Shown: piece after piece, positions 1 through 35,676 of the stretch
Layout of the letters: each line of letters begins with the position of its first letter
Numbering within the stretch: position 1 is the first letter of the stretch
Assembly (NCBI GenBank): GCA_014360465.1
Contig: JACIXQ010000001.1
Span: 1 to 35,676, forward strand
Direction: 5' to 3'
DNA: 35,676 nucleotides
Origin: a bacterium
GTDB taxonomy: Bacteria; Armatimonadota; JACIXR01
Made by a program: the position numbers and the translations under genes
Notes under the pieces: generated by a model
What the model saw: only the letters and a program-made list of their open reading frames with translations
Told to the model about the DNA's origin: nothing
The model's database searches: none

Positions 1-18
1 TGAATTATATTGAAAAAA

Positions 19-47
19 TTGACAAAAGGCAATATGTTAGTTAATAT
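19..47 (+). promoter_or_regulatory. Putative sigma-A promoter of the ABC exporter operon
   Basis: A perfect TTGACA lies at 19-24. A -10-like TAATAT at 42-47 follows after a 17-base spacer; a better TATAAT at 47-52 is too far away (22 bases). Transcription would start near 54, giving a leader of about 27 bases that contains the AAGGAGG at 64-70. Placement before the first gene of a plus-strand gene set supports the call; the -10 match is only moderate. Confidence 0.5.
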
Positions 48-80
48 ATAATAAACTGTATACAAGGAGGTGTCCATAGT

Positions 81-1001
81 TTGGAAGTAATTAAGACAGA
101 AGGTTTAACGAAGCATTTCTATGACCCACTGCGAAGGCAGGCGATAACCGCTGTTGATAACCTTGACCTTATTGTTGAGAGAGGGGAGATATTCGGTTTT
201 CTTGGTCCAAATGGGGCTGGAAAGACCACGACGATAAAGATGCTTTTGGGCTTGATTTTCCCCACGAGTGGACAGGCATGGGTGCTGGGTAACCCAATAG
301 GTGATAAAAAAACACGGGAGAAAATAAGCTATATGCCCGAGAATCCCTATTTCTATGATTATATGACGGGGGAAGACCTCCTATATTTTTATGGTGGTTT
401 ATTCGGTTTGAAGGGAGAGGCTTTAAGGAAGAAGGTTGACGAGTTGTTAGGAATAGTTGGGTTAAGCGAACATAGAAAGAAGGAGCTCAGGGGCTATTCA
501 CGGGGTATGCTACAGAGGATAGGCATTGCCCAGGCGCTGATAAATGACCCCGAGTTGCTCATTTTGGATGAACCTACTTCCGGTCTTGATCCAATAGCTC
601 ACCGTGAAGTAAGAGAATTATTAATAAGGTTGAAGGAGCAGGGCAAGACTATATTCCTCTGTTCGCATCAGCTCTCCGATGTGGAAATGGTATGTGATAG
701 GGTAGGGATAATGAACAGAGGTAAATTAGTTAGAACTGGGAGATTGGAAGACCTTTTGAAAGTTGGAGAGATGGAGATAGCCGTGGAGGGATTAGAACCC
801 TCGAAGATCGATGCGGCGGAAAAAATTGCATCCCGAGTTTACAAAAAAAATGGAGATGTTTTGCTTTATGCAGATGGTGAGGATAAGGCACAGGAGATAA
901 TTGATTTCGTCAGGCAAAATGGGGGAAAAATTTTATCAATGGTGCCATTACGCCGCTCCTTGGAAGAGCTATTTGTGGAAATCGTGAAGGAGGTAAGTTA
1001 A
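81..1001 (+). CDS. ABC-2 type transporter ATP-binding protein
   Basis: This is the nucleotide-binding subunit of an ABC-2 (DrrA/CcmA/NatA-like) exporter; it hydrolyses ATP in the cytoplasm to drive the permease encoded next. Visible motifs are Walker A GPNGAGKT (residues 42-49), signature YSRGMLQR (139-146), Walker B LLILDEP (159-165) and the switch His in CSHQ (H196). The C-terminal ~80 residues are the variable extension common in this subfamily. The start is TTG at 81, 10 bases after a strong AAGGAGG. The stop is followed directly by the permease ATG, so the two are translationally coupled. The substrate cannot be read from sequence; lipid, peptide or multidrug export are all possible. Confidence 0.93.
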   Translation: MEVIKTEGLTKHFYDPLRRQAITAVDNLDLIVERGEIFGFLGPNGAGKTTTIKMLLGLIFPTSGQAWVLGNPIGDKKTREKISYMPENPYFYDYMTGEDLLYFYGGLFGLKGEALRKKVDELLGIVGLSEHRKKELRGYSRGMLQRIGIAQALINDPELLILDEPTSGLDPIAHREVRELLIRLKEQGKTIFLCSHQLSDVEMVCDRVGIMNRGKLVRTGRLEDLLKVGEMEIAVEGLEPSKIDAAEKIASRVYKKNGDVLLYADGEDKAQEIIDFVRQNGGKILSMVPLRRSLEELFVEIVKEVS

Positions 1002-1802
1002 ATGAGCGTAGTGTGGAATATCGCAAGGGCTACCTTCAAGGAATGTGTTCAGAAAAAGGTGATGTGGATACTATTTGGCGTTGCCCTCGTTATCATAGGA
1101 CTATCTTTCATCTTTTCCTTCTTCGCTCCCTCGGAGAAATTGGTGCTTATCAAGTCAATGGGATTGGGTGTAATTTACTTATTTGGCATAGTGATAGCAT
1201 TAATAGTAACTGCAGGGCTCATCCCGACCGAGATAGAAAGAAGGACATTGCATACGGTCCTTTCCAAGCCCGTGGAAAGATGGCAGTTCGTTCTTGGAAA
1301 GTTTTTTGGTGTCGCTCTGGTGCTTTTTATGAATATGATGATTATGGGCTTGGCGCTTCTCATAGTGGTTATGGCACAGGGAAGCGTAAGGGCGGAAGGA
1401 TTTTTTAAGGCTCTTTTAACTAACTCCCGCATACTTGAAGCTACCCTTCTCCTCTTCTTCTACCTGTTAATCCTCGTCGCTTTTGCTATCCTTTTCTCTA
1501 TACTCACAACTACCAATATAAGCATCACTCTTTCCGCTTTCATTTTAGTAGTAGGTTCTCTTTCAGATTATGTTAATGCCTTGATCAATGCAAGCCAGAA
1601 CCCCGTCACCCAGTTCTTGTTGAAAGCTATACATCTGATAGTTCCGAACTTCGGCAATGCCAATATATATAATCCAGTAATCCACGGCTACATTCCGGCG
1701 GGAGAGTTTCAATATGTCCTGCTGGCGATAGCTTATACGGTCGCCTACACAACCATAATAACGGTGCTTTCTTGCTGGTCATTCGCTGGGAAAGAGGTAT
1801 AG
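1002..1802 (+). CDS. ABC-2 type transporter permease
   Basis: This 266-residue, strongly hydrophobic protein has about six predicted membrane segments (first ~20-42, then ~60-80, ~100-125, ~145-170, ~172-190, ~240-262). It matches the single-domain ABC-2 permeases that dimerise and pair with one ATPase. It starts directly after the ATPase stop (no intergenic base), and the SD GGAGG lies inside the ATPase 3' end. A cytoplasmic loop containing TEIERRTLHTVLSKPVER is typical of the family and probably contacts the ATPase. The substrate is unknown. Function is assigned from topology, the TLHTVLSKP-type loop and the neighbour. Confidence 0.88.
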   Translation: MSVVWNIARATFKECVQKKVMWILFGVALVIIGLSFIFSFFAPSEKLVLIKSMGLGVIYLFGIVIALIVTAGLIPTEIERRTLHTVLSKPVERWQFVLGKFFGVALVLFMNMMIMGLALLIVVMAQGSVRAEGFFKALLTNSRILEATLLLFFYLLILVAFAILFSILTTTNISITLSAFILVVGSLSDYVNALINASQNPVTQFLLKAIHLIVPNFGNANIYNPVIHGYIPAGEFQYVLLAIAYTVAYTTIITVLSCWSFAGKEV

Positions 1803-1805
1803 CTT

Positions 1806-2906
1806 ATGAAGAAGCTCGTCTGGGTCATCATAATTTGCTTCATCCTCGTTGTATTCCTTCAGCTAAGAATTGATACTTTTAGGGAGCACTACAAGCCAGG
1901 CGGAACGGCTTCCTTTGGTTATATCTCAAGGGAAGTCCTTGCCACAGCATTGATGGGGCTTAGAGAGGTAGCTGCAAGTCTACTTTGGCTCAAGATAGAG
2001 GATTACTTTCACAGTGGGGAGCACGAGAAAATCGCTCCACTGATAAGGATAATCACTTGGCTTGACCCTCATTTTATCGAGGCATATAGCTCCGGCGCGT
2101 GGCAGCTCGCTTGGAACTCGGAAGATTGGCGTCTTATCCCCTCGGCAGAGGAGTTTCTACAGGAAGGAATTAAAAACAACCCGGACAAATACGAGCTTTA
2201 CGCTGATATGGGATGGCTATATTACGATAAGGTCAAGGATTACGATAAAGCTGTTGAGTGGTATAAGAGGGCTACTGCTCTTCCTTCACCTCCCACTGTT
2301 AAGAGAATGCTTGCCCACTCTTATGAAAGGGCAGGTAAAATTGATGAGGCGATTAAAGTATGGAAGAAGCTCGTAGAAGAGGGGCAAAAAGTTGTGGAAA
2401 AGAATCCGAAGAATTTTGAAGCGATTTTTGACAGGGATGTGGCGATCCACAACTATAATCTTTGTATCATAAGGAAAGTTGATAGGGCAGCACTGGCTCG
2501 TAATCCTAAACATTATTACCTCACCTACCAGGTTTATCGTATTTCTCCCCGCATTCTCCAGATAAGAGGTAAGACGAATCTTCCTGAGCTTTCCAGAATC
2601 CATGTTTCCCTCGTGGATGCCGATATTGAGGCGAGGAAGACGAAATCCCTCGGTTGGCAACTTATGAATTTGACGGAGTATAGAGATGTTTGGCCCCAGG
2701 TAAGAAATGGTGAAATAAAGACCGAGATAGACCTCTCCGATACCCTCAAATATCCTCTTAAAGGTGATACTTTCATCTTGAAGCTTTCTTTCATCCCCCA
2801 AACCCAGCCGATCGTCGTTCAGGATTATGTAGGATGGTTGGGTGAAGGAATGACCGGGAATGATCTTACCGTTGTCCATGCTTCCCCACCTAAGAAGAAA
2901 CTGTAA
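1806..2906 (+). CDS. Membrane-anchored tetratricopeptide repeat protein
   Basis: This 366-residue protein has an N-terminal uncleaved anchor or signal segment (residues ~3-20). A region with TPR-like helical pairs follows at ~100-200; NPDKYELYADMGWLYYDK and DYDKAVEWYKRATAL are clear TPR signatures. The C-terminal ~120 residues look beta-rich and end in a basic PPKKKL tail. It lies 3 bases after the permease stop in the same operon, so it may be an extracytoplasmic accessory of the exporter, although TPRs only show protein-protein contacts. The catalytic role, if any, is not recognisable. Confidence 0.75.
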   Translation: MKKLVWVIIICFILVVFLQLRIDTFREHYKPGGTASFGYISREVLATALMGLREVAASLLWLKIEDYFHSGEHEKIAPLIRIITWLDPHFIEAYSSGAWQLAWNSEDWRLIPSAEEFLQEGIKNNPDKYELYADMGWLYYDKVKDYDKAVEWYKRATALPSPPTVKRMLAHSYERAGKIDEAIKVWKKLVEEGQKVVEKNPKNFEAIFDRDVAIHNYNLCIIRKVDRAALARNPKHYYLTYQVYRISPRILQIRGKTNLPELSRIHVSLVDADIEARKTKSLGWQLMNLTEYRDVWPQVRNGEIKTEIDLSDTLKYPLKGDTFILKLSFIPQTQPIVVQDYVGWLGEGMTGNDLTVVHASPPKKKL

Positions 2907-2985
2907 AAACAAACGACGCTAACCCTGGCGGATATTGTCGGTCAGCAAACAGCTCTTCTTAAAGAAGTGAAGTAAGGTAATTCTA

Positions 2986-4185
2986 CTAAGATTCAAGGGC
3001 GAGGCGAAGCTCTTCTTTCTCTTTGGCGTACTCCTCCAAAGGTACGCCGAGGCGGAAAGCCTCAGCTGCTTGTCTCATAGCCCTTACTCCTGCTTTTGTG
3101 CCAAGGGGATGGGAGAGTATTCCGACTCCTGCAATAGCCAGCACATCTATGCCGAATATTGTGAGATTATCCACCAGGTTTGCTGGTTTTAAACCACCAG
3201 CAAGGGCAGGAGCGCAGTCCTTTATGCCAGGAATAGGTTCTCGGAGGGCTTCTGTCATTTGCTTCGCTGTTTCAAGGTCGGGACGCAGGTATCCGCCTAC
3301 CACCCCTGTCTGAAGGGCATCGCCTCCTAATAATCTTACGAGCTTTGCGAAAGCGGAACTGGATAAGCCCCAATTTGGCAATCTATCATAGATTGAGCGA
3401 CCGCCGCTTTCAACATATATTGGCACATTAATGTTTGGGTCTCTGGCGAGAATAGAAAGGGAATGGAAGCCCGATGCCAGTATATGAATCATAAGGGCAT
3501 CGGCACCAGCTTCTATAGCCCTGTAAGCGTTTTCCTTTATTCTATCGGGAGATGTGGTTATATGAGCGCAATACAAAACCTTTCTTTCTGCTTTTTTAAT
3601 TGCTTCTTTCACAGCTTTGACTCTTTCTTCCAAGGGGCAATAAGCAGGGTTTGCCATCTTTTCGTCATCAGAAACGATATCAACGCCTGCCAAAGCCGCT
3701 TCCTCGCATCTCTGAACAACTTCTTCAACTGTCAAACCGGCGCAAGGCTTAACGAACATTCCCAAGAGAAGCTCTTCTTCCTTTAACCCAACAAGCTTCT
3801 TAATCCCTTTCAAACCAAATTTCGGTCCGGGGAAAAGGGAAAGCATTTTCGGTGGGAGAGAGAAATCAACAATTTTAACCCATTCAATATCACGGAATTC
3901 AAAGGCTGGACCGCCAGTGGCAAAGAGCCAGAACGCTGTAAATGGGTCTTCATCTTCCTGAAAGTTTATCAGGGGGTAGGCGCATTTCGCTATACCCTTG
4001 CCTTTATCTAATTCTTTAATTTCAAGGACAGTGCCCTGGCACTTCTTGAACAACTCGCTTGGTTCACCCTTACCAACCCACTTCCCGGTTGTTTCTTCTC
4101 TTGCAATCCTTTCACTTGCCTCTTTTAGGTCTCCGCTTGTTTCAATGAGATAGTCAACAGTAAAGTAATCAGAAAGCTCGCTCAT
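2986..4185 (-). CDS. Divergent RuBisCO-like protein (form IV)
   Basis: This 399-residue protein has the two-domain RuBisCO large-chain layout: an N-terminal alpha/beta domain (~1-125) and a C-terminal barrel (~135-399). The barrel carries MFVKPCAGL (143-151), GVDIVSDDE (167-175), the loop-6 equivalent GVVGGYLRP (294-302) and LAGGLKP. Compared with RuBisCO, the K175 equivalent is kept (K146), but K177 is Cys148, the carbamylated K201 is Ser172, loop-6 K334 is Tyr299 and H327 is Gln292. The Asp/Glu metal ligands of the DDE triplet are kept. CO2 fixation is therefore excluded, and the classical MtnW enolase, which also uses the carbamylated lysine, is unlikely. It starts 2 bases after the upstream stop with SD AGAGGTG. 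It is last in a ten-gene operon, directly behind a secreted beta-helix protein. The true reaction is unknown. Confidence 0.88.
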   Translation of the reverse strand: MSELSDYFTVDYLIETSGDLKEASERIAREETTGKWVGKGEPSELFKKCQGTVLEIKELDKGKGIAKCAYPLINFQEDEDPFTAFWLFATGGPAFEFRDIEWVKIVDFSLPPKMLSLFPGPKFGLKGIKKLVGLKEEELLLGMFVKPCAGLTVEEVVQRCEEAALAGVDIVSDDEKMANPAYCPLEERVKAVKEAIKKAERKVLYCAHITTSPDRIKENAYRAIEAGADALMIHILASGFHSLSILARDPNINVPIYVESGGRSIYDRLPNWGLSSSAFAKLVRLLGGDALQTGVVGGYLRPDLETAKQMTEALREPIPGIKDCAPALAGGLKPANLVDNLTIFGIDVLAIAGVGILSHPLGTKAGVRAMRQAAEAFRLGVPLEEYAKEKEELRLALES

Positions 4186-4187
4186 TT

Positions 4188-6254
4188 TTATTCACCTCTT
4201 TTTAGAGTGGGAAACTCAAAGGGAATGAAGCCGAGTTTTAAAGCTGGGGAATTCTTTTTCAGATGGAAATCGTATTTAGAGGCATCTTTAAACAGGGGGT
4301 CGGCAATGAGGGAATTTTTGTCCATACCCTTTTCCTTCCATTGCTCAAATGTTAGTCCGGCAAACGATATTTCTCCTCCACCCTCTTTCCAGTAGATATT
4401 CTTGTCAAAGAAGAAGTGGAAATCGCCCAAGTTTCCCGCAAATAACGCCCCTTCTTTCCAGTATACGATGTTGTTCTGGAAGAAAAAGCTCGTGTGTTCC
4501 TCGGGTCGGCTACGCTGTATCTGGGCATCACGTCCAAAAGCGAAGATGTTATTGCGGACGATGTTCTCTTTTCCATAGTGTTGGTGGAATCCACCGTGAG
4601 TAGTATTGTAAACGAGGTTCTTCTCAACGAGGATATGCGTGCTTCCCTCGTCTAAGTATATGCCCCAACCACCGTAGTGTAGACCCGCGATGTCATGGAA
4701 TATGTTCAATCTTATCACAGTGCCCGGTTGCACTCCTAATGTATAGATTCCACCCATATCGCTGAGAATCGGTCCATCCCCATTGGAAAGTTTACCAATA
4801 TGATGGACTATGTTACCCTCTATGAGATTATCCCTGGCAAGGGTGTCACCATAGCCCCAAGTCCAACCAATGGAGAAGCCTGAATAATAGAAGTCATGGA
4901 TATGGTTTCGGGAAAGTATATTGCCATAACTTTGTCCCACCCATATTCCCACTGCACTATGAAAGATTTTTCCACCATTGTGTATATGGCAACCTATCAC
5001 CTTGTTTCTGCCTGTTTGTTCGTTCTCATTCTGTCTTATTCCGGTTTCCCCAATCTTAACTCCACCTGCTCCAAGATCAGTGAGCTCACAGGCGATGATG
5101 CTGTTATCCTTACATCCCTTTGAGAGTTCAATGGCATAGGTTCCGATATTCTTTATCGTGCAATTTTCTATTCTACATTTATGTGCACCTTCGGCATAAA
5201 TCGCCCCAGGCACTCCCCAGGCGGCTTGTGCGAAGCCTCCTACTTCCTCTTCCGAGGTTGACCACCAAGTCGGTTTGCTCTCTGGTGAGAACCACCATTC
5301 GCAATGGCTGAAGGTTAAGCCTTTGAAAATTATATTTTCCACAAATTTCCCTTCTTCTGGTTTACCTTCCAAACGCACAAGTTGGGAAAGAGCCGGAGCG
5401 AAAATCTTCACCTTGTCGGGTTCCAGCTTGGAAGCTGGTAGATAATAAAGTTTGCCTGTTTCTTTGACAAGGCACCATTCTCCTGGGGCATCAAGATAAA
5501 CGAGGGCGTTCTCTACATAGTATGGGTCACCCACCTGAGGGGGAAATACAATTTTTTTGCCGAAAATGATTTGGTTCTTCTCTTTATCAATTTTTGCGAT
5601 TGGCAGATGGGATTCCGCCCATAGAGCCATCACGATTACCTCTGCATCCTTCAAGGAGGGGTCATCTATTAAATCTCCTTCTTTGAAGAGAAAGTCATTA
5701 GCCTGCATCCAATTAGGATTAGAAGGAGCTCCCGCAACCGCCAAGTATCCTTCATTCGGATGGCGCGCTCGTTTTAACCTTACATCTCCAGCCCAAAGCT
5801 CCCTGAAGAACCATTTGCCTTCTTTTGCCTGGGGAATCTCAGTCACCCATAGCTCCCTTCCTTTTACCGTTTCTTTTTTCCATTTTGATAGAACTACTGC
5901 TCCGCTGATCAGGGGTTTTTCGTTCTTATATGCGGCGTATGTAACTGGGCACTTCTCCGTTCCGGAATCCTCGGGAGTTAGAACAAAGGGCTTATCTAAT
6001 AAGTAAAGCCCTCCCCTGATATAGATTGTTACCGGGGTTTTCAGAGTCCCACCCTCCTTTTTCTTGAGCTCCCGGACAGCATCCCTGGCTCGTTCAAGCG
6101 TTGCGAAGGGACCATCGGTTTTTCCTTTATTTGGTGCGGCTAATTTGCCCGACCAGGAATCGTTCCCTTTTGGTGAAACATAGAAGACTGTTTCAGCCTG
6201 CAAGCTTAAAGAGAGAAGGAGCATAAGGGGGATAAGAAAATGGCACCAATTCAT
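4188..6254 (-). CDS. Secreted right-handed parallel beta-helix protein
   Basis: This 688-residue protein has a cleavable signal peptide (~1-20, LIPLMLLLSLSLQA). The N-terminal block FYVSPKGNDSWSGKLAAPN...DGPFATLERARDAV is typical of secreted beta-helix carbohydrate-active or carbohydrate-binding proteins. The rest (~330-600) has repeated short strands with Asn/Gly/His turns (NCTIKNIG, GNIVHHIG, NIFHDIAG, NNIVY), consistent with stacked helix coils. Such proteins often act on plant or bacterial polysaccharides as lyases or glycosidases, but no catalytic set can be assigned here. Its ATG overlaps the folD stop (ATGA), so it is a true member of this housekeeping operon and is coupled to the RuBisCO-like gene behind it. 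Confidence 0.82.
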   Translation of the reverse strand: MNWCHFLIPLMLLLSLSLQAETVFYVSPKGNDSWSGKLAAPNKGKTDGPFATLERARDAVRELKKKEGGTLKTPVTIYIRGGLYLLDKPFVLTPEDSGTEKCPVTYAAYKNEKPLISGAVVLSKWKKETVKGRELWVTEIPQAKEGKWFFRELWAGDVRLKRARHPNEGYLAVAGAPSNPNWMQANDFLFKEGDLIDDPSLKDAEVIVMALWAESHLPIAKIDKEKNQIIFGKKIVFPPQVGDPYYVENALVYLDAPGEWCLVKETGKLYYLPASKLEPDKVKIFAPALSQLVRLEGKPEEGKFVENIIFKGLTFSHCEWWFSPESKPTWWSTSEEEVGGFAQAAWGVPGAIYAEGAHKCRIENCTIKNIGTYAIELSKGCKDNSIIACELTDLGAGGVKIGETGIRQNENEQTGRNKVIGCHIHNGGKIFHSAVGIWVGQSYGNILSRNHIHDFYYSGFSIGWTWGYGDTLARDNLIEGNIVHHIGKLSNGDGPILSDMGGIYTLGVQPGTVIRLNIFHDIAGLHYGGWGIYLDEGSTHILVEKNLVYNTTHGGFHQHYGKENIVRNNIFAFGRDAQIQRSRPEEHTSFFFQNNIVYWKEGALFAGNLGDFHFFFDKNIYWKEGGGEISFAGLTFEQWKEKGMDKNSLIADPLFKDASKYDFHLKKNSPALKLGFIPFEFPTLKRGE

Positions 6255-7099
6255 AATTGCACCTCCAAAGCTTTTATCGTATTTTTAAGGAGCATTGCAA
6301 TGGTCATAGGACCTACCCCGCCCGGAACGGGGGTAATGTAGCTTGCTTTTTCCTGAGCGGATGGGAAGTGGACATCGCCGACATCTCTATTCGCTCCAGG
6401 TGGGCGATTATAGCCACAATCTATAACCACAGCACCCTCTTTAATGTGTTCTCCTCTTACATATTCAGGTTTTCCGATGCCCACCACGAGAATGTCAGCT
6501 TGGCTTGTTTTTTCCCAGAGGTTTTGTGTTCGGGAGTGGCATATGGTGACTGTGGCATTTGCCTGTAGTAAAAGAAGAGCAACAGGCTTGCCCACGATGA
6601 TGCTTCTACCGATGACCACGGCTTCCTTGCCTTCTATAGGTATTTGATAATGTTTTAAAAGCTCAAGGACGCCGAGTGCAGTGCAGGAGACGAGAACTGG
6701 GCGACCGAATGCCAATCTCCCCAGGCTCAAGGGGGATAAGCCATCCACATCCTTTTCCAAGGGTATCTGGGAGAAAACAGCCAGTTCATCAATATGAGGA
6801 GGGAGAGGATGCTGGACAAGGATACCGGTGATATCTTTTCTTGCACCTAATTCCCTAACCAATTCAACTACTTCTTTCTCAGTAGAGTCAGCGGGGAGCT
6901 GGTAAAGGTGGGATGAAATGCCAACTTCCTCACAGGCTTTTCGCTTCATATTGACATAAACCACCGAGGAGGGATTATCTCCTACAAGGACAACTGCGAG
7001 TGAGGGGATTATTCCCCTTTCCTTTATTTTTTGCACTTCAAGTTTTAGCTCTTCTCTTATCTTTTTCGCCAAACTTCTACCGTCAAGTATCTTGGCCAT
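6251..7099 (-). CDS. folD: Bifunctional methylenetetrahydrofolate dehydrogenase/methenyl-THF cyclohydrolase
   Basis: FolD interconverts 5,10-methylene-THF and 10-formyl-THF with NADP. At 282 residues it has normal family length. It shows the YVNMKRK segment holding the cyclohydrolase lysine, VQHPLPPHI, KDVDGLSP, the Rossmann motif GRSIIVGKPVALLL and the signature PGGVGPMTI near the C-terminus. Mild oddities are SCTALG where PCTPxG is usual and VQHPLP for VQLPLP. The start overlaps the 3' end of nusB by 17 bases, and the stop overlaps the next ATG. The nusB-folD pair is common in many bacteria. Confidence 0.95.
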   Translation of the reverse strand: MAKILDGRSLAKKIREELKLEVQKIKERGIIPSLAVVLVGDNPSSVVYVNMKRKACEEVGISSHLYQLPADSTEKEVVELVRELGARKDITGILVQHPLPPHIDELAVFSQIPLEKDVDGLSPLSLGRLAFGRPVLVSCTALGVLELLKHYQIPIEGKEAVVIGRSIIVGKPVALLLLQANATVTICHSRTQNLWEKTSQADILVVGIGKPEYVRGEHIKEGAVVIDCGYNRPPGANRDVGDVHFPSAQEKASYITPVPGGVGPMTIAMLLKNTIKALEVQL

Positions 7100-7502
7100 T
7101 CTGTCTCACCCTCCTTGCAATGGAAGAGAGAACTCCATTGACGAATCTTGCGGAATTTTCCGTGCCGTAAAGCTCTGCCAGCTTGACAGCTTCAGCCATA
7201 ACAACCCCTGTTGGGATATCATCTTCGTATAGCAATTCATAAACGCCGAGGCGAAGTATATTCTTATCTATAGTGGTGAGCCTCTCAAGGTCTCCCCAAT
7301 TTTTTACATATTCCCTTATCAAAGAATCTATCTCCGAAAGATTCTCCCAAATCCCCCTTACTTTTTCTTCTGCAAGGTCCCAAACGATTTCCGGAGCTTT
7401 TAAATGTTTTCGTCCTATGGAAAAAACTTCATCTAAAGAATGTCCGCCTAAGTCTATTTGAAACAACAATTTAAGTGCTAATTCTCTCGCTTTTGAACGC
7501 AA
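7083..7502 (-). CDS. nusB: Transcription antitermination protein NusB
   Basis: This 139-residue all-alpha protein matches the NusB family: N-terminal RSKARELALKLLFQIDLG, WGDLERLTTIDKNILRLGVYELLY, PTGVVMAEAVKLAELYGTENSARFVNGVLSSIAR. NusB with S10 (NusE) binds boxA RNA and promotes antitermination on rRNA operons; here it is cytoplasmic and full length. It begins 2 bases after the DUF2273 gene and overlaps folD by 17 bases. Confidence 0.95.
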   Translation of the reverse strand: MRSKARELALKLLFQIDLGGHSLDEVFSIGRKHLKAPEIVWDLAEEKVRGIWENLSEIDSLIREYVKNWGDLERLTTIDKNILRLGVYELLYEDDIPTGVVMAEAVKLAELYGTENSARFVNGVLSSIARRVRQNGQDT

Positions 7503-7504
7503 GG

Positions 7505-7687
7505 CTAATCTTTGCTTTGAGGTGTTTCTTTATCCCAAAGGAGGAAACCAAGGAAATAGCCAATGGCTGCGAAGATGAGAAATAAAAGTGTTTTCCAGCC
7601 CACTGATAAGGCTAAAAGTCCTACAACAGCTCCTGCAAGCGAGCCTACTATTCTTCCCTTATAGTGATCCCATATGCCTTTGTTCAT
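7505..7687 (-). CDS. Small DUF2273-type membrane protein
   Basis: This is a 60-residue protein with a short basic N-terminus and one or two adjoining membrane segments rich in Gly/Ala/Leu (~13-30 and ~32-50), followed by a charged tail ending TPQSKD. Size, topology and position between accC and nusB match the DUF2273 proteins that accompany Asp23-type envelope-stress proteins in Gram-positive acc-nusB clusters. No Asp23 (DUF322) gene is seen next to it. The start overlaps the 3' end of accC by 29 bases. The family's function is unknown. Confidence 0.7.
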   Translation of the reverse strand: MNKGIWDHYKGRIVGSLAGAVVGLLALSVGWKTLLFLIFAAIGYFLGFLLWDKETPQSKD

Positions 7688-9038
7688 CTTCAGACCTCCT
7701 TTCTAATAATTCTTTAACGAAACCAACATAGACCTTACCATCTCGAAACTGAGCTGAGGTGAGGATTTCCTTGTGGAAATCTATGTTCGTTTTCACCCCT
7801 TCTATTATAAATTCTTCTAAAGCTCTTTGCATTCTCTTTATCGCTTCCTCTCTTGTTTTTGCCCAAACTATCAATTTCGCAAGAAGCGCATCGTAGTTTG
7901 GTGAGATTGTATAGCCTTCATAGAGGTGGGTATCCAATCTAACCCAAGGTCCGCCGGGCAATACTAATCGTTGGATAGTGCCAACACTGGGGGCAAAATT
8001 TCTATACGGGTCCTCAGCGGTTATCCTACATTCAATGCTATGTCCCCTGAACTTGATGTCTTCTTGAACGAAGGGAAGCTTTTCTCCTGCAGCGGTGAGT
8101 ATCTGCCATTTAACGATATCAATATCGGTTATCATCTCCGTAACAGGATGTTCAACCTGAATCCTCGTGTTAATTTCCATAAAATAGAAAGAGAGAGCAT
8201 CATCAACGAGGAATTCCACTGTTCCAGCTGTTTTGTATCCCACAGCCTGAACCGCTCTGATAGCTGCTTCTCCCATTTTTTGCCTCATTTCTTGGTCGAC
8301 GATTGGGGAGGGAGCTTCCTCAAGCATCTTCTGATATGAAGGGGTCTGAATGGAGCATTCCCTTTCTCCAAGGTGCACGACATTTCCATAATTATCAGCA
8401 AGGATTTGCACCTCTATATGGCGTGGTTTAAGGAGGAATTTCTCGAGATAAAGCCTCCCATCTCCAAAAGCTGCTTCTGCTTCAGCCCTTGCCGATTGAA
8501 GATAGAGGTGAAGTTCCTCCTTCCTCCCTATCATTCTCATTCCCTTACCACCACCTCCAGCAGCTGCCTTCAACATAAGGGGGAAACCAATTTCTTCTGC
8601 ATAACGGAGGGCATCTTCCTCGTTTACAGGTTCTTCTGTTCCCGGCACAACTGGCACGCCAGCTCTTTTCATAATCTTGCGGGCATTCATTTTATCCCCC
8701 AGAGCCTCTATAACCTCAGGAGAAGGTCCGATGAATTTTATTCCACATTCTTCGCAAAGGCGGGCAAATGTTGCATTTTCCGCAAGGAAACCATAGCATG
8801 GGTGAATAGCCTCTGCCCCTGTAACGATTGCGGCGCTTAAGATATTAGGAATATTAAGATAGGAATCCCTCGGGGGTGGTGGACCCACGCAAATTGCTTC
8901 ATCGGCGAATTCCTTATGAAGGCTATCCTTATCCGCTTGGGAGTAAATGGCAACTGTTTTTATGCCCAGCTCTTTACAAGCTCTTATCACCCTTATTGCT
9001 ATTTCCCCGCGGTTAGCGATGAGTATTTTTCTGAACAT
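7659..9038 (-). CDS. accC: Biotin carboxylase (acetyl-CoA carboxylase AccC)
   Basis: AccC carboxylates biotin on its carrier protein with ATP and bicarbonate, the first half of malonyl-CoA synthesis. This 459-residue ATP-grasp protein has KILIANRGEIAIRVIRA at the N-terminus, the glycine loop AAAGGGGKGM, MEINTRIQVEHPVTE with the catalytic Glu/Asn/Arg set, and CRITAEDP. One loop is unusual: after GERECSIQ it has TPSYQK instead of the usual RRHQK. That is one residue longer and loses the His that lines the nucleotide site in E. coli, while the following Lys is kept. It starts 1 base after the upstream stop and lacks its own SD, so it is probably coupled. Its neighbouring BCCP-like protein cannot carry biotin. 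Confidence 0.93.
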   Translation of the reverse strand: MFRKILIANRGEIAIRVIRACKELGIKTVAIYSQADKDSLHKEFADEAICVGPPPPRDSYLNIPNILSAAIVTGAEAIHPCYGFLAENATFARLCEECGIKFIGPSPEVIEALGDKMNARKIMKRAGVPVVPGTEEPVNEEDALRYAEEIGFPLMLKAAAGGGGKGMRMIGRKEELHLYLQSARAEAEAAFGDGRLYLEKFLLKPRHIEVQILADNYGNVVHLGERECSIQTPSYQKMLEEAPSPIVDQEMRQKMGEAAIRAVQAVGYKTAGTVEFLVDDALSFYFMEINTRIQVEHPVTEMITDIDIVKWQILTAAGEKLPFVQEDIKFRGHSIECRITAEDPYRNFAPSVGTIQRLVLPGGPWVRLDTHLYEGYTISPNYDALLAKLIVWAKTREEAIKRMQRALEEFIIEGVKTNIDFHKEILTSAQFRDGKVYVGFVKELLERRSEDEQRHMGSL

Positions 9039-9039
9039 A

Positions 9040-9390
9040 TTAAAATTTCTCGTGCCCAGGATGGGGACAGGTTACCGTTCCCTCATTGTAAATGTAAGGT
9101 TCTCCTCCCACTGGGCAGTGTAGATTTTCCGGTTTAATGCCGTATTGAAACAGGTCTTTCAGTGATGGGGGAAGGGCGTTATTATGGTCCGCCATATAGG
9201 CGGCAATCGCGTGTCTCACTTGTCTTAGATTATTCAGGCATTCCAAATCCTTGAGCTGTGATTCTCCTATTTTCGACTCTGTAGAAGGGTTCTCGGCAGG
9301 GAGCTGAGCCTTTTGAATAGCAAAATAAAGCCCAACGCCGACGATTATTAGAAGTAGGAACAACAGCAAGTTAGTCGGTCTTTTCTTCAA
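9040..9390 (-). CDS. Small membrane-anchored pseudopilin-like protein
   Basis: This 116-residue protein has an N-terminal anchor (residues ~7-24). Its C-terminal domain pattern is CLNNLRQVRHAIAAYMAD, PPSLKDLFQYGI, LHCPVGGEPYIYN, then VTCPHPGHEKF. The C-terminal pattern (CPxGG-x-Y-x-Y ... CPxPGH) resembles soluble domains of type II secretion/type IV pseudopilins of several bacterial phyla. The prepilin-peptidase motif (Gly before a hydrophobic stretch with Glu at +5) is absent, so it is probably a fixed membrane protein rather than a pilin subunit. It overlaps the BCCP-like gene by 20 bases and precedes accC by 1 base, splitting the usual accB-accC pair. Function unknown. Confidence 0.65.
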   Translation of the reverse strand: MKKRPTNLLLFLLLIIVGVGLYFAIQKAQLPAENPSTESKIGESQLKDLECLNNLRQVRHAIAAYMADHNNALPPSLKDLFQYGIKPENLHCPVGGEPYIYNEGTVTCPHPGHEKF

Positions 9391-9775
9391 TTTGTTCTAC
9401 CTCCTGTAATTTTATATAGCAAATTAGCTTGCCATATTCAACAATTTCACCTTCGGAAAGGAGGGAATGCACTATGCCCGAAGCAGGAGAAAGTATCTCG
9501 TCCTTTATACCGAGCGTTTCTATAAACCCAATCTTCTCACCTTCCTTGACCATATCACCTTCCTTTACCAAAGGATGAAATATCCCTACGCTCTGGGAAA
9601 CAACTTCTACCGAGGTAGGGGGAATTTCCACCGTTGGTTGGGTTTCTGTTTTAACCAACCTTTCAGCCGAACGCTTTATGAATAACCTTTTGCCTTCCCA
9701 AGTCAGTTCCATCTCTTCTACGGAAGAGTTTTCCAATAGCGAAAGTATTTGTTTTATCAATTCGCTGTCTTTCAT
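9371..9775 (-). CDS. BCCP-like protein lacking the biotinyl lysine
   Basis: This 134-residue protein has AccB layout: N-terminal helix region (LIKQILSLLENSSVEEMEL), a basic strand pair (WEGKRLFIKRS), a Thr/Pro/Val linker (~42-60) and a biotinyl-type beta-barrel domain (~62-122). In the hairpin where BCCPs have EAMKM, this protein has E86-T87-L88-G89-I90; codon 89 at 9511-9509 reads GGT (Gly). The flanking residues (GEKIGFIE, DEILSPASGIV, GEIVEYGKLICYI) align well, so this is a substitution and not a misread frame. It therefore should not be biotinylated at the normal site. It may act as a non-catalytic subunit or regulator of acetyl-CoA carboxylase, as plant BADC proteins do; a true accB would be needed elsewhere. 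Confidence 0.85.
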   Translation of the reverse strand: MKDSELIKQILSLLENSSVEEMELTWEGKRLFIKRSAERLVKTETQPTVEIPPTSVEVVSQSVGIFHPLVKEGDMVKEGEKIGFIETLGIKDEILSPASGIVHSLLSEGEIVEYGKLICYIKLQEVEQIEEKTD

Positions 9776-9778
9776 AGA

Positions 9779-10837
9779 TCACCAACCCAAAGAAAATAAG
9801 AAGTATTCCAGTAGATGAAGTAACAATCCCATCAAAAAAAGGGCAAATATGACCAGGATGGTGGTTTCCAGCCATGGTGTGGAAAGTGTTGTCAATATCT
9901 TACCGGAAGTAGTGGGTAAGTATGCAAGATTAGAGAAGAGATTATCAAAGAACCTTGCAATACTTAAGTAATAATTATGAATACCTCCTCTACCTAATAT
10001 GAATAAAGCTAATATGGATAAGGGAACTAAGAAAGAGAGCCATCTATATTTCTGCCTTTGATGCTCTGTGTAGATTGGACATTTTAAACAATCGTGTTTT
10101 TTCTGCATTAATTGGCTTGTTCTTTTTAACAATCTGGCACTTTCAGGTTGCCTAACACTTGTTTGAGAAATCATTTGTTCTACGATCGCCTCATCGCAAA
10201 GGCAACCTCCACCTACTTTCCAGCAGCTCCTTTTTCTTGCCCAAGCTGGACAGAATTCTCTGAGGAACTCGCGACAAAAAGGGGTATCCCAGCAGGGTAA
10301 AGATATGGAAGAAAGTAAAGAAGTTCGTCGGTAAGGTGTGGAAGGTATCTTTTCTTTTGTTATTATATCCTTTGTGGCGAAATGGCTGCGAAGAAGGTAA
10401 AAGATTTCCCCCAAAAAAAGTATTCCGGAAAAAACAAAGGAAATGATTCCCAAGGTATGTGTCGTAAGCAGAATTCTATGCATGGGAGTGGTGGGGAGAC
10501 CACCAGATAGGAAGAATGTTCCCAAAATGAACGGGATTGCCAAATAAAGAAACAATCCGATCAAAAGCAGGATAAATGCTACTTCAAAGGAGAAAAGATA
10601 GCGAAGGAAAATAGCTAATAAAAGCAAGCAATATCCTATGGTTAACAATTGTAAAGAAAGGGAGAATTTATAAAGTATGATTTCTTGAGCAAGAGGCGGG
10701 AAACTTGAATAATGGGAAACGAAGCCGGAGACGAAGCCGTAGATTACATAAATTAGGGAACCGGAGAATAGTAATAGTCCACTGATAAGGACACCAATAT
10801 AAAAGGGACCGAACAGAAAAGCCCACTTTTCTTTCAC
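9779..10837 (-). CDS. Polytopic membrane protein with a Cys-rich loop, unknown function
   Basis: I do not recognise this 352-residue protein. It has about seven hydrophobic segments: ~10-37, ~55-80, ~84-110, ~127-147, ~245-262, and ~318-345, plus one weaker. A large hydrophilic loop (~170-240) holds eight or more Cys in the pattern PCWDTPFC, EFCPAW, SCWKVGGGCLC and later CLKC. The Cys spacing suggests metal or Fe-S binding or disulphides, depending on which face the loop occupies. The start is GTG at 10837, 11 bases after efp, and the stop is 3 bases before the BCCP-like ATG. It sits firmly within the efp-acc operon, but no role is evident. Confidence 0.7.
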   Translation of the reverse strand: MKEKWAFLFGPFYIGVLISGLLLFSGSLIYVIYGFVSGFVSHYSSFPPLAQEIILYKFSLSLQLLTIGYCLLLLAIFLRYLFSFEVAFILLLIGLFLYLAIPFILGTFFLSGGLPTTPMHRILLTTHTLGIISFVFSGILFLGEIFYLLRSHFATKDIITKEKIPSTPYRRTSLLSSISLPCWDTPFCREFLREFCPAWARKRSCWKVGGGCLCDEAIVEQMISQTSVRQPESARLLKRTSQLMQKKHDCLKCPIYTEHQRQKYRWLSFLVPLSILALFILGRGGIHNYYLSIARFFDNLFSNLAYLPTTSGKILTTLSTPWLETTILVIFALFLMGLLLHLLEYFLFSLGW

Positions 10838-10848
10838 ATAACTTATAG

Positions 10849-11412
10849 CTATCTCACCCTTTCCACATACTCACCTGTGCGTGTATCAACCTTCACGATA
10901 TCCCCCTTTTCAATGAAGAAAGGAACTTGTATGACCAAACCAGTTTCAAGAGTTGCTGGTTTGCTACCCCCAGAAGCGGTATCCCCTCTAACGCCTGGCT
11001 CAGTGTCAATTACTTCCAGTTCTACGGTTATTGGGAGTTCAATCCCGATTATCTTGCCCTCGTACATAATTGCCTGAACTTCCACGTCTTCTTTCAAGTA
11101 GTCTGTTGCTTCCCCAAGTAATGACTTATGAAGTGAGAGTTGTTCATAGGTTTCTGGGTCCATAAAGACATATTCGTCATCGGAACGATAGATGAACTGC
11201 ATCTGCTTTCTCTCAATGAAAGCGAGGTCGAATCTATCCCCTGGTTTTATCGTTTTATCCACAACTGCATTGGTCTTTATATTCCTTAAACGAGCGCGCA
11301 CAAAGGCGCCCCCTCTTCCAAGTTTCGCATGCTCCGCGCTTAGCACATAATAGATTTCACCTTCGTATTCGATTGTCAATCCTGGTCTAATATCTCCTAA
11401 ATCTATCGGCAT
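10849..11412 (-). CDS. efp: Translation elongation factor P
   Basis: EF-P enters the ribosomal E site and relieves stalling at proline stretches. At 187 residues it has normal length with three OB-like domains: N-terminal DIRPGLTIEYEG, the middle domain, and the C-terminal signature TEPGVRGDTASGGSKPATLETG. The tip loop that contacts the P-site tRNA reads AKLGRGGAFVR: Arg33 is at the position modified as Lys34 in E. coli, and Leu replaces the usual Pro before Gly. An Arg tip is the hallmark of the EarP/rhamnosylated class, but no modification gene is in this window. It is first in the minus-strand operon with SD AAAGGAGG. Confidence 0.96.
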   Translation of the reverse strand: MPIDLGDIRPGLTIEYEGEIYYVLSAEHAKLGRGGAFVRARLRNIKTNAVVDKTIKPGDRFDLAFIERKQMQFIYRSDDEYVFMDPETYEQLSLHKSLLGEATDYLKEDVEVQAIMYEGKIIGIELPITVELEVIDTEPGVRGDTASGGSKPATLETGLVIQVPFFIEKGDIVKVDTRTGEYVERVR

Positions 11413-11429
11413 ATCTAACCTCCTTTAAT

Positions 11430-11458
11430 AGTATATTTTCTTTGTGAATTTTTGTCAA
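11430..11458 (-). promoter_or_regulatory. Near-consensus sigma-A promoter for the efp-acc-RLP operon
   Basis: Reading the minus strand, TTGACA (11458-11453) and TATACT (11435-11430) are separated by exactly 17 bases, upstream of efp. The expected transcription start near 11423 would fall inside the SD AAAGGAGG (11426-11419), leaving a leader of only about 11 bases before the ATG at 11412. This is the strongest promoter in the window. Confidence 0.7.
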
Positions 11459-11561
11459 TGTTCCCAAAAAATATCCACAATTCATCCCAGCTAATCGCCT
11501 AAAGTTGATTGTGATAGTTCAAATTAAATTATACACACTGGTATATAAAAGAGCAATAATC

Positions 11562-11598
11562 TCCAAGGATAACAAGAAATCCCAGGATAACATAGAAA
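11562..11598. repeat. Tandem imperfect direct repeat (2 x 18/19 bases)
   Basis: Two back-to-back copies of TCCNAGGATAACA-[T]-AGAAA lie at 11562-11579 and 11580-11598, differing by one substitution and one inserted T. They sit in the 279-base divergent intergenic region between efp and mtnP, about 40 bases upstream of the probable mtnP promoter. Direct repeats of this size and place can be binding sites for a regulator; that role is inference. Confidence 0.55.
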
Positions 11599-11634
11599 AA
11601 TTTTGCTGAATTGGGTAAATGCCGAACAAAATGC

Positions 11635-11663
11635 TTGTCTTAAGCATTAGTAAGATTTATTCT
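11635..11663 (+). promoter_or_regulatory. Possible promoter of the mtnP operon
   Basis: TTGTCT (11635-11640) and TATTCT (11658-11663) are spaced by 17 bases, each matching four of six consensus bases. The predicted start near 11670 gives a short leader containing the AAGGAGG at 11674-11680 before the ATG at 11692. Position is good, the match only moderate. Confidence 0.4.
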
Positions 11664-11691
11664 ATTAAGAAGAAAGGAGGCAGATAGCGCA

Positions 11692-12480
11692 ATGCAGGTA
11701 AAGATAGGTGTATTTGGCGGTTCCGGTTTCTATTCTTTATTCGACGAATTTGAAGAAATAAAAGTTGATACTCCCTACGGTCCACCAAGCGATAAAGTGG
11801 CTATCGGTAGAATTGGAAAGTGGGAAGTTGCTTTCTTGCCACGCCATGGAAGGGACCATTCCCTACCACCTCATCGGATAAATTACAGGGCGAATATCTG
11901 GGCTTTTCACCACCTTGGAGTTGAACGAATCATCGCACCCTGTGCTGCGGGGTCACTCCAGCCACATATAAAACCGGGTGATTTCGTGATTTGTGACCAG
12001 TTTGTTGATAGGACAAGGGGAAGAATTGATACATTCTACGATGGTCCCACAACAATACATATCTCCACAGCTGACCCTTATTGCCCTCAATTGCGTGAGT
12101 TAGCAATAGAATGCGCCCAAAAGCTGGGAATTTCCTATCATCCACAGGGAACGGTTGTCGTTATCCAGGGACCGCGTTTTTCCACAAAAGCTGAATCGCA
12201 ATGGTTCACGAAGATGGGGTGGGAGGTGATAAATATGACGCAGTATCCCGAGGTAACTCTTGCAAGGGAGCTGGCTATTTGTTATGTCAATATTTCGCTT
12301 ATAACAGATTGGGATGTGGGGTTGGTTGGACAAGTGGAGCCGGTATCCGCCGAGGAGGTTACCAGGGTATTTAGGGAGAATAACGAGAAGGTGAAGAAAT
12401 TGATTTACACGATGATAGAAAATATGCCAGAGGAAAGGACATGCCATTGCAAGGATGCCCTTAAAGGAGCGGTAGTATGA
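11692..12480 (+). CDS. mtnP: S-methyl-5'-thioadenosine phosphorylase
   Basis: MtnP splits 5'-methylthioadenosine (by-product of polyamine synthesis and other AdoMet use) with phosphate to adenine and 5-methylthioribose-1-phosphate. This 262-residue nucleoside phosphorylase has IGVFGGSGFYSL, FLPRHGRDHSLPPHRINYRANIW, APCAAGSL, QGPRFSTKAE, INMTQYPEVTLARE and TDWD. The two Asp of TDWD occupy the position that favours adenine over hypoxanthine in this family, so methylthioadenosine is the likely substrate rather than inosine or guanosine. ATG at 11692 follows AAGGAGG by 11 bases. The stop overlaps the mtnA ATG (ATGA), tying product to next enzyme. Confidence 0.94.
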   Translation: MQVKIGVFGGSGFYSLFDEFEEIKVDTPYGPPSDKVAIGRIGKWEVAFLPRHGRDHSLPPHRINYRANIWAFHHLGVERIIAPCAAGSLQPHIKPGDFVICDQFVDRTRGRIDTFYDGPTTIHISTADPYCPQLRELAIECAQKLGISYHPQGTVVVIQGPRFSTKAESQWFTKMGWEVINMTQYPEVTLARELAICYVNISLITDWDVGLVGQVEPVSAEEVTRVFRENNEKVKKLIYTMIENMPEERTCHCKDALKGAVV

Positions 12481-13538
12481 GCGTGAAATGGGAACTCCCA
12501 CCCACCCTAAAATGGGAAAACGATAAACTTCTCCTAATAGACCAGACACGCCTGCCTGAGGAGCTTGTTTTTATAGAATGTTCCATTCCCCAAGAGGTGG
12601 CAGAATGCATTAAAACTATGAAAGTAAGGGGTGCGCCCGCTATTGGGGTGGCAGCTGCTTTCGGAATGTTTCTTTCAATAAAGGATTTTGAGGGAGATGT
12701 TGATTTGCTTTTTGAGAAATTGGAGGAAACTGCCGAGCTCCTGCGGTCAACACGTCCCACCGCCTATAACCTTTTTTGGGCAATTGAAAGAATGCTTCAA
12801 CGGGCGAGGGATATGCAGGGAGAGGAAACTGGAAAAGCGAAAGAAGCCCTTTTTGAAGAGGCGATGAGGATGTGGGAGGAAGATATAGAGGTCAACAGGG
12901 CAATTGGGCGAAATGGTAGTCGGTTCATCAAGGATGGAGCAAATGTTTTGACCATTTGCAACGCTGGGTCGCTTGCAACAGTTTGGTTCGGCACAGCGCT
13001 CGGCATAATAAGAAGTGCTATTGAGGAAGGTAAGAAAATCCATGTTTATGCATGCGAAACACGTCCACGCCTCCAGGGAATCCTAACAGTATTTGAGCTT
13101 CTTGAAGATAATATACCTGTTACTCTTATCACCGATTTTATGGCTGGATATTTGATGAGCAAAGGAAAAGTAGATGTTGTGGTAACGGGTGCGGATAGGG
13201 TAGCTCGGAATGGCGATGTTGCTAACAAAATTGGCACTTATACCCTTGCAGTTCTTGCGAAATCACACGATATCCCTTTTATCGTTGCCGCTCCATTATC
13301 TTCAATAGATATCAACATCGCCACGGGAGCGGATATACCGATAGAAGAAAGAGAGAAAGAAGAAGTGCTCTCCATTAAAGGGAAAAGATTGATTACAGAA
13401 GATGTTGATGTCATCAACCCCGCTTTTGATGTAACCCCTTCCCGTTTAATAACTGCTATAGTGACGGAGCGGGGAGTATGTTCACCACCCTTTGAGGAAA
13501 GTGTGCCCGCAATATTTCATAAACAAGGAGGTAGATAG
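12477..13538 (+). CDS. mtnA: S-methyl-5-thioribose-1-phosphate isomerase
   Basis: MtnA converts the methylthioribose-1-phosphate made by MtnP to methylthioribulose-1-phosphate. This 353-residue protein has the RGAPAIG phosphate loop (51-57), catalytic Cys161 in ICNAGSLAT, CETRPRLQG, and Asp240 in TGADRVARNGDVANKIGTY. These conserved features distinguish it from eIF2B regulatory subunits. It is coupled to mtnP through a 4-base overlap, and its 3' end contains the SD of apt. Downstream salvage genes (mtnB, mtnX/C, mtnD) are not in the window. Confidence 0.95.
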   Translation: MSVKWELPPTLKWENDKLLLIDQTRLPEELVFIECSIPQEVAECIKTMKVRGAPAIGVAAAFGMFLSIKDFEGDVDLLFEKLEETAELLRSTRPTAYNLFWAIERMLQRARDMQGEETGKAKEALFEEAMRMWEEDIEVNRAIGRNGSRFIKDGANVLTICNAGSLATVWFGTALGIIRSAIEEGKKIHVYACETRPRLQGILTVFELLEDNIPVTLITDFMAGYLMSKGKVDVVVTGADRVARNGDVANKIGTYTLAVLAKSHDIPFIVAAPLSSIDINIATGADIPIEEREKEEVLSIKGKRLITEDVDVINPAFDVTPSRLITAIVTERGVCSPPFEESVPAIFHKQGGR

Positions 13539-13540
13539 GA

Positions 13541-14065
13541 TTGTCTCTTGAGGAAAAGATAAAATCCTATATCAGGGATATCCCCGATTTCCCTCAAAAA
13601 GGGATAATTTTCCGGGATATTACGCCTCTCCTTAAGCAACCTGCTATAGTCAAGGAGATAATAGACAGGTTTGAGGAATTTGCCAAAGAGAAGGGCGTGG
13701 ATGTAGTGGCGGCGATAGAATCGCGAGGATTCATTTTCGCTATGCCTTTATGCCTCCGCCTTGAGGTGCCCTTTGTGCCGATAAGAAAAGAAGGTAAACT
13801 ACCGTGGGAAACGGTGAAGGAAACCTACGAGCTGGAGTATGGCACCGCGACAATAGAGATGCATAAGGATGCTATAGTCTCGGGGCAAAGGGTGCTATTA
13901 ATAGATGATTTGCTCGCCACGGGAGGAACATCTTTTGCAAGTGCCAAGCTTGTTGAAAAGTTAGGGGGAAAGGTTGTGGGTATTGCCTTCGTTATAGAAC
14001 TGACCTACCTAAATGGAAGGGAAAAATTGAAGGACTATGATGTCCTGACACTCGTTAAATATTAA
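13541..14065 (+). CDS. apt: Adenine phosphoribosyltransferase
   Basis: Apt joins adenine to PRPP to give AMP. This 174-residue type I phosphoribosyltransferase has IPDFPQKGIIFRDITPLL at the N-terminus, the AAIESRGFIF segment and the PRPP motif VLLIDDLLATGGTS (118-131). It starts with TTG at 13541, 8 bases after AAGGAGGT (13525-13532) embedded in the end of mtnA. Following MtnP, it recycles the released adenine, so the three genes form a compact methylthioadenosine-processing unit. Confidence 0.95.
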   Translation: MSLEEKIKSYIRDIPDFPQKGIIFRDITPLLKQPAIVKEIIDRFEEFAKEKGVDVVAAIESRGFIFAMPLCLRLEVPFVPIRKEGKLPWETVKETYELEYGTATIEMHKDAIVSGQRVLLIDDLLATGGTSFASAKLVEKLGGKVVGIAFVIELTYLNGREKLKDYDVLTLVKY

Positions 14066-14066
14066 G

Positions 14067-14093
14067 TTGTCTAATACGGATTAAGCCTATAAA
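14067..14093 (+). promoter_or_regulatory. Possible promoter giving a leaderless proS transcript
   Basis: TTGTCT (14067-14072) and TATAAA (14088-14093) are spaced by 15 bases, shorter than ideal. The -10 ends 10 bases before the proS ATG, no SD is present in the 38-base gap, and a start near 14100 would leave a leader of only a few bases. Weak evidence taken alone. Confidence 0.3.
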
Positions 14094-14103
14094 ATTCATT
14101 AGT

Positions 14104-15822
14104 ATGAGGCTATCGTCTTATTACCTTCCCACTTTGAGAGAGGAACCTTCGGAAAGAGAGATACCCTCTCTTCGTCTCTTATTAAAAGCTGGCTATATCC
14201 GAAGGATTGCTGCGGGAGTTTATACCTTCTTACCACTCGGTTTTTCTGTCTACAAGAAGATAGAGAACATAGTTAGGGAAGAGATGAACAGGGCAGGTGG
14301 CATTGAGATACTTATGCCTGCTCTTAATCCCTCGGAACTTTGGGAGGAGTCAGGACGTTGGACAAATTTTGGTCCGGAGCTTTTCAAATTGAAGGACAGA
14401 ACTGGTAGGGATTTTTGTCTTGCTCCCACGCATGAGGAAGTTTCCGTTGAAATAGTAAGACGCACGGTCAAATCCTACCGCCAACTCCCCTTGCTTATTT
14501 ATCATATCCAGACGAAATTCAGGGATGAACCCCGCCCAAGGGGTGGACTTATAAGGGCTAAGGAGTTCGTAATGAAGGACCTCTATTCCTTTGATAGGGA
14601 CGATAAAGGTCTGGATGAGTCTTTTGAGAAGATAAAAATTGCCTATGAGCGGATACTCCAGCGTTTGAAGCTACCCTATCTCGTGCTTGAGGCGGAGGCA
14701 GGTGCGATAGGTGGGAAATATACTCTTGAGTTCACCGTTCCAACGCCCTCGGGGGAGGACGAGGTCATTCTCTGCGAGAACTGTGGATATGCTTCTGCTA
14801 AAAGCATAGCGAGGATAGGAGAAAGGGATACCCAAGAGGAAGATATTAGTGAGGATACAAACCTGAAAAAAGTTCATACACCTAACTTGACCACTGTAGC
14901 TGAGGTTGCCTCTTTTTTGGGAATTGAGCCGAAAAAATTGGTGAAAACATTGCTTTATTTATTGGATGGGAAACCTATTGCGGCGCTCATAAGAGGAGAT
15001 CGTGAGCTTTCCGAGAGTAAACTTGCTCTCGCCATTGGAGCAAAGGAGATTCGGATGGCTGACGAGGAGACGATACTACGGTTAACCAACGCCCCAATGG
15101 GTTTTTCCGGACCTGTGAATCTAAAAGAAGAGGTCACTATAGTTGCCGATAAAGAAGTTGCGGGAATGAAGGGTTTCGTTACTGGGGCGAATGAGAAGGA
15201 TTACCATTTTCTCGGTGTTGTGCCAGGTAGGGATTTCAAAATATCTTTGGTTGCCGATATCCGAGTTGCTCAAATGGGTGATCCTTGTCCCCAGTGTGGT
15301 GAAGATTTGATGGAGATACGGGGAATTGAAGTGGGACACATCTTCAAGCTTGGCACCGAATATTCGGAAAAGATGCAGGCTTATTTCCAGGACGAGGATG
15401 GTTCGCTTAAGCCGTTCGTGATGGGGTGTTATGGATTGGGTGTTTCCCGCCTTGTCTCAGCTATTGCAGAGGTCCATCATGATGAAGATGGGTTGTGTTG
15501 GCCACCTTGTGTTGCGCCCTTTGACATTATTCTAATCCTTGTGAACTCACAGGATGAGGAGCAAAGAAGGGTAGCGGAAGATATCTACGCAAGGCTATCT
15601 GATAGGATGTCGGTTCTTTATGACGACAGAGAAGAAAGTCCGGGCGTGAAGTTTAAGGACGCGGATTTGATAGGCATCCCGCTTCAAATTGTGGTAGGAA
15701 GAAAGGTAAAGGATGGGATAGTTGAGCTTCGCTTGAGGAAAAACCATCAAACAGAAGATGTCCCTATAGAAGAGGTAGAGGAACGGACTTTTGCTGTCTG
15801 GGAGAAGATAAAAGCGGAGTAG
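14104..15822 (+). CDS. proS: Prolyl-tRNA synthetase, bacterial type
   Basis: ProS charges tRNA-Pro. This 572-residue class II synthetase has motif 2 FRDEPRPRGGLIRAKEF, motif 3 GCYGLGVSRLVSAIAE, an inserted editing (INS/YbaK-like) domain between them (~230-385) and a C-terminal anticodon-binding domain (~465-572), the normal bacterial layout. The start MRLSSYYLPTLREEP is the conserved N-terminus, although no SD precedes it. A tRNA-Pro(CGG) lies about 7.3 kb downstream. It is separated from apt by 38 bases. Confidence 0.96.
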   Translation: MRLSSYYLPTLREEPSEREIPSLRLLLKAGYIRRIAAGVYTFLPLGFSVYKKIENIVREEMNRAGGIEILMPALNPSELWEESGRWTNFGPELFKLKDRTGRDFCLAPTHEEVSVEIVRRTVKSYRQLPLLIYHIQTKFRDEPRPRGGLIRAKEFVMKDLYSFDRDDKGLDESFEKIKIAYERILQRLKLPYLVLEAEAGAIGGKYTLEFTVPTPSGEDEVILCENCGYASAKSIARIGERDTQEEDISEDTNLKKVHTPNLTTVAEVASFLGIEPKKLVKTLLYLLDGKPIAALIRGDRELSESKLALAIGAKEIRMADEETILRLTNAPMGFSGPVNLKEEVTIVADKEVAGMKGFVTGANEKDYHFLGVVPGRDFKISLVADIRVAQMGDPCPQCGEDLMEIRGIEVGHIFKLGTEYSEKMQAYFQDEDGSLKPFVMGCYGLGVSRLVSAIAEVHHDEDGLCWPPCVAPFDIILILVNSQDEEQRRVAEDIYARLSDRMSVLYDDREESPGVKFKDADLIGIPLQIVVGRKVKDGIVELRLRKNHQTEDVPIEEVEERTFAVWEKIKAE

Positions 15823-15826
15823 CAGG

Positions 15827-16096
15827 ATGGTTTTCTCTCCCAGACAGAGAAAGTTAAGAATTATAAGCATTATCCTCTCATTGGTAGTCGTATTGCTTCT
15901 CTTTATAGGATGGAGATTTTCTCGCCCCGAGTGGGGAAAATACTATATCCTATTCTGGGGAATCTGCTTCATCTTGGCGCTCATATTGATATTGCTGGCT
16001 TTAGAGGAAATGAAGGAAATTTCCCGTTATTACATAGAAAAAAGAAGGGAGATAATTCGCAGGGATTTGAGCAGAGATGATAAAAGAAAAGGATGA
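15827..16096 (+). CDS. Small two-helix membrane protein, unknown
   Basis: This 89-residue protein has a basic N-terminus (PRQRKLR), two predicted membrane helices (~11-28 and ~38-60) and a highly charged cytoplasmic tail (EEMKEISRYYIEKRREIIRRDLSRDDKRKG). It lies 4 bases after proS and overlaps the start of ribD by 20 bases, so it is expressed with them. I do not recognise a family. Confidence 0.6.
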   Translation: MVFSPRQRKLRIISIILSLVVVLLLFIGWRFSRPEWGKYYILFWGICFILALILILLALEEMKEISRYYIEKRREIIRRDLSRDDKRKG

Positions 16097-17174
16097 AAAC
16101 TATATGAAACTTTGCCTTAAACTTGCCAAAAAGGGGAAGGGCTTCGTTTCGCCCAACCCTTTGGTAGGTGCAGTAGTTGTGAAGGAAGGTAGGATAATAG
16201 GGAGGGGTTATCATCCTCGCTATGGTGCTCCACATGCAGAGGTATATGCACTTGAAGAGGCAGGAGAAGATGCAAGAAATGCTGATCTATATGTCAATCT
16301 TGAACCCTGTGCCCATTATGGCAAGACGCCTCCCTGTGTTCAGGCAATCATCAAAGCGGGAATAAAAAGGGTTGTCGTAGGAATGGTAGATCCCAATCCT
16401 ATGGTAAATGGTAAGGGGATAGAAAAATTAAGAGAGGTTGGGATAGAAGTGGAGGTAGGTGTTTTGGAGGAAGAAGCAAGAAAGTTAAACGAAGCTTATA
16501 TAAAATTCATAACCGAAGGTGTACCATTTGTTGCCCTAAAAATGGCGCAATCTATAGATGGGAAAATCGCTACGAAGACAGGTGAATCCAAATGGATTAC
16601 AGGTGAGAGGGCGAGGAGAATGGTACATAAATTGAGGAGCGAATACGACGCTGTTCTTGTAGGATGCGGAACAATATTGGCTGATGACCCTTCTCTCACT
16701 TCCCATGGATTAGGAAGGGACCCTGTAAGGATTGTCCTTGATGGAAAAGGAAAAGTTCCCCTCAGTGCACGGGTATTTAGAAACGATGTGAAGCGATTCG
16801 TCTTCACCACAACATATGCTTCGCCCTCTTGGATAGAGGGCTTGAGAAATATAGGAGTGGAGGTAATCGTCAGTGAAGGCGAAGAGGTTGATGTAAGGGA
16901 GATGCTTAAGGAACTCGGTAAAAGGGGAATAGCCTCCCTATTAGTTGAGGGTGGTGGAGAGACATCTGCTTCCTTCCTTGAGTCGGGTGTGGTGGACAAG
17001 ATATTTTTCTTTTTTGCTCCGCTTATAATCGGTGGACGAGACGCTAAAACGAGTGTGGAAGGAAAAGGTTGCCAAAATCTTAAGGATGCTATAAGATTAA
17101 AAAAATTAAAGATAAGAAAAATTGGAGAAGATTTCCTTGTCGAGGCTTACATAAAGCGATGTTCACGGGAATAG
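16077..17174 (+). CDS. ribD: Bifunctional pyrimidine deaminase/reductase, riboflavin synthesis
   Basis: RibD deaminates and then reduces the pyrimidine intermediate of riboflavin synthesis. This 365-residue protein has the N-terminal cytidine-deaminase-like zinc domain with HAE (53-55), PCAH (77-80) and a Cys in GKTPPC (C87). The C-terminal reductase (~145-365) contains KMAQSIDGKIATKTGESKWITG, VLVGCGTILADDPSLT and LLVEGGGETSASFL. It overlaps the small membrane gene upstream by 20 bases and ribE downstream by 16, showing strong translational coupling. Confidence 0.95.
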   Translation: MIKEKDENYMKLCLKLAKKGKGFVSPNPLVGAVVVKEGRIIGRGYHPRYGAPHAEVYALEEAGEDARNADLYVNLEPCAHYGKTPPCVQAIIKAGIKRVVVGMVDPNPMVNGKGIEKLREVGIEVEVGVLEEEARKLNEAYIKFITEGVPFVALKMAQSIDGKIATKTGESKWITGERARRMVHKLRSEYDAVLVGCGTILADDPSLTSHGLGRDPVRIVLDGKGKVPLSARVFRNDVKRFVFTTTYASPSWIEGLRNIGVEVIVSEGEEVDVREMLKELGKRGIASLLVEGGGETSASFLESGVVDKIFFFFAPLIIGGRDAKTSVEGKGCQNLKDAIRLKKLKIRKIGEDFLVEAYIKRCSRE

Positions 17175-17749
17175 TGGAAGAAATTGGAAAGATTAAGAGA
17201 ATTACAAGGAGAGGGAAAGGGCTTATTTTGGAGGTTCAAGCAAAGGTCCTTTCCTCCAAAGCGAACACTGGCGATTCCGTCGCTATAAATGGTGTTTGCC
17301 TCACTGTGATGGAAAAGGGAAGGGACAGCTTGATATTTTATGCGTCACAGGAAAGTCTGAGCAGGACAAACCTATCCAAAGTGAAAGTGGGGGATAGAGT
17401 TAACCTTGAGAGTGCCCTCACTTTGGATAAGCCATTAGGAGGGCACATCGTCCAAGGACATATAGATGGGGTAGGTAGAATTAAAAGGATAACGAGAAAA
17501 GGGGAAGAATTGAGGATGGAGATAAGCGTTGATAAAGAATTTATGCCTTATCTCGCTTCTAAGGGTTCGGTGGCGGTTGAGGGGATAAGCCTGACGGTGG
17601 CAAGGCTTTTAAGGGATGGTTTTGAAGTGGTAATTATTCCTTATACATACGAGAATACGAACCTTAAGTTCAAAAAGATAGGAGACCTCGTGAACATCGA
17701 GCTTGATGTTCTTGCTAAATATGCTTTGCAGGTGATGCGGTATGGTTGA
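17159..17749 (+). CDS. ribE: Riboflavin synthase alpha chain
   Basis: This enzyme dismutates two 6,7-dimethyl-8-ribityllumazine molecules to riboflavin. At 196 residues it has two similar lumazine-binding domains: [12 protein letters not shown] with NGVCLTV in the first, and [14 protein letters not shown] with VEGISLTV in the second. The start lies inside the end of ribD (16-base overlap), and the stop overlaps the ribBA start by 8 bases. Confidence 0.95.
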
Positions 17750-18953
17750 GGAAAAAATTATAATCCCGGTTGAGCAGGCAATAGAGGAAATAAGGCAAGG
17801 TAAGATGCTCATCGTGGTGGATGATGAGAACCGGGAGAACGAGGGAGACCTTGTGATTGCTGCTGAGAAGGTAACACCTGAAAAAATCGCTTTTATGGCT
17901 GCCTATGGAAGGGGCTTGATATGTGTTCCCATCACAGAAGAAAGAGCTAAGGAACTGGACTTGCCCCTTATGACGACGGAGAACACGGAGGCTCATCGCA
18001 CCGCCTTCACGATATCGGTTGATGCCAAGAAGGGAACGACAACGGGTATATCAGCCCAGGACAGGGCTACGACGATTAAAGCGCTTATAGACCATTCTAC
18101 CAAGCCGAGCGACCTTGCACGCCCTGGTCATATATTCCCCATAATAGCGAAAAAGGGAGGCGTCTTAGTGAGGGCGGGGCATACCGAGGCTGCCGTGGAC
18201 CTTGCCGTTCTTGCTGGGCTATATCCCGCGGGCGTGATATGCGAAATCCTAAATGATGATGGTACCTGTGCTCGCCTCCCTCAATTGATTGAGTTCGCTC
18301 GGAAATGGGGTTTGCATATCGTAACGATAAACAGTCTGATAGAATACAGGAGAAAGAAGGAAAAGCTTGTTTTCCGAGCCGCCGAGACAGTTCTGCCAAC
18401 AAGATTCGGTGTTTTCAAAGCTATCGCATATCAGAGTATCGTTGATGATAAGCCCTATCTCGCGCTTGTGATGGGCGATATAACGCCCGAAGAACCTATA
18501 TTGGTCAGGGTTCATTCTGCCTGCACGACAGGCGATGTTTTCCATTCCTTCCGCTGCGACTGCGGCGACCAGTTGGAAGCTGCGTTGAAAATGGTCAGCG
18601 CGGAGGGAAAGGGAGTGATTCTCTATATCCAGCAGGAGGGTAGAGGTATTGGACTTGTTAATAAGATAAAAGCATACGAATTGCAGGATAAAGGTTTGGA
18701 TACTGTTGAAGCAAATGAGGCTCTCGGCTTTCCACCTGACCTACGAGATTATGGGATAGGAGCTCAAATTCTCATTGACCTTGGGCTGAAAAAGATTAGG
18801 TTGATGACGAATAATCCTAAGAAGATAGTTGGCATATCCGCTTATGGCTTGGAGATAGTGGAAAGAGTGCCTTTGACGGTGCCTGTAAGGGAGGAAAACA
18901 GGAATTATATGCTCACGAAACAGAATAAGATGGGGCACTTGCTGGAGGAATAA
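17742..18953 (+). CDS. ribBA: Bifunctional DHBP synthase/GTP cyclohydrolase II
   Basis: RibBA supplies both branches of riboflavin synthesis: 3,4-dihydroxy-2-butanone-4-phosphate from ribulose-5-phosphate, and the pyrimidine precursor from GTP. The N-terminal half (~1-200) has [12 protein letters not shown] (acidic metal site) and [16 protein letters not shown]. The C-terminal half has the zinc Cys set in [28 protein letters not shown] and MTNNPKKI. Ala replaces the usual Glu in HSxC of the zinc loop, and the three Cys remain. It overlaps ribE by 8 bases and is followed 3 bases later by a diguanylate cyclase gene. Confidence 0.95.
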
Positions 18954-18956
18954 GCT

Positions 18957-20888
18957 ATGAAGCTTGGTAGATGGAGCGACATCGGTTTGAAATATGCTCG
19001 TGCCTTCATCTATATATTGGGTATTGCTACTCTCTATGCTTCTCCTTATCGTTCAAAGTTATTTTATCTAAATGCTCTCTCCCTGAGTTTATTCATAATA
19101 CTCCTATACATCTTGATTGCCATTTGGCTTGAAGCGAAGGAAGTGCCGAGGAGGGTTAAAAAAGTCAATATCACCCTGTATGTTTTTGATGCCCTTATGA
19201 TTTCGTGGATTATAAGCCTGACAGATGGTTGGCAAAGCCCTATTTATCCCTATCTTTTTTTACCAGTTATATTCGTTGCCTTTGATTATGGTTTTAGAGA
19301 CGCTGTGCTTTTCAGCTTTTACGCTTCTGCTGTTGGCAGTATAGCAATTGTCTCAACAGGACCCGAACAGATATATTATGTGGCCCTTACATTATTTATG
19401 ATGTTTCTGGTAGCCTCGCTAATTGGTTTTCTTAAAAGCGAATGGGAAAGCGTTTTGGAAAAGGAAAGGCTTCGGGGAAGTTTGCGCTCCATTCTTCTTG
19501 AGCAAATAACAATAGAGGAGGCTATAAAAAAGGTTCTTGAAACTATAGCGAAAGCAACGGGTGCTGATCGAGCGGTTTATCTTCGCTACGATGAAAATGA
19601 GAACAAGCTGAAATTTTCTTCTTTGGGTTATGGTTTATCGGAAGGAGAGATGCAAATCCTTCGAGAACGCGAGATTTCTGTTGAAGAAGGGGGTGTTTCT
19701 TGGGAGGTATTATTAAAGAATGAACCATTACTTATTAAATCCGCCGAGAGTCACCCAAACATACTCAAAGATGTGGTGGAGAATTTCCAAGTTATGAGTA
19801 TACTGAGCTTTCCAATTATTCTTAGGGGGAGAAAGCTGGGAGTATTTCATCTCGTAAGAGTAAAAGGAAGCAAACCATTCGAAGAGAAAGATTTCGAAGA
19901 AGCCAAAGGGCTTGTTGAAGAGGTGATAATCATCCTTGAAGCACTGGAACGAGAATTGGAAATTGAAAGAAGAAGAAACTTATTGGAGATTCTCGTAAAA
20001 CTGATTTCCAACTTATCACGGGCTATTAATATTGAAGAAGTTGGTAGTGAATTATTTAACCTCTTTCGCGATTTTATGCCCACCTTGCAAGATATCGTTT
20101 TAGTGAAATGCAGAGGAAGCGAATATTCATTAGTGTTTTATCAAAGTGAAGATGTTATACATCATCCGCTTCTGCAATCCATTTGTCAAAGAATAAGAGA
20201 AACGGGGCATATAGCTTTCATAAATGACGAGAATAAAATAGAAAGGGGAGTCATCGGGGTGCCCGTCTTTGAAGGAGAGGATATTACCCATCTACTCGTC
20301 TTGTTCCTGGAGCCGTTTTCTCCTCCATCCGAGGATATAAGGGTGCTTTTATCTGCCTGTGCCATAGAGTTGGGAAATATCCTTGCCCGCGTTTACTCCA
20401 TAGCTGAGCTGGAAAGATACGCTTTCCATGACCATCTAACGGGGCTCCTTAATAGGAGGATGTTCTATCAGAGGATGGGGAGGGAAATGAAGGGAGCAAG
20501 GAGATACGGCTATCCCATTTCTCTCGTCATAATGGACATTGACGATTTCAAAGCTTTTAATGACCAATATGGTCATCTTGAGGGGGATAGGATTTTAGCT
20601 GAAATGGGTAGATTGATTAGAGAAGAAATAAGGGCGAGCGATTTTGCTGCGAGGATTGGAGGTGAAGAATTTGCCATAGTCCTTCCTCACACCCCGAAGG
20701 ATTCAGCCATACATATGGTTGAAAGATTGAGAAGAAAGATAAAAGATATGTTGGGGATAAGCGTGAGCATGGGGGTAGGTGAGTTTCCCAGGGATGGAAA
20801 TACTCTTAGGAGTTTGATGAGGAAAGTAGACGCGGCGCTTTATGAGGCTAAGAAATCGGGTAAAGGAAGAGTATATGTTGTTTCATAA
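18957..20888 (+). CDS. Membrane diguanylate cyclase with GAF domains
   Basis: This 643-residue protein has an N-terminal membrane region of about five or six helices (~10-165), a linker helix and a GAF-like domain (~190-345). A second GAF-like region follows (~350-475), then a C-terminal GGDEF domain (~480-643). The active site is GGEEF (568-572). RASD (559-562), exactly five residues upstream, is an intact inhibitory I-site, so an active, product-inhibited c-di-GMP synthase is expected. HLTGLLNRRMF and MDIDDFKAFNDQYGH are further family hallmarks. No EAL domain is present. It lies 3 bases after ribBA and 36 before ribH, inside the riboflavin operon. The input signal is unknown. Confidence 0.9.
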   Translation: MKLGRWSDIGLKYARAFIYILGIATLYASPYRSKLFYLNALSLSLFIILLYILIAIWLEAKEVPRRVKKVNITLYVFDALMISWIISLTDGWQSPIYPYLFLPVIFVAFDYGFRDAVLFSFYASAVGSIAIVSTGPEQIYYVALTLFMMFLVASLIGFLKSEWESVLEKERLRGSLRSILLEQITIEEAIKKVLETIAKATGADRAVYLRYDENENKLKFSSLGYGLSEGEMQILREREISVEEGGVSWEVLLKNEPLLIKSAESHPNILKDVVENFQVMSILSFPIILRGRKLGVFHLVRVKGSKPFEEKDFEEAKGLVEEVIIILEALERELEIERRRNLLEILVKLISNLSRAINIEEVGSELFNLFRDFMPTLQDIVLVKCRGSEYSLVFYQSEDVIHHPLLQSICQRIRETGHIAFINDENKIERGVIGVPVFEGEDITHLLVLFLEPFSPPSEDIRVLLSACAIELGNILARVYSIAELERYAFHDHLTGLLNRRMFYQRMGREMKGARRYGYPISLVIMDIDDFKAFNDQYGHLEGDRILAEMGRLIREEIRASDFAARIGGEEFAIVLPHTPKDSAIHMVERLRRKIKDMLGISVSMGVGEFPRDGNTLRSLMRKVDAALYEAKKSGKGRVYVVS

Positions 20889-20924
20889 GGTGATTTATAA
20901 TATTTACAGAAGGAAGGTGAAACA

Positions 20925-21395
20925 ATGAGAACATTTGAAGGAAAGCTTGTTGGGAAAGGTTTAAAGTTTGCCATCGTAGTTTCCCGTTTCAATGAAGTGG
21001 TTACAAAGGAGCTATTGGAAGGCGCTTTGGATTGCCTCAGGCGGCACGATGTCCAAAGCGAGGATATAGAAGTCTTCTGGACACCGGGTTCCTTTGAGAT
21101 ACCTGTTACTGCTAAGAAATTAGCTGGATTGGATCGATATGATGCGATTATCTGCCTCGGTTGCCTTATAAGGGGCGATACCCCCCATTTTGATTTCCTT
21201 TCCGCCGAAGTGACAAAAGGGGTAGCGCAGGTTTCATTGGAACATTCCCTGCCAGTCATTTTTGGCATCCTTACCGCGGATACGCTTGAGCAAGCAATTG
21301 AAAGAAGTGGTGCGAAACAGGGCAATAAAGGGTTTCAGGCTGCCCTTTCCGCAATTGAGATGGCGAATTTATTTAAGGAGATGGAAAATAAATGA
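20925..21395 (+). CDS. ribH: 6,7-dimethyl-8-ribityllumazine synthase
   Basis: RibH condenses the dihydroxybutanone phosphate and the pyrimidine to lumazine, the substrate of RibE. This 156-residue protein has [48 protein letters not shown] with the catalytic His, [19 protein letters not shown] and the basic-poor C-terminus of an icosahedral or pentameric type. The SD-like GAAGGAAGGTG lies upstream of ATG 20925. It ends in a 4-base overlap with the protease gene. Confidence 0.96.
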
Positions 21396-22507
21396 AAAAG
21401 TATCTGATTACTCTCACTTATCTATTAACCTTTATCGCTGGGTTTGCCCTCTGCTATTACCTTTATAAAAATTTAAGCAATGAACAGGTGGTATCTGTTT
21501 CACCCACCTCAATACCTATAAAGATTAAGGGGGAAAGTCCATTCGTCGCAGCGGTCGCTAAAGCGGGACCAGCCGTAGTTAATATAGATACAACATACAG
21601 AACTTCTGTTTCTCCTTTCGGTTTTCTCTTTGGGGAAGAGCCCGATATCTTGCCACCTGCTGGTAAGGGCTCTGGAGTATTAATTGCTCCTGATGGTCTA
21701 ATCCTCACAAACTATCATGTAATAAGCGGTGCAAAGAGCATAAAGGTAACTCTAATAGATGGACGGCACTTTGATGCTTCAATCGTTGGTAGAGACCCCC
21801 AAAATGATATAGCGCTCTTGCGGATAAAGGGAAAGAATTTCCCCTACCTGCAAATGGGTAATTCAGGCAAGTTAAGGGTAGGAGATTGGGTAATCGCTAT
21901 TGGTAATCCCTTTGGTTTATCTAATACTGCTACGGTAGGAATTGTGAGCGCTATCCGCAAGGGACCTTTCACTGTTGAGGGAAAGCTTCTCGCTGCGAGC
22001 ACGCTTATACAAACCGATGCGGCGATAAACAAAGGCAACAGTGGTGGAGCTCTTATCAACCTCGCAGGTGAATTGGTTGGCATTTGCACTGCCATCCTTA
22101 CCCCGCCAATGGAAGAAGGAAATGTGGGCATAGGGTTTGCTATTGCTGTAGACGCTATCAAGAATTTAATCCCCGAACTGGAGAAGAAAGGCAGAGTTGC
22201 TCACGCATGGTTCGGCATTCTCTATCGGACGCTCGACAGTCAAACGAGGCTCATAATGAACCTTCCTGAAAATCTTAAAGGGGCATTGGTAGAACAAGTG
22301 TTCCCTAATAGCCCAGCTCAAAAAGTGGGTGTTAAGCCGGGAGATATTATAGTTAAGATGGATGACAGAGAGGTGAAGACGGCGGATGATGTTATGATAG
22401 TTATGTTGGGTAAAAAGGTTGGAGACCCACTTGTCGTGAGGATATGGCGTGAGGGTAAGGAAATAACCTTCAATGTCAAGCTGGGCGAACAGCCGCCCTC
22501 CCTTTAA
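21392..22507 (+). CDS. HtrA/DegP-type serine protease with one PDZ domain
   Basis: This is a 371-residue envelope protease. It has an uncleaved-type N-terminal anchor (~5-24), a trypsin-like domain (~50-245) and one PDZ domain (~270-365). The triad is visible: His109 in LTNYHV, Asp139 in DPQNDIALL and Ser217 in [10 protein letters not shown]. The family degrades or chaperones misfolded extracytoplasmic proteins. ATGA overlap with ribH puts it at the end of the rib operon, an unusual partner. Its stop shares bases with the stop of the convergent gene at 22504. Confidence 0.93.
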
Positions 22508-22980
22508 AACTCCACCCCGTACACCTTTTCTGCTGCCTGATTATATCCTTCAATCCTTATTATTTTCCAGCCTTTCTTCTCCTTCTTTAGATAGACCGAT
22601 AGGGAAAGTGGTATCAAGAGAGGTTGGTTCATATCATCCATCTGGATTAGTAGGGTGCAGTTCAGCTGCACCGAGGCATCAGGTGTTGTTATGTAAGGGG
22701 TCATCTCATTTATTGATAAATCTAAAACAACGGCTCGGCTCAGTTCTCTTCTCAAGTTGAGTTTTATATCATTATAAGTTATGCCCATACTATCCTGGTA
22801 GTTCTCCGAAAGTAAAGAAAGGAGAAGCGAGGGGTTTCTTTCTCTTATTCCCCTCAATGCATTTTGGAAAAGAAGCTGAATAGCTTCCCTGTCAGATAAG
22901 GGCTTTGGCTTGAGAAGCAAGTAAGAAGTGAGCCCCGCTAATACCAAAAAGAGCGCTATAATGAATCTTTTCCGAGTCAT
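22504..22980 (-). CDS. Anchored protein of unknown function, NTF2/SnoaL-like?
   Basis: This 158-residue protein has a basic N-terminus and a hydrophobic segment (~7-24), either signal or anchor. A domain of helices and beta strands follows (REAIQLLFQNALRGIRERNPSLLLSLLSENY, VLDLSINEMTPYITTPDASVQLNCTLLIQM, GWKIIRIEGYN). The helix-then-curved-sheet order and the final 'W-K-I' strand resemble NTF2-like folds such as lipoprotein or nuclear-transport-factor families. This is a fold guess, not a function. It converges on the HtrA gene with a 4-base overlap of stop codons. Confidence 0.6.
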   Translation of the reverse strand: MTRKRFIIALFLVLAGLTSYLLLKPKPLSDREAIQLLFQNALRGIRERNPSLLLSLLSENYQDSMGITYNDIKLNLRRELSRAVVLDLSINEMTPYITTPDASVQLNCTLLIQMDDMNQPLLIPLSLSVYLKKEKKGWKIIRIEGYNQAAEKVYGVEF

Positions 22981-23027
22981 AACTTGTTCTATTTAATTTT
23001 AACGGGATTTAGCTTTATATTGTAGAA

Positions 23028-23044
23028 TCCAATAACATATTGGA
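23028..23044. repeat. Perfect 7-base inverted repeat, possible operator
   Basis: TCCAATA-ACA-TATTGGA is a perfect dyad with a 3-base centre. It lies in the divergent gap between the minus-strand gene ending at 22504 and tRNA-Pro. In minus-strand sense it is just upstream of a TACAAT (23024-23019) that could be the -10 of that gene, a normal place for a regulator site. Binding is inference. Confidence 0.4.
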
Positions 23045-23084
23045 CTGTATCTTATCTACTCTATCTGAAAAAATTGTCTCTGTT

Positions 23085-23093
23085 TGCTATAAT
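23085..23093 (+). promoter_or_regulatory. Extended -10 promoter of tRNA-Pro
   Basis: TGCTATAAT at 23085-23093 is a perfect extended -10 (TGn plus TATAAT), 26 bases before the tRNA's first base. No good -35 is found 16-18 bases upstream, which extended -10 promoters tolerate. Confidence 0.5.
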
Positions 23094-23119
23094 AATAAAT
23101 AGTTAAATAGCGATTTTTT

Positions 23120-23198
<79 letters not shown>

Positions 23199-23936
23199 CT
23201 ATCTTGGTGTAAAAGAGGGAGCTCCTATTGTTCCCGGTTGTGCGGCTACCCGGAACCTCAACAACCTTCCATCTATCACTTTAGGACCGCTTAGAAGTTC
23301 ACAAAGAGCGGAAAAACTGCCCTCTTTTTCAGGGATAAGATAGAATTGAATTGTAAGTGTTTGACCCGGTAGTACATCGGGTAACCAGAAATAGAAGGAA
23401 TCGCCTCTTATCTGGCTATTAAGCATCGGTATTGTGCTCTGTATACGAAAATTGTTGAAGAAAGCGTAAGGAAATCGCAGGAAGAGGTTCGTCAATGGTT
23501 GGGTTCCTGTATTGTTTATCTGGAAGTTAAGGACGAAATAGGAGCCTTGGATGAGCTGTTGAGGGAAAGTAACATTGAATTCCCAAGCTGCCGGCGTCTT
23601 GATTTTCCTGAAGAACAACCCCCAAATCAATAGCAACAAAATTACGACCGAGATAGCGCTAATCCCCAAAGTTCTTGCTACCCTTCTATGCAAGCGCTCT
23701 TCCCCCACGATTAGGCGGGAACGGAATAGGTCGCAGGAAGCAGGTATTGTGTCGGGGTCAGTTATAGCCTGAATCTCGAGTTGAAGGGGATGAATACATT
23801 CCAGCGTTTTGGCATTGAAGAAACGACAATAGCGACAGCATACCAGGTTGGTGCCGCACTTGGAACAGAGAGGGAAAGGAGGAACCCCCTCCGCATTAAG
23901 GGTGCCACAATTGGGACATTTGTACATTCTTGGCAT
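23199..23936 (-). CDS. Zinc-ribbon protein with one membrane helix and an extracytoplasmic domain
   Basis: The protein begins MPRMYKCPNCG and is 245 residues from ATG 23936; a TTG 15 bases upstream overlaps the SD (GGAGGG at 23949-23944) and is not favoured. The N-terminal region has paired Cys (CPNC, CSKC, CRYC and single Cys further on), a double zinc ribbon. A basic stretch (RLHRRVARTLG) leads into one membrane helix (~90-110). The C-terminal part is beta-rich (NVTFPQQLIQGSYFVLNFQINNTGTQPLTNLFLRF), like CARDB/DUF11-type Ig-like domains. Topology predicts the zinc ribbon inside and the Ig-like domain outside. Function unknown. Confidence 0.7.
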   Translation of the reverse strand: MPRMYKCPNCGTLNAEGVPPFPLCSKCGTNLVCCRYCRFFNAKTLECIHPLQLEIQAITDPDTIPASCDLFRSRLIVGEERLHRRVARTLGISAISVVILLLLIWGLFFRKIKTPAAWEFNVTFPQQLIQGSYFVLNFQINNTGTQPLTNLFLRFPYAFFNNFRIQSTIPMLNSQIRGDSFYFWLPDVLPGQTLTIQFYLIPEKEGSFSALCELLSGPKVIDGRLLRFRVAAQPGTIGAPSFTPR

Positions 23937-23956
23937 AGGTTCACCCTCCAATGTCT

Positions 23957-23985
23957 ATTATACAACTCTTTTAAAATGTTTGCAA
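23957..23985 (-). promoter_or_regulatory. Sigma-A promoter of the zinc-ribbon gene
   Basis: On the minus strand, TTGCAA (23985-23980) and a perfect TATAAT (23962-23957) are spaced by 17 bases. The expected start near 23950 adjoins the SD at 23949, giving a leader of about 14 bases. Because TTGCAA is its own reverse complement, the same hexamer may also serve the nusA promoter on the other strand. Confidence 0.6.
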
Positions 23986-24007
23986 TATAAATTTAACTTG
24001 TTATAAT
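23980..24007 (+). promoter_or_regulatory. Sigma-A promoter of the nusA operon
   Basis: TTGCAA (23980-23985) and a perfect TATAAT (24002-24007) are spaced by 16 bases. Transcription would start near 24014, just before the hairpin at 24021-24044. The -35 is the same palindromic hexamer used by the divergent zinc-ribbon gene. Confidence 0.55.
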
Positions 24008-24020
24008 TCTATATGTAAAG

Positions 24021-24050
24021 AAGAATGGGCTAAGACCCATTCTTTTTATT
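24021..24050 (+). terminator. Intrinsic terminator-like hairpin in the nusA leader
   Basis: AAGAATGGG (24021-24029) pairs perfectly with CCCATTCTT (24036-24044) across a 6-base loop, and TTTTTATTT (24043-24051, allowing overlap) supplies a U tract. It lies between the predicted nusA promoter and the nusA ATG at 24054. It could attenuate the operon or stop read-through arriving from tRNA-Pro on the plus strand. There is no SD between it and the ATG. Confidence 0.65.
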
Positions 24051-24053
24051 TGA

Positions 24054-25145
24054 ATGGAACAGAACATTATGAAAGTAGAAAACCTCATAAGAGCTGTTAG
24101 AGAATTAGAGAAGGAGAGAAACCTCCCCCGCGAGGAGCTTTTGGATATTATAAGGCAGGCAATCATTCGTGCCTACCATAAGCACAGCGGGAGGGAGGAG
24201 AATCTTCGTGTGGATATTGATTTTGATAATGCCATTGTCAACATTTTCACCCATAAGATAGTGGTAGAAAAAGTTACATCCCCGGCAATTGAAATATCAC
24301 TTGAAGAGGCGAAGAAGTTAAAGCCAAATGTCAAGCTTGGCGAGGTTATAGAAATTGAAGTTACCCCTCAGGAATTTGGTAGAATAGCTGCTCAGACAGC
24401 GAAGCAGGTCGTTTTCCAGAAGATAAGGGAATTAGAGAACCGATTAGCTCGTGAGGAATCTGCTCGTTATATGGGCAAGGTCACAACTGGCGTAGTTTTG
24501 AGGAAAGATGGCAGGGTTGTATATATGAAAGTAGGGAGGACCGAGGCAATTCTGCCACCTGCCGAGCAGGTTCCGAGGGAGCATTATCACCCTAATGATA
24601 GGTTCAAAGTATATGTTCTACGAGTCGACGAGACGCCCAAAGGACCGAAGGTCATAGTTTCCCGTTCTCATCCTGCCCTTGTTAAGGGATTATTTGAGCT
24701 TGAGGTCCCAGAGATAGCTGAGGGTGTGGTTGAGATAAAAGGCATCGCCAGAGAGCCTGGTTTCCGAACGAAAGTGGCGATTTATTCCCATAACCCCAGG
24801 GTAGACCCCATCGGCACTTGTATTGGTCCACGCGGTGCTCGTGTCCAAGCTATAGTAAACGAATTAAGAGGGGAGAAAATAGACCTTGTGAAATGGAGCC
24901 CCGATATAAGAGAATACATAGCCAACGCTTTAAGCCCTGCAAAAGTCAAAGATGTGCAGGTGGATACGAAGGAGAAGAAAGCTACGGTCATTGTTCCCAG
25001 GGACCAACTATCGCTTGCCATAGGTAAAGAAGGGCAGAATGTCAGATTAGCAGTAAAATTAATTGGATGGCATATTGACATCAAGAGCGAGGCTGAAGAG
25101 AGAATAGAAGCCAAAGCTGTGGAGGGAGAAGATGGAGCCGATTAG
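24054..25145 (+). CDS. nusA: Transcription termination/antitermination factor NusA
   Basis: NusA binds RNA polymerase and modulates pausing, intrinsic termination and antitermination. This 363-residue protein has the polymerase-binding N-terminal domain (~1-130), an S1 domain (~140-205) and two KH domains (~205-350; IGTCIGPRGARVQAIVNEL and LAIGKEGQNVRLAVKLIG are the KH loops). It lacks the C-terminal acidic repeats of E. coli NusA, as is usual outside proteobacteria. rimP, often upstream, is missing here. The start could be ATG 24054 or ATG 24069 (MKVENLIRAV); neither has a clear SD. A terminator hairpin ends 3 bases before the first ATG. Confidence 0.95.
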   Translation: MEQNIMKVENLIRAVRELEKERNLPREELLDIIRQAIIRAYHKHSGREENLRVDIDFDNAIVNIFTHKIVVEKVTSPAIEISLEEAKKLKPNVKLGEVIEIEVTPQEFGRIAAQTAKQVVFQKIRELENRLAREESARYMGKVTTGVVLRKDGRVVYMKVGRTEAILPPAEQVPREHYHPNDRFKVYVLRVDETPKGPKVIVSRSHPALVKGLFELEVPEIAEGVVEIKGIAREPGFRTKVAIYSHNPRVDPIGTCIGPRGARVQAIVNELRGEKIDLVKWSPDIREYIANALSPAKVKDVQVDTKEKKATVIVPRDQLSLAIGKEGQNVRLAVKLIGWHIDIKSEAEERIEAKAVEGEDGAD

Positions 25146-25401
25146 GACTTGCTTAAGTTGTGGGAAAAAATTGCCCAAGGGAAAACTAATACGGCTGGCC
25201 AGGCTACAGGATGGAAGGATAGATATGTTGAAAGAGGGCGGGAGAGGTGCTTACTTGTGTGGTGCCGAGGATTGTATCAGAAAGGCATTTAAGGGGAATA
25301 GATTGGCAAGAGCGTTAAGAATAAAAGGTAATATAGACCCTTCCATTCTTGAAGAGTTGGCGAATAAACTGAAGGTGATAACTCTATGCGAGAAGCTATA
25401 A
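25132..25401 (+). CDS. ylxR: YlxR/RnpM family RNA-binding protein
   Basis: This 89-residue protein begins PIRTCLSCGKKLPKGKLIRLAR and contains the family motif GGRGAYLC (36-43), with paired Cys at 7, 10, 43 and 48. YlxR (RnpM) proteins bind structured RNA and have been linked to RNase P modulation. It overlaps nusA by 14 bases and infB by 16, the standard nusA-ylxR-infB order. Confidence 0.92.
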   Translation: MEPIRTCLSCGKKLPKGKLIRLARLQDGRIDMLKEGGRGAYLCGAEDCIRKAFKGNRLARALRIKGNIDPSILEELANKLKVITLCEKL

Positions 25402-27245
25402 AGGAATTGGAAAAAGAATTTAATATAGATGAAGAAAGCTTGCTCTGGGCGGCAGAGCAGTTGTCCTTATCTCCCGATTCTATGAACGATGAAGAAATAG
25501 AGCTCCTGAGGGAGTTCATAAAAGAAAGACTATTGCCGATACCACAGAATATAACGGTGCGTGATTTAGCTGAAAGAATGTCCATTCAGCCTACCTCGCT
25601 TGTCGCTGACCTATTAAAAGTAGGATTGCCACTTAATCTGAACCAAGCAATAGATTTTGAGTTGGCGAGAAAGTTAGCAAGGGAAAGGGGTTTCATCGCT
25701 GTATTACAGGAGGAAAAGGAAAAGAAAGAGGTGGGGGTACCACGTCCCCCAGTCGTTACTGTCCTGGGGCATGTTGACCATGGTAAGACAACTTTGTTGG
25801 ATGCGATAAGGGAGACGAGGGTAGTAGATTCTGAAGCTGGTGGAATAACCCAGAAAATAGGTGCGTATCAAGTAGAAATCAATGGAAAGAAAATTACATT
25901 TATAGATACGCCGGGACACGAGGCTTTCACAGCTATGCGGGCGAGGGGGGCACAGGTGACCGATATAGCTGTTTTGGTGGTGGCAGCGGACGATGGAGTG
26001 ATGCCCCAGACAATAGAAGCAATCAATCACGCCAGAGCGGCTAATGTCCCGATAATCGTAGCAATCAATAAGATAGATAAACCTAATGCTAATGTTGAGA
26101 TGGTAAAGAGGCAATTGGCTGAGGTTGGCTTGATTCCTGAGGAGTGGGGAGGAGATACGGTATGCGTGCCGATATCTGCTCTCCGGAAGGAAGGTTTGGA
26201 TGAGCTATTGGAGATGATTCTTCTTGTGGCTGAACTGCTGGATTTGCGAGCTAACCCCAGAGCCAAGGCAAAGGGCACGGTCATAGAATCGCGCCTTGAC
26301 CCAGCCAGGGGACCGATTGCTACTGTTATCGTTCAGGAAGGAACATTAAGGGTTGGAGAGCCTATAGTGGCTGGGATAGCCTATGGTAAAGTTAGGGCTA
26401 TGCTCGATGAGTGGGGTAACCAGCTTAAGGAAGCGCCTCCTTCCACACCAGCAGAGATTATGGGGCTCAATGATGTTCCTGAAGCAGGTGATAGGTTTGA
26501 AGTAGTCGATTCAGAAAGAGAGGCAAGGGAGATAGCGGAAAGGCGGAAAGAGGAACAAAAGGAAGCTGTAGCCACTCCAGTGAGGAGGCTCACGCTGGAC
26601 ACCCTCTACGAAAGCTTACAAAAGGGCGAGGAGAAAGAATTACGCCTTGTCGTTAAGGCGAACTCACAAGGCGCATTGGAGGCTGTTAAGCAAGCCCTCT
26701 CGTCTATTAAGCAGGAGGAAGCGAAAATAAATATCATCCATAGTGGAATCGGCAACATTTCGGAAAGCGATGTCCTGCTCGCCTCGGTAGCAAACGCCAT
26801 CGTCATCGGTTTTGGCAGTAAGATGGATAGCAGAGCGAGGAAAATGGCAGAAAAAGAGAGGGTTGATGTGCGCGTATATAAAATAATCTACGACCTTATA
26901 GACGAAGTTAAAGCTGCTCTCGCTGGGTTGTTGACTCCTATTGAGCAAGAGGTCTCTGTGGGTAAAGCCGAAGTGAGGGCTCTTTTCCGCTTGCCCGACG
27001 GCAGGGTAGCTGCAGGTTGTTATGTGACCGAAGGGCGGTTGGTTAGGGGAGAAAAAGTGAGGGTTTGGAGGGGTGAAGCGGTTGTCTATGAGGGAGAACT
27101 GGATTCTCTGAGAAGGTTTAAAAACGATGTTCGGGAAGTTGCCCAGGGGTTCGAGTGCGGCGTTATGCTTGAGGGATTCAATGATTTTCAGGAAGGCGAT
27201 ATAATAGAGTGCTTGACTATAGAAAGAGTGCCACAAAATCTATAG
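25386..27245 (+). CDS. infB: Translation initiation factor IF-2
   Basis: IF-2 is the GTPase that places initiator tRNA on the 30S subunit and promotes subunit joining. This 619-residue version has a short N-terminal region (~1-115), then the G domain with G1 GHVDHGKTT (128-136), DTPGHE and NKID. The C-terminal domains end at [35 protein letters not shown]. The N-terminus is much shorter than in E. coli (890 residues) but within the range of compact bacterial IF-2s. It overlaps ylxR by 16 bases. Confidence 0.97.
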
Positions 27246-27247
27246 CT

Positions 27248-27526
27248 ATGACCGTTGGGCTGATGAGAATAGAATTATTCATAAGTGATGCTAACAATTT
27301 GAAAGATAAAAGGGGTGTTATGCGCAGCGTTGTGGATAACTTGAGAAGGAAGTTCAATGTGTCGGTCGTGGAGGAAGGAAATGAAAGGTGGCAAAGAGGG
27401 GTTTTGGGGGTCGTAAATATTTCCTCTAATAGAGCGAAATGTAACAGCACTCTTAATAAAGTAATAGAGTTCATCAAAAGCGACCCAAGAGTAGAGGTTA
27501 TTGATTATTCAATAGAATTACTATAA
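27248..27526 (+). CDS. DUF503 (YlxP-like) protein
   Basis: This 92-residue protein from ATG 27248 begins MTVGLMRIELFISDANNLKDKRGVMRSVVDNLRRKFNVSVVEEG, which is the conserved DUF503 N-terminus; the longer frame from 27209 adds 13 unrelated residues and overlaps infB. It starts 2 bases after infB and has no clear SD, so it probably relies on coupling. DUF503 (YlxP) is regularly found between infB and rbfA; its biochemical role is not established. Confidence 0.85.
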   Translation: MTVGLMRIELFISDANNLKDKRGVMRSVVDNLRRKFNVSVVEEGNERWQRGVLGVVNISSNRAKCNSTLNKVIEFIKSDPRVEVIDYSIELL

Positions 27527-27545
27527 AATTAGGAGGTCTTCAGAA

Positions 27546-27896
27546 ATGAAACCGCGTAGGCTCGTTCGCCTGAGGGAGCTTTTCATTGAGGAGTTGAGCA
27601 ACATCATCCATTCAAAGGTCAGGGACCCAAGGCTTGGCTTCATAACGATAACCGATGTAGAGATTTCCCCTGACTTGGAACATGCGAAGGTTTTTGTGAG
27701 TGTTCTGGAGGGTGGCGAAGTAGCGCAGAGAACTCTTGAGGGGCTTGAGAACGCTGCCGGATTCATAAGATATGAACTTAAAAAAAATATAAAAAATCTA
27801 CGCACTTTCCCCGTTTTGAGTTTCCATCTTGATGACTCTTTAAGGCGTGGTTCAGAAGTAATTGAGGCATTAAGGAAGCTCCATAAGGATGAATAA
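27546..27896 (+). CDS. rbfA: Ribosome-binding factor A
   Basis: RbfA is a KH-fold 30S maturation factor acting near 16S helix 1. This 116-residue protein has RLVRLRELFIEELSNIIHSKVRDPRLGFITITDVEISPDLEHAKVFVSV, and FIRYELKKNIKNLRTFPVLSFHLDDSLRRG, both family hallmarks. The SD AGGAGG is about 9 bases upstream of ATG 27546. The end overlaps nrnA by 8 bases. Confidence 0.95.
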   Translation: MKPRRLVRLRELFIEELSNIIHSKVRDPRLGFITITDVEISPDLEHAKVFVSVLEGGEVAQRTLEGLENAAGFIRYELKKNIKNLRTFPVLSFHLDDSLRRGSEVIEALRKLHKDE

Positions 27897-28842
27897 GCTT
27901 CGCAAGACAAGACAGCTAATCCTCAGTGCTGAGGATATCGTTCTTGCCTGCCACGAAAATCCTGATGGTGATGCCATCGGGAGCTTAGTAGCGCTTGGTT
28001 TGGGACTAAAACAAATGGGGAAAAAAGTTCATCTGATAAGTCCCGATGGTGTGCCAGTTCATCTATCCTTTCTCACAAAGGAAATAGAGATATTGAATTC
28101 CTTCCCCAGTGAGGATGTCTCCCTTCTGATAATTGTAGATGGCGAATCACCCCAAAGGTTGGGAAAGATAAAACTCCCCTCAGCAAGGGTAACCCTTATA
28201 ATAGACCATCACCCTCCCATATCCAATTCTTCTGACCTTGTGAGAATCGTTGATACAACTGCTTCTGCAACGGGTGAGTTAGTATACCGCTTGTTGAAAT
28301 ATCTTAGAGTGGACTTTACTCTCTCCATAGTAGAAGCGTTGCTGGTAGCCATACTTTCGGATACAGGTGGGTTACGATTCCCCAATACGACTCCCCGGAC
28401 GCTCTGGATAGTATCAGCCCTTATGAGATTGGGAGGGAATCTAAGCGAGATATGGAGGAAGCTTTATGAGGGGAAAAGTGAAGGCTATCTCAAGGTTTTG
28501 GGGGAGGTTCTTCTCCGGGTGGAGACCGAGTATGGTGGAAGAATTGTAATGTCCTACATCAGAAAAGATGACCTTGAAAGATATTGCGTTCAAGATAGGG
28601 ATTTGGAGGGAATAGTTGATTATCTTCGTCTACTTAGCGGCTGGGAAATAATCTTTCTGTTTCGGGAAACCCCAAATGGGGTGAAAGTCAACATCCGTTC
28701 ACGAACCATTGATGCAGGCAAGCTTGCCCAGCTTTTCGGAGGTGGCGGACATAAGGAAGCAGCGGGATGCACGATAAATCAATCCCTTGATAATGCTCGG
28801 AGAATCATCCTGGAGGAGTTAAGAAAATGGATGGTGTGTTGA
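27889..28842 (+). CDS. nrnA: DHH/DHHA1 phosphoesterase (NrnA-like nanoRNase/pAp phosphatase)
   Basis: This 317-residue protein has the DHH metal motifs HENPDGDAIGS, IVDGESP, LIIDHHPP and LSDTGGLRFPNT, and a C-terminal DHHA1 domain ending in GGGGHKEAAGC. NrnA enzymes degrade short RNA oligonucleotides and can dephosphorylate 3'-phosphoadenosine-5'-phosphate. The place between rbfA and truB is standard in many Gram-positive genomes. It overlaps truB by 16 bases. Confidence 0.92.
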   Translation: MNKLRKTRQLILSAEDIVLACHENPDGDAIGSLVALGLGLKQMGKKVHLISPDGVPVHLSFLTKEIEILNSFPSEDVSLLIIVDGESPQRLGKIKLPSARVTLIIDHHPPISNSSDLVRIVDTTASATGELVYRLLKYLRVDFTLSIVEALLVAILSDTGGLRFPNTTPRTLWIVSALMRLGGNLSEIWRKLYEGKSEGYLKVLGEVLLRVETEYGGRIVMSYIRKDDLERYCVQDRDLEGIVDYLRLLSGWEIIFLFRETPNGVKVNIRSRTIDAGKLAQLFGGGGHKEAAGCTINQSLDNARRIILEELRKWMVC

Positions 28843-29723
28843 ATGTCTATAAGCACCCGGGACCGACTTCCCATGATATAGTAGAGATGGCGAGAAAAGC
28901 TCTCGGGAACAGAAAAATCGGGCATGCGGGCACACTTGACCCTCTTGCTGAAGGTGTTCTACTTCTCTGTATCGGAAAAGGAACACGCTTAAGCGAGTAT
29001 CTCGCTGATTTGCCGAAGGAATATCTCGCGGAGATTACCTTTGGCATAACTACTTCAACATACGATGCGGAAGGGGAGATAATCTCCCGTAGCGATAAAA
29101 AGGTTTCTGAAGAAGATGTAAGAAGCATAATGAAGCAGTTCATCGGAGAAATAGAACAAGTCCCGCCACCATCCTCCGCCATTCGTCATAAAGGTAAAAA
29201 GCTCTACGAATGGGCAAGGGAGGGGACTGTTATAGAATTGCCACCCCGTAAAGTAACCATTTACGAGCTTATACTGGAACATTTTGATCCGGAGAAAAAT
29301 AAGGCTCTTTTCAGGGTCTCTTGCTCAAAGGGAACTTATATAAGGGCATTGGCAAGGGATATGGGGGAAAAGATAGGGATTGGTGCGTATCTTTCCCAGC
29401 TCAAAAGGACAAGTGTCGGTCCTTTCAAATCGGAGGAAGCTTATCCAGCTGTTCTATTGAAAAGAGAAAATAAAGAAGAGATAGAGCAACGGATAATTCC
29501 GCTAATTGAAGCTTTACCCCACTTCCCTCTTTTCATAGTTGACAATAGACAAGCTTTAAAACTTTCCTCCGGTGTGTTATTACCCTTGCAAAAGTCTGTA
29601 TTTCCTGTGGGCAAATATATCAGAGTGGCAAGTATGAATAGGCAGCTTATATGCATAGGAAAGGTTATAGTAAAGGATGGGCAGACTTATCTGAAACCTG
29701 AGAAGGTATTCGGATATGAATAG
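28827..29723 (+). CDS. truB: tRNA pseudouridine-55 synthase
   Basis: TruB isomerises U55 in the T loop of nearly all tRNAs. This 298-residue protein begins MDGVLNVYKHPGPTSHDIV and carries the catalytic Asp38 in GHAGTLDPLAEGVLLL, then KEYLAEITFG, PPPSSAIRHKGKKLYEWAREG and CSKGTYIRALARDMGE. The C-terminal ~80 residues form a PUA-like domain. The tRNA-Pro in this window has the TTCAAAT loop this enzyme recognises. It overlaps nrnA by 16 and ribF by 8 bases. Confidence 0.96.
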   Translation: MDGVLNVYKHPGPTSHDIVEMARKALGNRKIGHAGTLDPLAEGVLLLCIGKGTRLSEYLADLPKEYLAEITFGITTSTYDAEGEIISRSDKKVSEEDVRSIMKQFIGEIEQVPPPSSAIRHKGKKLYEWAREGTVIELPPRKVTIYELILEHFDPEKNKALFRVSCSKGTYIRALARDMGEKIGIGAYLSQLKRTSVGPFKSEEAYPAVLLKRENKEEIEQRIIPLIEALPHFPLFIVDNRQALKLSSGVLLPLQKSVFPVGKYIRVASMNRQLICIGKVIVKDGQTYLKPEKVFGYE

Positions 29724-30609
29724 TAGAACCATATTACCCGGAACTTTTGATGGTGTGCATCTTGGTCATCGCCACCTTATTCAAAAGGCGAGAGAGATAG
29801 CAGATGGAACCATAGTAAGCGTGCTTACATTTAATCCCCATCCTGACATCTTCCTGGGGAGGGACAGCAAAGATTATCTTTTGACCACACCTGATGAAAG
29901 GGAGGAACTTCTTTTATCTGCTGGCGCTGATGAGGTTATAACATTGGGATTTGATTCTGAGCTCCAAAGATTATCTCCACAAGATTTTTTCAAAAAGATT
30001 CTACTTGAGATGTATAATATGAAAAAAATCGTTGTGGGAGAGGATTTTCGTTTTGGGAATCAGCGAGAAGGCGATGTTGAACTGCTATATAGTTTGAGCC
30101 GGGTATTTGATGTTGAAGTGTTCGTTGTTCCTTCTTTGAAGATTGGGCAAGAGATAGTAAAGAGCGAGAGGATTAGAATGCTTTTAAAGATGGGGGAAAT
30201 AAGGAAAGCGAATGAGATGCTGGGTCGGCTATATTCTTTAAGGGGAAAGGTAATTAAAGGGCAGGGGTTGGGGCATAGATTAGGTTGCCCAACCGCTAAT
30301 CTTTATGTGCATCCCCAGAAGCTATTGCCCCGAAATGGGGTTTATGCCGTCAAAGTTAAAAGGGTGAATTGTTGGTTTGATGGTATATGCTACATCGGGA
30401 GAAGACCGACTATAGCAGAGGGTATGGATATCCATTGCGAGGTTCATCTATTTGATATCGCTGGAGATTTCCTGGGGGAAACACTGGAGGTTTCCTTCGT
30501 CCAATCAATAAGAGGCGAGCGAAAATTCGTTTCTCTCGAAGAGCTGTCCAAGCAAATACAGTTGGATATAGAAGAGGCACGCCACATATTATACAATATG
30601 AGGGTTTAA
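29716..30609 (+). CDS. ribF: Bifunctional riboflavin kinase/FAD synthetase
   Basis: RibF phosphorylates riboflavin to FMN and adenylates FMN to FAD. This 297-residue protein has the N-terminal nucleotidyltransferase domain with LPGTFDGVHLGHRHL and VVGEDFRFGNQREGD. The C-terminal kinase domain (~185-297) has GHRLGCPTANL, YIGRRPTIAEG and CEVHLFD. It is the last gene of the nusA operon, overlapping truB by 8 bases. It takes the product of the rib genes at 16-21 kb but is controlled separately. rpsO, often next in Gram-positive genomes, is not here. Confidence 0.95.
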   Translation: MNSRTILPGTFDGVHLGHRHLIQKAREIADGTIVSVLTFNPHPDIFLGRDSKDYLLTTPDEREELLLSAGADEVITLGFDSELQRLSPQDFFKKILLEMYNMKKIVVGEDFRFGNQREGDVELLYSLSRVFDVEVFVVPSLKIGQEIVKSERIRMLLKMGEIRKANEMLGRLYSLRGKVIKGQGLGHRLGCPTANLYVHPQKLLPRNGVYAVKVKRVNCWFDGICYIGRRPTIAEGMDIHCEVHLFDIAGDFLGETLEVSFVQSIRGERKFVSLEELSKQIQLDIEEARHILYNMRV

Positions 30610-30658
30610 AATTTATGTCCAATTGCTTTAGCTTATTTAAATTGATAAAATTGTAGAA

Positions 30659-30681
30659 GTATACTTAATAAAAATGTATAC
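30659..30681. promoter_or_regulatory. Repeated GTATAC palindromes and possible -10 over a start codon
   Basis: GTATAC occurs at 30659-30664 and 30676-30681, 11 bases apart. TATACT at 30660-30665 is a good -10 ending 8 bases before the ATG at 30674, and a weak TTAAAT lies 17 bases upstream. No SD is present, so the gene may be leaderless. The second GTATAC overlaps the first codons, a position where a bound repressor could block both polymerase and ribosome. Confidence 0.3.
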
Positions 30682-31003
30682 GAAAGAACTTATTGATGAG
30701 GAAACGATTGTCCATTTGTTTGACATTTTGACCTGGTTGTTGCCCTTAATGGGCATCGTTTTGGGATTATCTTTTTCTATTTTTAAGAGAAATCGGAATT
30801 TTCTTTTTATAGGGATAAGCATTGGAATGCTTGGACCTTTGAACAAAGCATTGTGGAGCGTATTCAATATTGTTCTTGATAGATTTGGTTTTGATACAGT
30901 GAAAAGTTTATTATTAAATATCGTTATTTTCGTTTCCGTAGGGCTGGTTTTAGGTTATCTTGTGGCTTTGATATCAAAACTATTAAAAAAGAAGGAGGTA
31001 TGA
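30674..31003 (+). CDS. Small three-helix membrane protein, unknown
   Basis: This 109-residue protein has an acidic N-terminus and three predicted membrane helices (~17-37, ~43-67 and ~79-101), then a lysine tail (KLLKKKEV). I do not recognise the family. The ATG has no SD. The stop lies 4 bases before the ilvC ATG and the ilvC SD AAGGAGGT lies in its last codons, so it is co-transcribed with ilvC. Confidence 0.6.
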
Positions 31004-31007
31004 GTCA

Positions 31008-32003
31008 ATGGCAAAGATTTTCCGAGACGAGGATGCTAAATTGGAGGTACTGAAAGGAAAAAAGATTGCCATAGTAGGCTATGGCAACCAGGGTGAAGCC
31101 CACGCCCTTAATCTGCGTGATTCTGGACTGGATGTAGTAGTTGCCGAACTCCCCAATTCCCCTGCCTGGAACAGGGCAAAAGAGGCAGGGTTTGAAGTGA
31201 TGGATGCGAAAGAGGCCTCTAAAATTGGCGATGTTGTTATGCTCCTCACTCCTGACACTCTTCAACCTATGATTTGGAGCAATGAAATTGCCCCAAATAT
31301 TAGGGACGGTTCAGCCCTTGGTTTTGCTCATGGTTTCAACATCCACTACAACCAGATAAAGCCCCCATCCACAATAGATGTATTTATGGTGGCTCCGAAA
31401 GGACCCGGGAGATTGGTCAGGAGAATGTTTGAGGAAGGCAAGGGTGTTCCCAGTCTGGTAGCTGTTGAGCAAAATGCTACCGGTTCAGCCTGGGATATAG
31501 CTCTTGCCTATGCCAAGGGTTTGGGCTCGACGAGAGTTGGTGTAATCCAGACGACCTTCAAAGAAGAAACCGAGACCGACCTTTTTGGTGAGCAGGTCGT
31601 CCTCTGCGGCGGCGTCACCGCCTTGATCAAAGCTGGTTGGGAAACCCTTGTGGAAGCAGGCTATCAGCCGGAGGTTGCCTACTTTGAATGTCTCCATGAG
31701 CTCAAGCTCATCGTAGACCTTATCTACGAAGGTGGAATTGCCTATATGCGACGAAGCATAAGCGATACTGCTGAATACGGAGATATGACCAGGGGTCCTC
31801 GCATCGTTGATGAACTCGTCAGGGAGGAGATGAAAGCTATACTTGAGGAGATACAAACGGGCGAGTTTGCTAAAGAGTGGATACTGGAGGGCAAAGCAGG
31901 TATGCCCAAATTCAACGCATTGAGAAGGATAGAGGCGGAGCATCCCCTTGAGGAAGTAGGCAAGGAGATGCGTAAACTGATGCCCTGGCTGAAGCAGAAG
32001 TGA
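31008..32003 (+). CDS. ilvC: Ketol-acid reductoisomerase, class I
   Basis: IlvC makes the dihydroxy acids of valine and isoleucine synthesis. The 331-residue class I protein has [48 protein letters not shown] with metal-binding Asp/Glu, [19 protein letters not shown] and SISDTAEYG, all active-site blocks. The cofactor loop reads [12 protein letters not shown] (43-54) where NADPH enzymes usually have VVVGLRxGSxSW. The Arg and second Ser that hold the 2'-phosphate are Leu and Ala, and Glu47 is gained, so NADH use is predicted. No other branched-chain gene is in the window. SD AAGGAGGT precedes ATG 31008. Confidence 0.96.
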
Positions 32004-32006
32004 TTG

Positions 32007-32375
32007 ATGTTCGGCATAATAGTTAAAGAGAGCTTCAGCGCCGCCCATTTTCTCAGAGGTTATAAAGGTAAATGTGAGAGCATACATGGGCACAATTATG
32101 TAGTTGAGGTTCACATAGAAGGGGAAAAACTGGATTCCATAGGTATTCTGTGGGATTTAGTTGAAGCGAAAAAAATACTGCGGGGAATCCTTGAAGGATT
32201 GGACCATTCTTTCCTCAACGAGGGTTCCCCGCTTGCTTCTCTTAACCCGACAGTAGAAAATATAGCGCGATATATCTTCCTGGAATTTAAAAAAGCGATA
32301 CCACCCGGTCTGATTATAAAGAGGGTCGTCGTTTGGGAAACGGATAAGAGCGCTGGTTATTATGAAGAAAGATAA
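32007..32375 (+). CDS. queD: 6-carboxy-5,6,7,8-tetrahydropterin synthase
   Basis: QueD turns dihydroneopterin triphosphate into carboxytetrahydropterin, the first dedicated step to preQ0. From ATG 32007 it is 122 residues; the TTG just before (32004) is the alternative. Zinc His are H14, H27 and H29 (SAAH and IHGHNY), the catalytic Cys is C23, and ILWDLVEAKKILRGILEGLDHSFLN and PTVENIARYIF are family blocks. It follows ilvC by 3 bases and overlaps queC by 14. Confidence 0.93.
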   Translation: MFGIIVKESFSAAHFLRGYKGKCESIHGHNYVVEVHIEGEKLDSIGILWDLVEAKKILRGILEGLDHSFLNEGSPLASLNPTVENIARYIFLEFKKAIPPGLIIKRVVVWETDKSAGYYEER

Positions 32376-33039
32376 ATTTATTGCACTTCTCTCAGCCGGT
32401 TTGGATTCCACGGTCAACTTGAAAGCAGCCACTCTTCAAGGTGATGTTCTGCTTGCCTTGACTTTTGATTATGGGCAGGCGGCAAGGGAACAAGAGGTAA
32501 AGCGGAGTGCCCTTATCTGTGAGAAATTATTTGTTCCTCATAAGGTTATCGAGCTTCCTTGGCTAAGGGAAATAGCGAGTAGCGGTTTGCTGAGTGGCGA
32601 TATACCGCTCGTTTCCGATGGAAAAGAGTTGAGCAAGGAAACGATGGAGAAGGTATGGGTGCCGGCGAGAAACCTGGTTTTTATCGCCATTGGCAGTGCT
32701 TTTGCAGAAGCAATGGGGGCTGACTCAGTAGTTTGTGGTTTCAACAAGGAGGAGGGTGAAGTATTTCCGGACAATTCTCCTTCATTCATTATCTCGGCAA
32801 ATTCTCTTTTAAAACACGCAACTTTGAGAAAAATTCGGTTGATATCCTTTACAAAGGATATGAATAAAGAGGAAATCGCGAGATGGGGCTGGGCAGTAGG
32901 AGCTCCTCTCGAGCTATGCTGGCCTTGTTATAGAGGCGGCGATGAAATCTGTGGAAAATGCGAATCCTGCTTCAGATTTATCAACGCCTTGAAAAGGGCA
33001 GGAATATACGATGAATGGAGGAGGAAACGAGGGTGTTGA
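32362..33039 (+). CDS. queC: 7-cyano-7-deazaguanine (preQ0) synthase
   Basis: QueC converts 7-carboxy-7-deazaguanine to preQ0 with ATP and ammonia. This 225-residue PP-loop ATPase has LLSAGLDST (9-17, Ala in place of the common first Gly), FDYGQAAREQEV, VPARN, and a zinc site of Cys189, Cys197, Cys200 and Cys203. It overlaps queD by 14 bases. Its last codons contain the GGAGGAGG that serves the next gene. Confidence 0.94.
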   Translation: MKKDKFIALLSAGLDSTVNLKAATLQGDVLLALTFDYGQAAREQEVKRSALICEKLFVPHKVIELPWLREIASSGLLSGDIPLVSDGKELSKETMEKVWVPARNLVFIAIGSAFAEAMGADSVVCGFNKEEGEVFPDNSPSFIISANSLLKHATLRKIRLISFTKDMNKEEIARWGWAVGAPLELCWPCYRGGDEICGKCESCFRFINALKRAGIYDEWRRKRGC

Positions 33040-33587
33040 AAACATTATTTATCAAGGAGAGACTCCTTTATGATGGTAACCAGATTCATTCTCACTGGGC
33101 ATTGAGAAATTATGCAATTCTCGGTGACTCCATCGTCGCTTTCATCGGTCCCTGCGATGTGAAAAGGGAGGAAATGGTGGATTTGGAGGACATCTTGAAA
33201 GGTGAGGTAATAAGGGCAAAGGAAATGCTACACTTTATCTGCGAGCACTTTGGAGTGAGTTTGAAAGAAATCGTCTTCAACCAGAGGTTGCTCGTCGTCT
33301 GTGCTAAAGAGGTGTTGGAGAAGAGAGGAATTTCCCTTTTCAGAGTGGGAAATGATTTGTTCTATGAGGGAAGAAAGCTTTCCGTCTCTATAGCTACTCT
33401 TAGCCCGATTTCGGGGAAAATTCACCTCGGAATAAACATAGACCCAGAAGGTGCGCCAGTTCCTGCGGTTGGTCTTATGGAGATGGGCATTGACCCTATC
33501 ATTTTTGCCCAAGAGGTTATGGAGAATTATAGTAAGGAACTCGTTGGAATCGGTGAAGCGATGTGTAAGGTTAAGGGGGTACCTTAA
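33033..33587 (+). CDS. DUF366 family protein in a queuosine/preQ0 operon
   Basis: This protein of about 184 residues begins VLKTLFIKERLLYDGNQIHSHWALRN and has IGPCDVKREEMVDLED, EVIRAKEMLHFI and HLGINIDPEGAPVPAVGL, matching DUF366 proteins of archaea and thermophilic bacteria. I chose GTG 33033, 8 bases after GGAGGAGG (33017-33024); ATG 33015 overlaps that SD and TTG 33036 is another option. It lies between queC (overlap 7 bases) and queE (6-base gap), so a part in 7-deazaguanine chemistry or in handling its substrates is plausible. The activity is not known. Confidence 0.75.
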   Translation: MLKTLFIKERLLYDGNQIHSHWALRNYAILGDSIVAFIGPCDVKREEMVDLEDILKGEVIRAKEMLHFICEHFGVSLKEIVFNQRLLVVCAKEVLEKRGISLFRVGNDLFYEGRKLSVSIATLSPISGKIHLGINIDPEGAPVPAVGLMEMGIDPIIFAQEVMENYSKELVGIGEAMCKVKGVP

Positions 33588-33593
33588 ATTCCT

Positions 33594-34349
33594 TTGCCGC
33601 AATCGCCGAGAGCTTATATTTACGAGATTTTTGTGGGTTTACAAGGTGAAGGGATATATGTGGGGGAAAGGGAATTGTTCATCCGCTTTTGTGGTTGTAA
33701 TCTCTCCTGTCCTTATTGTGATACTAAATATGCTCTCGTGAAAGCTTCTACCTGCTCAGTGGAAGAGGAGGCGGGAACAAGGAAATTCTATAAGGTATCA
33801 AATCCGATTGATGCCGATGAGCTCGTCGGATTGATTTCCCCTCTTTTGAAAAATAGGAAAATATATCATTCTGTTGTCCTAACAGGTGGAGAACCACTTT
33901 TATGGTGTGACTTTTTGGTGCCTTTTCTTAAGAGACTTAAGGAAATGAACCTTCCAGTAACCCTGGAAACAAATGGCATCCTTCCGGTGGAGCTCGGGAA
34001 GATAATAGATTTTGTTGATATCGTCTCTATGGATTATAAGCTCCCTTCAACTCTTGATGGTAGCGATTATTCGGATAAACATTTGCTTTTTCTCGAGGTT
34101 GCGAAAGCAAGAGAAGTTATAATCAAATTCGTGATAACCAGAAATGTTGGCTTTTCTGAACTGAAGAACGCTTTGATGTTGGTTCGGAAAATCGGTGATT
34201 TCCCCATCGTTCTCCAACCAGTGAGCCCCTCAGGGGGTGTAGAAGCTCCTGACGAATTGGCGCTTTTGAGGATGCAGGAAATTGGCAAGGAGCTGTTCAG
34301 CAGCGTTAGAGTGATCCCCCAAATGCACAAAATAGGGGGGTGGAAATAA
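33594..34349 (+). CDS. queE: 7-carboxy-7-deazaguanine synthase (radical SAM)
   Basis: QueE rearranges carboxytetrahydropterin to 7-carboxy-7-deazaguanine using AdoMet. This 251-residue protein has the CxxxCxxC cluster motif at Cys35, Cys39 and Cys42 (GCNLSCPYCDTKYAL), the N-terminal EIFVGLQGEGIYVGERELFIRF, VVLTGGEPLLW and VTLETNG. The start is TTG at 33594, with only a distant SD. With queD and queC it completes GTP-derived synthesis to preQ0. queF, tgt and queA are absent from the window. Its TAA is immediately followed, in frame, by the amidotransferase coding region. Confidence 0.94.
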   Translation: MPQSPRAYIYEIFVGLQGEGIYVGERELFIRFCGCNLSCPYCDTKYALVKASTCSVEEEAGTRKFYKVSNPIDADELVGLISPLLKNRKIYHSVVLTGGEPLLWCDFLVPFLKRLKEMNLPVTLETNGILPVELGKIIDFVDIVSMDYKLPSTLDGSDYSDKHLLFLEVAKAREVIIKFVITRNVGFSELKNALMLVRKIGDFPIVLQPVSPSGGVEAPDELALLRMQEIGKELFSSVRVIPQMHKIGGWK

Positions 34350-35501
34350 ATCACGCCTTTAATAGGTATAACAGCGGGAAGAAAGGGACTTAAAAGTCTG
34401 GGGAGCTATGAAATGGCGATTAGAAAGGCTGGAGGGGAGGCGGTGATTTTATTGCCTGGTGAGGAAGAAAAGCTTAAAGACTTAGGAGGTCTCCTTTTAT
34501 CGGGTGGCGGTGATGTTAATCCGAGGTTTTACGGTGAGGAGAATAAAGGGAGTGAGGATATAGATGATGAGAGGGACGAGTGGGAGCTCGGGTTGGTTAA
34601 GAATTTTTTCCAACAGGGCAAGGCGATACTTGCTATCTGTAGGGGGGTCCAGATGTTGAATGTAGCACTTGGAGGTACTCTTTGCCAGCACATTGAGGGG
34701 CATAGGGGGAATAATGGGGAAATAGAGCATAAGATTAGGGTAAAGAGAGGGAGTTTTCTTTTCGATATCCTTGGTGGATGCGAGGAGATTATGGTCAATT
34801 CTTCCCATCACCAGGCGGTAAAAGATGTTGCTCCACCTTTGGAAGAATGTGCTTGGAGCGATGATAATATTGTAGAAGCGGTTGAAGGGGAAGGTTTTGT
34901 TTTAGGTGTTCAATTTCATCCTGAGAGAATTTATGAGAATAATCCACCAATTTTCAATATATTTAAAAGGTTTATCCAAGCATCAAAAAGGGAGATTTAC
35001 ACCTTGGGCACGAGCAAAAGAGACTGGAGGGAATTCCTTGAAATCTTGACTACTTTCAAAATAGAGACAGTCGTGGATGTGAGGAGATTTCCTTCAAGTC
35101 AGTTCGAATGGTTCAAAAAGGATAGGCTGAGCGCATTGCTGACTGAAGCGGGGATTAGCTATATTTGGATGGGAGAAGAGTTGGGAGGCTACCGCTCTCC
35201 GAATTATGAGGCATATACCCAAACAGCTGAGTTTGCGCAAGGTTTGCAAAGGCTTCAACATATCGCCCTAAGGAAAAAGGCTGTGATACTCTGTGCCGAA
35301 GCCTTATTCTGGCGATGTCACAGAAGGTTTATCGCTCAGGCGTTGAAACAAAAGGATTGGCAAGTAATTCACATAATAGAAAGGAACAAGCTCATCTCGG
35401 AGGTCTATAATTCTCCAAAGGGGCAAAGGCATCCGCCCACGGCTGAAGCATCTGACGCTTGTCAGGTGGAAGACGAAAATAAGCAGCTGCCCCTGCTCTG
35501 A
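34350..35501 (+). CDS. Class I glutamine amidotransferase-like hydrolase fused to DUF488
   Basis: The N-terminal part (~1-210) is a PuuD/peptidase C26-type gamma-glutamyl hydrolase-like domain: LLLSGGGDVNPRFYG, nucleophile Cys in AICRGVQMLN and HxE in GVQFHPERI. The C-terminal part (~215-350) is DUF488: IYTLGTSKRDWREFLEIL, VVDVRRFPSS and ILCAEALFWRCHRRFIAQAL. The conserved opening TPLIGITAGRKGLKSLGSYE lies before the first ATG (34413), so I start it at ATC 34350, directly after the queE stop and 11 or so bases after a GGGGGGTGG; ATA 34362 or CTG 34398 are other rare choices. The last ~40 residues overlap the opposite-strand gene. The substrate is unknown. Confidence 0.75.
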   Translation: MTPLIGITAGRKGLKSLGSYEMAIRKAGGEAVILLPGEEEKLKDLGGLLLSGGGDVNPRFYGEENKGSEDIDDERDEWELGLVKNFFQQGKAILAICRGVQMLNVALGGTLCQHIEGHRGNNGEIEHKIRVKRGSFLFDILGGCEEIMVNSSHHQAVKDVAPPLEECAWSDDNIVEAVEGEGFVLGVQFHPERIYENNPPIFNIFKRFIQASKREIYTLGTSKRDWREFLEILTTFKIETVVDVRRFPSSQFEWFKKDRLSALLTEAGISYIWMGEELGGYRSPNYEAYTQTAEFAQGLQRLQHIALRKKAVILCAEALFWRCHRRFIAQALKQKDWQVIHIIERNKLISEVYNSPKGQRHPPTAEASDACQVEDENKQLPLL

Positions 35502-35658
35502 TTATCGGTTCAAAGAAATTAGCCATCCTGGATTGCCTATCGGGAGGAAGGGAAAGGAAAGCGTTGACAGCATTGGAGAGGAAGACAGCAACTCCTTGGA
35601 TAATCCTATCCCTTTGGTCAGCAGGGAGCGAGAAAAGGCGGTCAAACAGATTGCTCAT
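35392..35658 (-). CDS. Small protein with three LPxDxR repeats
   Basis: From ATG 35658 (GAGGAG about 12 bases upstream at 35676-35671) this is about 88 residues; GTG 35667 and TTG 35661 are alternatives, and a start beyond the window edge cannot be excluded. It contains three spaced repeats: SLPADQR, SLPPDRQ and RLPPDKR, each opening a ~26-residue helical unit with AVNAF or GAAAYF-like hydrophobic ends. I do not recognise a family. It overlaps the end of the amidotransferase-DUF488 gene by 110 bases on the other strand. Confidence 0.5.
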   Translation of the reverse strand: MSNLFDRLFSLPADQRDRIIQGVAVFLSNAVNAFLSLPPDRQSRMANFFEPIIRAGAAAYFRLPPDKRQMLQPWADAFAPLENYRPPR

Positions 35659-35676
35659 CAAGTCCACTCGCTCCTC

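Follow-up and report, generated by a model that had tools for sequence, protein, structure and literature searches.

The window, by which is meant the whole analysed stretch of 35,676 nucleotides, carries on its reverse strand a complete open reading frame for a RuBisCO-like protein (RLP) of 399 amino acids. Upstream on the same strand is a gene for a GH141-like protein, and 2 bases separate its end from the start of the RLP gene:

2986 to 4185, reverse strand: RLP with RuBisCO N-terminal domain and TIM barrel (open reading frame, Pfam, AlphaFold2, Foldseek).
4188 to 6254, reverse strand: GH141-like parallel beta-helix protein of 688 amino acids with an apparent signal peptide (PF13229; PF21231, GH141_M).

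An earlier note, made from the sequence alone, had assigned the RLP to positions 3280 to 3755, an interval which lies within the gene but covers only the core of the barrel. Both large-chain domains of RuBisCO are found in the protein above the curated Pfam cut-offs (PF00016, 143.7 bits against 30.1; PF02788, 40.6 bits against 20.7), and this places it in the RuBisCO superfamily. The AlphaFold2 model, built from an alignment of 33 sequences, has a mean pLDDT of 93.4 and a pTM of 0.92. When the model is compared with solved structures by Foldseek, form III RuBisCO (2cwx/2d69, 6hun, 8dht) is the best match, with 2d69 nearest at a TM of 0.91, and it is followed by the Chlorobium RLP, the R. palustris RLP2 and MtnW. 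The three-dimensional fold of RuBisCO is thus predicted with confidence.

In the host genome, which is 97.8% complete and amounts to 2.69 Mb on 161 contigs, the RLP gene is the sole match to PF00016. Each of the three congeneric genomes compared, all assembled separately, has the reading frame intact, and between these congeners the RLP is 83-85% identical at the protein level. For the neighbours at the same locus the identities are lower, 79% for folD and 80-82% for accC, and synonymous sites are saturated. It follows that the RLP gene is under purifying selection and, as judged from these comparisons, it is not a decaying gene. A search of viral contigs for relatives of the RLP found none.

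In all three genomes of the genus the GH141-like gene adjoins the RLP gene (75% identity), and more distant GH141-like homologues are present elsewhere in each of them. Upstream of it the three congeners have folD, nusB and accC. Downstream of the RLP gene nothing recurs among the neighbours within the genus: there is an isochorismatase gene with a QPRTase-like gene in one species, and a galactokinase gene with GalT in another. No sugar kinase gene adjoins the RLP gene in the genus.

Three other places in the window may be mentioned. A gene at 9779 to 10837 (reverse strand), situated between efp and an accB-like gene and conserved in the genus, encodes a protein of 352 amino acids with no match in Pfam or NCBIfam. 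Just before nusA, two reading frames at 22504 to 22980 and 23199 to 23951 (both on the reverse strand, opposite to the flanking genes) have no Pfam match and may be spurious. On the forward strand, 11692 to 13538 holds the gene for MTA phosphorylase and, after it, that for MtnA. The genome has a single class II aldolase and no MtnD (PF03079), and mtnP-mtnA without MtnD possibly reflects an aldolase-type 5-methylthioribulose-1-phosphate shunt.

Active-site residues

The activation step of RuBisCO is the carbamylation of one lysine. The carbamate, formed on K201, is stabilised by interactions that include H294 and T173, and D203 and E204 coordinate Mg (PMC8920986). The residues of the RLP were matched to RuBisCO numbering by string search and by alignment, with the same result in both cases. 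The alignment has 89 sequences: the window RLP with its relatives, references annotated as MtnW, OiaX or RuBisCO, and four sequences from the PDB. The codons of the active site, all on the reverse strand, are as follows, where "clade" denotes the phylogenetic group described in the next section:

3754 to 3759: Met143-Phe144, RuBisCO positions 172-173; Thr-Ile in 23 of 23 other clade rows.
3748 to 3750: Lys146, which retains K175, as do all 89 aligned sequences.
3742 to 3744: Cys148, at the position of K177, where the whole clade has Cys or Thr.
3670 to 3672: Ser172, at the position of the carbamylated Lys201 (alignment of 89).
3661 to 3666: Asp174-Glu175, the metal ligands D203 and E204, retained.
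3484 to 3486: His234, at the position of Asp268; Asn in nearly all clade members.
3409 to 3411: Glu259, at the position of His294 (alignment of 89).
3310 to 3312: Gln292, at the position of H327, where the clade has Gln or Arg and OiaX has Gln.
3289 to 3291: Tyr299, at the position of K334 in loop 6, where the clade has Tyr or His.

The assignments made in the earlier note, for K175, K177, K201, D203, E204, H327 and K334, were each confirmed in both ways. Two changes are absent from it: His234, and Glu259, which is no less unusual than Ser172. The equivalents of R295 and S379 are also replaced (Ser260 and Ala329), and the phosphate-loop glycines G380, G381 and G403 are kept as G330, G331 and G353. 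In comparison with form III RuBisCO, the window RLP is thus without the equivalents of K177, K201, H294, R295, H327 and K334, and it cannot form the carbamate. That it would be a RuBisCO carboxylase of forms I-III is rejected, since the positions of K201, K177, H294, H327 and K334 hold S, C, E, Q and Y.

How unusual are these residues? At position 201 there is K in 86 of the 89 aligned sequences and S in 3, and these 3 are the window RLP and its two congeners, so that the loss of the carbamylated lysine, as claimed in the earlier note, is borne out and confined to one genus. At position 294, H is found in 85 sequences and E in the same three congeners only, the site being missing in one truncated row. 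When only the clade is considered, K201 is kept in 23/23 rows outside the genus and H294 in the 22/22 that cover the site. A whole-protein search of 291 genomes of the phylum, which is free of pattern bias at position 201, gave 25 genomes with RLPs, and among the matches examined K201 was absent only from the three congeners; a pattern scan of contigs, with [FI][IV][KS]DDEKM and [GA][TM][IF]VKP[CT][AC]G, favours K or S at 201. Sequencing error as the source of Ser172 is excluded by its presence in all three separately assembled genomes, whose RLPs are 83-85% identical. Among the RLPs sampled, none has only one of the changes K201S and H294E, and this points to a single evolutionary event. Literature searches brought up no description of an RLP lacking K201, which with partial journal coverage is weak evidence.

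In these comparisons the loss of the carbamylated-lysine position is exceptional in the family, and the unusual features of the RLP are Ser172 and Glu259, while Cys148, Gln292 and Tyr299 are ordinary for RLPs. The interpretation in the earlier note is partly supported by this loss and by the position of the RLP in the tree. The replacement of K177, H327 and K334, which the note also lists, is no evidence of a new reaction, because MtnW references lack all three, and because other members of the clade lack both K177 and K334 yet keep K201.

The clade and its relation to known systems

In a maximum-likelihood tree of 44 rows, the window RLP lies inside a clade of 21 rows with support 100/100 and a stem of 0.9 changes per column. 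This clade is separate from MtnW (with 4nas), from OiaX with its relatives and from form III RuBisCO, and its nearest sisters, L005 and L006, come from the same phylum (support 97/92). A quick tree of 63 rows gives the same grouping, with the long-branched L031, whose place is uncertain, attached to the clade. Neither tree includes a named R. rubrum RLP or DeepYkrW sequence, and IV-Photo has one probable representative in the wider tree, a long-branched protein from Thiodictyon. The members of the clade come from Armatimonadota, Chloroflexota, Planctomycetota, Verrucomicrobiota, Acidobacteriota, Omnitrophota and Aerophobetes. They share the signatures ExTGxW, KP(C/T)(A/C/S)G, DDEKM and YxH/ExGG, and none of the members scanned against NCBIfam reaches the cut-off of a model. 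K177 and K334 are replaced throughout the clade, K201 is kept outside the genus, and in the rest of the clade the positions of K177, H327 and K334 have T/C, R/Q and Y/H. On the evidence of the trees the clade is new and uncharacterised, and the window RLP falls in no characterised clade among those compared; placement in such a clade, with which the earlier note would have withdrawn its proposal, was not seen.

The same phylum contains a second, very divergent group of RLPs (L023, L024, L025, L030, L031). It is recognised by the motifs SYHMTSGxR, LKP(C/T)(T/S)G, KEDEN and ADFRQTAP, shows IKxx behind the last strand of the barrel, where HPxG is usual, stands on a long branch and comes near the cut-off of no NCBIfam model.

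MtnW, the 2,3-diketo-5-methylthiopentyl-1-phosphate enolase, is similar to the RLP in fold (TM about 0.9 to 2oek/2oem/2zvi). Both are without K177, H327 and K334, where MtnW references carry V/C, L/I and S, and both keep K175, D203 and E204. MtnW, however, keeps K201 and H294, neither of which is present in the window RLP, and the MtnW references fall in another supported group of the tree. OiaX, the 3-oxo-isoapionate-4-phosphate decarboxylase, shares with the RLP a replaced K177 (S/A/N in OiaX), a Gln at the H327 position and the DDEK motif, but it keeps K201, H294 and K334, which the window RLP does not. In R. phaseoli the OiaX gene adjoins a gene for a four-carbon acid sugar kinase (PF07005), and no such gene is present in the genome of the RLP. 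Identity with OiaX is rejected by a model score of 197.2 of 700 bits, by the separate clade and by the absence of PF07005; identity with MtnW is rejected by missed NCBIfam cut-offs, by the tree and by the absence of MtnD. The best NCBIfam score of the RLP is with form III RuBisCO (TIGR03326) and is also under the cut-off, at 211.8 of 497.45.

These comparisons bear on two possible roles. The first is in methionine salvage, where the RLP would act as an enolase of the MtnW type or, like the R. rubrum RLP, as an isomerase of 5-methylthioribulose-1-phosphate, in conjunction with mtnP-mtnA at 11692 to 13538. Both kinds of RLP have been described (PMC6302742), and MTA phosphorylase and MtnA are encoded 7.5 kb away in the window. 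This role is nevertheless improbable, because the MtnW models are far under their cut-offs (TIGR03332, 164.3 of 513.6; PRK09549, 201.4 of 409), the RLP lies outside the MtnW references in a tree that is without the R. rubrum RLP, ARD (MtnD, PF03079) is missing from a genome that is 97.8% complete, and no mtn genes occur among the annotated neighbours of the relatives.

The second role is in the degradation of plant polysaccharides. Here the RLP would be a counterpart of OiaX in D-apiose catabolism and would decarboxylate or isomerise, for example, a product of the GH141-like enzyme. RLPs do act in apiose catabolism (PMC6302742), and the GH141-like gene is directly upstream in 3/3 genomes of the genus. 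The linkage may, however, be chance operon packing, the glycoside hydrolase appears secreted while the RLP does not, and the distance from OiaX, in model score and tree as well as through the missing PF07005 kinase, makes this role improbable too.

Outside the genus, the genes near the RLP are of mixed kinds. PfkB or FGGY kinases are found at three loci (L033, L035, L050), together with a DeoC aldolase at L035. A mannitol-type dehydrogenase is found at L036, and L034 and L038 have homologues of it. There is a GFO/IDH/MocA oxidoreductase with a xylose-isomerase-like protein at L037 (homologues at L051) and at L079, a zinc sugar dehydrogenase at L042 and L083, and an alpha-mannosidase at L040. 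Other members of the clade stand beside unrelated genes, such as tilS and those for chorismate and dehydroquinate synthase. The neighbourhoods of the relatives point weakly to sugar-phosphate or sugar-acid metabolism, and since there is no sugar kinase at the locus in the genus, what can be said about the substrate comes from distant relatives with mixed contexts.

The carbamate pocket and its possible working

Consider now the positions at which the genus departs from the rest of its clade. At thirteen positions (13, 129, 143, 144, 166, 170, 171, 172, 196, 234, 259, 278 and 291) the genus has its own fixed residue, although conservation across the other clade members is 90% or more. Eight of these positions (143, 144, 170, 171, 172, 234, 259 and 291) lie where the barrel strands end on their C-terminal side, and this rim of the barrel carries the active site. 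It thus holds 8/13 changed positions against 25/73 conserved ones (hypergeometric P 0.027), a modest value for a rim that was defined from the strands of the model after the list of changes had been seen. Near the carbamate site, T143M, I144F and N234H are changed from the clade residues. When K201, its partner H294 and the T173 position are all changed on one branch, it is the carbamate together with its neighbourhood that has been hit, and from the pattern of substitutions the carbamate site is taken to be rebuilt as a unit in the genus.

Such changes could also have accumulated in a pseudoenzyme, a protein for binding or regulation whose carbamate site decayed after catalysis was lost. It would then be natural that a residue was lost which every other aligned member of the family retains, and that, apart from the GH141-like gene, no adjacent pathway genes recur in the genus. 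This explanation is unlikely, because K146, D174, E175, G330, G331 and G353 remain in place, three species carry the same fixed substitutions, and conservation of the RLP equals or exceeds that of the neighbouring housekeeping enzymes.

The preferred reading, to which a probability of roughly 0.4 may be given, is that the RLP is an active, CO2-independent enzyme for a mono-phosphorylated sugar-type substrate, in which Glu259, perhaps with His234, replaces the carbamate ligand. According to this proposal the genus would have discarded the CO2-derived carbamate when Lys201 was replaced by Ser172, the carbamate partner His294 by Glu259, the Thr/Ile pair at 172/173 by Met143/Phe144 and the Asn at 234 by His. 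A divalent metal would be kept on Asp174 and Glu175, and Glu259 on strand 5, possibly with His234 on the neighbouring strand 4, would supply the charge or the ligand of the carbamate. The more specific arrangement, in which the encoded ligands Glu259 and His234, and perhaps His208, join Asp174/Glu175 around the metal so that no CO2 activation takes place, is put forward tentatively, with the odds against it.

The same residues allow for a metal-free enzyme. Glu259 and His234 could form a proton-transfer pair with Lys146 for acid-base catalysis, while Asp174 and Glu175 would be structural or part of a proton relay. One of the three metal ligands is indeed gone, and the new Glu and His are of types used in proton transfer; that the equivalents of D203 and E204 are both kept is, however, hard to explain without a metal, and such an enzyme, which with the pseudoenzyme is the main rival of the preferred reading, is rather unlikely. 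H294E and N234H, together with the retained D203 and E204, favour a different ligand set over a metal-free site, as far as residues can indicate; the earlier note had named both.

With a different ligand set at the metal, the chemistry may be outlined as follows. Lys146 would be the remaining conserved lysine for enolisation, and the reaction would be an enolate-type proton transfer or an isomerisation without CO2 activation. The substrate would probably be a mono-phosphorylated sugar or sugar-acid derivative: when the equivalents of R295, H327 and S379 are lost and those of G380, G381 and G403 are kept, one phosphate site is likelier than two. The preference for a single phosphate over a bisphosphate builds on the established anatomy of RuBisCO. 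Formation of an enolate is a step common to RLPs (PMC10176493).

All sampled RuBisCO-like enzymes outside the genus keep the lysine that is used in RuBisCO activation. A conserved natural RLP without this lysine, and without a residue that stabilises its carbamate, therefore provides a test of whether the RuBisCO barrel needs CO2 for its metal site, and it offers for this a specific set of mutants (S172K, E259H) with a clade-mate that keeps the lysine as control. At the same time, a deep RLP clade is newly defined across several mostly uncultivated phyla. If the proposal is true, the genus would possess an enzyme of the RuBisCO superfamily in which the carbamate has been replaced by encoded ligands, and which works without activation by CO2.
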